A DNA stretch of 38,454 bases from a virus. How positions within the stretch are numbered: the stretch's first letter is position 1; each line of letters begins with the position of its first letter. The notes beneath the pieces are model-generated. The model was not told the origin of the DNA. It saw only the letters and a list, made by a program, of their open reading frames with translations, and did no database searches. Of the stretch, positions 1 to 38,454 are shown piece by piece. The position numbers were made by a program, and so were the translations under genes. The stretch is from IMG/VR virus record IMGVR_UViG_3300046516_000176, positions 1-38,454 of that record. One strand, written 5' to 3'.

Positions 1-71
1 CGGCGCTATTCAAGTTCCTCGGCTTTTCGCCTGTCGAGACCACATACGAACGTTGGCTCGGGGAGGGTTAA
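1..71 (+). CDS. GNAT acetyltransferase, C-terminal fragment cut by the window edge
   Basis: The first 71 bases encode the last 23 residues of the GNAT-family acetyltransferase that is complete at 37939-38400. The reading frame begins at base 3 and ends with TAA at 69-71. It is a copy made by cutting a circular molecule, not a second or broken gene. The full-length gene is described at its own entry. Confidence 0.9.
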   Translation, partial: ALFKFLGFSPVETTYERWLGEG

Positions 72-125
72 TCATGGTCGCAGCAGCAGTAGCCGGCGCG
101 GCAGTCGTCGGGGGAGTAGCATCGA
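1..125. repeat. terminal direct repeat, left copy (circular closure)
   Basis: Bases 1-125 match 38330-38454 with five substitutions (at 100, 115, 118, 121 and 125). The copy spans the 3' end of the GNAT gene and the 5' end of the first DNA-ejection gene, so joining the ends gives an uninterrupted gene order. This is what a circular or circularly permuted phage assembly looks like. The substitutions suggest two variants were joined. Confidence 0.9.
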
Positions 126-829
126 GCGCGATGAGTTCAAGCGCATCTAGAAGCGCGGCAAATACGCAATCTGACGCGGCGAAATACTCGGCAGACTTGC
201 AGAACGATCAATGGCAACAGACCCAGCAGAATCTGAAGCCATACATGGATCTGGGCGCGAGCTATATCAATCCGCTCAAGAATGCGCTCGCCAACCCCAT
301 GTTGACACAGCAGTTCAGTGCGCCGACGGAGCAGCAGGCCCAATCGACGCCTGGCTATCAGTTCACCCTGAATCAGGGGCTCAAGTCGGTTCAGAACAGT
401 GCCGCCGCGCGCGGGCTTGGCGTGTCTGGTGCGGCCTTGAAGGGCGCTGCGAGCTACACAACCGGGCTTGCCGATTCGACCTACAACGATGTTTTCAATC
501 GCGCGCTGCAGACGTTCAATACGAACTACAGCAGCGCGGCGAATAATGTCAACCGGCTCGCGGGCATCGTCGGCAGCGGACAGAATGCGGCGGCCACGAA
601 TGGCTCTCTCGGCGCACAAGCGGTCGGCAATATCGGGAACACGCTGACCAGCGGCGCGAATGCCTCGGCGGCCGGAACCATTGGGGCAGCTAACGCCCTG
701 TCCAATGGCCTGAATGGGATCGCCAATGGCGCGACGAGTTACGCGCTGCTCTCGAACAATGCGGGAGCCGCAGCGCCGTCTAGCGCATCAATGGCGGCTG
801 GTAGCAATGGCTACGGCTTCACGGTCTAA
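74..829 (+). CDS. internal virion / DNA-ejection protein 1 (251 aa)
   Basis: Probable podovirus internal virion protein, carried in the head and released with the DNA; equivalent in position to P22 gp7-type ejection proteins. The N-terminus is a long Ala/Gly/Val stretch (residues 1-22) able to insert in or cross a membrane. It is followed by a polar Gln/Asn-rich helix and a body rich in Ala, Asn, Ser and Gly. The stretch around residues 90-170, with GYQFTLNQGL and AARGLGVSGA, is typical of a phage ejection-protein family I recognise by appearance. ATG 74 is chosen over an upstream TTG at 53 because the GGGGAGGG ribosome site sits 6 nt before it and because 53 would overlap the GNAT gene. It is followed directly by two more ejection proteins. 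Confidence 0.75.
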   Translation: MVAAAVAGAAVVGGVASSAMSSSASRSAANTQSDAAKYSADLQNDQWQQTQQNLKPYMDLGASYINPLKNALANPMLTQQFSAPTEQQAQSTPGYQFTLNQGLKSVQNSAAARGLGVSGAALKGAASYTTGLADSTYNDVFNRALQTFNTNYSSAANNVNRLAGIVGSGQNAAATNGSLGAQAVGNIGNTLTSGANASAAGTIGAANALSNGLNGIANGATSYALLSNNAGAAAPSSASMAAGSNGYGFTV

Positions 830-838
830 GGAACGCAT

Positions 839-2341
839 ATGCCACTCGATCCAAGCATCGCATTGAATGCCAATGCTCCGAAGCCTGCCAATCCATTGCA
901 GGAAGCTTTGTCCATCGCGCAGTTCCGCGCACTGAACGCGAGCGGCCAAGCGCAACAGCAGCAGCTTGCCGCGAATCGCGCAACCTCCGCAGCCTACCAG
1001 CAGGCCACCGATCCGACGACCGGCCAGGTGGACAATAACAAGCTCGTCGGCATCCTGTCGCAGAACCCGGATGCGGCCTATAACCTGCCGCAGGTCATTC
1101 AGGGCATCAACGCGCAGAAGCAGCAGCAACAGACGCTTCAGACAGGCGCGCTCGATCAGTCGATGAAGGCGCAATCCGGTTTGCGCCAAGGTCTCGGCAG
1201 CCTTCTGACGAAGCAGGACTTGTCGCCGCAGGACGTGCAGAGCTTCGCCACGACGCAATTGCAGGCAGGCGCGATCACGCCGCAGGTCTACCAGGCCGAA
1301 ATGCAGTCGATGCCGCAGGACCCGCAGCAGCTTCGCCAGTGGGTGTCGCAGCATTACATGTCAGCGCTGTCGGGCGAGACACAGTTGCACGCGATGCTGC
1401 CGCAATACGCGCAGGTCAACACCGGCCCGGCGACAGTCGCGGTCAACCAGAACCCGCTCGCGTTGAGTGGCGGTGTTGGCACGGTCGGCTACACGCTGAA
1501 GAATGGCCTTACGCCGGCCGAAGCTGCTGCACAGGTGCCGGTAATCAATGCGGACGGTTCACAAGGCACCCGCAGCAAGGCAAGCGTGCTTCAGCAGCAA
1601 GGGCTGGGTGGTCTCTTGCCACCAGACGCGCAGGGCGCGGCCGGTAGCGATGGCCGCTATCCGGGGAATGGTGGTGTCGTGCAGACGTCGCCGGCTGCTG
1701 GTGTTGCGGAGGCTACGGCGAAAGCCAATGCGGCCGGCGGAGACCAGTGGGTAGCAGATCAGACATCGAACGCTAATTCGAACACCCGCGTCAACATGCT
1801 CGGCAACGCGCTGAATGCCCTTCAGAACTCGACGACCGGCAACGGTGCCGACAAACTGCAGGCAGTGAAAAGTCTTCTGGTCACGCTCGGCGCCGCGCCG
1901 CAATCGACTGTCGATAGCGTTCAGAACTTCGACGAGGCAAACAAGTACCTCACGCAGTATGCACAGCAGAAGGCGGCCGGCTTCGGCCACGGCACCGACG
2001 CGCAGCTCGCGGCGTCGATCTCGGGCAACGGCAACACGCACATCTCCAATCTGGCGGCGCAGGACGTCGTGAAGGTCAATCTCGCGCTCGAGCGAATGGA
2101 GCAGGCGCGTACCGCCGCATTCCAGCAGCAACTCGACGCGGGAGCGGTGAAGCCGTCTGACTACTCATCGTGGAAATCGAAGTTCGGCTCGACAATGGAT
2201 CCACGCGTTTTCATCGCAGATCAGGTGCCGATTGCCAAGACTCAGGCGATGGTCAAAAGCATGACGCCGCAGCAGCAGGCGACGTTCAAGGCCCAATATA
2301 ACTGGGCCGTCCAGAACGGTTACATCAACGGGCCGCAATGA
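839..2341 (+). CDS. internal virion / DNA-ejection protein 2 (500 aa)
   Basis: Second of three consecutive ejection-type proteins. It has no predicted enzymatic motif. The sequence is Gln- and Ala-rich and mostly helical, with a Gln-rich segment near residues 35-45 and another near 92-98, as is usual for proteins that unfold and pass through the portal. ATG 839 has an AAGGA ribosome site 6 nt upstream. The stop codon overlaps the next gene's start (ATGA at 2338-2341), so the two are translationally coupled. Assignment rests on composition, length and position between a gp7-like protein and a transglycosylase-bearing virion protein; a P22 gp20-like role is inference. Confidence 0.65.
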   Translation: MPLDPSIALNANAPKPANPLQEALSIAQFRALNASGQAQQQQLAANRATSAAYQQATDPTTGQVDNNKLVGILSQNPDAAYNLPQVIQGINAQKQQQQTLQTGALDQSMKAQSGLRQGLGSLLTKQDLSPQDVQSFATTQLQAGAITPQVYQAEMQSMPQDPQQLRQWVSQHYMSALSGETQLHAMLPQYAQVNTGPATVAVNQNPLALSGGVGTVGYTLKNGLTPAEAAAQVPVINADGSQGTRSKASVLQQQGLGGLLPPDAQGAAGSDGRYPGNGGVVQTSPAAGVAEATAKANAAGGDQWVADQTSNANSNTRVNMLGNALNALQNSTTGNGADKLQAVKSLLVTLGAAPQSTVDSVQNFDEANKYLTQYAQQKAAGFGHGTDAQLAASISGNGNTHISNLAAQDVVKVNLALERMEQARTAAFQQQLDAGAVKPSDYSSWKSKFGSTMDPRVFIADQVPIAKTQAMVKSMTPQQQATFKAQYNWAVQNGYINGPQ

Positions 2342-5049
2342 TGGCTGATTACAGCGCACTCCTTGACGAAGCGGGACGCACGTATAACGTCGACCCGAAG
2401 CTGTTGAGCCTGATGCTCACTCGCGAAAGCTCGGGCGCGCCGGGCGCGGTGTCGCCCAAGGGCGCCACTGGTCTGATGCAACTGATGCCGGCTACCGCGA
2501 AAGCGATGGGGGTTACTGACATCACTGACCCGCGCCAGAACATCATGGGCGGCGCCAAATACATGTCGCAACTTCTGGATAAGTACGGCGACGTCAAGAC
2601 GGCACTCGCGGCGTACAACGCAGGACCGGGCGCGGTCGATAAGGCGGGCGGCATCCCGAACTTCCCCGAGACGCAAAAGTATTCCTCCACGATCTCGAAT
2701 CAGTATCAGGGCGCGGCGCCGGCGAATCTCCCCGGCCTTCCGCCGACTGTGGCCGCGCAGAACGCTCCCGCTGGCGATCCGTTCAGCAAGCTCATGGCAT
2801 CGGCCGCGCCGTCGAGCGCGGCGCCGGCATCAGCCGATACAGCTGCAGCAGACCCATTCAGCAAGATGATGGCGGCGCAGCCCGCGAGTCAGCCGGCGCA
2901 GCCCGCGCAAGCTGCCACACAACCGGCCGCGCAGAAGCCTGCCCCATGGTCGCTCGGCAATATGGCCGGCGCTGCGCTCGAGCCGCTCGCCACGCTCGCC
3001 ACTGGCGCAATCGCGACTCCAGTCAGCACGGTAGCGCGCATCGGCGCCGCCGCGCTTCCTGGCGTCTCGTTCGACCGCGCCAAGCAGATCGGCGAGTCGG
3101 TACAGAACGCGCTGACCTATCATCCGCAGACGGCCGGCGGCCAGCAGGCCAATGCCGATATCGGGCGAACTGTCCAGAATGCGCTCTCGCCGATCGCGAA
3201 CAGCGCGCCGGTCAAGGCATTGACGAACGCCTACGACCAGAACTTCGTGAGCAACCAGTTGCCGCTTATGGGGACGATCAATGATCTGATCCCGAGCACG
3301 ACAGCGCAGATTGTCGCGCCGGAGCTCGCCGGCCGCGTGAATGGGCTCGTCAAGTCCATTGGACGCGCCGATGTGCCCACGCCGACGCCGGGCAGCGTTG
3401 AACTCGCCAACCGCGGCGTTGGCCCGGTTCCGCAAGGGCTTCAGCCCGCGCCGGTTGGGCGCCTTCCGGTCGCGCCGGCCGCTAATGACCTGTCGGCGAT
3501 CCTGAAAGCGGATCAGCCTGTCACGGCGCCGCAGCCTGCCGCGACCATTGCGCGCGCGCCGGCGGCGAATGACGCAGTCGGTATCAACCGTGCAGCGGTC
3601 AATGACGCGATGGGAGGGCGCCCAGATCTGCCACAGGCGCCTCCTACGCAGGTCGTCGGCAAGGGAGCGGCTGCGAATGACGCCAGCACTGCCGCGCCGG
3701 CCGCCGCCGCTCCTGCTCCTGTCCCTGCCGAAGTGCCGAAATTCGATGACTCGGCGCCGTCGACGGTCAAGGCATCGCTCGCTCCTGATCAGCAGCAGAA
3801 GAACCTGGACCTGATGCGCGAGGTAGGACTGACCGAGACGCGGCCCAGCGCGATCTCCGGCGACAAGTTCTCTGCCGGCAATGAGTACCAACTTGCGAAG
3901 ACCGACACGCCGCAAGGTGAAGTGCTGCGCGCGCAGTTCGACAAGGAGCGCGCCGCGTTGCAGAACTACGCGCAGCAGATCTCGCAGGACACCGGCGCGC
4001 GCGGCGCATCGCCCGAGGAAGTCGGGCAGATCGTTCGCCAGCCTTTGCGCGACCTGAACGACTATTACGACAACGCGGTGAGTAGCGTCTATCAGGCGGC
4101 GGACCAGCGCGCGGGCGGCATCGCCGGTATCGATGCGGATGCATTCAAGTCGATGATGGACACCAAATCGAACTTCGCCGGCAAGTCTGAAAACGGCGCG
4201 CTCGGCCGCGGCATCAACGCCTATCTGAAAGAGCAAGGCATCCGCAACGCAGACGGCACATTCAACCCGATGAACGCGAAGCAGGCCGAAGGCGTGCGCC
4301 AGTACATCAACAGCCAGTGGTCTCCGCAGAACTCGGGGCTCATCGGAAAGATCAAGGAATCGCTCGATACGGACGTCGCGAAGTCGGCCGGCGATGACGT
4401 CTACGCGCAGGCGCGCGCGCTGCATGCGGAGCGCAAGAACGTGCTCGACAACCCGAACGGCATTTCCTCGCTGCTGAACGAGCAGGGACCGGGGGGGATC
4501 AACCAGGCTGTTCCTGACGAGAAGATCGGCCAGAAACTGACCTCGATGCCGGTCGGCCAGCTTCGCCATATCGTCGAGACTTTGAAGAATGTGCCGGAAC
4601 CGTTGCAGTCGGGCGCTCAGCAGGCCCTTGCAGAAATGAAGGGCATCTTTGCGGACGCAGTGAGCAATGCGGGGCAGGGCGCCGAATGGAACGCCGCCAA
4701 GGTCACGAAGCAGCTGAATGCGCAGCGCTCGCGCATGGGACTGCTGTTCGACGATGCGGAAATGAGCCGGTTTCGCACGCTGAACGACGCGGGGCATGTG
4801 CTGCAGAAGCCGACGGCCTATCCCGGCGCGGCGGCGCAGGGGCATAACCTGCTGCAAAAGGCGGTCATCTTTGGCCCGGCTGCGGCGACGGCCGGCACGA
4901 TGTCGGCTCTTTTCGGGCCGCTCGGCGCTGCAGCAGCGGGGCCGGCCGGAACGGTCCTCACCAGAAAAGCCACCGAGTTCGTCAACCGGCGCGCGGCCAA
5001 CAAGCTATCTGAATCGCTGTCCAATCCACGTGTCGACTGGGAGAAGTAA
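2338..5049 (+). CDS. virion-associated lytic transglycosylase / ejection protein 3 (903 aa)
   Basis: Large internal virion protein with an N-terminal SLT (soluble lytic transglycosylase) domain, expected to cut peptidoglycan locally during DNA entry. The domain spans roughly residues 5-125: RESSG carries the catalytic Glu30, GLMQLMP is at 45-51 and AYNAGPGAV at about 91-99, the three classical SLT motifs. Residues about 140-460 are Pro/Ala-rich linker with repeated AAND motifs. The remainder is helical, with a hydrophobic Gly/Ala stretch near 835-870 that could enter a membrane. The start overlaps the previous stop by 4 bp; a second ATG at 2341 is possible. The last 45 bp overlap a small gene on the other strand. 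Confidence 0.85.
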   Translation: MMADYSALLDEAGRTYNVDPKLLSLMLTRESSGAPGAVSPKGATGLMQLMPATAKAMGVTDITDPRQNIMGGAKYMSQLLDKYGDVKTALAAYNAGPGAVDKAGGIPNFPETQKYSSTISNQYQGAAPANLPGLPPTVAAQNAPAGDPFSKLMASAAPSSAAPASADTAAADPFSKMMAAQPASQPAQPAQAATQPAAQKPAPWSLGNMAGAALEPLATLATGAIATPVSTVARIGAAALPGVSFDRAKQIGESVQNALTYHPQTAGGQQANADIGRTVQNALSPIANSAPVKALTNAYDQNFVSNQLPLMGTINDLIPSTTAQIVAPELAGRVNGLVKSIGRADVPTPTPGSVELANRGVGPVPQGLQPAPVGRLPVAPAANDLSAILKADQPVTAPQPAATIARAPAANDAVGINRAAVNDAMGGRPDLPQAPPTQVVGKGAAANDASTAAPAAAAPAPVPAEVPKFDDSAPSTVKASLAPDQQQKNLDLMREVGLTETRPSAISGDKFSAGNEYQLAKTDTPQGEVLRAQFDKERAALQNYAQQISQDTGARGASPEEVGQIVRQPLRDLNDYYDNAVSSVYQAADQRAGGIAGIDADAFKSMMDTKSNFAGKSENGALGRGINAYLKEQGIRNADGTFNPMNAKQAEGVRQYINSQWSPQNSGLIGKIKESLDTDVAKSAGDDVYAQARALHAERKNVLDNPNGISSLLNEQGPGGINQAVPDEKIGQKLTSMPVGQLRHIVETLKNVPEPLQSGAQQALAEMKGIFADAVSNAGQGAEWNAAKVTKQLNAQRSRMGLLFDDAEMSRFRTLNDAGHVLQKPTAYPGAAAQGHNLLQKAVIFGPAAATAGTMSALFGPLGAAAAGPAGTVLTRKATEFVNRRAANKLSESLSNPRVDWEK

Positions 5050-5205
5050 CGGAAAAAACAGGCGCAACAGCCAGCCTGATTGATGCGGAGGTTGCCACAC
5101 TCGAGCGGTTTTCAGTTTCTGCTCATCGATAGCGAATGCTGTCCCGCGCTTTCTGGCGCCAAACACCGCAATGACGTTGCCGTGAACGTCTAGCACTTCG
5201 AACAT
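5005..5205 (-). CDS. small antisense-oriented protein, possible moron (66 aa)
   Basis: Only gene on the minus strand inside the late region. ATG 5205 has GGAG 6 nt upstream (a TTG at 5217 is also in frame but lacks a ribosome site). The N-terminus is a soluble beta-like segment (MFEVLDVHGNVIAVFGARKR); the C-terminus carries a hydrophobic run (WLLRLFFPLLLP). The last 45 bp lie antisense to the end of the transglycosylase gene. A TATAAT box on the same strand lies 36 nt upstream, and both late-strand terminators sit just beyond its start. This layout fits an independently expressed moron. I do not recognise a family, and part of the C-terminus could be an accident of the overlap. Confidence 0.5.
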   Translation of the reverse strand: MFEVLDVHGNVIAVFGARKRGTAFAIDEQKLKTARVWQPPHQSGWLLRLFFPLLLPVDTWIGQRFR

Positions 5206-5215
5206 GCTGTTCTCC

Positions 5216-5239
5216 AAGCCCTCCCCGTGAGGGCTTTTT
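5216..5239 (+). terminator. rho-independent terminator 1 after the ejection genes
   Basis: Perfect 8-bp stem AAGCCCTC/GAGGGCTT (5216-5223 with 5229-5236), a 5-nt loop and a run of T. On the minus strand the same hairpin would lie in the leader of the small antisense gene, just before its ribosome site. Confidence 0.8.
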
Positions 5240-5240
5240 C

Positions 5241-5246
5241 ATTATA
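5241..5246 (-). promoter_or_regulatory. candidate -10 box for the small antisense gene
   Basis: ATTATA on the plus strand reads TATAAT on the minus strand, a perfect -10 hexamer. It lies between the two hairpins and 36 nt upstream of ATG 5205. No good -35 is present at 16-18 bp; the upstream side is the A-run and stem of terminator 2. Confidence 0.35.
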
Positions 5247-5247
5247 G

Positions 5248-5270
5248 GCCCGCCAATGAGCGGGCTTTTT
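5248..5270 (+). terminator. rho-independent terminator 2, tandem with the first
   Basis: Perfect 6-bp stem GCCCGC/GCGGGC (5248-5253 with 5260-5265), a 6-nt loop and TTTTT. Together with terminator 1 it separates the ejection genes from the tailspike gene, which begins 15 nt later. Confidence 0.8.
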
Positions 5271-5284
5271 CGTTTGAGGCCCAC

Positions 5285-7462
5285 ATGCAAATCATCCCGA
5301 ACGCGAAGGCGCAGTTCATCGATCAGAACGGGCTCCCCCTCGCGAGCGGCACCGTCGGTTTTTATTTCCCCGGCACGCTGAACCCGAAGCCCACGTATCA
5401 GGACGCGGCAGGGACCATCGCCAACACGAATCCGGTGGCGCTCGATAGTCGCGGGCAGGCGCTTATCTGGGGATCGGGCGTCTATCGGCAGATAGTCAAG
5501 GATGCATCCGGCGTCACGATCTGGGATCAGGTCACGGAAGATTCGAACGCGGGCCTGACCGGCAATATCACCGATGCGAAGTTTGTCTCCGGCACCGACT
5601 TTATTCCCGGCACAACGAACTCTCTCACCCTCCCGGTCGCGCCTGCATCAGTCTCAAATATGTGGGTGCACTTCGACGCGGCATATCAGGCCGACGACCA
5701 GATTGCATCGCTGGCTGGAACGGTGCTGACGTTCAATAATCCGATTCCTGTTGGCGTGCAGGAGGTCAACATCAAGATCGGCACGACGATTGCCATAGGC
5801 ACGCCCGGCGCCGGGACGGTCACTGATGCCTCTGTCGCGCTCGGGACGAAACTGTTCAACCGCCTGAACGACTTTATCGATCTGCGCGACAAGGGCTGCA
5901 AATGCGATGGCGTCACCGACGACACTGCAGCATTGCAGATGGCCGTAACGTCGATCGGCTCGACGGGAGCGACGCTGATCATTCCGGGTCCGACGCTCAT
6001 CTCAGGAAATATCACCTTCGGCGCGAATACCGTCCTGTGGCCACTAAACGGCGGCTACCTGGTCGGCAAGGTGGGAACTGAAGTCGTTACGGTGCAACAG
6101 ACACCATTCGCGGGTCCGATTGCTCTGTTCAAGACCTGCGCGCCGATCGCGACACGTGCGATGACGGTCTTCCCGGAGTGGTTCGGGGCAGCCCAGGCAG
6201 ACACATCCACCGATAGCGGCGTGGCGATCACTGCCGCGTACGCGTTCTTGAAAAACACGCTCGGCGTGATCAGGTTGCAGGGCGGATCCTACTATCACAA
6301 AACTACCATCGTGGCGCTTGGCGGCATCACGCTTGAGGGAGCCGGCCAGAACAATACGAAGCTGATTAACAATGCGTCCACCGCGACAGTGGATGGCATT
6401 CACTGCTACGGCACGTCAGCCGCACCGATTACGTGCGCCATGTTCCGTGACTTCAGCATGTACTGCTCGACTCCGAGCACGGGATCGTTCGGTGTCGATA
6501 TCCAGTACTGCACGTTCGCGAAACTCGAAAACATGCAGATCGGAGACTATCTGTATGGCTTCCATCAGTTGCAGTCGCCGAATGCGATTTTGCGCAACAC
6601 GATCATGACCTATCAGGGCACGACGCCCGGCTTTATAGGATATGTCCTCGATGGAGGCACAGCAGCGCCCGGAAATCAGTCAAGCGTCTACGATCACTGC
6701 TGGTATCAGGGTCCGCTCAACATTAGCGCGGCCGCCGCAGTCGGGAGCATCGGTTTTCGCTTCAACGGCGTCTACATGTCCGACATGGAGTTCATCAACC
6801 CGCAGGGCACACAGACCGCCTACGGGATGAACTTCGATTTTTCGACCGCGCAGTACGCGGAAGATATTCTTGTTCAGAACCCTGTTCTCGATCAGTTCAA
6901 CGTGCAGGGCATCTTGGTCAACAACCTCCCAGCCGCAGGCGTGCTGACCATCATCGGCGGCTGGATCAATCCGATCACGACGTCTGCCGGTACGCAGACT
7001 TGGGACATCTACCTGAGTTCATGCCTAGGCGCGGTCACCATCAACGGTATCGAGCTGGTTGCCGATGCGAACACGCCTCGCTCGACGGGCATCTACGCGC
7101 AAAACTGTTCCGCGCTCGTTGTGACGGGTGGGTGCCAGATCAAAAACCACAACATTGGCGTCAATCTTGTTTCGTGCAGCTTCAGCCAGATCAGCGGCAA
7201 CCACTTCAGAAACGATACGACTGCCGCAACCTTTTTTATCAGCGGCACAGGCGACGCCCGCTCGATGGTGACGGCCAACACCTTTACCGGAAACGCGAAT
7301 ACCGGAGTTGGATTCGACACAACGTCTTCCAGTTCGGGAGTTGTTGCCAACACATTCGACGTGCTGCACATCGCCACCCGTGTAAGCAACAACTCGACGT
7401 CAGGCGGAGGCATCCCAGTAGGCGGAACGGACGGCAGCACCGGTCTGAACAGCGGTTTCTAA
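5285..7462 (+). CDS. tailspike / receptor-binding protein with beta-helix (725 aa)
   Basis: Probable tailspike that binds and may cleave a surface polysaccharide. Residues 1-90 resemble the head-binding domain of P22-type tailspikes (NAKAQFIDQNGLPLASGTV, then GVYRQIVKDASG). Residues 101-166 form a small beta domain that is also found in the 167-aa protein encoded at 36521-37024. From about residue 190 a pectate-lyase-like right-handed beta-helix starts (DKGCKCDGVTDDTAALQMAV) and continues to about 710, with the short periodic strand pattern of that fold. No catalytic pair can be assigned by eye. ATG 5285 has GAGG 5 nt upstream. The spike lies directly before the lysis genes. Confidence 0.85.
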   Translation: MQIIPNAKAQFIDQNGLPLASGTVGFYFPGTLNPKPTYQDAAGTIANTNPVALDSRGQALIWGSGVYRQIVKDASGVTIWDQVTEDSNAGLTGNITDAKFVSGTDFIPGTTNSLTLPVAPASVSNMWVHFDAAYQADDQIASLAGTVLTFNNPIPVGVQEVNIKIGTTIAIGTPGAGTVTDASVALGTKLFNRLNDFIDLRDKGCKCDGVTDDTAALQMAVTSIGSTGATLIIPGPTLISGNITFGANTVLWPLNGGYLVGKVGTEVVTVQQTPFAGPIALFKTCAPIATRAMTVFPEWFGAAQADTSTDSGVAITAAYAFLKNTLGVIRLQGGSYYHKTTIVALGGITLEGAGQNNTKLINNASTATVDGIHCYGTSAAPITCAMFRDFSMYCSTPSTGSFGVDIQYCTFAKLENMQIGDYLYGFHQLQSPNAILRNTIMTYQGTTPGFIGYVLDGGTAAPGNQSSVYDHCWYQGPLNISAAAAVGSIGFRFNGVYMSDMEFINPQGTQTAYGMNFDFSTAQYAEDILVQNPVLDQFNVQGILVNNLPAAGVLTIIGGWINPITTSAGTQTWDIYLSSCLGAVTINGIELVADANTPRSTGIYAQNCSALVVTGGCQIKNHNIGVNLVSCSFSQISGNHFRNDTTAATFFISGTGDARSMVTANTFTGNANTGVGFDTTSSSSGVVANTFDVLHIATRVSNNSTSGGGIPVGGTDGSTGLNSGF

Positions 7463-7482
7463 AAATGCAAAACGGGGTGTCT

Positions 7483-7650
7483 ATGAAAGACGCAATGGCA
7501 AGTGCTGCAAAGACGGCGCCTCCTGTTGGCGCGAATTACTGGCTATGGCTGACGGGCCACGACATCAACTGGTGGGTGGCGATTTTCACTATCGCGTACA
7601 TATGCCTTCAAGGCTACTTCCTGATCAGGAATAAGGGGCAGCGAGCATGA
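7483..7650 (+). CDS. T7-type (class II) holin (55 aa)
   Basis: Small inner-membrane protein that should permeabilise the membrane and release the endolysin. It has a short N-terminus with the PPVGANYW segment, a hydrophobic membrane span at about residues 28-48 (INWWVAIFTIAYICLQGYFL) and a positively charged tail (RNKGQRA). That is the pattern of the T7 gp17.5 holin family. ATG 7483 has GGGG 5 nt upstream. An in-frame ATG at 7465 would add six residues but has no ribosome site; a dual-start arrangement cannot be excluded. It overlaps the endolysin start by 4 bp. Confidence 0.8.
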   Translation: MKDAMASAAKTAPPVGANYWLWLTGHDINWWVAIFTIAYICLQGYFLIRNKGQRA

Positions 7651-8129
7651 GCAGCTTCGATGATGCATTCACGGCCCTGATCGGAAATGAGGGCGGATAT
7701 TCAAACAATCCGGCTGACCCTGGCGGTGAAACCATGTGGGGCATAACCGAGCGCGTCGCGCGCGGATGGGGCTATACCGGCGACATGAAGGATTTGCCAC
7801 TCGATACCGCCAAGGCCATAGCTAAGAAGCTCTACTGGGACCCGTACCAGTGTGACCAGTTCGACCCGCGCATTGGGTTCCAGGTCTTCGATGCTGCGTA
7901 CAACGGTGGCCGTCCTGCTCAATGGCTTCAGCAGGCGGCCGGCGTCAAGGCTGACGGTGTGATCGGCTCTATCACCATCGCAGCAGTGCGCGCGGCCGAT
8001 CCGATGAAGATCATCATGCGCTTCGACGCCTACCGGCTGCAATACCTGGGCAACCTTCCCACATGGCCCACATTCAGCCACGGATGGGCTAATCGCATCG
8101 CAAGCAACTTGATTCGAGGTGCAGCATGA
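7647..8129 (+). CDS. endolysin, GH108 N-acetylmuramidase (160 aa)
   Basis: Peptidoglycan-degrading lysis enzyme. The N-terminal half is a glycosyl hydrolase family 108 domain with the hallmark EGGYSNNPADPGG followed by TMWGIT; Glu15 is the expected catalytic acid. The C-terminal half (about 90-155, GVKADGVIGSIT) matches the type-3 peptidoglycan-binding domain usually fused to GH108. No signal peptide or signal-anchor is present, so export depends on the holin. Start overlaps the holin stop and its stop overlaps the next start (ATGA at both), so the lysis genes are translationally coupled. Length is normal for the family. Confidence 0.92.
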   Translation: MSSFDDAFTALIGNEGGYSNNPADPGGETMWGITERVARGWGYTGDMKDLPLDTAKAIAKKLYWDPYQCDQFDPRIGFQVFDAAYNGGRPAQWLQQAAGVKADGVIGSITIAAVRAADPMKIIMRFDAYRLQYLGNLPTWPTFSHGWANRIASNLIRGAA

Positions 8130-8689
8130 GCGCATGGACATCCGCACTGAACGTCGTCAAGACGCTTGCTCCGACCATTGGCACTGCGCTTGGAGGGCCG
8201 CTAGTTGGCGGTGCTATAACGGCCCTCGAAAGTGTGTTCGGAATCACGCCAGAGCCGAGCGCATCGACCGATGACCGACAGGCCACACTCGCCGCAGCGA
8301 TCAGCGGCGCCACTCCCGAGCAGCTCGCAGCGATGCGCGCGAAGGATCAGGATTACGCGCTCGCCATGGCCCAAGCAGGTTTCAAGAATACCGAAACCCT
8401 GGCCTCTCTCGCAGTCGAGGACCGGGCCAGCGCGCGAGCCATGCAGATCAGCACCAAGAGTCTGACTGCGCCGTTCCTCGCTCTGTTCGTGACCCTTGGG
8501 TTCTTCGGCGTGCTGTCCGTGATGATGTTCTATCCGCTTCCGCAGGCGACGCATGATGCACTGATGCTGATGCTTGGCTCGCTCGGCACCGCATGGGTAA
8601 GCATCATTGCTTACTACTTCGGCAGTAGCCAATCGAGCGACAGGAAAACCGAGCTGCTTGCTCAATCGACTCCGGGGGCTTCCCAATGA
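8126..8689 (+). CDS. second lysis-cassette membrane protein, holin-like (187 aa)
   Basis: Membrane protein in the lysis cassette. The N-terminal 110 residues are amphipathic, Ala-rich and contain a hydrophobic Gly/Val stretch at about 14-38. Two clear transmembrane segments follow at about 114-134 and 145-165. The end reads YYFGSSQSSDRKTELL, a motif I associate with phage and GTA-type holins with C-terminal membrane hairpins. It may be a second holin, an antiholin, or a spanin-like accessory; no spanin lipobox or signal peptide is seen. It overlaps its neighbours by 4 bp on both sides. Confidence 0.65.
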   Translation: MSAWTSALNVVKTLAPTIGTALGGPLVGGAITALESVFGITPEPSASTDDRQATLAAAISGATPEQLAAMRAKDQDYALAMAQAGFKNTETLASLAVEDRASARAMQISTKSLTAPFLALFVTLGFFGVLSVMMFYPLPQATHDALMLMLGSLGTAWVSIIAYYFGSSQSSDRKTELLAQSTPGASQ

Positions 8690-8925
8690 ACCTCATCCTT
8701 CGCTATCTCATGAACTGGCTGATTCTGCTGGATCAGGCGCTCAACACGCTCGCGGCAGGATCGCCCAACGAAACGATCAGCGAGCGCGCGGCGAAGGCAC
8801 GCAACGCCGGCCGCAAATGGGGCTGTGTGCTTTGCCGGTTCCTAAACTGGATCAACCCAGGCCACTGCGACAACGCTCTCACATCAACCATCGGCGACGA
8901 CGCCATCATTCCTGACGGGAAATAG
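8686..8925 (+). CDS. small conserved phage protein of the lysis cassette (79 aa)
   Basis: Belongs to a small family often found next to phage lysis genes. The recognisable parts are LMNWLILLDQALNTLAAGSP and ETISERAAKARNAGRKWG, then a Cys/Trp-rich tail. The first 20 residues are hydrophobic and could associate with a membrane. Databases sometimes label such proteins as helicases, which the sequence does not support. The start overlaps the previous stop (ATGA). Function is unknown; the location suggests a role in or near lysis. Confidence 0.7.
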   Translation: MNLILRYLMNWLILLDQALNTLAAGSPNETISERAAKARNAGRKWGCVLCRFLNWINPGHCDNALTSTIGDDAIIPDGK

Positions 8926-8928
8926 ATC

Positions 8929-9993
8929 ATGAAAAAGATTATTTGCGCATTCATCGCGCTTTATTCGGCTTTCGCGTTTAGCGCAACGCTCAATCCGATT
9001 CAGTTGCTCAATCCTGCGGGCTCCTCGAGCGGTCAAGCTATCGTCTCGACGGGCGCATCGACGGCGCCGACATGGGGCAATGTGACACTCGGCGGATTGC
9101 AGGCGATCGCAGCAAATACCCTCATCGGTAATGCGACCGGATCCACTGCTAGTCCGACCGCGATCACGGTGGCAGGATGCAACGGCGCCGCTCAGGCTCT
9201 GCAATGGACGAACGGATCAGGATTCGGATGCAACTCTTCCGTCGCGACATCCGGTGCGAATACCAATATTACGAGCCTGAATTCCCCCGCGCTGGGCGCA
9301 GCAACTGCTACGACGGCTGCGGCAGGTACAAATACCACCCAGGTTGCCACGACTGCATTTGTACAAGGCATCAACGCTGGTCGGCTGCTCAACGTCCAGG
9401 TGTTCACGTCAAGCGGAACGTACACGCCGACGAGCGGCACGAACAAAGTCATAGTTGAGGTGCAGGCGCCTGGCGGTGGCGGTGGCGGTGTAGCGGCATC
9501 CTCAACGGGGCAAAACGCTATCGCGCAGGCCGGAAGCGGCGGGAGCTATGCAGAGATCTACTGGGCAAGCCCCGCGAGCACGACGGTAACAATCGGCGCG
9601 GTCGGAAGCGCAGGGGCTGCCGGAATAAACGCAGGCGGAACGGGTGGTGCGACGAGCGTCGGGTCCGTTGTTTCTTGCCCGGGAGGGGTTGGTGGGGCGG
9701 GCTCGGCGGGGCAAGCATCCGGCTTCACGCAGAACGGCGCGGCTGCTCCCGCTAATTGCACGATCTCCGGAGCAACGGTTATTCGAAACGTGGCGGGTGC
9801 AACTTCCGCGCCGGTGACGAACATGTCGTCAGCTGCTGCGTATCCGGTGAAGGGTGGGTATGCCGCCATGGGCTACAACACCAATGGCGGCAATGGATCA
9901 GGAGGCGATGGTGCGGCCATCCCCGCCAGCACGGGTGCGGCGGCCGGTATCACTGGGGTTGGTGGGAAAGTCATCTTCTACGAATATAACTGA
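8929..9993 (+). CDS. Gly-rich fibre/adhesin-like protein with a signal peptide (354 aa)
   Basis: Begins with a standard Sec signal peptide (MKKIICAFIALYSAFAFSA, likely cut near residue 19), unusual for a virion protein. Residues 20-165 are Ala/Thr/Ser/Asn-rich repeats of the kind seen in phage tail fibres (LNPAGSSSGQAIVSTGAS, then TNTTQVATTAFVQG). From about 170 a glycine-rich domain follows (VIVEVQAPGGGGGG and many GG/GAG turns), similar to the Gly-rich receptor-binding tips of some phage adhesins. It may be an exported accessory fibre or a cell-surface protein made late in infection. Weak ribosome site (GGGA). The last 96 bp overlap the convergent acyltransferase gene. Confidence 0.7.
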   Translation: MKKIICAFIALYSAFAFSATLNPIQLLNPAGSSSGQAIVSTGASTAPTWGNVTLGGLQAIAANTLIGNATGSTASPTAITVAGCNGAAQALQWTNGSGFGCNSSVATSGANTNITSLNSPALGAATATTAAAGTNTTQVATTAFVQGINAGRLLNVQVFTSSGTYTPTSGTNKVIVEVQAPGGGGGGVAASSTGQNAIAQAGSGGSYAEIYWASPASTTVTIGAVGSAGAAGINAGGTGGATSVGSVVSCPGGVGGAGSAGQASGFTQNGAAAPANCTISGATVIRNVAGATSAPVTNMSSAAAYPVKGGYAAMGYNTNGGNGSGGDGAAIPASTGAAAGITGVGGKVIFYEYN

Positions 9994-11190
9994 TCGACGG
10001 CGCGGCAGCAGCAACTTGCGCATCAATCGCCGCGCCGGCATCTCGAAGTATCGGTGTGTTCCAAGCGAAATCACGGCAATGGCTGCAAGCACAATCAGAG
10101 TGCGCACCGCGATAATCACCAGATTGTCGATAGCCGGCGCAAACGGAGAAGTAGGCGCCGACTTGTCGATCACAATCAGATGCAGCAGGTACATTGAATA
10201 GCTTGCCTCGCCTAGCGCCACTATCGGCGCGACTGAAAGCGGCTTAGGCTCGTAGCGCGCGCAGCAGAACACGATTACGGATATCGCCGGCAACAAGCCA
10301 ACACTCCACACCGCCCGCTGCGCATCGATGCTTATCAACTCGCTGCGAAACACGAACAGGCCGACATTAATCAGGGCGAGCGTGAGCGCGGCCAATCCAA
10401 TGATCCGCTCGCGCAGGGACGGTAGTCTCTCACTGATCGAATTGAACGCTTGCGCAATCGCGCATCCAGTCAAAAACTCAAATACGCGCGGGTATGGAGC
10501 AATGTACTTGAACCAGTCGGAGAAGATCTCGTTTGGTATCGCCAGCGGGTTCTCAACGACGCCGATTCTTGCCGCCAGATAATCAATCGTTGCAGTGTGG
10601 TGCATGATCAGCGACAGCAGAGCGGCTGACGCCACGATGATCACCACGGTGATCGCCAGAGAGTGTCGCCCACCAGCGCGCCGCATCATAAGCAGGCAGA
10701 TTAGCGGGTACGTCAGATACAGAAAAAACTCCGTACTGATCGACCACGCAACGTTCGTGAAGTTGTACGGGAACGCGATCGGATGGTTTCCGACGAAGCC
10801 GTAGAACCAGCTCTGTGTAGCCGTCAGCGTGTACGGCAGCGCGGCGAAATAGCTGGCGCGCTCGTCTGGCTGGTACAAAAACCAGTTTCCGGAACTCACG
10901 TCATACACAATGAGAGCGAGCAGGAGCGGGTAGAGGCGACTGAATCGAGCGACGCCGAAAGCGTACAGGCCGCGAATCGACGTAACCGAGTGCGAGTAGT
11001 TGTAGTGAATGATGAAGCCGCTCATGACGAAGAAGAGCGACATTCCTACAAATGCAAGCTGGTGCATCGATTCGAAGAATGGAACGCCAGTCTTCAGCTT
11101 GAAGAACGTCGGCCACAGGTGATCCATCACGATCGCCGCAGCAGCGGCAAATCTCAAGCCGGTCAGCGCCGGCAGATCCTGTCGTTTCAT
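9898..11190 (-). CDS. acyltransferase family 3 membrane protein (430 aa), O-antigen modification candidate
   Basis: Multi-spanning inner-membrane acyltransferase of the OafA/acyltransferase-3 type, which moves acetyl or other acyl groups to surface sugars. The N-terminus has the family signature LPALTGLRFAAAAAIVMDHL with the catalytic-type His, then MSLFFVMSGFIIHY and about ten hydrophobic helices. The C-terminal 40 residues are charged and encoded antisense to the fibre-like gene (96-bp overlap). Located just after the late genes on the opposite strand, with its own promoter candidate at 11436-11463, it fits a lysogenic-conversion gene altering O-antigen and phage adsorption. It is transcribed with the RMF-like gene upstream. 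Confidence 0.88.
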   Translation of the reverse strand: MKRQDLPALTGLRFAAAAAIVMDHLWPTFFKLKTGVPFFESMHQLAFVGMSLFFVMSGFIIHYNYSHSVTSIRGLYAFGVARFSRLYPLLLALIVYDVSSGNWFLYQPDERASYFAALPYTLTATQSWFYGFVGNHPIAFPYNFTNVAWSISTEFFLYLTYPLICLLMMRRAGGRHSLAITVVIIVASAALLSLIMHHTATIDYLAARIGVVENPLAIPNEIFSDWFKYIAPYPRVFEFLTGCAIAQAFNSISERLPSLRERIIGLAALTLALINVGLFVFRSELISIDAQRAVWSVGLLPAISVIVFCCARYEPKPLSVAPIVALGEASYSMYLLHLIVIDKSAPTSPFAPAIDNLVIIAVRTLIVLAAIAVISLGTHRYFEMPARRLMRKLLLPRRRSVIFVEDDFPTNPSDTGRRTRAGGDGRTIAS

Positions 11191-11198
11191 TGGAACAC

Positions 11199-11393
11199 CT
11201 ACCAGACATACATCCAGTCATCAGCCGAGTCATAGCCCTTTTGCCATGACCGGTTTTCCATGGTTCCCTTCGGGTATGGGTTGTCGCCGGGGTTGCCATC
11301 AGCGAACGCTCTTTTCCCTTCGTTGACAATATCTTCTATGAGCGCTGGCCGCCTCAGGATTCTGCCCCATAAAGACCGATTCGATTCAGTCAT
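11199..11393 (-). CDS. RMF-like (ribosome modulation factor-type) small protein (64 aa)
   Basis: The C-terminal half shows the pattern of ribosome modulation factor and related small phage proteins: EGKRAFADGNPGDNPYP, then RSWQKGYDSADDW (Gly-x-x-Ala, NPY, Trp-x-x-Gly). True RMF dimerises ribosomes in stationary phase; whether this version binds ribosomes is unknown. ATG 11393 is preferred over an in-frame ATG at 11444, which lacks a ribosome site and would overlap the promoter. It lies 8 nt upstream of the acyltransferase gene on the same strand, so both may be expressed in the lysogen. A second RMF-like protein is encoded at 15265-15411. Confidence 0.65.
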   Translation of the reverse strand: MTESNRSLWGRILRRPALIEDIVNEGKRAFADGNPGDNPYPKGTMENRSWQKGYDSADDWMYVW

Positions 11394-11435
11394 TTTTACC
11401 CGTCCCGAATGAAAAGCTTTGTTTTTGCTCGCCGG

Positions 11436-11463
11436 ATGATACATCAGACTTGACTGCGGTCAT
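11436..11463 (-). promoter_or_regulatory. candidate sigma-70 promoter for the RMF-like/acyltransferase pair
   Basis: On the minus strand, ATGACC (11458-11463) and TATCAT (11436-11441) are separated by 16 bp; the -10 matches consensus at five of six positions. It lies about 43 nt upstream of ATG 11393 and carries none of the switch operators, so expression would not depend on the repressor. Confidence 0.45.
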
Positions 11464-11482
11464 CCCGCCTAGAATGCCCGGC

Positions 11483-11710
11483 ATGGAAGACGCCACAACC
11501 AACGCCACCGAATACCTGCTCGAGCGGGCCGCGATCATGGAAATTGACGGCGGCCTGAAACGGTACGATGCAGAGTTCTATGCTGTCGTGGCGACGTGGC
11601 GATTCTGTCAGCGCACGGGCGCGCGGGAACCATCGGCGCTGAGCTACAAATACCGCAGCCGCGGCTTTACGGGCGATGAAGCCCGTGAGCCGGGCGAGAA
11701 GCGCGATTAA
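11483..11710 (+). CDS. small hypothetical protein (75 aa)
   Basis: Isolated rightward gene between two leftward transcription units. The N-terminal part, ERAAIMEIDGGLKRYDAE, is a motif I recognise from small unannotated proteins in phages and plasmids. The function is unknown. The start is uncertain: ATG 11483 and ATG 11474 are close together and neither has a strong ribosome site. The last four bases overlap the convergent end of the integrase gene. The C-terminus is Arg/Glu-rich and probably disordered. Confidence 0.55.
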   Translation: MEDATTNATEYLLERAAIMEIDGGLKRYDAEFYAVVATWRFCQRTGAREPSALSYKYRSRGFTGDEAREPGEKRD

Positions 11711-13314
11711 CCTCGCGCGTGCAACAGCACGCGACGCCTACAAATTACAAATCCTGTCCCCGCAACCGAATTTGTAGGCGTGCCGCCTGAAGCAATCAGA
11801 AGCCGTTGGGCGGCACTCTCATACTCGGCGAAGATCTGCTCCCCATCTGCAACAATCCGGATTTCCCCAAATAGCTGAGCCACGATTTTCCGCGCTCGCT
11901 CAACGTCTCCTTCAAGCTCCGCCTTCAAGTCCATCAGCTTTTTCTTGAAGCGCGCGACGATCTTGTCTGCCGGTTCCTCTTTCGCTGCGATCGGCACCGG
12001 CAACGCAACCAGTTTCTTTTTCTCAGCTTCAGCAGCGCGAAGACGCGCGACTATCGCATCGGACGATCCGACCTGTGCGAGTGCGTCGACCAGCCTTCCG
12101 ATCTCTGCGTCGAGCGCTTCGCGGCGCTTGCGGATCTCTGCGCCAGTGTCGCGGTGCGCGCGGCTGCGCTCCTGTAGCGCTGCACGCAGACGCCGCTCAA
12201 GATCGCGCTGCGTGGCCGGCGACAACAGTTCATCGCGCAGATCGCCGAGCAACCTGACATCAGCTTTGTCGCGCGGGAAGCGGATGCCAGCGCACACCGC
12301 AGGCCCGCGATCGTGCCGCGCGGTGCAGCCGTAGAAGCGCTTGTCGATGGCGACGACCGAGCCGCCGCAGTGCGGGCAGCGCATGAGGCCGCCGAGCAAT
12401 GTGCGGGTAGGGCGCCCGCGTCCTTTTCCTGGCTTTGCGCGCTTCGTGTCGATGTAATGGCGTGCGGCGGTCCACAGGTCATCGCTGACAATGCGCAACT
12501 CGGGCACTTCGGCCACCTTCCATTCATCGCGCGGGCGCTCGACGCGCTGACGCTTGCCAGTGTCAGGATCTTTCAACCACTGCGAGCGATTCCAGATCAG
12601 GCGGCCGGCATACAGTTCGTTGTTGAGAATGCCGCTTCCCTTGTTCGGGCAACCGTATAGCGCCGAGACTGCCCAGCTTCCCCCACGCGGCGACGCGATG
12701 TTACGTGCATTCAACTCGTGCGCGATCTTCTGAACACTCCATCCATCGGTGATGAACTTCGCGTAGATCCAGCGCACCCACTGCGCCTCGACGTTGTTGA
12801 CGACGTACCTGCTGCCAGCGTCGGTCTTCTCGATGTCGTATCCGTAGCTGGCGCCGCCGGCGATGAAGCCGCGCTCGAACTGGCCGGACTGGCCGCGGTG
12901 CGTCTTGTGCCGCAGATCGTCGAGATACAGCTCGTTGATCATGCCGCGCACGCCGCGCATGATCTTGCGCGCGCCCATCTGGCTATCGTAGCCATCTGCC
13001 ACGCCGACTATGCGCAGCCCGCGGTGCTCGAGGCGGCGAACGATGCGCTCCTGTTCTACCTGGTCGCGCGAGAGTCGATCAAGCCCCTCCACGATCAACA
13101 CGTCGAACCGGTCGGCGAGCGCGTCGGCCAACAGGTGCGAACCACCCGGGCGCGCCGCGACCGGCACGCTGCCCGATACGCCTTCGTCGCGGTACTGGCC
13201 GACGACCGTCATACCCTCGGCCGCCGCGCGCGACGTGCACACGCGGATCTGGTCGGCGACGGACGTCTCGCGCTGCTTGTCGGTCGAGAAGCGGGAATAG
13301 ATCAGTGCACGCAT
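11707..13314 (-). CDS. int: large serine recombinase, phage integrase (535 aa)
   Basis: Serine integrase that should insert and excise the phage genome. Order of domains: resolvase catalytic domain (about 1-150) with YSRFSTDKQ containing nucleophile Ser10 and GLDRLSRDQ; recombinase domain (about 160-270); zinc ribbon (CPHCGG, later Cys in TARHDRGPAVC); a long Arg/Lys/Glu-rich coiled coil (about 375-480). ATG 13314 is chosen because a longer frame to 13425 adds an Arg-rich stretch unlike the family. It overlaps the upstream small gene by 13 bp. The last 25 codons lie in a 48-bp inverted-repeat structure that looks like attP, so integration would change the enzyme's C-terminus. It is the last gene of the leftward early operon. 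Confidence 0.93.
   Translation of the reverse strand: MRALIYSRFSTDKQRETSVADQIRVCTSRAAAEGMTVVGQYRDEGVSGSVPVAARPGGSHLLADALADRFDVLIVEGLDRLSRDQVEQERIVRRLEHRGLRIVGVADGYDSQMGARKIMRGVRGMINELYLDDLRHKTHRGQSGQFERGFIAGGASYGYDIEKTDAGSRYVVNNVEAQWVRWIYAKFITDGWSVQKIAHELNARNIASPRGGSWAVSALYGCPNKGSGILNNELYAGRLIWNRSQWLKDPDTGKRQRVERPRDEWKVAEVPELRIVSDDLWTAARHYIDTKRAKPGKGRGRPTRTLLGGLMRCPHCGGSVVAIDKRFYGCTARHDRGPAVCAGIRFPRDKADVRLLGDLRDELLSPATQRDLERRLRAALQERSRAHRDTGAEIRKRREALDAEIGRLVDALAQVGSSDAIVARLRAAEAEKKKLVALPVPIAAKEEPADKIVARFKKKLMDLKAELEGDVERARKIVAQLFGEIRIVADGEQIFAEYESAAQRLLIASGGTPTNSVAGTGFVICRRRVLLHARG
11734..11781. other. candidate attP with tRNA-fMet-like core
   Basis: A perfect 13-bp inverted repeat, ACGCCTACAAATT (11734-11746) and AATTTGTAGGCGT (11769-11781), flanks 22 bp. 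Total length is 48 bp, the usual size of a serine-integrase attP. The centred 20 bp CAAATCCTGTCCCCGCAACC (11748-11767) read as the T-loop and acceptor strand of initiator tRNA-Met; the E. coli gene differs at two T-stem positions in my recollection. It lies inside the integrase 3' coding end. The exact crossover dinucleotide is not known; the symmetry centre is TC at 11757-11758. Confidence 0.7.
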
Positions 13315-13451
13315 TCTGTTTGTGTTGATTCTTGTGCGGATTGTTGGCGGATGCGGTCCTCGGCGCGCTCGGCGAGAATGTCGTCGGCAACACGCTCGGC
13401 TAGGAAGTCGAGCAGGTCGGACCATGCATCAGGATTCTTTTCGGCGAACAT
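13302..13451 (-). CDS. small acidic helical protein upstream of integrase (49 aa)
   Basis: Short gene directly upstream of and overlapping the integrase (13 bp). ATG 13451 follows a GGGGGTG ribosome site. The protein is a predicted amphipathic helix rich in Asp, Glu, Ala and Arg (DAWSDLLDFLAERVADDILA), then a polar tail. Its tight coupling to int suggests a partner or regulator such as a recombination directionality factor, but nothing in the sequence proves that. No family recognised. Confidence 0.6.
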   Translation of the reverse strand: MFAEKNPDAWSDLLDFLAERVADDILAERAEDRIRQQSAQESTQTECVH

Positions 13452-13452
13452 G

Positions 13453-13521
13453 TTACACCCCCGCTGAAATGCCCCAGTTACGGGCAGTCGTTGCGATCAC
13501 CTTCTGTGCCGCTTCAATCAC
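13453..13521 (-). CDS. 22-codon coupling ORF (possible leader peptide)
   Basis: GTG 13521 overlaps the stop of the upstream HTH gene (GTGA) and the frame runs 22 codons to TAA, one nucleotide before the ATG of the next gene. It would encode a short helix (VIEAAQKVIATTARNWGISA). It keeps ribosomes moving through an otherwise untranslated gap. It could be a real micropeptide, a coupling ORF or chance. Confidence 0.3.
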   Translation of the reverse strand: MIEAAQKVIATTARNWGISAGV

Positions 13522-13937
13522 GTTCTAGCCTCGTATGGTCCGAACAGCGCCGCGATGAACGGATCGCGGAACGCCGGCCGCGCCAGTTCTCGTTTGGTGC
13601 GCTCAAGTCGATCAGCTTCCAGTTTTTCAAGCTCACGCTTGGTGATCGAGTACAGGCGTTTCTTTGCAAGCTTCTGATCCCGGGATTGTCGCGCTGGCCT
13701 GGGTTTGTCGACTCCATCGCCAAACTTGTATGCCGCGACATGCCTAAGCGACTTGCCGGCCATCAGCGGTCGCCAGTCGCCTATGTAGACACGCTTCTGC
13801 ACGATGAGGGTTGCGATTGCCCGACTGATGCAGGGTTTCGACAGACCCGTTTTCTCCATGATTTCGGATATGGTCATCGGAGAGTCACTGATGCTTCTGC
13901 CGATGCGCTCGATGTTGTCGTGTCTGATACCCATCAT
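13518..13937 (-). CDS. winged-helix DNA-binding protein (139 aa)
   Basis: Predicted regulator with a helix-turn-helix near residues 17-55: MTISEIMEKTGLSKPCISRA followed by an IGDW wing-like turn. The C-terminal half is Lys/Arg-rich and helical (SITKRELEKLEADRLERTKR). The start ATG 13937 overlaps the stop of the preceding gene; ATG 13934 is equally possible. It lies two genes upstream of the integrase and could control integrase or accessory expression. Target and ligand are unknown. Confidence 0.65.
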   Translation of the reverse strand: MMGIRHDNIERIGRSISDSPMTISEIMEKTGLSKPCISRAIATLIVQKRVYIGDWRPLMAGKSLRHVAAYKFGDGVDKPRPARQSRDQKLAKKRLYSITKRELEKLEADRLERTKRELARPAFRDPFIAALFGPYEART

Positions 13938-14164
13938 TCCCCCGATTCCTTTTGAGACAGAGCGCGTATAGCGTCGGCAGCCTCTGCCCTGATCTTTGCG
14001 TATTCCGTCCAATCAGCGGATCGATTGTGGGGATAAATAGCCGCAGCCGCTTCCTCCAGCGCCGAGCGGCGGATCTCTCGTGCAAACGCAATCGCCTGCG
14101 GGTCGGTGGTCTCGCCGTGTATGTTGTGCCGCACGGCCAGAACGATGATTTCGTAGTCAGTCAT
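13934..14164 (-). CDS. small hypothetical phage protein (76 aa)
   Basis: ATG 14164 is used because it overlaps the previous gene's end by 8 bp in the usual style of this operon; a longer frame to 14305 would lie within that gene. The protein is helical and charged (AFAREIRRSALEEAAAAIYP then YAKIRAEAADAIRALSQKE), a form common among small accessory proteins of Burkholderia phages. It has no membrane segment or recognised domain. Function unknown. Confidence 0.6.
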   Translation of the reverse strand: MTDYEIIVLAVRHNIHGETTDPQAIAFAREIRRSALEEAAAAIYPHNRSADWTEYAKIRAEAADAIRALSQKESGE

Positions 14165-14717
14165 CCTTCTCTCCCGCTTTGTGTTGGGACAGGGCGGCGT
14201 CGATAGCGGCATCAAGCCCATCATTGAGATGCGGATTCCACGAGCCGAACACATCTCGCACGGACAAATCGCCTTCATCACGAAGCCACCGGTATCGCTC
14301 CGCATCCTTCCTCAATCCCTCTGATTGAGCGGATGCGTACAGTGGGAAAACGGCATGGCCCACTGCTCGCCACTGATCCCGTTCATGCTCATACCCGGTC
14401 GCACGATAGACTTCGCCATTGTCGTCAGCGATGAACCACGCCACCGGCTGCGCATCGACGGCTGGCGCTACAGCCGCGAGCTGCGCTTCGAGTTCGGCTA
14501 TGCGGGCGTTTGCGGCATTGTGTTCGGCCTTCCAATACTCCGCAGTCCGGCGCGCATCCAAAATCTGATCGGCTTGCTGCTCGATAATGGCGGCGTCTGC
14601 CTTTATGCGCCGTGCGGCTTCATGTCCGCGGTGAACGTACTGAAGCATCGTCAGGTCGCTGCTCATGACCATTTCGACGGGCATCTGCAAGACGCCGAGT
14701 AGCATCAAATCACTCAT
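14157..14717 (-). CDS. coiled-coil accessory protein (186 aa)
   Basis: Hypothetical protein typical of phage accessory regions. Residues about 25-85 form a coiled coil (ARRIKADAAIIEQQADQILD then AANARIAELEAQLAAV). A short beta segment follows (PVAWFIADDNGEVYRATGY), then KDAERYRWLRD and a C-terminal DAAIDAAL motif that recurs in unrelated phage proteins of the Ea22 type. The start overlaps the next upstream stop (ATGA at 14714-14717). Function unknown. Confidence 0.65.
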   Translation of the reverse strand: MSDLMLLGVLQMPVEMVMSSDLTMLQYVHRGHEAARRIKADAAIIEQQADQILDARRTAEYWKAEHNAANARIAELEAQLAAVAPAVDAQPVAWFIADDNGEVYRATGYEHERDQWRAVGHAVFPLYASAQSEGLRKDAERYRWLRDEGDLSVRDVFGSWNPHLNDGLDAAIDAALSQHKAGEKDD

Positions 14718-15268
14718 TTCGTCTCTCCGCTTGCTGATTGAGCGGCGTTCTTATACAGAGCCTTGTGGGCAATCCGGCACATTTCTACCGCTGTGCCGGG
14801 CGTGTATTTGGCATAGCGAGATATGGCTAGAAGCGCCTCGGCGTAGCGCTCGAAGGCCGCATCGCGCGCATCATCCGTGAGCGCTGTCTGCGCTGGCGGG
14901 GCGGCGTTCGCGTTCAAATAGACCGGAAGTTTGCCGTAGGGAAGCGCGGGAGCGGCCTCATTCGGCTCGAACGATACAGTGCCAAACGAACGGTGTAACC
15001 AGCCCGCGCAAGTATCAGCGGATACCGCCTCCGCACCCTGCGCCACATTGGCGGAAGGGGCGCGGTCGATTTGCTCAACGATCTTGACAGCGGGCTTGTA
15101 CATTTCCAGCGCTTCGGTCCAGTCAGCGTGAGTCAAGTTCTTTTCCTGTTGGCCGCCGCACCACTCGACTTGAAGGCCGAGGGCTTTGCACAGAATCTCG
15201 ATTTCGCCGCAGATGGCGGACTTACCCGAGCCGACGCGGCCCGATACGGTAACGGTGACTTCGCTCAT
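14714..15268 (-). CDS. small P-loop protein of unknown function (184 aa)
   Basis: The N-terminus carries a Walker A motif, GRVGSGKSA, after a beta strand, so the first 60 residues may bind a nucleotide. The segment LTHADWTEALEMYKP is shared by a common phage family that I recognise but cannot name. There is no clear Walker B. The C-terminal half looks Ea22-like (DDARDAAFERYAEALLAISR). ATG 15268 is preferred to ATG 15274: it overlaps the upstream stop and has GAGG at 8 nt, whereas 15274 has only 2 nt spacing. It may be a truncated kinase-like fold fused to an accessory tail. Confidence 0.6.
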   Translation of the reverse strand: MSEVTVTVSGRVGSGKSAICGEIEILCKALGLQVEWCGGQQEKNLTHADWTEALEMYKPAVKIVEQIDRAPSANVAQGAEAVSADTCAGWLHRSFGTVSFEPNEAAPALPYGKLPVYLNANAAPPAQTALTDDARDAAFERYAEALLAISRYAKYTPGTAVEMCRIAHKALYKNAAQSASGETK

Positions 15269-15411
15269 TTCCATTTCCTCACAGATTCAAAACCTTGTTT
15301 CCATGCGGTGAACAGCGGGCTACGCACGCTGTAGCGGCATTGCGTCCAGTCGTAACCCTTCAGGGCGTGGTTTCGACCTTCTTCGAATGCCTCTTTCTGT
15401 TCGTTGCTCAT
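15265..15411 (-). CDS. second RMF-like small protein (48 aa)
   Basis: Forty-eight residues with the same layout as the protein at 11199-11393 and as ribosome modulation factor: EEGRNHALKGYDWTQCRYSV then TAWKQGFESVRKW. The Gly/Ala spacing, the aromatic after the turn and the Trp-x-x-Gly repeat are kept. It overlaps both neighbours by 4 bp, so it is a coupled member of the leftward early operon, made during lytic growth or induction rather than in the lysogen. Whether it acts on ribosomes is unknown. Confidence 0.65.
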   Translation of the reverse strand: MSNEQKEAFEEGRNHALKGYDWTQCRYSVRSPLFTAWKQGFESVRKWK

Positions 15412-15869
15412 TGCGGATCACCTGCGCTTGATGCCACATTGGCGGAAGTTGATGCGGCGCGGGCGTAGAGCGCGCGGCCTCTGCCGAGCCATGTCCACGC
15501 TACCGTAGGGGCAAACTGCCAACCGTGCAGATCGTCGTGCGTGATAAACCCGACTTCGGTCAACGCCCCGCGCTCGTCCTGCTCGACCGATGGCGCAGGC
15601 TTGCTTGCTTCGAGCAGGAACATCGCCTTGCCGTTCAGGTTCTCTTTGGCGTATGTCTTGAACTTCGAACCGTCTGGCTCCCAAACTCCGACCTCGCGAT
15701 ACGATGGTTTGTCGATAGCGGCAGGCTGGCGGGCGAGCAACGCGCGGGCGAAGTTTAGGGCACCGTCGCCGTTCAGCCATCCATCTGAATGCGCGTATCG
15801 ACTGGCTATCTCGATTAGTTGTTCGTCAGTCAGCATATCTGCTCCGAGCTTGCTGGTAGTGGCGGTCAT
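15408..15869 (-). CDS. Ea22-like accessory protein (153 aa)
   Basis: N-terminal segment MLTDEQLIEIASRYAHSDGW and FARALLAR are the modular pieces common to Ea22/Ead-type phage proteins. The middle carries a short beta region (EVGFITHDDLHGWQF) and the end is Ala/Ser-rich. Starts at ATG 15869 with 4-bp overlap of the upstream gene; ATG 15836 (residue 12) is an alternative. Such proteins vary strongly between related phages, and their role is not known. Confidence 0.6.
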   Translation of the reverse strand: MTATTSKLGADMLTDEQLIEIASRYAHSDGWLNGDGALNFARALLARQPAAIDKPSYREVGVWEPDGSKFKTYAKENLNGKAMFLLEASKPAPSVEQDERGALTEVGFITHDDLHGWQFAPTVAWTWLGRGRALYARAASTSANVASSAGDPQ

Positions 15870-16087
15870 GCTGTAGCCCCTTTGCTGAAGTCAATTCCAC
15901 ATGCGGAGTTAGCGCAGAGCTTCTGAAAAGGCGCGTTACCTTTACCGCACACCGGACACTTCCAGCCGATCTGCTGTGTTACAGATTCAGAAGGATTACC
16001 GAGAACACAACGCAGACCTTGGAGACAAGCGGCACGCTGGCATTGCATCCCGGTTTGAGGGCAGAGAATTGAGTGGACTTGCATCAT
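15866..16087 (-). CDS. small double zinc-ribbon protein (73 aa)
   Basis: Eight Cys residues in two groups: CPQTGMQCQRAACLQGLRC near the N-terminus and CPVCGKGNAPFQKLCANSAC near the C-terminus. The second is a clear zinc ribbon (CxxC then CxxxxC). It may bind nucleic acid or a host protein. ATG 16087 begins one nucleotide after the upstream stop; a longer frame to 16201 would lie inside that gene. Function unknown. Confidence 0.6.
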   Translation of the reverse strand: MMQVHSILCPQTGMQCQRAACLQGLRCVLGNPSESVTQQIGWKCPVCGKGNAPFQKLCANSACGIDFSKGATA

Positions 16088-16088
16088 T

Positions 16089-16793
16089 TCACTGTTCCCC
16101 GTTAGATGCGGCCAGAAGGGCGCGCAAATTCTTGGCGTCTTCAATGAATCTGTTCCGATCGAAGTTCCAAATGGCGTGCTCCAGCGACTTGCGCTGCTCA
16201 TCCGTCAGCACCACAGTCGCGGCTACGCGAGGGAGCGCCTTCATGTGAACGCGCCCCGCGATGTAATGCCAGTCCACCCTGGCACCCGTGACCGTTGAGA
16301 TACCCGCGCAAATCGCGTTGGCTGCTTCCTTGGGAATGTCGAACAGGCCGATCGACTTGCCATGCTTGTACACGTCTTGCGCGCACTCATCCGCCGACAT
16401 CGCCACCGCCTCTTGCGCTCCGCCAGCAGCTATCGCGGCGTCTGCCTGCGGGGTGGCAGTGGCCTCAGCACGTTCCAAGCGCTCGATCAAAGTCAGCACC
16501 GTGGCAGGTTTGACCGCACGGAAGTACGCTTCAGCCAAGACATGCGCGTTGCCGATGCCGTAGAACTGAACGCCCATCGCCTCGCCGTCGTAATTGCAGA
16601 AGCCGGCGTTCAGTTCGACATACCCTTCGCCGCCGCAGGCCGGGCACCCCATGTGGCTGCCATCTTCGTAGTGCTCGATACGCTGCGCGCTGTCGATGTC
16701 CTGCGGCGTCGCGGCCAGTGCGGCAGCTTTCAGTGCTTCGATCTGCTCATCGCTCAGACTCGCTGCGCCTGTGTTCATAGTGGTGTCGGTCAT
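16089..16793 (-). CDS. Ea22-like accessory protein with Cys motif (234 aa)
   Basis: Mosaic phage protein. Residues 14-30 (LSDEQIEALKAAALAATPQD) are an Ea22-type start. GCPACGGEGYVELN at about 49-62 resembles a half zinc knuckle. The end, RFIEDAKNLRALLAA, is the usual Ea22-type tail. It stands directly downstream of the methyltransferase in the leftward operon. Function unknown. Confidence 0.6.
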   Translation of the reverse strand: MTDTTMNTGAASLSDEQIEALKAAALAATPQDIDSAQRIEHYEDGSHMGCPACGGEGYVELNAGFCNYDGEAMGVQFYGIGNAHVLAEAYFRAVKPATVLTLIERLERAEATATPQADAAIAAGGAQEAVAMSADECAQDVYKHGKSIGLFDIPKEAANAICAGISTVTGARVDWHYIAGRVHMKALPRVAATVVLTDEQRKSLEHAIWNFDRNRFIEDAKNLRALLAASNGEQ

Positions 16794-16810
16794 AATTGGT
16801 CTCGGGATGG

Positions 16811-17575
16811 TTAGGCGGTTAGGTCGATTGCTTCGCGCGAGGCGCGGATGAATTCGGCTGCGACTTCCGGGCTGATCGCGTTACCAATGGCGCGCAAGCG
16901 TCCCACTCGACCGGAATTCCCATCAACCAATATCGGAATGTCGTTGACTTGAGCAGGTCCCGGCGGCCAAGGTCCACGCATTGATCGCAAAGGTTCGCCA
17001 CGTGCAGCCGGCCGTTCTTCCCGCGACGCGTCCGATTCCCTTTCCCTGATTCGCCCTTGCCGTCTCGCGTAGTCGGAGTCTGCCACCCACCAAAACCGGT
17101 CTCTTTCCTGTGGAGCGCCGACGCTTGCAACTGGCAGAACCGACGCCCCGCAGGAGTAACCGATACTTTCCAGGTCAGTGCATACAAGGTCGAGCCAAGC
17201 CCTTGCAGCCGGGCTCGTAACCTGTTCCCCATACATCCGGCGAGGCTTTCGCTGCTTGATGAGCCAGTATGCGGAGGGCCATAAGTGCCGCTCGTCAGCA
17301 AACCCTGCTCCTTTGCCTGCCGCGCTGAAAGGTTGACATGGACAGGATAACGTCCAGACTTCGTCGTCTCCCCAGCCGGCGATATTGAGGGCGTAGTCCC
17401 AAAGTCCGATTCCGGCAAACAGGTGAACTCGTCGGTATCCAGCAAGCTCATCTGGAAATACGTCCTCGATAGATCTGTCACAAATTACTCCCGGCGTTAT
17501 CAGGCCCGCGTCCATGAGATTGCTTAACCAATCGCAGCAATATTTGTCGATCTCGTTGTAGAAAACGCCGCTCAT
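16811..17575 (-). CDS. C5-cytosine DNA methyltransferase (254 aa)
   Basis: Transfers a methyl group from S-adenosylmethionine to cytosine in DNA, probably protecting phage DNA from host restriction. Motif I is FAGIG at 53-57, motif IV PCQPFS with catalytic Cys80, motif VI is the variant GEQV at 116-119, motif VIII QERDR at 156-160, and the C-terminal GNAISPEVAAEFI is motif X. The target-recognition part between VIII and X is short, giving a small enzyme. ATG 17575 has GAGG upstream. No restriction partner is seen, so it is an orphan enzyme. About 87 per cent of its length is also open in another frame that encodes a recognisable protein. Confidence 0.9.
   Translation of the reverse strand: MSGVFYNEIDKYCCDWLSNLMDAGLITPGVICDRSIEDVFPDELAGYRRVHLFAGIGLWDYALNIAGWGDDEVWTLSCPCQPFSAAGKGAGFADERHLWPSAYWLIKQRKPRRMYGEQVTSPAARAWLDLVCTDLESIGYSCGASVLPVASVGAPQERDRFWWVADSDYARRQGRIRERESDASREERPAARGEPLRSMRGPWPPGPAQVNDIPILVDGNSGRVGRLRAIGNAISPEVAAEFIRASREAIDLTA
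16819..17481 (-). CDS. overlapping frame nested in the methyltransferase gene (220 aa)
   Basis: Open in a different frame of the same strand, wholly inside the methyltransferase gene. It is not a random shadow: it has the features of a phage protein family I recognise as separately annotated, namely MSLLD at residue 11, NLSARQAKEQGLLTSGTYGP, GSTLYALTWKVSVTPAGR, GWQTPTTRDGKG and YWLMGIPVEWDACAP. GTG 17481 has GGAG 6 nt upstream; ATG 17451 is an alternative. Each motif is the shifted reading of a conserved methyltransferase segment (GLLTSGTYGP from GFADERHLWP), so resemblance alone cannot prove translation. Either an overprinted gene or a widespread misannotation. Confidence 0.45.
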   Translation of the reverse strand: MTDLSRTYFQMSLLDTDEFTCLPESDFGTTPSISPAGETTKSGRYPVHVNLSARQAKEQGLLTSGTYGPPHTGSSSSESLAGCMGNRLRARLQGLGSTLYALTWKVSVTPAGRRFCQLQASALHRKETGFGGWQTPTTRDGKGESGKGNRTRRGKNGRLHVANLCDQCVDLGRRDLLKSTTFRYWLMGIPVEWDACAPLVTRSARKSQPNSSAPRAKQST

Positions 17576-17605
17576 TCCGCCTCAGAATGGTTTCAGGTTT
17601 ATTCG

Positions 17606-17632
17606 AAAAAGAGCCCCTGTGGCAGCGGGCTT
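17606..17632 (-). terminator. leftward rho-independent terminator candidate upstream of the methyltransferase
   Basis: On the minus strand AGCCC pairs with GGGCT, with an inner CTG/CAG stem, followed by CTTTTT. It lies in the 97-bp gap between the 171-aa gene and the methyltransferase gene, and may reduce expression of the distal part of the operon unless an antiterminator acts. Confidence 0.5.
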
Positions 17633-17672
17633 AAACACGCCGCAGGCTGTGCTGCCTACGGATTCTTTAATC

Positions 17673-18188
17673 TCATGCCAGCTTTTTCTGCCGTTCGCTC
17701 GGCGGCCTCAGGCTCAGTTCCGTTTCGAGTTGCAGCATGTGATCGATGCGGCCCTGCTGATGAGCATTCGGGTGCGACAGCGCTTTGAACGTTGTGATCA
17801 CGCTGCCACCGTCTTTGCAATGAAACTGGAAGTCGCTCAATCCGACGCCATCAAGAACGATGTCATCGCGCCCACTCGCGCCGACGTGCAAATGCAGTTC
17901 GTACCCGGCTCCTTCCCATTCGTGCTTAAGCGGCATCACGAGGCGCGGAAACTTCAGCCGTGTCAGGCCGAGCATGTCGTCTTCGACGCCTTCGAGATTT
18001 GGCTGTGTCGGCGAGTCGTCGTGCTCGTAGAGCGCATAGCGCAACTGCGATTCAAACTCGCTGAGAATGAAGTTGTTCGTCGTCATCTCGAACTTGATGC
18101 TGCAACCATGCTTACGTTCTTTGCCGCACAGTTCCGACACAACCGTTACCGCGACAATTTTTGTCTTTGCTTGAAAGAGGGTGAACAT
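17673..18188 (-). CDS. conserved phage protein of unknown function beside recT (171 aa)
   Basis: Matches in appearance a common phage family of unknown function with a beta-sandwich-like layout: LSEFESQLRYALYEHD, LTRLKFPRLVMPLKHEWEGA, GYELHLHVG, LSDFQFHCKDGGSVITTF and a final ALSHPN. It is usually near recombination genes. ATG 18188 has AAGGA 6 nt upstream, placed in the tail of the HNH gene. The first 12 bases of its start region are repeated at the start of the HNH gene. It may act with RecT and the exonuclease, but this is inference from position. Confidence 0.7.
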   Translation of the reverse strand: MFTLFQAKTKIVAVTVVSELCGKERKHGCSIKFEMTTNNFILSEFESQLRYALYEHDDSPTQPNLEGVEDDMLGLTRLKFPRLVMPLKHEWEGAGYELHLHVGASGRDDIVLDGVGLSDFQFHCKDGGSVITTFKALSHPNAHQQGRIDHMLQLETELSLRPPSERQKKLA

Positions 18189-18189
18189 G
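18178..18189. repeat. 12-bp direct repeat, left copy, flanking the HNH gene
   Basis: AGGGTGAACATG occurs here and at 18688-18699, exactly 510 bp apart. Each copy covers a start codon (CAT on this strand) and the next codons. It brackets the HNH endonuclease gene and may mark its insertion. Confidence 0.7.
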
Positions 18190-18197
18190 AATAGTCC

Positions 18198-18698
18198 TTA
18201 TTGATTTCCAGGGTTAGCGAACTCACCATGGTATTCAGCAGCGGCTGCCTTATATGCTTCGTGAGCTTCTTCCTTGGTGTCGAAGTAGCCAATCGTCCTA
18301 CCTTTTCGACTAACTGTGATCCTCGCGCGCCACTTACGGGTTCTCTTAAACCAAGAAACCCCTTTGAACCCTGTCTTGTTACTGGCTGTTTTGCCAATGT
18401 TGAAGTGGTTCTGCGAGATCGTTGCTTCTCGGAGATTGCTAAACGAATTGTTCGATCGGTTGCCGTCTATGTGGTCAATCTGTTTTTTTGGCCAACTCGC
18501 CGTTACAAAGAACCATGCCAAGCGATGGGCTCCATAGATCTGACCATCAATGGAAATATTGATGTACCCATCACTCCCCCACCCGGCAGCGTTGCCAACC
18601 TTGATCCGGTTGTTAATCGGATATTTCCATGTGAAGACACCAGTCTTCTGATCATAGTCAAGAACTTGCAGCAGCCTGGAGTGGGTCAGGGTGAACAT
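18198..18698 (-). CDS. HNH homing endonuclease with AP2 DNA-binding domain (166 aa)
   Basis: Free-standing homing endonuclease. The HNH nuclease core is at about 56-100 (YGAHRLAWF, IDHIDGNRSNN with His76 and Asn80, LREATISQNHFN). The AP2 DNA-binding domain is at about 108-160 (TGFKGVSWFKRTRKWRARI, GYFDTKEEAHEAY). It cuts DNA lacking the gene so that the gene is copied in. It is more AT-rich than its neighbours and sits between recT and the 171-aa gene. The start has GGAG 5 nt upstream and repeats the start of the displaced downstream gene. No intron or intein is seen. Confidence 0.92.
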   Translation of the reverse strand: MFTLTHSRLLQVLDYDQKTGVFTWKYPINNRIKVGNAAGWGSDGYINISIDGQIYGAHRLAWFFVTASWPKKQIDHIDGNRSNNSFSNLREATISQNHFNIGKTASNKTGFKGVSWFKRTRKWRARITVSRKGRTIGYFDTKEEAHEAYKAAAAEYHGEFANPGNQ

Positions 18699-18699
18699 G
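18688..18699. repeat. 12-bp direct repeat, right copy, flanking the HNH gene
   Basis: Second copy of AGGGTGAACATG. Deleting one repeat plus the sequence between would leave the 171-aa gene with the GGAG ribosome site now used by the HNH gene, 24 bp after the recT stop. Confidence 0.7.
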
Positions 18700-18722
18700 G
18701 TTTCTCCGGGGTGAGGGAAGGG

Positions 18723-19781
18723 TTAGGCGCCGAGCAGCAGTTCGCGTTTGTCTTCGTAGGCTTGCGAAAGCTTGATCGCATCCGCTTCGGGCAAACCGCG
18801 CGCGCTGTCCATTACCATTTCGAGCACGTCGACGCTTTCAGCCTTCTGGATTTGGGCGAGCAGCTCGCCGTAAGCCGGCAGAATGGCGTCGTCCTGCTGC
18901 GCGCGCTGGTCCGTGATCTCGCCTGTTGACTGGTCGACGCCATCGTCGTCGTCCGTCTCGCTCGGCGTGATGTAATCGCCATCGAGCACCGTATCGAGCG
19001 CTTGCGACCGGCCGCCCGCGCCGACGTCGTCGATGGCCGCGGCGGATGCCAGTTCGATGCTCACCGGAAGATACTTGAACAGGCGGCGCAGCACCGTCTT
19101 GCGGCCCATTTCCTCGTAGTGCTGGCCCCAGACCGTCTTTTCCTTATCGCGTGCAAACTTGTAGTTCTGGCTCGCGTCGCGGATCTCGTTGACCTGCTCG
19201 GCGCTCATGACTTCGAATGCATGGCCACCGCCGACCAGCTTCGCGACTGCGTAGAAGGCGATCACACGTCCGCGGTTGTTCAGCGCAGGCCGATGCTCGA
19301 GCTTTTCGTCGAGGCCGTAGGAATATTCGAAGTGGTCGTTTGCGCAGACGGCATGCGCCGAAATGCTCACCACCTGACCTGAGCGCCGCGCGAGGTCGAT
19401 CAACCCCTTGTAGCCGATGACGATCTGCGTCTCGACCTTTTCCGTCACCCACTGGTTGCCCTGTTTCTTCTTCTTCTCGAAGGGGATCAGGTACGCATGG
19501 CCAAGCGGCGTGTTCGGTTCCAGACCGAGTTGCGAGCACTGGACGACCGCGCCCATCAGCGACTCGACCGTGCATTCCATCAGTTTCGGCGTCGTGCGCA
19601 GTGCGCCGAGCGCGATCTTGAGCATGCGGTCGGGGCTGACGTGCTTCGGCAATACCGCGGCGAGCGTCGCTTTCTGCGATTCGAAGAAGGTCTTCACGGT
19701 GCCGATGCCGGCTTCGCGCGCGACCATCTTCGATGCTTGCTTCAGGTTCGCGAGATTGGTTGTTTGTTGTGCCACGGTCAT
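18723..19781 (-). CDS. recT: RecT-family single-strand annealing protein (352 aa)
   Basis: Phage recombinase that anneals complementary single strands. The RecT core is clear: MLKIALGALRTTPKLMEC, LMGAVVQCSQLGLEPNTPLG, HAYLIPF, IGYKGLIDLARRSGQV, and WGQHYEEMGRKTVLRRLFKY. The C-terminal 90 residues are acidic and variable (ETDDDDGVDQSTGE), as often in phage RecT. It overlaps the exonuclease stop by 4 bp (ATGA at 19778-19781), giving the usual exonuclease-annealase pair. It may help circularise or recombine phage genomes. Confidence 0.95.
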   Translation of the reverse strand: MTVAQQTTNLANLKQASKMVAREAGIGTVKTFFESQKATLAAVLPKHVSPDRMLKIALGALRTTPKLMECTVESLMGAVVQCSQLGLEPNTPLGHAYLIPFEKKKKQGNQWVTEKVETQIVIGYKGLIDLARRSGQVVSISAHAVCANDHFEYSYGLDEKLEHRPALNNRGRVIAFYAVAKLVGGGHAFEVMSAEQVNEIRDASQNYKFARDKEKTVWGQHYEEMGRKTVLRRLFKYLPVSIELASAAAIDDVGAGGRSQALDTVLDGDYITPSETDDDDGVDQSTGEITDQRAQQDDAILPAYGELLAQIQKAESVDVLEMVMDSARGLPEADAIKLSQAYEDKRELLLGA

Positions 19782-20647
19782 TCCTCAGTGATCAGCGCCC
19801 AGGAGGGCAAACGGATAATGTCGATGCCCGTCGAATACCCAGGCCACGTGTTGGTGCGCTCGCACTCGGCATACGTGCGCAGGTTCTTGCGGTACTTCTG
19901 GCGGCCCGATTCGAGGCTTTCTTCATCGAGCATGAAAGCGTTCGCGGCAAACGGGTATTCGGTTTCGACGGCGAGGAAGATGAAGCCGAGCACTTCCTTG
20001 CCGCTTGCTGCCTCGTAGCCGTCGCTATAGAACGCGGCCTGCACGTCGTAGCGCTTGCGCGCGACCTGTTTGCGGAACTCGTGCGGCGCCGCGCTGCTGA
20101 ACGTCTTGACGTCGAGCAGCAGCACCGCGTCATCGCGCACCGGATGCACGAAGTCAGGACGGCAGCGGCAGGCAACGCCCGTTTCCGGGTCTGTCCAGAA
20201 GGCCGACACTTCGGCCATGCCGGTCTGCAGCGCTTCACCGATCTCCGGCAGCGCGCGCACCGATACCGCTTGGCGCACCGCTGCTTCGTACTGGTCATGC
20301 GTAACGATGGTTCGATTGCCGGTGCGTTCGTTGAAGTCGCGCCACCAGGTCATCGCTGCAATGCTGTCTTCGGAAGGCTTCTTTGCATTCCATTGAGCTT
20401 CAGTCGGACGGCGCGGCGCACCTTCTGGCATGACGGCATAGCGCTTCTCGAACTCTTCTGGTTCTAGAATCGCGCAGTGAGCCAGATTCCCTTCAAGCTG
20501 GCCCGACTTCGCCGCTGGCGCCGGCCGGTTAGGATCGCGGTGCCGCGCATAGAAGATCGCAGGCGACAGGTCGAGCGTGTCGAGTTGCGACTTGCTGATC
20601 GGTGACATCGCGTGGTAGTCGTCGATGTTGAGGTCGGTGATGATCAT
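19778..20647 (-). CDS. RecE/YqaJ-like 5'-3' exonuclease (289 aa)
   Basis: Double-strand DNA exonuclease that makes single strands for RecT. It has the PD-(D/E)xK nuclease pattern of the exonuclease VIII C-terminal (DUF3799) family: His57 in GNLAHCAILEPEEF, Glu146, Asp165 in RCRPDFV, DVK at 179-181, and QAAFY at 203-207. ATG 20647 is chosen over ATG 20677 because GAGGGAA lies just upstream of it. It begins 7 nt after the preceding stop and is coupled to recT downstream. Confidence 0.92.
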   Translation of the reverse strand: MIITDLNIDDYHAMSPISKSQLDTLDLSPAIFYARHRDPNRPAPAAKSGQLEGNLAHCAILEPEEFEKRYAVMPEGAPRRPTEAQWNAKKPSEDSIAAMTWWRDFNERTGNRTIVTHDQYEAAVRQAVSVRALPEIGEALQTGMAEVSAFWTDPETGVACRCRPDFVHPVRDDAVLLLDVKTFSSAAPHEFRKQVARKRYDVQAAFYSDGYEAASGKEVLGFIFLAVETEYPFAANAFMLDEESLESGRQKYRKNLRTYAECERTNTWPGYSTGIDIIRLPSWALITEE

Positions 20648-20654
20648 GGTTCCC

Positions 20655-20879
20655 TCAGAACGGCGGATGATCGTCATCGCGATCGATCAGAATGACGCGC
20701 TTCATCGCGTCGATGTAGCGGACCTCGGTCGCTTTCAAGACATAGAACTTCGCGTTCGGCGCGCAGCGCGCGAGGCGCTCCGCTTCAGCAATCGCCGAGT
20801 GCTCGGATGCGTGGCGATGCGAGGGCGGCTTCGATCCAGTCGGGCACCACACCAGCCAAAATGCTTGGTCTTCAATCAC
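20655..20879 (-). CDS. small phage protein upstream of the exonuclease (74 aa)
   Basis: Starts with GTG 20879, preceded by GGAG at 6 nt; no better start exists. Segments FWLVWCPTGSKPPSHRHAS and EAERLARCAPNAKFYVLKAT are of a type common in small phage proteins that sit beside recombination genes. It is soluble and small. The start overlaps the stop of the membrane protein upstream (GTGA). Function unknown. Confidence 0.65.
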   Translation of the reverse strand: MIEDQAFWLVWCPTGSKPPSHRHASEHSAIAEAERLARCAPNAKFYVLKATEVRYIDAMKRVILIDRDDDHPPF

Positions 20880-21019
20880 GTCGCACTCCGATTTACAGGT
20901 TGTTCCGCGCGCTCAAACAGCGAGGGCGTCGCGAAGTAGAGAAACAGGAAGGCGACCAGCGTGCCGAGAATCATGGCGAGGACAGGGCGCTCGTCGAGGT
21001 AGCGAGAGAAGCGGCGCAT
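20876..21019 (-). CDS. tiny single-span membrane protein A (47 aa)
   Basis: N-terminus MRRFSRYLDERP is basic, followed by one transmembrane segment (LAMILGTLVAFLFLYF, about residues 14-29) and a polar tail. ATG 21019 has GGGGA 6 nt upstream. It overlaps the downstream gene by 4 bp. It is the last of four tiny membrane proteins in a row. Confidence 0.6.
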   Translation of the reverse strand: MRRFSRYLDERPVLAMILGTLVAFLFLYFATPSLFERAEQPVNRSAT

Positions 21020-21020
21020 T

Positions 21021-21101
21021 TCAAATCCCCTGTGCAGCCATCCAGCCCAGCCACAGGCCGAACGCGATGGCTATTGACCAATCGATTGCAGTGCTCAGCA
21101 T
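21021..21101 (-). CDS. tiny membrane protein B (26 aa)
   Basis: Only 26 residues, nearly all one hydrophobic helix with Trp at the edges (IDWSIAIAFGLWLGWMAA). The start overlaps the end of the preceding gene by 7 bp and the stop is 1 nt from the next start, so no room is wasted. The neighbours make translation plausible, although the length allows no family assignment. Confidence 0.5.
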   Translation of the reverse strand: MLSTAIDWSIAIAFGLWLGWMAAQGI

Positions 21102-21289
21102 GTCGGCCTCACCGTCAGAAGCAGCAGAACGATCGTCACGACGCCCATCGCGGCCAGGCCAGCGACAAACCCGTAACCCATGTCGATTGCGCGGTAGTCG
21201 GACTCGGTCAGTTGGCGCACCGGCTCGCGTTGCAGGCCAAGCACACGGCGTGTCACGCGGCCGGCGAGGCGGTTTAGTAGGTGGCTCAC
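21095..21289 (-). CDS. small membrane protein C (64 aa)
   Basis: GTG 21289 is preceded by GGGGTG and overlaps the upstream stop (GTGA). The N-terminal half is basic and soluble (LNRLAGRVTRRVLGLQREPV), the C-terminal half is one strong transmembrane segment (GFVAGLAAMGVVTIVLLLLT, about 40-59). The layout is like a small anchor or inhibitor with its charged half in the cytoplasm. Confidence 0.55.
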   Translation of the reverse strand: MSHLLNRLAGRVTRRVLGLQREPVRQLTESDYRAIDMGYGFVAGLAAMGVVTIVLLLLTVRPTC

Positions 21290-21366
21290 GCTGCACCCCG
21301 AACAAAAGCGCAGCAGCACAGTGCGAGCACGCCCCAGATCAGGAAGAGAATGGCGATTCCGCTCAT
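21286..21366 (-). CDS. tiny Cys-rich membrane protein D (26 aa)
   Basis: One hydrophobic helix with three adjacent Cys (IAILFLIWGVLALCCCAF). ATG 21366 overlaps the preceding stop (ATGA) and its own stop overlaps the next GTG. Of the same kind as membrane proteins A to C. Function unknown. Confidence 0.5.
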   Translation of the reverse strand: MSGIAILFLIWGVLALCCCAFVRGAA

Positions 21367-21560
21367 TGCACACCCCCGACGCAATGGATAATCCGCGGCT
21401 CCTGGCGCGCTACTTCGCAGCGCAGATCGTTCAACGCAATGATCAGGTTTCCCGACAAACGGCCGCGGTCCTCAGGGGACATGCGATCGAACACGAGTTC
21501 GTCGGCAGCGTCGGCCATCAGCTGAGCGACCTGTTCGACTTTGGCGCGGGTGAGGTTCAT
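21363..21560 (-). CDS. small helical protein (65 aa)
   Basis: ATG 21560 overlaps the preceding stop by one base (TGATG). Sequence is helical and acidic (LTRAKVEQVAQLMADAADEL), then a second helix (LSGNLIIALNDLRCEVARQ). It precedes the four tiny membrane proteins. Unknown function; composition suggests a cytoplasmic helical hairpin. Confidence 0.6.
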   Translation of the reverse strand: MNLTRAKVEQVAQLMADAADELVFDRMSPEDRGRLSGNLIIALNDLRCEVARQEPRIIHCVGGVQ

Positions 21561-21874
21561 CACACACCCCCGCTCAAACGACGCTTCACGATCGCTTCCT
21601 TCGCCTGAAGCAGCAGGCAATGGATCAGGTGCAGATCGCGGTTTTCGCCGCGTGCAATCGCGTGCATCAGCGCTTCGTCCTGAGCAGGCGTGAAGCTCTC
21701 GCTGATCTCTTCGAGCAGATCGAAGCGCGTCACCGCAGCCTCAATCTGCGACCGGCGGTCGTATGCAGCCAGAGCGGCGTTGTCGAGCGCCTCCTGAAGG
21801 CGGTCGCTGTAGTAGTCCACGGACTGCGTCACGCGCTGAACGCTGCGCAGCTTGTCGATATCGGCGTAGCGCAT
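21560..21874 (-). CDS. first gene of the leftward early operon (104 aa)
   Basis: Helical protein (YADIDKLRSVQRVTQSVDYY, YSDRLQEALDNAALAAYDRR, EEISESFTPAQDEALMHAIA). ATG 21874 has GAGGTGA 5 nt upstream and is the first start after promoter PL. Position matches lambda N, but there is no Arg-rich N-terminal motif, so an antiterminator role is not supported. Function unknown. Confidence 0.65.
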   Translation of the reverse strand: MRYADIDKLRSVQRVTQSVDYYSDRLQEALDNAALAAYDRRSQIEAAVTRFDLLEEISESFTPAQDEALMHAIARGENRDLHLIHCLLLQAKEAIVKRRLSGGV

Positions 21875-21908
21875 TTCGGTCACCTCATGTGGTGTTGCTG
21901 TGAGGTGA

Positions 21909-21937
21909 AGATTAGCAATCACTAAACCGAGAGTCAA
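21909..21937 (-). promoter_or_regulatory. PL, early leftward promoter
   Basis: On the minus strand TTGACT (-35, 21932-21937) and TAATCT (-10, 21909-21914) are exactly 17 bp apart. It lies 35 nt upstream of the first leftward gene. Both boxes overlap operators of the switch consensus, so the repressor can block it directly. Confidence 0.8.
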
Positions 21938-21950
21938 GTAAAGACTAAAC
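21910..21950. promoter_or_regulatory. left operators OL-a and OL-b
   Basis: GATTAG-N6-CTAAAC at 21910-21927 covers the PL -10 and GTCAAG-N6-CTAAAC at 21933-21950 covers the -35. Centres are 23 bp apart, the same distance as for the pair over promoter PR. They match the right operators at 22625-22680. Confidence 0.75.
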
Positions 21951-22016
21951 TTTTATTTGTAACAAGACGGGCCCCGGCGATGCGGGGCTAAACGGTGACC
22001 AAGCAGTGGGGGTGAA

Positions 22017-22196
22017 TCAGTGGCAGTGCGACGTGATGGCGCGAACGGCCATCAGCAGATAGTGCGCGACTTCGTTCAGCAATTCTTCGGTCTCTTCGCG
22101 GCTCGGTGGCAGCTTGAGTTTGTGCTCGACGCCCTTGCGTGATCTGTAGGAGTCGAGGTCTATGACTTCGTCACTTTTTTCGGCGCTTGATTGCAT
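22017..22196 (-). CDS. small protein downstream of the repressor (59 aa)
   Basis: ATG 22196 lies inside the repressor gene's end (26-bp overlap, different frame), with GAGGG about 9 nt upstream. The sequence reads as a real soluble protein: VIDLDSYRSRKGVEHKLKLP, REETEELLNEVAHYLLMAVR. It would be co-transcribed with the repressor in the lysogen. No family recognised; possible superinfection or maintenance function is inference. Confidence 0.55.
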   Translation of the reverse strand: MQSSAEKSDEVIDLDSYRSRKGVEHKLKLPPSREETEELLNEVAHYLLMAVRAITSHCH

Positions 22197-22617
22197 GTGA
22201 GGAACCCTCTTGTATTGCAGCGCTGAGCTGCTGCTCGGCTAACCGGAATTCATCTATCCCGGATGAACCATTGTGAGGGACCGGTAAGGAGTTCGCAATC
22301 TGCAGAATTCCAGTGATCATCGGAAACATTTTTCGGGCCGGATCGCTAATGGCGTCCAGACGGGTGATCCACTGGATAAGGTTCAAAGCCTCGGCAGTAA
22401 GAGGCACTTTTTGGCCTGTATTCGACGAATCGAGACCGTCGTCAGAATCCAAAAAACCAGTGCCCATCCCATAGTCAGCCTCGAGCCGGCGCGCAAGTCG
22501 CTCACCAAATGACCCACCTGCCTTGATCTGTGAGAACAGGCTTTTGTCCTTTGCAGGGGCCGTATGCGTTTCAAGCCAGCGCATCAAGTTCGCGCGGCGG
22601 ATGTCTTGAATGTCCAT
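22171..22617 (-). CDS. CI-type prophage repressor, short form without peptidase domain (148 aa)
   Basis: N-terminal half is a phage-repressor HTH domain (IRRANLMRWLETHTAPAKDK, FSQIKAGGSFGERLARRLEA, DYGMGTGFLD). The C-terminal 75 residues have no Ser-Lys S24/LexA-type protease motifs, so RecA-stimulated self-cleavage is not expected. It should bind the GTTTAG-N6-CTAAAC operators. ATG 22617 has no ribosome site and lies 7 nt from a -10-like TAAACT, suggesting a leaderless mRNA. Divergent from the cro-like gene, as in lambda. Confidence 0.8.
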   Translation of the reverse strand: MDIQDIRRANLMRWLETHTAPAKDKSLFSQIKAGGSFGERLARRLEADYGMGTGFLDSDDGLDSSNTGQKVPLTAEALNLIQWITRLDAISDPARKMFPMITGILQIANSLPVPHNGSSGIDEFRLAEQQLSAAIQEGSSHAIKRRKK

Positions 22618-22623
22618 AGCGCA

Positions 22624-22652
22624 AGTTTAGTTTCTTCTAAATTAGTATTCAC
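22624..22652 (-). promoter_or_regulatory. PRM-like repressor promoter (leaderless start)
   Basis: On the minus strand TAAACT (22624-22629) is 6 nt upstream of the repressor ATG, so transcription should begin at or near the A of ATG. A weak -35-like GTGAAT lies 17 bp further upstream at 22647-22652, overlapping the central operator. A weak -35 would fit a promoter needing activation. Confidence 0.5.
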
Positions 22653-22680
22653 TTGACCCACCGTTTAGCAAGTACTAAAC
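22625..22680. promoter_or_regulatory. right operators OR-a, OR-b, OR-c
   Basis: GTTTAG-N6-CTAAAT at 22625-22642 (over the repressor -10), AATTAG-N6-CTTGAC at 22640-22657 (over both -35 boxes) and the perfect palindrome GTTTAG-N6-CTAAAC at 22663-22680 (over the PR spacer and -10). Centres are 15 and 23 bp apart. Confidence 0.8.
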
Positions 22681-22681
22681 T
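22653..22681 (+). promoter_or_regulatory. PR, early rightward promoter
   Basis: TTGACC (22653-22658), 17-bp spacer, TAAACT (22676-22681). It is 34 nt upstream of the cro-like GTG. The strongest operator fills its spacer and -10. Confidence 0.85.
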
Positions 22682-22715
22682 GCCTCTAAATCAACCTTCC
22701 CCAAGGTGAGGCACT

Positions 22716-22955
22716 GTGGATCTCAAGACATACATCAACAGCGAGCGCGGCACGGCCACGAAACTGGCTGCAGCTATCGGCGTATCGCTTTCTTACCTGT
22801 CGCAGATGAGCGACGGTACCTCGGCCGTCAGCCCAAAGCGCTGCGTCGCCATCGAAGAAGCCACGGAAGGATGCGTGACCCGTAAGGATCTCCGTCCTGA
22901 CGACTGGTCCGACATTTGGCCCGAGCTTCGTTCTGAACAACCAGCCGCAGCCTGA
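22716..22955 (+). CDS. Cro/YdaS-like DNA-binding protein (79 aa)
   Basis: First gene of the rightward operon. HTH at about 12-45 (ATKLAAAIGVSLSYLSQMSD, VSPKRCVAIEEATEG) and the C-terminal RKDLRPDDWSDIWPEL typical of YdaS-type Cro proteins. It should compete with the repressor at the shared operators. GTG 22716 has AAGG/TGAGG upstream at 6 nt. Confidence 0.85.
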   Translation: MDLKTYINSERGTATKLAAAIGVSLSYLSQMSDGTSAVSPKRCVAIEEATEGCVTRKDLRPDDWSDIWPELRSEQPAAA

Positions 22956-23030
22956 ATCCCCGCAGGCCGCGACTGTGGAACCAATTATCTGGTTCTCCGC
23001 CGCACTGCACAACGTTCGACAGGACCACAC

Positions 23031-23474
23031 GTGAACATCCCTGACGCAGCCTACGCAGTTGCTCACGACTACCCGGGCGGCACGGAGTCACTGGCTCCGC
23101 GTATGCCGATGCCGGGCGCCGTGCTGCGCAACAAGGTCAACCTCAACAACACCACGCATCACCTGACGCTCGCTGAAGCCGTCCGCATGACGGATCTGAC
23201 TGATGACGAGCGCATCCTCGAGGCGTGGGCCCGGCATCGCGGCAAGGTGCTGATGGATATCCCGGCGCCTGAAAACTGCTCCGACGGCGAGGTCATCGAA
23301 CTGATGTCCGAGTCGATGAAGACGTTCGGCGACATAGGCGCGGCAATCACGGACACGTTTTCGGATGGTCGCGTTGAGTCCCACGAAGCGCGCCGCGTGC
23401 GCGACGTCATCTGGGCTCACCTCGGCAAGCTGTTCGGGCTGTCGAGCCGGATTGATGGCATGGCGGAGAAGTGA
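23031..23474 (+). CDS. CII-like phage regulatory protein, CP76 family (147 aa)
   Basis: Resembles the phage regulatory CII (CP76) family: MNIPDAAYAVAHDYPGGTES, LAPRMPMPGAVLRNKVNLNN, THHLTLAEAVRMTDLTDDER. In P2-like and other phages such proteins regulate early transcription or the lysogeny choice. The C-terminal part (about 85-147) is helical and phage-specific. GTG 23031 has AGGA 6 nt upstream. A 75-bp gap separates it from cro, where I see no gene. The stop lies 2 nt before the replication gene's ATG. Confidence 0.8.
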   Translation: MNIPDAAYAVAHDYPGGTESLAPRMPMPGAVLRNKVNLNNTTHHLTLAEAVRMTDLTDDERILEAWARHRGKVLMDIPAPENCSDGEVIELMSESMKTFGDIGAAITDTFSDGRVESHEARRVRDVIWAHLGKLFGLSSRIDGMAEK

Positions 23475-23476
23475 CC

Positions 23477-24517
23477 ATGGACCTGCCTCAGCCGTTCACC
23501 CCATCCGACTGCGATCTGCGCGACTTCGCATTCATGCCACTCGACGTTCAGCGTCTGCGCGACAGCGATCTAGCCGCGCTCGAGTCGCCTGAGTGCTGCT
23601 GGTCTGCGGTGTTGCTGTGGTGCGCATCGTGGCACCAGGTGCCGGCCGCTTCATTGCCTGATGACGATCGCGTGCTCGCGCAGCTGGCCGGTTTTGGCAG
23701 AGTGGTGAAGGAATGGCAGCGTGTCCGCGAAGGCGCATTGCGCGGATGGATTAAATGTTCAGATGGTCGCCTCTATCACCCGGTTGTCGCCGATAAGGCT
23801 TGCGACGCCTGGGAATCGAAGTTTCAGCAGCGCTGGAAATCAGAGTGCGCGCGCATCAAAAAACACAATCAGCGTCACGGGACAAAGGTCAAATTCCCGA
23901 CGCTCGATGAGTTCCTGTCCCCTGATTACCGTGATCCTGTCCCTAGGGACATTGCGCATTTGTCCCCTGGGACAACTAACGACGGTCCCCAAGATGTCCC
24001 CCGGGAAACACCATCCAAGAGAGAAGGAGACGGAGACGGAGAGGGACACAGAGACAAAGACAAAACCCTAGAAGCGCCGGTGGTAGATCACACCACTGCG
24101 CCCGAAGAAACGCCGGCGCCTCTGCCTTCGGAAATCGTTCCGAACAGCCGTGCTGCTGCGATTTCGGTCCTGATGCGTCGCAACGGCGTCGAAGGCTGCA
24201 ACTCGGCGAATCCGATCGTGCAGGAGTGGGCGGCGAATCCGAAGGTCACCGATGACCTCCTGCTGACGGCCGCCGACATGGCGAAGAAGCGCGAAGTGCT
24301 GCGTCCGGGCCCGAACTACCTCGCGCCGATCATCGCGCAGCTGCTCAACCCGCCGAAGCCGAAGCAAAGCGACGACGCGTGGCGGCGCACCGACAAAGGC
24401 ATCGAAGCCAAGGCGTCGCAGCTCGGAATCTATGCCCGCCCGGGCGAAACGCATGACGCGCTGCGCGAGCGTTGTGAGTCGGAAATCCGCAAGCGCGCAC
24501 AGGGAGTCGCAGCATGA
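23477..24517 (+). CDS. replication protein, DUF1376/YdaU-type (346 aa)
   Basis: Probable replication initiator. The N-terminal part (about 15-100) matches the DUF1376 pattern: WCASWHQVPAASLPDDDRVL, LAGFGRVVKEWQRVREG, KCSDGRLYHPVVADKACDAW. A disordered charged linker follows (about 150-210, with KREGDGDGEGHRDKDK), then a C-terminal helical domain (about 225-340). The linker-encoding DNA holds an iteron array (23879-24048), as in lambda gene O. ATG 23477 is preferred (GGAG at 8 nt) over GTG 23471. It overlaps the next gene by 4 bp. Confidence 0.82.
   Translation: MDLPQPFTPSDCDLRDFAFMPLDVQRLRDSDLAALESPECCWSAVLLWCASWHQVPAASLPDDDRVLAQLAGFGRVVKEWQRVREGALRGWIKCSDGRLYHPVVADKACDAWESKFQQRWKSECARIKKHNQRHGTKVKFPTLDEFLSPDYRDPVPRDIAHLSPGTTNDGPQDVPRETPSKREGDGDGEGHRDKDKTLEAPVVDHTTAPEETPAPLPSEIVPNSRAAAISVLMRRNGVEGCNSANPIVQEWAANPKVTDDLLLTAADMAKKREVLRPGPNYLAPIIAQLLNPPKPKQSDDAWRRTDKGIEAKASQLGIYARPGETHDALRERCESEIRKRAQGVAA
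23879..24066. other. candidate replication origin: TGTCCC iterons plus purine-rich tract
   Basis: Eight exact copies of TGTCCC or its complement GGGACA occur at 23879, 23916, 23938, 23946, 23961, 23969, 23995 and 24043. Forward copies at 23916, 23938, 23961 and a one-mismatch copy at 23984 are 22, 23 and 23 bp apart, about two helical turns. Two are halves of palindromes (TGTCCCTAGGGACA and TGTCCCCTGGGACA). A strongly purine-biased tract follows at 24015-24066. All lie in the linker coding region of the replication gene. Confidence 0.65.
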
Positions 24518-25014
24518 GCGATACGACCGGTCAGGCATGGGGAATGTGCGCGGCGTTTGGCTGCCCGCTCTTCGGCACGCTGGGGCATGACGGGCAATGG
24601 TACTGCTTTTGCCACGCGGGCAAGCCGTCGGTTTTCAACGACGCAATCACGCGCGAACTGCGCGAACGGCAGATGCCCATTGTCGAGGCGACGCTTTCGA
24701 TTCGCCGGCATTTCTCGTCGTTCTACGACGCCCCAGAGGCCTACCGCGCGATTCAGAACAAGCTCATCGGCATGGATCGTCGCGACCTGCTTTTCAACGC
24801 GAACGGCAAAGACACGCCACCTTCGCCGCCATGCCGACCCGGAATGAAGCCGGTCGTGAAAATGTGGCTGGCTCGTCTCGAAGCCGTGTTGATCGAGGCC
24901 TGCGCCGAAATCGGCCAGCAAAAGCGCATCGCGACCACGGTGCAAACAGCCAAGGTCATCGGCCCGACGCACGCGTCGAACTTCCATCCTTACGCTGACG
25001 GAGAGGCAGCATGA
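24514..25014 (+). CDS. zinc-ribbon-like protein after the replication gene (166 aa)
   Basis: N-terminal CAAFGCPLFG and YCFCHAG segments give four Cys and a His arranged like a small zinc-binding module. The rest is helical (MWLARLEAVLIEACAEIGQQ). It overlaps the replication gene and follows it closely, so it may be a loader or accessory of replication, but there is no ATPase motif as in a DnaC-type loader. Function unknown. Confidence 0.65.
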   Translation: MSDTTGQAWGMCAAFGCPLFGTLGHDGQWYCFCHAGKPSVFNDAITRELRERQMPIVEATLSIRRHFSSFYDAPEAYRAIQNKLIGMDRRDLLFNANGKDTPPSPPCRPGMKPVVKMWLARLEAVLIEACAEIGQQKRIATTVQTAKVIGPTHASNFHPYADGEAA

Positions 25015-25073
25015 TCGCCACCACCACGCGCGTGAACGCATTTCTGCACGTCCTAAGGGGGCTCGCATGCTGA
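25011..25073 (+). CDS. 20-codon coupling ORF
   Basis: ATG 25011 overlaps the upstream stop (ATGA) and the frame ends at TGA 25071-25073, overlapping the start of the RuvC-like gene by 7 bp. It would encode 20 residues (MIATTTRVNAFLHVLRGLAC). The ribosome site AAGGGGG for the next gene lies within it. Likely a translational-coupling bridge; a functional peptide is not shown. Confidence 0.35.
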   Translation: MIATTTRVNAFLHVLRGLAC

Positions 25074-25555
25074 TCGCAATCGACCCAGGTATCCGCGGCG
25101 CCATCGCGCGCCTCGACCACAACGGCGGCGCTGAGGTGCGCGACATGCCGATCCGTGCGAAGCAGGGCGGCGGCAAGATCCGCAACGAGGTCGACCCGAA
25201 GGCACTGCAGGCGCTGCTGCGCGAACTGGTGCCCGCCGACGAGCGCGGTCTGGTCGTGATGGAAGCGCTCAACACGTTCGCCGGCGGCTCGGTGCAGACG
25301 ATGGGCTCGCTCGAAGCGACGAAGGCCGTGATTACGACCGTGTGCGAACTGACCGGCTTCGACGTCGCGTTCGTCTCGCCGAAGACATGGCAAGGCTTCT
25401 ATGGCATCAAGCGCACGCCCAGCGAGGACACCAAGACGCAGAGCCTGCGCATCGCGCGGCAACTGTTCGGGCAGCACCTTTGCCCGCTGGCGAAGCACGA
25501 TGGCCGCGCAGACGCGCTGCTGATCGGGCGCTATGGGATGAGGCACTTTGTATGA
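25067..25555 (+). CDS. RuvC-like Holliday junction resolvase (162 aa)
   Basis: Endonuclease of the RuvC fold that should resolve branched DNA before packaging. Catalytic acids fit: Asp6 in MLIAIDPGIRGA, Glu66 in GLVVMEAL, and the C-terminal HDGRADALLIGRYG with Asp145 and Asp149. Size is normal for phage RuvC-like enzymes. AAGGGGG lies 6 nt upstream of the ATG. It replaces the RusA or NinX-type resolvase often found at this place, and overlaps the next gene by 4 bp. Confidence 0.88.
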   Translation: MLIAIDPGIRGAIARLDHNGGAEVRDMPIRAKQGGGKIRNEVDPKALQALLRELVPADERGLVVMEALNTFAGGSVQTMGSLEATKAVITTVCELTGFDVAFVSPKTWQGFYGIKRTPSEDTKTQSLRIARQLFGQHLCPLAKHDGRADALLIGRYGMRHFV

Positions 25556-25824
25556 ATGGCGTCCGGACATATCGCCCGCGCATCCGCGTCGTTCGCGGGC
25601 CGCGCTTCTGCCCGCTCCTGGGTGTGGTCGATTGGACCGGCGTGTATGACGCCCTAGGCATACGTGAATGGGAATGCGTCGGCTATGGCTCTTCCGGATT
25701 CGGATCGACGCCCAAGCACGCATATGACGCGTGGTATCGCGAATTCCTGCTGCCGCATCAAAACGGTCGTGAGTTCATGGCGGCCTATCTTCAAACCAAA
25801 TATCCGAGTGGAGCGTCGCTATGA
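25552..25824 (+). CDS. small phage protein (90 aa)
   Basis: N-terminus is basic (YRPRIRVVRGPRF); the rest contains VDWTGVYDALGIREWECVGY and STPKHAYDAWYREFL, a type of sequence common in small phage proteins of ninX-like regions. It overlaps both neighbours by 4 bp. Function unknown. Confidence 0.65.
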   Translation: MNGVRTYRPRIRVVRGPRFCPLLGVVDWTGVYDALGIREWECVGYGSSGFGSTPKHAYDAWYREFLLPHQNGREFMAAYLQTKYPSGASL

Positions 25825-26051
25825 ACATCCTCCAGCTCGCCGGCTCCCTCCCACGCGACCCGCAGTTCCGCGAGTTCGTCAGCCAATACATGGTCCCACC
25901 GCGCGAGCCGACCGTCGATGAGGCGGCGCAGTTCATCCGAGAGGCGTGCGAGATCGAGAGCCGGCGGCAGCTTGCCGAGGACCGAGCGGCAGAGCAGCGC
26001 TTCCACCGCTTCATTCGCCAGCAATTCGTCACTTGGAAGGAAAAAGCCTGA
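25821..26051 (+). CDS. small charged helical protein (76 aa)
   Basis: Compact helical protein: PQFREFVSQYMVPPREPTVD, EAAQFIREACEIESRRQLAE, RFHRFIRQQFVTWKEKA. No catalytic motif. It resembles short phage proteins of replication operons. ATG overlaps the upstream stop and the stop overlaps the next ATG (TGATG). Confidence 0.6.
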   Translation: MNILQLAGSLPRDPQFREFVSQYMVPPREPTVDEAAQFIREACEIESRRQLAEDRAAEQRFHRFIRQQFVTWKEKA

Positions 26052-26251
26052 TGCCGCTCCCAACATTCAAGCCCATGGGCGGTCGCCCAGATCGGATGCG
26101 CCTGAACTGCGAGACGCCTGAGAACCAGTCGATCAGCGGCACGCGCGGCGGCAAGGCCAAGCTCGACGCCAACCAGATTGAGGTGTTGTGGGATGAGGTT
26201 CAGCTTCACACGCGGCTGACTTTCAGATGGACGCCCGCGAAGGCGGAATAA
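26051..26251 (+). CDS. small basic protein (66 aa)
   Basis: Short, basic, Gly/Pro-rich (FKPMGGRPDRMRLN, SISGTRGGKAKLDANQ). Could bind nucleic acid. The start overlaps the upstream stop. An alternative longer frame lies inside the previous gene and is rejected. Function unknown. Confidence 0.5.
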   Translation: MPLPTFKPMGGRPDRMRLNCETPENQSISGTRGGKAKLDANQIEVLWDEVQLHTRLTFRWTPAKAE

Positions 26252-26265
26252 ACGGGGGGAATGAC

Positions 26266-26526
26266 ATGGCAATGACGACGATACCGCTAGAAACCGCCGC
26301 GACCATGATAGGGAAGGCCGTCAAGGTAGAGGTTGAACATGCAATCACTGAGGCAATTCATTCGCATATCGATCCCCTGATCAAGACGATAGCGGCTGAG
26401 AAGGCTGAGCAGATATGCGAGAACGCGCGTGTTGTCATGCAGCGCGACGTGATGAGCCCCGATCGGATGCACGTGATCATCCAGTTCAATGGCGAAACAT
26501 TCAAAGATACTGATCTGGGGGCGTGA
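26266..26526 (+). CDS. small helical protein (86 aa)
   Basis: ATG 26266 has GGGGGGA shortly upstream; a longer frame to 26227 would overlap the previous gene. Predicted helices (VKVEVEHAITEAIHSHIDPL, IKTIAAEKAEQICENARVVM) and a final beta strand (HVIIQFNGETF). No family recognised. Confidence 0.55.
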   Translation: MAMTTIPLETAATMIGKAVKVEVEHAITEAIHSHIDPLIKTIAAEKAEQICENARVVMQRDVMSPDRMHVIIQFNGETFKDTDLGA

Positions 26527-26957
26527 TGGATCGAATCGACGAACTGCTATTGCAATGGTACGAGTGGCAGGCAGGCTACACGCCGAACCTCGACTACGGC
26601 GGCGCCGATCCGGCCTGCCGCGATTTCCGCATCAGCCGGCAATGGATGGATTACGACGACCTCGACGCGGAAGTCGAGATGAACCTGCGCGCGGCAGTCG
26701 GCAAGGTGATCGAGCCGATGATCCTGAAACTTGACATGCGCTCCCGGCTCGCGATCAACACCGCCATGCGCAACTTTGGCGCGGGCGCATCGGTCTGGGT
26801 CAATCCGAGGCATGCTGACACGCAGGATGCGGACTACGAGCGCGCCAAGGCGATTCTTTGCCCGCAGATGGTCGCTGCAGGGTTAGTCGAAAAAGGGACT
26901 TGTAAACCCGTTCGATATGGAGTAGATTTCCGATCCGTGGCGTACTCGCACGCCTAG
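26526..26957 (+). CDS. last gene of the early operon, candidate late regulator (143 aa)
   Basis: Belongs in appearance to a conserved phage family found at the end of the early operon (LQWYEWQAGYTPNLDYGGAD, ACRDFRISRQWMDYDD, LAINTAMRNFGAGASVWVNP). The middle may be a helix-turn-helix. Its place, immediately before two strong terminators and the late genes, is that of the lambda Q antiterminator, so a Q-like role is a reasonable guess but not shown. ATG 26526 has GGGG 5 nt upstream. Confidence 0.6.
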   Translation: MDRIDELLLQWYEWQAGYTPNLDYGGADPACRDFRISRQWMDYDDLDAEVEMNLRAAVGKVIEPMILKLDMRSRLAINTAMRNFGAGASVWVNPRHADTQDADYERAKAILCPQMVAAGLVEKGTCKPVRYGVDFRSVAYSHA

Positions 26958-26978
26958 AGAAAACTCATACCCCATTCG

Positions 26979-27012
26979 AAGCCCCGCCGGTTCGCGCCGC
27001 GCGGGGCTTTTT
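26979..27012 (+). terminator. rho-independent terminator at the end of the early operon
   Basis: Nine-bp stem AAGCCCCGC/GCGGGGCTT (26979-26987 with 27001-27009), 13-nt loop and a T run. It lies 21 nt after the last early gene. Confidence 0.85.
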
Positions 27013-27095
27013 CGTTTCCGCCAGTCACGCAACGGTCGGCGTTGCAGCTCACTCCCGGACTGGCTCACCGTGTCTCCACGCGTCCCCTCGCGTTT

Positions 27096-27118
27096 GCCCC
27101 GCTCGTCGGGGCTTTTTT
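27096..27118 (+). terminator. second rho-independent terminator before the late genes
   Basis: Six-bp stem GCCCCG/CGGGGC (27096-27101 with 27107-27112), 5-nt loop and six T. It lies about 135 nt before the first late gene. Confidence 0.85.
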
Positions 27119-27253
27119 ATTCGAGCCTTCCGCAAGGCGTGAGTGCGATAACCGCGCCAGCTGTCGACGTCTTGGAAGCCTGGTGTCTCCGCCGGCTCGC
27201 CGGAACTCGCTCAGGCGCGGGTGACAGCAACCCCTAATCCCTTGGAGCAAATC

Positions 27254-27844
27254 ATGAGCGATCCGATTGCAGAAGCCGCAGCAAGCCTGAACGATGCAGC
27301 GCCGAGCAGCACCGAGCCGCAGCAGCCTGCGCCCGAGGTGGCGCCGGTGGGGGAGCAGTCTTCGTCGCTCTCGTCTGGCGAAGCTGGTTCGGGTGAAGCG
27401 GGAAACGCTGCTGGGGGTGCCTCGTCGGACGCGCAATCCCTGGCTCAGAACTCTGTCGTCGATGCCGCAGCTACGGCCAGCGCTGAGGTGGCGCAGCCGG
27501 GGGAGGCCGTCCAGACTCTGAGCGCTTCTACCGAATCCTCGTTGACGCCTTCCGTAGGTGACGCGGGAAACGCCGATGCGGGCACGTCGCCCGCTGGTGC
27601 TGCTACGCCTGCCATTACGGGAAACGTGCTGGTGAACGCGGCACCGGTCGTTGATGAGCCAGTGATCACTGAGCCCGCCGTCGAACAGCAGCCAGAGCCG
27701 GAAGCCGAGCCGATGGCGCGCGAGTGGCACCTGATGTCGTTGGAAGCGAAGTTCGCCGCGGCGCTCGCCAAGTTGCGCAACGCGGAGCGTGTGTCGGTCG
27801 ATGAACTCGACGCGATCTATACGCACGTCAAGGCGGTGATCTAA
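27254..27844 (+). CDS. disordered Ala/Glu/Ser-rich protein at the head of the late operon (196 aa)
   Basis: First gene before the terminase. About 150 residues are low-complexity (Ala, Glu, Ser, Pro, Gln), e.g. STEPQQPAPEVAPVGEQSSS. Only the last 45 residues look folded (AREWHLMSLEAKFAAALAKL, VSVDELDAIYTHVKAV). ATG 27254 has GGAG 8 nt upstream; a longer frame to 27221 lacks one. It could be a packaging accessory or a structural protein. Function unknown. Confidence 0.6.
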   Translation: MSDPIAEAAASLNDAAPSSTEPQQPAPEVAPVGEQSSSLSSGEAGSGEAGNAAGGASSDAQSLAQNSVVDAAATASAEVAQPGEAVQTLSASTESSLTPSVGDAGNADAGTSPAGAATPAITGNVLVNAAPVVDEPVITEPAVEQQPEPEAEPMAREWHLMSLEAKFAAALAKLRNAERVSVDELDAIYTHVKAVI

Positions 27845-27847
27845 GCC

Positions 27848-28222
27848 ATGGCCGGCCGTCCGTCGAAGTACAAGCCCGAGTATGCGGAACTGGCAATGAA
27901 CTATTGCCTGCTCGGGGCGACGGACGTTGAGATTGCCCAGTTCCTGGGCGTGAGCCTGCGCACCGTGGCCGACTGGAAGGTCGTTCACGAAGACTTTGCC
28001 GAGGCGCTGACCACCGGCAAGGAAAAAGCCGATGCCAAGGTCGTGGGCGCGCTCTATCGCGGCGCGCTCGCCGGCAACACCACCGCGCAGATCTTCTGGC
28101 TGAAGAACCGCCGCAAGGAAGACTGGCGCGACAAGGTCGACCACGAAGTGGCCGGAAAAGACGGCGCTCCGATCCAATACGAGCGCGTCGAGCGTAAGAT
28201 CATCGACCCCAAGGCCGAATGA
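27848..28222 (+). CDS. terS: terminase small subunit (124 aa)
   Basis: DNA-recognition subunit of the packaging motor. N-terminal HTH: GRPSKYKPEYAELAMNYCLL, GATDVEIAQFLGVSLRTVAD; central helix EALTTGKEKADAKVVGALYR; conserved AQIFWLKNRRKEDWRDK near the end. It overlaps terL by 4 bp. In headful-packaging phages the pac site often lies in or near this gene. Confidence 0.88.
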   Translation: MAGRPSKYKPEYAELAMNYCLLGATDVEIAQFLGVSLRTVADWKVVHEDFAEALTTGKEKADAKVVGALYRGALAGNTTAQIFWLKNRRKEDWRDKVDHEVAGKDGAPIQYERVERKIIDPKAE

Positions 28223-29454
28223 CCACGCTGACCATCGAGACGCCGCGGGTCTATCTCCCGTTGCTTCAGCCAGCGCGCTACAAGGGCGCATACGGTGGTC
28301 GCGGATCTGGTAAATCTCACTTCTTTGCCGAATTGCTGGTCGAGGAATGCATCCGCCAGCGCACCGATGCGGTCTGCCTGCGCGAAATCCAGAAGTCGCT
28401 GAAGTTCTCGGTAAAGAAGCTCATTGAGAGCAAGATTGAGAGCCTGAACGCGGGCTACTACTTCGATGTGCTAGACGCTCAGATCAACTCGAAGCAGGGC
28501 GGCGTCATCATTTTTCAGGGCATGCAGGACCACACGAGCGATTCAATCAAGTCGCTCGAAGGTTTCCGCATTGCGTGGTTCGAAGAAGCGCAGACGGCTA
28601 GCCAGCGCAGTCTCGACCTGCTGCGCCCGACGATCCGCGCGCCCGGCAGCGAACTGTGGTTTGGCTGGAATCCGCGTTTCTCGACCGATCCTATCGACGT
28701 GCTGCTGCGCGGTGAAAATCCGCCGCCTGGAGCGCAGGTCGTCGAGGCCAATTTCAGCGACAACCCGTGGTTCCCGCAAGAGCTTGTCGACGAAATGGAG
28801 TACGACAAGAAGCGCGATCCGGACAAATACGCTCACATCTGGCTTGGCGCATACCAGCAAAACAGTTCCGCGCGCGTGTTCAAGAACTGGAGCGTTGAGG
28901 AATTCGAGCGGCCGGCGGGCACTGTGCACCGACTGGGCGCCGACTGGGGTTTTTCGGTCGATCCGTCCGTGCTTATCCGCTGCGACATCGAAGGAAACCG
29001 CCTGTATGTCGATTACGAGGCCTATCAGGTCGGATGCGAAATCGTCAATCTGCCGGAACTCTTTATGTCGGTGCCGGATGCTGAGAAGTGGCCCATTACG
29101 GCGGATTCTGCCCGGCCAGAAACGATCAGCCATATGCAGAAAAACGGCTTTCCACGCATCCGTGCAGCTATCAAGGGTGCGAAATCTCTGGAAGAAGGCG
29201 TGGAATTCCTGAAGTCGTTCGACATCGTCGTGCATCCGCGGTGCAAGCATCTGATCGATGAACTGACGCTCTACAAGTACAAGGAAGACCCGCTTACCGG
29301 GGCGATCCTGCCGATTCTCGAAGACAAGGACAACCACGTGATCGATGCGCTGCGCTATGCCTGCGAGGGCGCCCGACGTGCTGGGAAGGCTCCGAAGCCG
29401 AGCAAACCTGTAATCCGCCGCACCGTGCATGGTGCTGGCGCCTGGATGGGCTGA
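28219..29454 (+). CDS. terL: terminase large subunit (411 aa)
   Basis: ATPase-nuclease that packages and cuts DNA (PBSX/terminase-3 type). Walker A is GGRGSGKS at 26-33; Walker B IAWFEEAQ at 118-125 with catalytic Glu; the C-terminal RNase-H-like nuclease begins near LGADWGFSVDP (about 235) and ends with HVIDALRYACEG. Length is normal. Circular permutation of the window fits headful packaging. Confidence 0.95.
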   Translation: MTTLTIETPRVYLPLLQPARYKGAYGGRGSGKSHFFAELLVEECIRQRTDAVCLREIQKSLKFSVKKLIESKIESLNAGYYFDVLDAQINSKQGGVIIFQGMQDHTSDSIKSLEGFRIAWFEEAQTASQRSLDLLRPTIRAPGSELWFGWNPRFSTDPIDVLLRGENPPPGAQVVEANFSDNPWFPQELVDEMEYDKKRDPDKYAHIWLGAYQQNSSARVFKNWSVEEFERPAGTVHRLGADWGFSVDPSVLIRCDIEGNRLYVDYEAYQVGCEIVNLPELFMSVPDAEKWPITADSARPETISHMQKNGFPRIRAAIKGAKSLEEGVEFLKSFDIVVHPRCKHLIDELTLYKYKEDPLTGAILPILEDKDNHVIDALRYACEGARRAGKAPKPSKPVIRRTVHGAGAWMG

Positions 29455-29457
29455 TCA

Positions 29458-31620
29458 ATGGCACGCAAACGCAAATCCGACGACGCTGAAGCGAGCGGGC
29501 TGGACCCGATCGTCAAGGAAGCCAAGGAGAGGTTCGCCCGTTGCGAGGACGCCGAAAGCACATTCCGCCAGCTGTTCGTCGAGGATATGAAGTTCGCCAA
29601 CGGCGACCCGGACAACAACTGGCAGTGGCCAGATCAGATCCGTCAGTCGCGCGACGGCGACAACCGGCCGTGCCTGACGATCAACAAGGTACGCCAGCAC
29701 AATTTGCAGATAATCAACGACGCGAAACAGAACAAGCCGAGCATCAAGACGCTGCCGATCGACGGTCAGGCCGACATCCAGATCGCCAAGATTCTGGACG
29801 GCATCATGCGGCACATCGAGTACAACTCGCACGCCGAGATCGCCTATGACACGGCGACGGAGTTTGCGGTGCAGGGCGGCTTGGGCTACTGGCGCGTCGT
29901 GACCGAATATGCGCACGATGGCTCATTCGAGCAGGAAATCTTCATCCGCCGCGTGAAAGACCCGCTGAGCGTCTATCTCGACCCGGATATCCAGTCTGCT
30001 GACGGCGCCGATGCGAAGTTCGGTTTTGTGTTCGAAGACGTGCCGAAAGACGAATATGAGGCGATGTATCCAGAAGCGGACCCGGCGAGCGTCACGTTCC
30101 CGATGTCGGCGACCGGCGATCCGTGGCTCGACAAGAACCATGTGCGCGTGTGCGAATACTTCCGCCGTGCGGAAAAGACTGACACGCTGGTCAATCACCC
30201 GGTGAAAGGCCCGGTCCGTCTGTCCGAAATCGATGATGAGGACGAGCGCAAAGCGCTTCAGTCTGACGATAGCGTGAAGAAGCGCCAGGTCAGCGAGCCG
30301 CATTTCGAGTGGTACAAGATCGCCGGTGACAAGATCATCGACCGCAAGGAATGGCCCGGCCGCTATCTGCCGATCGTGCGCGTCGTCGGCGAGGAAATCG
30401 TCATCAACGGCAAGGTCGAGCGCAAGGGTCATACGCGGAACATGAAAGACGGCCAGCGCATGTATAACTACATGTCGTCGGCGAACGTCGAATACATAGC
30501 GTTGCAGACCAAGACGCCGTATGTAGCATCGGCCGAAGCGGTTGAGGGATATGAGGACGAATGGGCGAACGCGAACAAGGACAACAAGGCGTATCTGCCC
30601 TACAACGGGATGCGCGAGGACGGCTCGCAGATTGAGCGCCCCATGCGCGAGCAGCCTCCTGTAGGCGCTTCTGCGTACCTACAAGCCATGCAGACGGCCC
30701 AGCAGGAACTGATGATGACCTCGGGCCAGTATCAGGAGCAGTTCGGTGCGCCGTCGAATGCCGATGCGGGTGTTGCGATCGCCGCGCGCCAGCGTCAGGG
30801 CGACAAGGCGACGTATCACTTCATCGACAACGTTGCTCGAGCAATCCGCTACACCGGCCGCATCATGGTCGACCTGATCCCGAAGATTTACGACACCCAG
30901 CGCGTGGTCCGGATCGTCGGCGAGGACGGTAGCGAGGACTTCGCGCAGATCAATCCGGAGCAGCCGCATGCGGTGGGTGACCAGCAGGGTAATGCGCAGC
31001 CTGCGCCAGCCGATAACTCAAAGCTGAGCGCCGCGCAGGCTGCGCAACTGATCTACAACCCCGGCATTGGCCGCTACGACGTGACTGTCGAGGTCGGCCC
31101 GAGCTACGAAACGCGCCGTCAGGAAGCCTTCCACGCGCTCACGCAGATCATGTCGCAGGATCAGGATCTGATGAAGGTCGCGGGCGATCTGCTGTTCAAG
31201 GCCGCAGACTTCCCGATGGCTGAAGAGGTCGCTGAGCGTCTGCATCGCACGATCCCGCCTCAGATACTGGGCGAAGGCCCGACGCCGGCGGAAGCGGACA
31301 TGGAGCAGAAAATGCAGCAGATGGAGCAGATGATCAACCATCTGTCGCAGGCATTACAGGACGCGCGCACTGGAAAGGATATCGACGAGGTCAAGATCAA
31401 GGCATACGACGCTGAGACGAAGCGCTTGCAGGCGCTCGGCCAGCCGCTTGACCCGCAAATCGTCGCGCACGTCGCAACACAGGTCGTTATGCAAATGATG
31501 CAGACCGGCTCACCGGACGATCCCGCCAGCGGCGCACCGCCAATGGCAATGCCGCAGCAGCAACCCCAACCGAACCCGCCGAGCGCGGGTTTTTCTTTGC
31601 CCGCTCCCCAAGGACAGTGA
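29458..31620 (+). CDS. portal protein, P22 gp1-like (720 aa)
   Basis: Dodecameric portal at the head vertex. The length (P22 portal is 725 aa), the position after terL and the body (DMKFANGDPDNNWQWPDQIR, CLTINKVRQHNLQIINDAKQ, YDTATEFAVQGGLGYWRVVT) match the P22-type portal family. The C-terminal part has a Gln/Met-rich coiled-coil barrel-like region (MEQKMQQMEQMINHLSQALQ) and a Pro/Gln-rich tail. Starts 3 nt after terL. Confidence 0.92.
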   Translation: MARKRKSDDAEASGLDPIVKEAKERFARCEDAESTFRQLFVEDMKFANGDPDNNWQWPDQIRQSRDGDNRPCLTINKVRQHNLQIINDAKQNKPSIKTLPIDGQADIQIAKILDGIMRHIEYNSHAEIAYDTATEFAVQGGLGYWRVVTEYAHDGSFEQEIFIRRVKDPLSVYLDPDIQSADGADAKFGFVFEDVPKDEYEAMYPEADPASVTFPMSATGDPWLDKNHVRVCEYFRRAEKTDTLVNHPVKGPVRLSEIDDEDERKALQSDDSVKKRQVSEPHFEWYKIAGDKIIDRKEWPGRYLPIVRVVGEEIVINGKVERKGHTRNMKDGQRMYNYMSSANVEYIALQTKTPYVASAEAVEGYEDEWANANKDNKAYLPYNGMREDGSQIERPMREQPPVGASAYLQAMQTAQQELMMTSGQYQEQFGAPSNADAGVAIAARQRQGDKATYHFIDNVARAIRYTGRIMVDLIPKIYDTQRVVRIVGEDGSEDFAQINPEQPHAVGDQQGNAQPAPADNSKLSAAQAAQLIYNPGIGRYDVTVEVGPSYETRRQEAFHALTQIMSQDQDLMKVAGDLLFKAADFPMAEEVAERLHRTIPPQILGEGPTPAEADMEQKMQQMEQMINHLSQALQDARTGKDIDEVKIKAYDAETKRLQALGQPLDPQIVAHVATQVVMQMMQTGSPDDPASGAPPMAMPQQQPQPNPPSAGFSLPAPQGQ

Positions 31621-31621
31621 C

Positions 31622-31927
31622 ATGAGCTATCCCGGCATTCTCCAGGACCTCGGCAGCACGACGCCGATCACCGGCATGTACCGCATTCTGCAAACGCTCG
31701 CGCCGTCGGCAGTCGGCGCAAACACGACCGTCGAGCAGACGTTCACCGTTCCTGGCCTCCAGGTCGGCGATTCCATTGACGTGAACAAGGCATCGCATCA
31801 GGCCGGTCTGTCGATCGGCAATGTGCGCGTCTCTGCCGCTAACACGCTGGCGATCCAGTTTGTGAACACGACGGCAGGTTCGCTCACGCCGGCGACCGAG
31901 CAATACATCATCGGCGGTCAGCGCTAA
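31622..31927 (+). CDS. small structural protein after the portal (101 aa)
   Basis: Beta-rich protein (TVEQTFTVPGLQVGDSIDVN, IGNVRVSAANTLAIQFVNTT). It begins 1 nt after the portal stop with AAGGA upstream and is followed by a terminator-like hairpin. Similar short beta proteins lie beside portals in related phages and may decorate heads or fibres. Exact role unknown. Confidence 0.6.
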   Translation: MSYPGILQDLGSTTPITGMYRILQTLAPSAVGANTTVEQTFTVPGLQVGDSIDVNKASHQAGLSIGNVRVSAANTLAIQFVNTTAGSLTPATEQYIIGGQR

Positions 31928-31950
31928 AACCCAGCAACACAGCTTTCCAG

Positions 31951-31984
31951 AAGGCCCGTTTCCAGCAATGGAGCGGGCCTTTTT
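31951..31984 (+). terminator. terminator between the small structural gene and the scaffold gene
   Basis: Stem AAGGCCCG/CGGGCCTT (31951-31958 with 31974-31981) with an inner TCCA/TGGA stem and TTTT. It may lower distal expression or be bypassed by antitermination. Confidence 0.75.
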
Positions 31985-32033
31985 GCATTCCGTACCGGTG
32001 CGGCATCACCGGGCTCAATCCTTGGATACGTCC

Positions 32034-32765
32034 ATGCAAACCGAAGAGAACGCTTCAACTGAAGTAGAGAACGTCACGCCTACGGCCTCCACGGAACAGG
32101 CGCAACAGCCCGCATCAGAAGTCAGCACGGAACCGGGCGCCGGGCAAACCGCAGAGCAGATCGAGCAGCAGGCGCAGCAGGAAAAGCCCAAGAACGATTG
32201 GGTTCAACGCCGCATCGACCAGCTCACGCGGGAGAAACACGAGGAAAAGCGGCAGCGTGAAGCGCTCGAGCAGCAGCTGCGTCAGTACCAGCAGCCGACT
32301 GAAAGCACGGCTCCGAAGCAGATGACCGCCGACGAAATCCGGGCTGAAGCGAAGCGCCTCATCCAGCAGGAACGGTTCGACGAAGCATGCAACAAGGTAT
32401 TCGACGCCGGCAAGGGCGAGTTCGGCAACGAGTGGGATTCGTCGCTGCGCACGTTCCAGATGCTCGGCGGCGCATCACCTGAGTTTCTCGAAGCCGTCAC
32501 TGCGATGGATGCCGGCCACAAGGTGTTGCATCACCTGGGCCAGAACCCGGAAGTCGCTGAACGCCTGCTGTCACTTCCTCCGTTGCGCATGGCGCTTGAG
32601 CTCGCCCGTCTCGAATCGACGGTCGGTCAGGCGAAACCCAAACCAGTTTCCAACGCCCCTGCGCCGATCAACCCGATCGGCGGCCGGTCTGCGCCCGTTG
32701 AGCCGCCTGAGTTTGCGACCACGGCTGAGCAGATCGCGTGGTGGAAGAAACACGGCTCCAAATGA
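32034..32765 (+). CDS. scaffolding protein (243 aa)
   Basis: Acidic, Gln/Glu-rich protein directly before the coat gene. Residues about 1-50 are disordered; about 50-90 form a charged coiled coil (RRIDQLTREKHEEKRQREAL); the C-terminus is basic/Trp-containing (AEQIAWWKKHGSK), like the coat-binding helix of P22-type scaffolds. ATG 32034 is chosen, since the frame upstream to 31968 runs into the terminator. Confidence 0.8.
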   Translation: MQTEENASTEVENVTPTASTEQAQQPASEVSTEPGAGQTAEQIEQQAQQEKPKNDWVQRRIDQLTREKHEEKRQREALEQQLRQYQQPTESTAPKQMTADEIRAEAKRLIQQERFDEACNKVFDAGKGEFGNEWDSSLRTFQMLGGASPEFLEAVTAMDAGHKVLHHLGQNPEVAERLLSLPPLRMALELARLESTVGQAKPKPVSNAPAPINPIGGRSAPVEPPEFATTAEQIAWWKKHGSK

Positions 32766-32774
32766 GGCTGAAAA

Positions 32775-33977
32775 ATGGCAAATACTCTTCTTAATACCAG
32801 CAAGATTCTCGACAAGTCGCTGATGATCCTTGAAAACAACCTGGCCTTCTCGGGCCGGGTGAACAAGGAATACAGCGATGAATTCGCCGTCAAGGGCGCA
32901 AAGATCGGATCGACCGTGAACGTGCGCAAGCCGGTTCGCTTCGTCGGTACGACCGGCCCGGCGCTGGCAGTCGAGAACGTGGTTGAAACCGTCGTGCCGG
33001 TCACGCTCGACACGCAGTTCCACGTTGACTTCACGTTCTCGTCGCAGGAACTGACGTTGAACATCGACGACTTCGCGGACCGTTACCTGAAGCCCGCAAT
33101 GGCGACCATCGCGAACAAGATCGACTTCGACGGTCTCGGCCTGTACACGTCGGTCGCGAACCAGGTCGGCACCGCGGGCACCACGCCGAACGACATCGCA
33201 ACGCTTCTGGCTGCTGGCACGCGCCTGGATCAGGAAGCCACGCCGCGCGACGGTCAGCGCACAGTCGTATGGGACCCGGCTGCAAACGGCTCGATGGTCA
33301 AGGCCGCTGCGGGTCTCTTCAACGCACCGCGCCCGATCAGCGATCAGTACGAAAGCGGCATCTTCGTTCCGGCGCTCGGCTTCGACATCGGCATGGACCA
33401 GAACATCCGTCAGGCCACGACCGGCACGCGCACAAACGGCACCGTCTCGGGCGCAGGTCAGACTGGCACGACGCTGAACGTGACGGGTCTGGGTGCCGGT
33501 GGCACGGTTGCAGCCGGCGACACGTTCACGATCGCTGGCGTGTTCGCTGTGAACCCGCAATCGCGTCAATCGACGCGCGTGCTGCGTCAGTTCACCGTCA
33601 TCGCCCCTGCGACCGCAGACGGCTCGGGCAATGCCGCGCTGTCGATCTTCCCGTCGATCAACACGGCTGCATCGAACCAGCAGTACCAGACGGTCTCGGC
33701 CGGCCCGGCGAACGCTGCTGCGATCACCTGGGACGTTGCCGCGAGCACGCAATACACCGTGAACATGGCGTACCACAAGAACGCCTTCACGCTCGCAACC
33801 GCTGACCTGCAAATGCCGGAAGGCGTGGACTTCGCCGGCCGCCGCAATCACAAGGGCATCTCCATGCGGATCGTGCGCCAGTACGCGATCGGTACGGACA
33901 CGTTCCCCTGCCGTATCGACGTTCTCTACGGCTGGCGCCCGATTTATCAGGAACTCGCCTGCCGTATCGCCGGCTGA
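32775..33977 (+). CDS. major capsid protein, P22 coat-like (400 aa)
   Basis: Main shell protein of the P22 coat family: MANTLLNTSKILDKSLMILE, ENNLAFSGRVNKEYSDEF, GAKIGSTVNVRKPVRF and later HKGISMRIVRQYAIGTDTFP. A Gly/Thr-rich insertion at about 222-310 (TGTRTNGTVSGAGQTGTTLN) corresponds in place to the P22 insertion domain. Length (P22: 430 aa) and location agree. Confidence 0.94.
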   Translation: MANTLLNTSKILDKSLMILENNLAFSGRVNKEYSDEFAVKGAKIGSTVNVRKPVRFVGTTGPALAVENVVETVVPVTLDTQFHVDFTFSSQELTLNIDDFADRYLKPAMATIANKIDFDGLGLYTSVANQVGTAGTTPNDIATLLAAGTRLDQEATPRDGQRTVVWDPAANGSMVKAAAGLFNAPRPISDQYESGIFVPALGFDIGMDQNIRQATTGTRTNGTVSGAGQTGTTLNVTGLGAGGTVAAGDTFTIAGVFAVNPQSRQSTRVLRQFTVIAPATADGSGNAALSIFPSINTAASNQQYQTVSAGPANAAAITWDVAASTQYTVNMAYHKNAFTLATADLQMPEGVDFAGRRNHKGISMRIVRQYAIGTDTFPCRIDVLYGWRPIYQELACRIAG

Positions 33978-33984
33978 TTGACCA

Positions 33985-34019
33985 AGGGGCCGCTATGTTC
34001 GGTTCGACATGCGGCCCCT
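33985..34019 (+). other. stable hairpin after the coat gene
   Basis: Perfect 9-bp stem AGGGGCCGC/GCGGCCCCT (33985-33993 with 34011-34019), with an inner ATGT/ACAT stem. No T run follows, so it is not a typical terminator. It may stabilise coat mRNA or slow read-through. Confidence 0.6.
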
Positions 34020-34039
34020 GCATCCTTCTGGAGTGGTTC

Positions 34040-34384
34040 ATGCCATACGAAAAGTTTCCGATGTGGACGCATAAGCAGGGCGAGCAGTCGCGCATTGTCC
34101 ACAGTCAGGAAGAACTGGACGCGCTGGGCGAAGGCTGGTCGGACGCGAATCATGTGCCGCCGAAAGTCTATGTCGATTCGGACGCATTCCTCGAATATCC
34201 GAAGATGGTCAACGGCGTGATTGTTAACAGCGCAGAGGAAGAGGCAGCGCTGGCACCGGTTGATCCCGAACCCGAGCAGAGCGATGAGCGCGCCATGCTG
34301 ATCCAGATCGCCGATGAGAAGGGCGTCAAGATCGACAAGCGCTGGTCAGCAGAGAAGATCCGCGCGGCTCTGGAGTCGGCATGA
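34040..34384 (+). CDS. small head protein with C-terminal SAP/HeH-like motif (114 aa)
   Basis: Located between coat and gp4-like genes. ATG 34040 has GGAG at 6 nt; an in-frame ATG at 33995 lies in the hairpin. The N-terminal half contains SQEELDALGEGWSDANHVPP; the C-terminal 35 residues form a short helix-extension-helix motif (IADEKGVKIDKRWSAEKIRA). Probably structural; exact role unknown. Confidence 0.65.
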   Translation: MPYEKFPMWTHKQGEQSRIVHSQEELDALGEGWSDANHVPPKVYVDSDAFLEYPKMVNGVIVNSAEEEAALAPVDPEPEQSDERAMLIQIADEKGVKIDKRWSAEKIRAALESA

Positions 34385-35100
34385 CAACCGCCACCGATCT
34401 GATCACGCTCGCGCTGAAAGACATCGGCGCGCTCGGCATCGGTCAGTCTATCTCGGCCGAAGACACCGCCGATGCGCTTGCGACGCTAAACATGATGCTA
34501 GGGCAGTGGGCTGCGGAGCGTCTGAGCGTCTATCACCTGATCGACACAGCCAAGCAATCGACTGGCGCGCAGTCGTACACGGTCGGGATCGGTGGCGACT
34601 TCAACATCACGCGTCCGATCAAGATCAACGCGGCCTATGCGCGCCTCACGAGCAGCGGCGCGGGGAGTGCGGTGGACTATCGCATCAGCATGATCGACGC
34701 GCGCGAGGACTATGCACGCATCAGTCTGAAAACGCTGTCGTCGTTCCCGGAATGGGCGTTTTATGACTCTGCCTATCCGCTCGGCAATCTCTTTCTGTAT
34801 CCGGTGCCGAACAGCAGCTATGAGCTTCACATCGTGACGATGGACACGTTGCCGCAGTTCGCCGCAGCAGGGACTGTCGTCAACCTGCCCCCGCCTTATA
34901 TGGCCGCGATCCGCTACAACCTCGGCATCTATCTATGTCCGTCGTACCAGCTTGAGCCAACTCCTTCGCTGGTGCGCCTCGCGATGAACGCCAAGCGCGT
35001 AATCAAGCGCATGAACAATCAGATTCCGCAATTGACGATGCCGCGCGGGCTGATGTCGAAGTCGCGCTACAACATCTACTCGGACACTTCGAGCAACTGA
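34381..35100 (+). CDS. P22 gp4-like tail accessory / head-closure protein (239 aa)
   Basis: Adaptor that binds the portal after packaging. Recognised from ATDLITLALKDIGALGIGQS, DTADALATLNMMLGQWAAER and LVRLAMNAKRVIKRMN, typical of the gp4 family. Location before gp10-like fits. The last base overlaps the next start (TGATG). Confidence 0.88.
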   Translation: MTTATDLITLALKDIGALGIGQSISAEDTADALATLNMMLGQWAAERLSVYHLIDTAKQSTGAQSYTVGIGGDFNITRPIKINAAYARLTSSGAGSAVDYRISMIDAREDYARISLKTLSSFPEWAFYDSAYPLGNLFLYPVPNSSYELHIVTMDTLPQFAAAGTVVNLPPPYMAAIRYNLGIYLCPSYQLEPTPSLVRLAMNAKRVIKRMNNQIPQLTMPRGLMSKSRYNIYSDTSSN

Positions 35101-36524
35101 TGCGAGTCCCGCTCACTACCGGTGCCTATCAGACGCGCAGCGTAATTGCCGAGGCACAGCGCAGCGTCAATCTGTACGCGGAGCAGAACCCGCAGGACGC
35201 GCCATGCCCGTTCACATACTACCCAACGCCGGGGCTTACGCTTGTATCGACGCCTCCTGTTGCAGGCGAGTCGCGCGGCATCTATACAGCGAGCAATGGT
35301 AATCGCTATGAGGTCGTTGGCATAAACGTATACGCCGTGAGCCTGACGAACGTCTATTCGAATATCGGATCGCTTATATCTTCGAGCGGCCCGGTGTCGA
35401 TGGTCGATAACGGAACGCACCTGTTTATCGTTGACGGAACGGCGAGCGGCTTCACGGTGAAACTCGCAACCAACGTCATGTCTGCGGTGACTGACCCGGC
35501 GTTCTATGGTGCCGACAAGGTCGACTTCGTTGATGGCTATTTTGTGTTCAACCGTCCTGGCACGCCGCAGTTCTACATTTCCCTGTTCGACGGGATCATG
35601 TTCGACCCTCTCGACATTGCGTCGAAATCGACCTATTCAGACAATCTGGTAACGCTTGCGGTCATGCATCGCGAGGTATGGCTGTTCGGTGAACTCACAA
35701 CAGAGGTCTGGTACAACACCGGCGCCACTGATTTCACGTTCGGCCGCATGCCGGGGGTATTCATCGAGCATGGATGCGCGGCCAAGCATTCGGTCGCCAA
35801 GATCGATCTCGCGCTGTTCTGGCTAGGGCAGGACTTGCAGGGTCAGGCGATCGTGTTCGCCGGCCGCAACTATATGGCCGAGCGCATCTCGACGCACTGC
35901 ATCGAGCAGGTTCTGTCAGGCTATTCGCGCATTGATGACGCGATCGGATTCTCGTATCAGCAGGGCGGCCACGCCTTCTATGTCCTGACCTTCCCGACTG
36001 CAAACGCCACATGGTGCTTTGACGTGGTGACGGGTCAATGGCATCAGCGGGCCTATCTGGAAGCCGATGGATCGCTCTCCCGGCACCGTATGAACTGCCA
36101 TTCGTTCAACGGTGGGCGCAATCTTGTCGGCGACTGGCAGACAGGTGCGGTCTACATGCTCGACCCGAACGCCTACACGGACAACGGCACGACGATCGAA
36201 TGCATCCGGGCTTTCCCGCACATCCTGGGAGCGGACGGAAACCGCGTGCTGTTCCGCCAGTTCATCGCCGACATGGAAGTTGGAAACGGTCTGCCTGACG
36301 ACTCGGCAGGGCCTGAAATCAGACTTCGGTGGAGCGACGACCGCGGTCGCAGTTGGGGGAATTACGTTCAGGGCTCGCTTGGGAAGGTCGGCGAATACCT
36401 GACATCGGTCCAGTATCAGCGTCTCGGCTACGCGCGCGATCGCGTGTTCGAGCTTTCGTGGTCGGCTCCGGTTCGCACGGCGTTGAATGGTGCGTGGGTT
36501 GACGTGTCGAGGGCGCGCACGTGA
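35100..36524 (+). CDS. P22 gp10-like packaged-DNA stabilisation protein (474 aa)
   Basis: Second head-closure component, attached to gp4. Family signs: VNLYAEQNPQDAPCPFTYYP, TPGLTLVSTPPVAGESRGIY, FGRMPGVFIEHGCAAKHSVA, RLGYARDRVFELSWSAPVRT. Length is that of P22 gp10 (472 aa). The tail needle or spike would attach here. Confidence 0.92.
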   Translation: MRVPLTTGAYQTRSVIAEAQRSVNLYAEQNPQDAPCPFTYYPTPGLTLVSTPPVAGESRGIYTASNGNRYEVVGINVYAVSLTNVYSNIGSLISSSGPVSMVDNGTHLFIVDGTASGFTVKLATNVMSAVTDPAFYGADKVDFVDGYFVFNRPGTPQFYISLFDGIMFDPLDIASKSTYSDNLVTLAVMHREVWLFGELTTEVWYNTGATDFTFGRMPGVFIEHGCAAKHSVAKIDLALFWLGQDLQGQAIVFAGRNYMAERISTHCIEQVLSGYSRIDDAIGFSYQQGGHAFYVLTFPTANATWCFDVVTGQWHQRAYLEADGSLSRHRMNCHSFNGGRNLVGDWQTGAVYMLDPNAYTDNGTTIECIRAFPHILGADGNRVLFRQFIADMEVGNGLPDDSAGPEIRLRWSDDRGRSWGNYVQGSLGKVGEYLTSVQYQRLGYARDRVFELSWSAPVRTALNGAWVDVSRART

Positions 36525-37024
36525 GCGATGCCACGAACAGCAACATCCCGAATCCGGGTGTGCCGTTTCTCGATTCGACTGGACGTATCACGCAGGTATG
36601 GTGGGCCTTTCTGCTGGCTATATTTCAGCGTACTGGAGGGATCGGAACTCCACCGTCAACAACGCAGATCGATTTCACGCCGCTGATCGACGCGCAGGCG
36701 CCTTATCCGCTCTTCATGCCAGATCAAGATGCACCGGCGCCGGTTGCGTGGCAACAGTTCGCCACTGACTTCGCGCCAGAGCTGGTCGCAGTGCCGTTTT
36801 TCCCTGTCGATCCGGTCGAGGACATTTTCACGTCTGGCACAGATTTCATGCCAGGGACGACGACAACCCTGACGCTCTCGAAGGTCTACACGTCAAAGGC
36901 CGCAGTGCTTGTGCACTTCGATGGCACGTTCCAGGCGACGGACCAATACAGCATTTCAGGCAACACGATTACCTTCACGTCAGCCATTCCGGTCGGCGTG
37001 TCCAAAGTCTATGCGCGAGGCTAA
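36521..37024 (+). CDS. minor tail protein sharing a domain with the tailspike (167 aa)
   Basis: GTG 36521 overlaps the gp10-like stop; GAGGG lies 7 nt upstream. Residues 1-60 (PNPGVPFLDSTGRITQVWWA) resemble N-termini of small phage tail proteins. Residues 104-167 (TSGTDFMPGTTTTLTL ... FTSAIPVGVSKVYARG) match residues 101-166 of the tailspike. It occupies the place of a tail needle or knob and may connect spike and neck. No coiled coil of a P22 needle is seen. Confidence 0.65.
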   Translation: MSDATNSNIPNPGVPFLDSTGRITQVWWAFLLAIFQRTGGIGTPPSTTQIDFTPLIDAQAPYPLFMPDQDAPAPVAWQQFATDFAPELVAVPFFPVDPVEDIFTSGTDFMPGTTTTLTLSKVYTSKAAVLVHFDGTFQATDQYSISGNTITFTSAIPVGVSKVYARG

Positions 37025-37027
37025 AGC

Positions 37028-37360
37028 ATGACGACGAAATATCGCGAAATGGTGGCGGCAGCGACGCTCACCGGGGCCGCCGTTTCCTACTACACGACTC
37101 CGGCCGGCACCTATGGGGCGATTCACGCAGCCAGCGTTTGTAATCCGACAGGCGCGGTAGTGACGGTCAATATTTACAAGGTCCCCACTGCTGGTGCGGC
37201 TGGATCGCCAACGAAGATCGCAAGCAAGGCGGTTGGTGCGGGCGCGACCATCGCCGTCCCCGAAATCGTGAATCACAAACTGGAGCCCGGCACACAGCTT
37301 TATGCCGATGGCCTCGCCTGCACGCTGAATATCAGCGGCGTTGAATACGTCCCGAGCTAA
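37028..37360 (+). CDS. small beta-rich virion protein (110 aa)
   Basis: Mostly beta strands with Gly/Ala turns (YYTTPAGTYGAIHAASVCNP, TGAVVTVNIYKVPTAGAAGS, GATIAVPEIVNHKLEPGTQL, LNISGVEYVPS). It resembles small phage proteins that decorate tails or heads. Its stop is directly followed by the oxygenase ATG. Function unknown. Confidence 0.65.
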   Translation: MTTKYREMVAAATLTGAAVSYYTTPAGTYGAIHAASVCNPTGAVVTVNIYKVPTAGAAGSPTKIASKAVGAGATIAVPEIVNHKLEPGTQLYADGLACTLNISGVEYVPS

Positions 37361-37942
37361 ATGAAAAACTTCCACTTCCTCGCAACTGGCGTCGATGTCA
37401 ATCCGCTCATGCTCGCGATCCGTCGCCGCCCCGACCTCTGGAAAGAGGACACGTTTCTTCGCCACTATCCGCAAGGCCCATTCGGCGAGACGGAAACGAT
37501 CATGCTGCGCTTCCCAGAAAAGGTTGAAGGTCTGACCGAGGAGCAGATCGAGCTGTACAAGCAGAACCAGTTGGCCGGATATGACCAATACGAGGCGATC
37601 GACTATCCCGCCTACAAGGTGCTGCATGAAGCGCGACCACTTGTCATGAATCTGATGGCGCGGGTAAGTGGGGAAAGGCTTGGCCGGGTGATGATCAACA
37701 AGGTGTGCCCAGGCGGCAGCATATTCGCCCATGCCGACACGCCGGAACAGACGCGTTACTACACGCGCTTTCATATCGTGCTGCATGGACTTCCAGGCGC
37801 GGTCCTGAAGGCCGGCGACGAGCAGATCAACATGCTGACTGGCGAATGCTTCTGGTTCGACAACAGCCAGGTTCATGAGGTCATCAACAACAGCGCCGAC
37901 GAGCGCGTGTCGATGGTAGTCGATATTCGGACCGCGCGATGA
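37361..37942 (+). CDS. 2-oxoglutarate/Fe(II) dioxygenase, Asp/Asn beta-hydroxylase-like (193 aa)
   Basis: Has the metal triad of the aspartyl/asparaginyl hydroxylase family: His124-x-Asp126 (FAHADTPEQTRYYTRFHIVL), distal His172 (DNSQVHEVINNS) and the 2-oxoglutarate-binding Arg182 (ADERVSMVVDIR). It should hydroxylate a protein side chain, perhaps on a virion or host protein. It is coupled to the GNAT gene by a 4-bp overlap. Presence between tail genes is notable. Confidence 0.85.
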   Translation: MKNFHFLATGVDVNPLMLAIRRRPDLWKEDTFLRHYPQGPFGETETIMLRFPEKVEGLTEEQIELYKQNQLAGYDQYEAIDYPAYKVLHEARPLVMNLMARVSGERLGRVMINKVCPGGSIFAHADTPEQTRYYTRFHIVLHGLPGAVLKAGDEQINMLTGECFWFDNSQVHEVINNSADERVSMVVDIRTAR

Positions 37943-38400
37943 TTACTTTCACCATCGAGCCTTTCTCGGGAGTCTATGCCGAACTGCTGCCGCTTCTATG
38001 CGCGCATTACGGCGAAATCTCCACACACAAGGACCACGGCGTGCCGCTCGATCCGATTGTCGAGGTCTACCGCGCGCGCGAGGCAGATGGATCGCTCCTG
38101 ATGGTGATCGGTCGCGAGCAGGGCGAAATCGTCGCCTACTTCGTGTGCTTTATCGCGCCTGGCCTGCATTACCGGTCATGCCTTACCTGTTCACCAGATA
38201 TTTTCTTCGTGAAACCTGATCGCCGCACTGGCATGACAGGCATTCGCATGTTCCGGTTCGTTGAGAAAGAACTGGTGCGCCGCGGTGTCCGTCGCTGGGC
38301 GGTCGGCAGCAAGGTTGCTCACGATGCCTCGGCGCTATTCAAGTTCCTCGGCTTTTCGCCTGTCGAGACCACATACGAACGTTGGCTCGGGGAGGGTTAA
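37939..38400 (+). CDS. GNAT-family N-acetyltransferase (153 aa)
   Basis: Acetyl-CoA-dependent transferase. The pyrophosphate-binding loop is RRTGMTG at 95-101, preceded by strand DIFFVKP and followed by helix IRMFRFVEKELVRRGVRRW. The end (DASALFKFLGFSPVETTYER) is typical of GNAT proteins found among podovirus structural genes. Substrate unknown. It continues across the circular junction into bases 1-71. Confidence 0.88.
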   Translation: MITFTIEPFSGVYAELLPLLCAHYGEISTHKDHGVPLDPIVEVYRAREADGSLLMVIGREQGEIVAYFVCFIAPGLHYRSCLTCSPDIFFVKPDRRTGMTGIRMFRFVEKELVRRGVRRWAVGSKVAHDASALFKFLGFSPVETTYERWLGEG

Positions 38401-38454
38401 TCATGGTCGCAGCAGCAGTAGCCGGCGCAGCAGTCGTCGGGGGCGTGGCGTCGG
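38330..38454. repeat. terminal direct repeat, right copy
   Basis: Copy of bases 1-125 with five differences, all in the ejection-gene part. Four fall at third codon positions without changing the protein; the fifth is the last base, at a first codon position. Confidence 0.9.
38403..38454 (+). CDS. DNA-ejection protein 1, N-terminal fragment cut by the window edge
   Basis: The first 17 codons of the gene that is complete at 74-829, with four synonymous changes and one base change at the very end. It is present twice only because a circular molecule was cut. Confidence 0.85.
   Translation, partial: MVAAAVAGAAVVGGVAS

Follow-up and report, generated by a model that had tools for sequence, protein, structure and literature searches.

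A putative serine-integrase attP built around the 3′ end of tRNA-fMet in a P22-like podophage

What is the function of a perfect inverted repeat that lies inside the 3′ end of a phage integrase gene and encloses a piece of initiator tRNA? The question is raised by a viral contig of 38,454 nucleotides (IMG/VR record IMGVR_UViG_3300046516_000176; the whole stretch is called the window below). On the comparative evidence given here, we think it very probable that these 48 bp serve as attP in a temperate P22-like podophage, whose large serine integrase would recombine them with an attB within the 3′ end of the gene for the host's initiator tRNA (tRNA-fMet).

The inverted repeat and the integrase gene that contains it

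A direct read of the site gives ACGCCTACAAATT (11734-11746), ACAAATCCTGTCCCCGCAACCG (11747-11768), and AATTTGTAGGCGT (11769-11781). The outer segments are perfect 13-bp reverse complements with 22 bp between them, and a 20-mer is exactly centred in the repeat, so that the dyad axis falls between 11757 and 11758; this is the geometry that the initial annotation had described. An exhaustive scan of the window for perfect inverted repeats (arms of 13 bp or more, spacer no longer than 40) found two places, against a rough chance expectation of about 0.02. The other place, at 30993-31046 (14-bp arms, 26-bp spacer), lies inside the portal gene and is probably codon-driven. The 20-mer is present in a single copy in the window, even when 3 mismatches are allowed, and shuffled sequences give 0.01. 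As the same annotation had proposed, the site lies within the integrase gene, in the 3′ end of the open reading frame 11707-13425 of the minus strand (Table 1). It is uninterrupted at 11.7 kb of the contig, as expected for unintegrated phage DNA.

Table 1. Position of the putative attP and of the neighbouring features in the window
Feature	Position	Strand	Basis
attP, 48 bp (about 50 bp with flanks): P arm, centre, P′ arm	11734..11781		Perfect inverted repeat; axis kept in 30 dereplicated sites
20-bp core, identical to the 3′ end of tRNA-fMet	11748..11767	+	Sequence identity
Putative central (crossover) dinucleotide TC, tRNA nt 65/66	11757..11758	+	Dyad axis; attL/attR comparison
86-aa ORF on the P-arm side, running toward the integrase; expected at attR	11450..11710	+	PHROG of unknown function
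Large serine integrase (535 aa if translated from M38, the likely start; ORF open to 13425)	11707..13314	-	Pfam Resolvase, Recombinase, Zn_ribbon_recom; translation; alignment; virus-form tail SVAGTGFVICRRRVLLHARG

The encoded protein matches the Pfam families Resolvase (PF00239, 3.8e-25) and Recombinase (PF07508, 1.3e-22), and its zinc ribbon (PF13408) scores 22.4 bits, under the Pfam cut-off of 25.3, with the cysteines CPHC...C...C present. Residues R8, S10, R80, and R83 of the serine-recombinase active site are invariant in the alignment, and M38 (13314) is the likely start because the alignable sequence begins there. The attP forms the 3′ end of the gene, and the virus form of the protein ends GFVICRRRVLLHARG. 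Outside this region the window encodes a P22-like podophage, with portal, head closure, terminase, coat, and RecT/exonuclease modules; its DNA similarity to sequenced phages is minimal. Adjoining the tail fibre genes is an O-acetyltransferase/O-antigen acetylase-like gene (9898-11190, minus strand), likely a lysogenic-conversion gene.

A tRNA-fMet core at the centre of a conserved dyad

The reading of the core as the T-loop and acceptor strand of tRNA-fMet proved correct letter for letter: the 20-mer consists of CAAAT (T-loop), CCTGT (3′ strand of the T-stem), CCCCGCA (3′ strand of the acceptor stem), the discriminator, and CC. The match stops at C75, and base 76 (position 11768) is G, not A. 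The same 20-mer is found in intact tRNA-fMet genes, for example at locus L269. In 83 of 83 viral contigs carrying the 20-mer it is preceded by GGTT, which is tRNA sequence, whereas the window alone has ATTA; the site is therefore not the remnant of a tRNA gene with its 5′ part. A search of host tRNA-fMet genes, which had been proposed as a check, recovered GGTT followed by the 20-mer, intact, both in the family of the beta-proteobacterial Herbaspirillum frisingense (227 of 393 genomes) and in the genus of Paraburkholderia sacchari (48 of 146).

The arms around this core were compared in a set of 40 attP sites, comprising the window's, 9 that were rebuilt in script from attR and attL, and 30 that were free or core-only. 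Sites were picked by the presence of an acceptor core next to int, not by symmetry, and arm symmetry was scored around shifted axes. Among 30 dereplicated sites, the symmetry of the outer arms (positions 11-25) was 0.54 at the window's axis, compared to a mean of 0.26 (sd 0.03, maximum 0.31) elsewhere, and arms in their own pairs scored 0.54 compared to 0.33 (sd 0.025) for re-paired arms, with 0 of 20,000 re-pairings as good, although these figures are not independent-sample probabilities because the attP sites share ancestry. In the dereplicated set, symmetry runs 25 bp per side and falls to background from position 26; position 1 is symmetric in none of the 30. The axis is conserved across these sites although the arm sequences differ. 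An attP of a serine integrase is expected to be about 50 bp long and two-fold symmetric with 25-bp half-sites, and the 30-site set has this form, which upholds the earlier suggestion that the size and symmetry of the repeat fit such a site. A shifted zinc-domain motif in attB was also considered, but visual inspection showed it to be too weak to keep.

Integration of related phages at tRNA-fMet

A single-protein query found no relatives in genome contigs; an alignment-led search succeeded, yielding loci with related integrases, 80 of them bacterial and 80 viral. The integrase ends in an antisense tRNA-fMet in 58 of the 80 bacterial loci (the whole gene in 47, its 3′ half in 11), usually with the tRNA at one offset from the integrase stop (-43 to +33). 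A further 13 have just the acceptor-strand core at the 3′ end of int. For the remainder, the contig stops within the gene in 4 and no tRNA is recognised by pattern in 5, although ARAGORN calls a tRNA-Met in one of these five (L161). Two clade members, L096 and L098, have neither tRNA nor core at the integrase end. In the tree, the window falls within 7-row (100/95) and 14-row (100/98) clades of fMet users.

This placement bears on whether a real attP might naturally be directed at some other tRNA whose 3′ end is alike, or at several sites. The tails of two distant relatives, L239 and L246 (EGFEPPTxGL), suggest that these end in some other tRNA, perhaps a different one with a CAT anticodon. However, the window's 20-mer matches tRNA-fMet exactly and its own clade uses tRNA-fMet throughout, and we consider another target highly improbable.

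With tRNA-fMet as the target, related prophages would be expected to carry matching attL and attR sites there, and looking for them had been the second proposed check. Related serine integrases do sit in tRNA-fMet, and both attL (tRNA plus P′ arm) and attR (P arm plus B′) were mapped in Herbaspirillum, Glaciimonas (G001), P. sacchari (G005), genomes G090 and G060, and several viral records; in Herbaspirillum G008 contig 74 the two lie 36.6 kb apart. No integrated copy of the exact window phage was found. P and B differ at -2 (G022), at -3 (G090), and further left, while the right half is common to +10/+11, so that the exchange falls between about -1 and +11. At -1, P and B agree in the mapped pairs with the exception of P. 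sacchari, whose attL and attR differ there, beside the proposed crossover. This is the only awkward pair, and it needs a later mutation or a mismatch.

These ends also bear on the possibility that the tRNA piece was left over from an earlier tyrosine-integrase attP at tRNA-fMet and that the serine integrase now uses another site. Tyrosine-integrase elements are common at tRNA-fMet and share the 3′ half of the tRNA with the host (this analysis and a Paracoccus survey, PMC6536676), but the block they share begins at the anticodon (CTCATAACC) and reaches CCA; the window holds the last 20 bp only. Moreover, the core is exactly centred in a dyad of 25 bp per side, serine integrases conserve the axis of that dyad, and their prophages end exactly there. 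We give the relic reading very little credence. Least probable of all is that the repeat folds as an RNA hairpin, such as a terminator, separating the integrase from the 86-aa ORF that converges on it, and matches the tRNA incidentally: it does sit where two genes converge, but its 22-nt loop is a tRNA 3′ end (chance 0.01), no T run follows either arm, and the arms vary together around a fixed centre in relatives.

Related prophages integrated elsewhere had been named in advance as evidence against a tRNA-fMet attP. The closest backbone relative of the window is a Paraburkholderia prophage (L298-L301, G472:C10:180000-255000), with a portal 86% identical in amino acids and long collinear matches. 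At the place of the window's serine module it has a phage-type tyrosine integrase, named from its sequence, beside tRNA-Arg(CCT). This prophage does lie at another tRNA, but with a tyrosine integrase, so that it represents a module swap and leaves the attP reading standing; phages that are otherwise alike can thus exchange the serine-fMet module.

If the repeat acts as attP in the 3′ end of tRNA-fMet, the exchange would take place at TC, at the junction of T-stem and acceptor stem. Host nt 1-65 would be kept and nt 66-75 would come from the phage: a dyad axis at nt 65/66 means that the phage supplies the acceptor strand, and host and phage parts together would rebuild the tRNA gene at attL. 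In the relatives, attL does carry a whole tRNA-fMet. When the window's P′ arm was joined in a model to an intact P. sacchari tRNA-fMet, ARAGORN still found a tRNA, ending CC-G, not CCA. The rebuilt window tRNA would thus lack the encoded terminal A, which most relatives supply; this final A would be restored by CCA-adding activity.

Because the integrase gene ends inside attP, integration would also replace its last codons. In relatives the tails (VAGxGFEPxTFxL) are translated from the tRNA in antisense, and the TGA stop arises at its anticodon (TT-ATG-A); in the window the same frame runs on into the P arm instead and yields the tail VAGTGFVICRRRVLLHARG. The prophage form of the window's integrase would be read from the tRNA antisense strand, stop at the anticodon, and end GFEPATFGL; in the modelled P. 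sacchari join it has 529 aa with this ending, compared to 535 aa ending LLHARG in the virus form. Prophage tails end FRL or FGL. Virus-form tails ending [AVLI]A make up 12 of 34 in the clade against an ORF baseline of 7%, a pattern noticed after the fact in a count that includes related rows, and the window's own virus-form tail ends ARG. The [AVLI]A ends resemble a ClpXP-type degron and suggest that integration may alter integrase stability. That integration is a built-in integrase switch, in which the tRNA-encoded tail replaces the virus-form tail and changes stability or directionality, strikes us as unlikely.

Several loci show more complex arrangements. In L155, L156, and L159, and also in L119 and others, the serine-integrase end shows homology to the tRNA from the anticodon onward only; in the first three, a tyrosine-type integrase adjoins the junction, apparently as tandem serine and tyrosine elements in one tRNA-fMet. 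L265 and L266 (G013) are two tandem serine-integrase prophages. The P arm of one abuts the P′ arm of the other, a junction that gives the second integrase a third kind of tail. Repeated (S)QVxMVAG blocks occur at the integrase C-termini of L112, L131, L137, L146, L148, L152, and L168, as if successive att exchanges had added tails. L084 is a 97% identical integrase fragment at the extreme end of a 92.9-kb viral contig, with its attP outside the contig.

For the relatives, then, comparison shows the target, the axis, the length of the site, the rebuilding of the tRNA, and the exchange of tails. That the window phage acts as they do, that TC is the exact dinucleotide, and that the host belongs to the Burkholderiaceae is what we infer from them.

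Comparison with known systems

Integration of serine recombinases into tRNA genes has been called rare, with phiRSM1 (tRNA-Ser) and mycobacterial AICEs (tRNA-Leu) named as cases (PMC3218068). The initial annotation's remark that serine integrases rarely use tRNA genes fits such published statements but fails as a rule for the window's clade. Like the window, phiRSM1 and the AICEs have serine recombinases in tRNA genes; they differ in using other tRNAs, and the phiRSM enzyme is described as resolvase-like, unlike the window's large serine integrase (PMC3218068). In a Sinorhizobium study, tRNA-integrated elements were essentially all of the tyrosine type. The Paracoccus survey reports one closer case, the Paracoccus aminophilus prophage vB_PamS_Pami6, which has a serine recombinase and is reported to be integrated in tRNA-Met(CAT); it is there the sole case with an identified site among 16 serine-recombinase prophages (PMC6536676).

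Use of tRNA genes by serine integrases was thus already known. We found no description in the open-access literature of a clade of serine integrases habitually at the initiator tRNA, and within that literature the systematic use of tRNA-fMet appears to be new. Relatives across Proteobacteria use this target, and serine integrases therefore include a widespread group that does so systematically: a large proteobacterial clade, from species of many families, directed at the T-stem/acceptor junction of an essential tRNA, a crossover point reached here by an enzyme class other than the usual tRNA integrators. Because tRNA-fMet is universal and strongly conserved, it would offer a ready-made attB in a great many Proteobacteria, which could serve integration vectors without a pre-placed landing pad. 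Sites of serine-integrase prophages are often reported without an assignment, as for all but one in the Paracoccus survey (PMC6536676). A fixed rule (dyad centre at nt 65/66, attP at the 3′ end of int) lets attP, attL, and attR be read off such prophages.

Three further systems can be compared with the site. The solved complex of the Listeria LI/A118 integrase with attP has 25-bp half-sites, with an inner recombinase-domain region that resembles attB and an outer zinc-domain region (PMC3783163); attPs of the window type share the 25-bp half-sites, a putative central dinucleotide, and an inner region common to attP and attB, and their half-sites divide into inner and outer parts in the same way. 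The window's attP lies inside int, unlike that of LI/A118. The LI/A118 target is, to our knowledge, not a tRNA gene.

Tyrosine-integrase prophages at tRNA-fMet have the same target gene and likewise rebuild the tRNA; their enzyme differs, and the block that they share with the host begins at the anticodon, whereas that of the window begins at the T-loop. In the integration-dependent switches of mycobacteriophages, attP lies inside a coding gene and integration changes the C-terminus of a phage protein, chiefly re-tailing the repressor. Integration of phages of the window type would also change the C-terminus of a phage protein, here the integrase itself.

Follow-up and report, generated by a model that had tools for sequence, protein, structure and literature searches.

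Does a phage methyltransferase gene that also stays open in a second frame encode one protein or two and, if two, do they belong together? The locus lies in a 38,454-base virus record, which is the window analysed here. A reading of the DNA alone (hereafter the sequence-only reading) had placed a C5-cytosine methyltransferase in one frame and, on the same strand, a 220-codon frame with its own GGAG-GTG start, and concluded that either the overprinting is long-lived or a whole database family arose as a frame artefact. Both frames were found as it had described them, and a PF00145 match agrees with the methyltransferase assignment. We refer to the longer frame as alpha and to the nested +1 frame, which has stop codons immediately upstream of its start, as beta (Table 1).

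Table 1. Coordinates of the alpha and beta frames and their sequence features in the window.
Feature	Position	Strand	Remarks
Alpha, C5-cytosine DNA methyltransferase catalytic chain	16811..17575	-	ATG start, 254 aa; motifs I-VIII and X
Beta, nested +1-frame ORF, predicted recognition/motif-IX subunit	16819..17481	-	GTG start, 220 aa
GGAG, Shine-Dalgarno-like site	17488..17491	-	6 nt 5′ of the beta GTG
GAGG, Shine-Dalgarno-like site 5′ of the alpha ATG	17580..17583	-	read from sequence
Alpha motif I (VHLFAGIGLW)	17399..17428	-	
Alpha motif IV (SCPCQPFS, catalytic Cys)	17324..17347	-	included in the M.HhaI alignment
Alpha motif VI equivalent (YGEQV, catalytic Glu)	17219..17233	-	included in the M.HhaI alignment
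Alpha motif VIII (GAPQERDRFWWVAD)	17078..17119	-	included in the M.HhaI alignment
Alpha motif X (RLRAIGNAISP)	16868..16900	-	
Alpha residues 183-231, predicted disordered	16883..17029	-	pLDDT 30-40; over the beta recognition/IX segment
Beta hallmark LSARQAKEQG-LLTSGTYGP	17275..17331	-	over alpha motifs IV-V
Beta STLYALTWK...TPAGRRFCQLQA, predicted beta hairpin	17122..17193	-	AlphaFold blocks with pLDDT 87-88
Beta GGWQTPTTRD, one WPTP-type module copy	17062..17091	-	module repeated in relatives
Beta motif-IX-like helix RYWLMGIPVEWDACA	16891..16935	-	hhalign to single-chain motif IX

Alpha has the hallmarks of a C5-methyltransferase catalytic chain. It matches PF00145 (E=1.2e-15) and PHROG_363 (E=2.9e-62), carries the catalytic motifs IV, VI, VIII and X, and matches M.HhaI from the PDB in sequence; its predicted fold also aligns with that of M.HhaI (Z 13.7, rmsd 3.2, 188 of 327 residues). 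AlphaFold is confident in the catalytic domain (residues 1-180) and the motif-X helix (residues 232-254), and residues 183-231 are predicted at only about 30-40. When alpha was aligned to single-chain enzymes with hhalign, motifs I-VIII were aligned and motif X weakly so, and neither motif IX nor a small domain was found in the alpha chain, the alignments covering I-VIII and X only.

Beta belongs by profile match to PHROG_1008 (E=2.6e-15) and also matches PHROG_31772. Searches with beta gave no match in Pfam or NCBIfam and nothing meaningful in the PDB, by profile or by single sequence. Modelled alone by AlphaFold, the chain is poor (pLDDT 57, pTM 0.22); a helix and hairpin (residues 76-92 and 100-122) are predicted better, as is a short helix at WLMG. 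All three hallmarks that the sequence-only reading had listed in the nested frame (LTSGTYGP, STLYALTWK and WLMGIPVEW) are present, and its view that they are shifted readings of methyltransferase segments fits the first two, which overlie conserved alpha: LLTSGTYGP (17275-17301) is the shifted reading of FADERHLWPS, and STLYALTWK (17167-17193) that of LDLVCTDLES. It does not fit WLMGIPVEW, which lies inside 16891-16935, where alpha reads PILVDGNSGRVG and is non-conserved, and where beta itself resembles motif IX. At the DNA level, the LSARQAKEQG-LLTSGTYGP segment is conserved in Salmonella phages over 84-106 nt at 84-91%.

Both frames are open in 56 IMG/VR loci, with beta always in +1 relative to alpha and an overlap of about 580-1660 nt in the complete loci. 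Frequent nested-frame stops in homologues with an intact methyltransferase were, for the sequence-only reading, the outcome that would speak against overprinting, and the opposite is seen: among loci picked by alpha alone, a beta ORF is kept in +1 in 160 of 160 (80/80 viral and 80/80 bacterial-genome loci). Stops are scarce in GC-rich DNA, which would favour a chance reading of alpha's residues, but nulls in which alpha codons are permuted among synonyms, preserving both the alpha protein and its codon usage, still predict many. For the window, 500 such permutations gave a mean of 6.1 beta-frame stops, and none of them (0/500) left the frame open. Across the whole overlap of 46 loci, 214 beta-frame stops were expected and 0 observed, and in 186 unique loci the +1 frame held 0 stops over motifs IV-VIII against 274.5 expected, while the +2 frame of the same segments, used as a control, held 613 against 581. 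The LTWK hallmark over motifs IV-VIII occurs in 143 of these 186 loci, compared with 7.0 expected from alpha alone.

Silent sites of alpha tell the same story, a comparison that the sequence-only reading had itself suggested. In 87 disjoint pairs, scored at sites with identical alpha residues, fourfold-site divergence falls from 0.41 before beta to 0.18 over motifs IV-VIII and 0.20 over VIII-X, with ratios to the pre-beta region of 0.38-0.52 and 0.41-0.58, respectively (bootstrap 95% intervals); silent divergence is thus 2.2-fold lower under the beta overlap. Neighbouring genes of the same pairs diverge by 34%. Between the beta start and motif IV there is no drop (39%), and the beta N terminus is therefore weakly constrained. 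For one pair of loci (L025/L028), position 3 accounts for 32% of alpha substitutions, whereas among the neighbouring ORFs the two best conserved have 88-89%. Shine-Dalgarno sites of at least 4 nt precede 49% of beta-frame ATGs and 13.6% of those in other frames of the same segments. Conservation changes hands along the overlap: of 1100 pairs, 1064 have alpha better conserved than beta over IV-VIII and 897 have beta better conserved than alpha over VIII-X, although these pairs and many of the loci are non-independent, falling at 70% identity into 16 clusters, of which two are large. Frameshifts or stops do occur in a few relatives (L126, L134, L195, L205, L210, L265, L266, L269 and L270). Judged by these sequence comparisons, beta is not an annotation error and the overlap is maintained across many phages and bacteria; of the two options offered at the outset, long-lived overprinting is borne out by the stops, the silent sites, the LTWK hallmark and the loci picked by alpha.

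What beta contributes is suggested by the motif missing from alpha. A beta segment aligns by hhalign to the motif IX of single-chain enzymes (P=3.6e-7, probability 92.9, over just 25 columns), and PHROG_1008 matches the C-terminal part of the single-chain Yorick gp69, residues 249-407, at E=4e-49. The window's beta ends in a motif-IX-like helix, RYWLMGIPVEW, and in most loci the W codon of WLMG lies 44 nt before the GN(A/S) of alpha motif X. Beta thus probably supplies the motif IX that alpha lacks, and probably also carries the target-recognition region. In the window this recognition segment is very short, with a single WPTP-type module compared with up to several in relatives, and in the VIII-X region 166 of 176 alpha xLAD motifs share bases with a beta PT/WxT motif. 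In the variable VIII-X region of relatives such as L008, one repeated block encodes GLADA in the alpha frame and GWPTP in the beta frame. With a core such as GGCTGGCCGACGCC, this block would hold TGGCCG, fitting YGGCCR, the EcoHK31I site, which may be coincidence.

We consider it highly probable that the locus encodes one split C5-cytosine methyltransferase, a catalytic alpha and a motif-IX beta in two overlapping frames, because alpha has no motif IX and beta contains an IX-like motif that shares homology with motif IX of single-chain enzymes, and because position, spacing and conservation all fit. In this model, alpha would fold as the SAM-binding catalytic domain with motifs I-VIII and X, and beta, translated from its own start and the Shine-Dalgarno site inside alpha, would complete the small domain with a motif-IX helix and a short segment for putative target recognition. 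The two chains would then assemble into an active enzyme that may methylate the DNA of the phage (or of its host) and so allow evasion of host restriction. The poor AlphaFold model of beta alone, the shortness of the motif-IX alignment and the very short recognition segment of the window's beta are counterpoints to this model.

Beta could instead have arisen de novo as a protein unrelated to the methyltransferase, such as an inhibitor or an anti-restriction protein, that merely shares DNA with alpha. The lack of a Pfam or NCBIfam match would suit such an origin, as would the N-terminal half of beta, over motifs IV-VIII, for which the tests made revealed no clear counterpart in single-chain enzymes. 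We nonetheless regard it as unlikely, given that the beta C terminus aligns with single-chain motif IX, that PHROG_1008 spans beta and the single-chain C terminus, and that motif IX is consistently absent from alpha, with position, spacing and conservation as a split enzyme would have them. Programmed ribosomal frameshifting, which would join alpha and beta into one chain rather than separate products, is very unlikely: it could draw on the existence of single-chain relatives and on indel variants with motifs I-VIII and IX in one ORF (L266, L351 and L358), but beta has its own start, Shine-Dalgarno sites are enriched, and motif X remains in alpha and would therefore be lost by a single shift. 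That alpha is the sole protein and the beta family a shifted reading of its conserved residues is hardly credible, and this frame artefact is rejected even though LTSGTYGP and STLYALTWK do overlie conserved alpha segments and many database records annotate only one frame, since 0 stops are seen where nulls predict 214-274, LTWK is not forced by alpha, alpha silent sites are constrained under beta, and VIII-X is better conserved in beta.

A split C5 methyltransferase of this kind has precedents among characterised enzymes. M.EcoHK31I, which recognises YGGCCR, is a two-polypeptide C5 methyltransferase, and M.EaeI is a similar case; in both, the small gene lies inside the large one and is read in a different frame. 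The small gene of the window is likewise nested in another frame. The larger polypeptide of M.EcoHK31I holds motifs I-VIII and X and the smaller one motif IX (PMC3404938), the distribution seen in the window, where alpha has I-VIII and X without IX and the smaller chain, beta, supplies IX by the 25-column alignment; the comparison is with the published motif distribution. The two differ in that the predicted recognition domain of M.EcoHK31I is placed in the larger polypeptide (PMC3404938), whereas conservation suggests that the recognition part lies in the window's beta, a further counterpoint to the assignment made here. M.AquI also pairs a catalytic chain with a second chain that bears motif IX together with part of the recognition region, but its split falls before IX-X, leaving motif X in the small chain (PMC3404938), whereas in the window X is in alpha. 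The pair is therefore probably an M.EcoHK31I-like split C5 methyltransferase in a large, poorly annotated phage family, as far as motif content can tell. A precedent for motif IX in a smaller polypeptide is thus known, which the sequence-only reading did not mention; the literature searched, mostly without subscription papers, contained the EcoHK31I and AquI precedents and no description of this phage overlap. Through the beta homologues, no EcoHK31I/EaeI-like restriction-modification plasmid was found among the entries examined, which were in phage-like contexts or plainly named 'DNA cytosine methyltransferase'.

The closest single-chain counterparts considered are Yorick gp69 (Mycobacterium phage) and Rabbitrun gp78 (Gordonia phage). 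Their catalytic part is homologous to alpha, and they share a WMMG motif IX and a GNG/GNA motif X; Yorick also has LPTP-type repeats, as in the alpha/beta family. Unlike the window pair, they carry IX and X in one frame (EWMMGWPAGW is motif IX in Yorick gp69), and a shorter +1 ORF persists in some single-chain enzymes.

By tblastn, beta is found in 210 phage records and alpha in 407. Gene 58 of phage N15 also contains a nested frame. Depositors annotated both frames in Escherichia phage K1ind3 (ORF30/ORF29) and Paenibacillus phage Redbud (gp50/gp51), which have the same alpha/beta +1 overlap as the window but larger recognition regions. Even these records miss the pairing, Redbud gp51 being named 'g50 internal gene' and K1ind3 ORF29 'Mte8-like'. 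The annotation of one frame in other records fits rules that penalise overlaps, as stated for Paenibacillus phages (PMC6070908). In Pseudomonas phage PMG1 (L301), beta is the sole long annotated gene and alpha is split in two ORFs, so that the public annotation shows half an enzyme.

Relatives of Redbud beta include nested alpha/beta pairs, AquI-like pairs whose +1 ORF holds the recognition region, IX and X (L348, L362, L365 and L367), and single-chain enzymes (L364 and L370). Indel-shifted forms also occur (L266, L351, L358, L134, L195, L265 and L269), with recognition/IX or X in another open frame: either motifs I-VIII are fused to IX, or the beta ORF carries X and a third frame carries IX. 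Pseudogenes, sequencing errors and functional rewirings could each account for such forms. The +1 frame over motifs V-VIII keeps a conserved 'FSxTWPxxGxMxxGxxYELPTS...SSLPTP' domain in several single-chain enzymes, while in others it is interrupted by stops before that domain. A hairpin-like +1 domain of this type (TWPxSGMxxxG...LPTP) was noted in L295 (1904-2437), L326 (1688-2209), L364 (2007-2498) and L370 (2435-2953), and in L310-L324.

We tentatively propose, at somewhat less than an even chance, that dual coding is obligate in much of a superfamily of phage C5 methyltransferases, with a conserved partner domain encoded in +1 over V-VIII even in single-chain enzymes (Yorick, L325, L326, L364 and L370) and the recognition modules and IX hopping between the two open frames by single indels. 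If so, one DNA block could be rewired among one-chain, EcoHK31I-like and AquI-like forms with neither half lost. In any case, the computational evidence settles that the beta family, a phage protein family in competition with methyltransferase annotations, is real. We predict that the annotations of many phage 'orphan' C5 methyltransferases cover half an enzyme, which would seem inactive if cloned from the annotated frame alone. The hundreds of loci form a large natural data set on the two-frame co-evolution of one enzyme's subunits and on the shifting of subunit boundaries by indels.

The window further encodes terminase, portal, major head and tail proteins, an integrase, RecT and an exonuclease. 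Among the ORFs scanned, none near the alpha/beta pair was identified as a restriction enzyme gene, and the pair therefore looks like an orphan phage methyltransferase. Protection of phage DNA against restriction by the host is the usual role of such enzymes. An HNH endonuclease gene (18201-18698, minus strand; PHROG_99, E=6e-69) lies two genes upstream of the methyltransferase, and an AP2-domain gene lies near a Klebsiella relative (L377). An O-antigen acetylase-like gene at 9901-11190 on the minus strand (PHROG_3333/6705) is a possible lysogenic-conversion gene.

Follow-up and report, generated by a model that had tools for sequence, protein, structure and literature searches.

The analysed window comprises the whole 38,454 bases of an IMG/VR virus record, and in gene content it corresponds to a temperate phage of the P22-like type. 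Among the encoded products are a DNA-ejection protein, an integrase, RecT, exonuclease VIII, YdaS/Cro-like and CII regulators, the terminase large subunit, a phrog_156 portal protein and the head closure protein Hc3. The cI/cro-cII operon contains a forward-strand gene of 348 amino acids with a GTG start (23471..24517), which we propose to encode the replication initiator. Its product had been described from the sequence as a protein of the DUF1376 type, and profile searches bear this out: PF07120 matches residues 21-108 with E 3e-8, at a score of 34.2 bits against the gathering cut-off of 30.1. The best PHROG match is phrog_22470, annotated as 'replication protein' (E 4e-47). Scans of the protein against Pfam and PHROG return only DUF1376 and phrog_22470, phrog_3992 and phrog_816, with no match to Phage_rep_O, the family of lambda O, and none to the RepA_N Pfam domain at E 0.01. 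A sequence search of the PDB yielded nothing relevant, and the 5' half of the gene has no DNA-level match in E. coli genomes. The neighbourhood of the gene in named phages is that of replication functions, the next gene encoding a DnaB-like helicase in phi297, a DnaC-type loader in Hali and D14L, and a primase in CF3a and Ostro.

In the AlphaFold2 model of the protein, a disordered linker (residues ~161-222) joins two folded domains. The N-terminal part (residues 1-155, encoded by 23471..23935 on the forward strand) combines a winged-helix-like domain with a long basic helix and is modelled with a pLDDT of 94. The C-terminal helical domain (residues 227-347, 24149..24514, forward strand) is a putative host- or helicase-recruiting part. 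Structure searches with the N-domain model give RepA_N plasmid initiators as the best matches, but these are weak (Z 4-5; Foldseek E 0.6-1.6), and the RepA_N lead in the structural alignments is only suggestive. The structure matches are all weak, and the absence of lambda O from them carries no information.

The DUF1376 gene harbours a dense cluster of a single hexamer. All eight exact copies of TGTCCC/GGGACA that had been reported within 170 bp are present between 23879 and 24048, at positions 23879 (-), 23916 (+), 23938 (+), 23946 (-), 23961 (+), 23969 (-), 23995 (+) and 24043 (-). The forward copies at 23916, 23938 and 23961 are spaced by 22 and 23 bp, as the preliminary description stated, and the one-mismatch copy that it placed at 23984 reads GGTCCC. 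It also noted that two of the copies are arms of palindromes, and two perfect palindromes are found: TGTCCCTAGGGACA at 23938..23951 and, 23 bp further on, TGTCCCCTGGGACA at 23961..23974. A third palindromic iteron of the array, TGTCCCCCGGGAAA at 23995..24008, is imperfect; no strand is assigned to any of the three. What repeats is the 14-bp palindrome as a whole rather than the bare hexamer. The iteron array proper spans 23879..24008 on the forward strand, where it includes the seven exact hexamers from 23879 to 23995 and the one-mismatch copy, and is conserved in relatives; the eighth hexamer, at 24043, is part of a polypurine tract with conservation of its own. The array DNA encodes residues ~137-193 of the protein. 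The earlier assignment of the array to the disordered linker therefore holds for its later part, but its first part encodes the end of the well-folded N-domain.

The clustering is far from what base composition or protein sequence would produce. The whole window contains 14 copies of TGTCCC/GGGACA against 15 expected, which leaves ~0.07 copies to be expected in a stretch of the size of the array, near the earlier estimate of ~0.1. No other hexamer in the window shows similar clustering. Redrawing synonymous codons with the protein preserved gave at most five copies in 20,000 draws, against the eight observed, and shuffling the codon order gave at most four; with any hexamer allowed, synonymous redraws reached a maximum of five in 5,000 draws. 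The hexamers of the array occupy all three codon phases, which points to a cause at the DNA level. This locus thus shows the arrangement of an iteron-type origin, in which repeats of a single site cluster at helical spacing in the initiator gene, here a putative one.

The preliminary description also mentioned a purine-biased tract following the hexamers, which proves to be a conserved part of the element. In the window, the tract occupies 24017..24064 on the forward strand (AAGAGAGAAGGAGACGGAGACGGAGAGGGACACAGAGACAAAGACA...), has a periodicity of ~6 bp and contains the GGGACA at 24043. We compared it with relatives comprising 80 viral sequences, 80 found by the N-domain alone (partly on the same contigs), 63 from bacterial genomes, and named phages. 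The typical form of the tract is (AGGGANA)n, as in CCAAGGGACAGGGAGAGGGACAGGG, with a period of 6 bp, sometimes 5 bp, and it directly follows the iterons. Of the 168 non-redundant genes, 146 have a tract of 18 nt or more and 111 one of 24 nt or more, the latter length being attained by 10.7% in the synonymous null. The tract persists in clades with different iterons. Some alpha-, beta- and gammaproteobacterial relatives show a 5-bp purine period, (AAGGG)n (L322, L328, L334, L341, L345, L348, L349). Synonymous codon identity between relatives rises to 0.88 and 0.80 over 24011-24064, compared with ~0.50 over the gene; parts of the iteron region reach 0.65.

Low-complexity peptide sequence in the linker (GQGQGQ, RDRDRD) could in principle generate such repeats as a by-product devoid of any function in DNA, and the peptide read from the purine tract is indeed a dipeptide repeat. 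The tract is, however, encoded in at least three reading frames, as KGQGQG, KTGTGTG or RDRDRD in different relatives, so that the peptide alternates between GQ, TG and RD repeats over unchanged tract DNA. Furthermore, both array and tract are lost in synonymous redraws, the hexamers use every codon phase, and the peak of synonymous identity coincides exactly with the tract. The synonymous nulls reject the protein-repeat explanation, to which we assign a negligible probability. Long protein repeats of 12 bp, of the (W/R)DSV- or DKV-type, do contain GGGACA by coding in three other loci (L086, L130, L146), which encode an unusual repeat protein.

The end of the tract is marked by a short A-rich patch (24047..24074, forward strand), which we propose as the unwinding element. 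Across the family, A+T content reaches 0.59 at the tract end, compared with 0.44-0.45 for the synonymous null. In 115 of 140 genes (17.3 expected), the tract end is also where the 40-mer of lowest stability in the gene is found. The adjacent, easily melted A+T-rich stretch of an iteron-type origin is accordingly found in the family. In the window genome the patch is weak, being modest and short, and the 40-mers starting at 24033-24035 are only nearly tied with the least stable one. It is conceivable, if on balance doubtful, that the polypurine (AGGGANA)n tract constitutes a distinct, previously undescribed origin module, which would act strand-specifically, guide the initiator or helicase loader onto one strand and direct the melting of the A+T-rich patch in the manner of DnaA-trios.

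Counting the hexamer in related DUF1376 genes, a check that had been suggested at the outset, shows the array to be widely shared. Among the first 80 viral relatives, more than 50 carry 6-14 copies in 200 bp, at the same gene position (around nucleotides 400-600). In 51 genes of the TGTCCC type, TGTCCC-N2-GGGACA predominates as the unit, with 52 pairs at distance 8, and the next unit follows 15 bp on, resulting in the 23-bp period; the sites fall in every codon phase and on both strands. Phage Magia carries the same array, and phi297 has the purine tract with a different repeat. Other DUF1376 clades have clusters of TTTCCG/CGGAAA or CTGTCCA in the same place of the gene and, less clearly, of GTGACA or CGTTAC. 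Relatives that conserve the protein without clustered hexamers had been named as evidence against an origin, and such relatives do occur in part: some lack TGTCCC clusters, many of them bearing another clustered hexamer at the same place together with the same polypurine tract, and some showing no recognisable repeat. With the purine tract masked, 81 of the 168 genes keep a significant cluster, the middle half of which start at gene nucleotides 405-448. In the remaining genes, about half, no cluster outside the tract is significant by itself, and the copies are few, diverged or unrecognised; the low number of copies is in part responsible for the missing significance.

The association of array and gene is also recovered from DNA without any protein information. 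We searched 398 genomes of one bacterial family and 398 of its phylum with the pattern TGTCCCN{1,2}GGGACAN{7,10}TGTCCC, which matched in 13 genomes, the reversed-pattern control giving no match. In 12 of the 13 the palindrome array lies inside an ORF of the DUF1376 family, and the exception (L375) is a lone site near an integrase rather than an array. Two of the 13 genomes had already been reached by the protein search. The stricter palindrome pattern was chosen for the genomes because a looser scan of viral contigs (three TGTCCC in ~66 bp) had matched mostly chance occurrences, protein repeats or other systems.

The type of iteron follows the phylogeny of the N-terminal, putatively DNA-binding domain. 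On the N-domain tree, the 52 rows with TGTCCC require 5 changes, against a mean of 24.6 upon shuffling, and none of 500 shuffles was as low; shared ancestry may account for part of this fit. The strongest differences between repeat types are at residues 120-140, in the basic half of the long helix, and at 68 and 71. The mapping of iteron specificity to residues 120-140 is a prediction, as the region also varies with phylogeny.

Clustered palindromic sites equally suit a repressor, and an array that is unique in the window and sits in a gene of the cI/cro-cII operon could be taken for an operator, at which the DUF1376 protein or a phage repressor blocks transcription of the gene, replication starting elsewhere. 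The iteron sites, however, lie ~400 nt inside the DUF1376 gene, far from any promoter-like sequence; they come together with a purine tract and A+T-rich patch for which an operator has no need, and the repeat type switches with the DUF1376 protein's own domain. We consider an operator in place of an origin unlikely, but autoregulation could exist alongside origin function. The palindromes could also form hairpins in the mRNA, making the conserved element an RNA structure. When the strand was folded with DNA parameters, it showed no excess stability over shuffles (z = -0.73), and the repeat units differ between clades with their position kept; the chance that RNA structure explains the element is minimal.

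TGTCCC arrays are not confined to DUF1376 genes. A different conserved TGTCCC/GGGACA array, with spacings of 12, 17, 13, 15, 13, 64 and 7, is found just upstream of terminase genes in enterobacterial lambdoid-type prophages (L082, L112, L114, L136, L158; e.g. L136:8808-8954), and looks like a terminase-binding, cosB-like site. The existence of such arrays in these unrelated prophages lends some appeal to reading the array in the window as a packaging (cos/pac) site or, by extension, as a partition or recombination site. The terminase large subunit gene of the window starts at 28219, though, ~4 kb from the array, which in relatives stays with the DUF1376 gene, and none of the window ORFs tested proved to be a partition gene. 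These alternatives we judge to be very improbable. TGTCCC arrays were further observed inside non-DUF1376 genes for replication initiators or helicase loaders (L124:772-955, L107:11638-11787, L123:7971-8116, L155:1433-1480, L094:1372-1424), suggesting that intragenic origins may be common among those families, and at the 3' end of primase-helicase (AAA_25) genes (L109:7405-7521, L119:10951-11082).

An iteron array, followed by a polypurine tract and an A+T-rich patch of low stability, is conserved within the DUF1376 gene, for the most part where it encodes the linker. The retention of the three elements in over a hundred related phages makes this very probably the place where replication starts. 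The proposal of the preliminary description, that an iteron array in the replication gene is the probable phage origin, is supported by nearly all comparative tests, GC skew excepted. The raw skew minimum at 23184 lies near the DUF1376 gene, where gene orientation also flips, but the detrended minimum lies elsewhere, and phages Magia and phi297 show no agreement, so that this check is uninformative. A circular 43-kb phage-like record from Herbaspirillum (NZ_CP034394.1, L358) carries a DUF1376 gene (26666-27826) that contains the complete array as well as a purine tract with nine GGGACA repeats. This complete-looking phage genome, listed as a 'plasmid', has no other annotated replication initiator; it may represent a phage-plasmid or, given its integrase, an excised prophage. 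With high confidence, we put forward 23879-24074 as a candidate phage replication origin and the gene that contains it as encoding the origin-binding initiator, both binding and origin activity being inferred from comparative analysis.

Initiation at such an origin might proceed as follows. Dimers of the N-domain of the DUF1376 protein would bind each palindrome, the basic C-terminal half of the long helix (residues ~120-140) presumably contributing to the choice of sequence. Several dimers at the 23-bp spacing would be aligned on one face of the DNA, and the resulting strain, perhaps together with single-strand binding along the polypurine strand, would open the adjacent A+T-rich patch. The C-terminal domain would then recruit the helicase loader, helicase or primase, which are encoded beside the DUF1376 gene in some relatives and here are probably supplied by the host. 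Placement of the origin inside the initiator gene would let initiator and target travel as one cassette. Under this proposal, members of the widespread DUF1376 family, so far of 'unknown function', would act as origin-binding initiators, and the origins of many proteobacterial prophages, with at least three iteron specificities, could be predicted directly from sequence. We found no publication that connects DUF1376 to an origin or GGGACA to the replication origin of a phage, an absence of little weight given the thin coverage of subscription journals.

In the bacterial oriC, DnaA boxes, which are double-strand sites, are followed by a short-period single-strand element, the DnaA-trios, and then by the unwinding region. 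The polypurine tract might be a single-strand element of this kind, an analogy that we offer only as an idea: its period is 6 bp, sometimes 5 bp, against the 3 bp of DnaA-trios, and there is no DnaA box near the array in the window. Origins inside the coding sequence of the initiator are known from several replicons. In the repABC plasmid p42d, the origin lies within repC, near an A+T-rich stretch (PMC3155836); in contrast to the DUF1376 genes, no iterons were found in repC, and the proteins are unrelated as far as tested, with no Pfam match. In lambda, as well as in the Stx phages P27 and 933W, the origin is located in the middle of the initiator gene and consists of palindromic iterons followed by an A+T-rich tract, the O proteins being dimers (PMC7466680). 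The resemblance to lambda noted at the outset, an intragenic origin with iterons and an A+T-rich tract in the linker-coding part, stands as far as the arrangement is concerned, though the first iterons fall in the stretch coding for the end of the N-domain. Shared with lambda are also the early operon beside repressor, cro and cII genes, and the adjacent helicase-loading gene in relatives. Unlike lambda, the DUF1376 protein has no sequence match to the lambda O families, its iteron is different and shorter, a conserved polypurine hexamer tract is added, and the A+T-rich patch is only short. The origin of pSK41 and pTZ2162 occupies the centre of rep, where it encodes the central linker of a protein whose N-terminal winged helix binds four Rep boxes and whose C-terminal domain contacts DnaG primase (PMC5703833). 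The putative DUF1376 origin is organised like those of RepA_N plasmids, and RepA_N initiators rank with the best structural matches of the DUF1376 N-domain, weak as these are; the DUF1376 system differs in having no Pfam RepA_N match, in a Z of only 4-5, and in belonging to a proteobacterial phage rather than a Gram-positive plasmid. DUF1376 would thereby represent a third, apparently unmatched family of initiators with an intragenic origin, beside lambda O and RepA_N.
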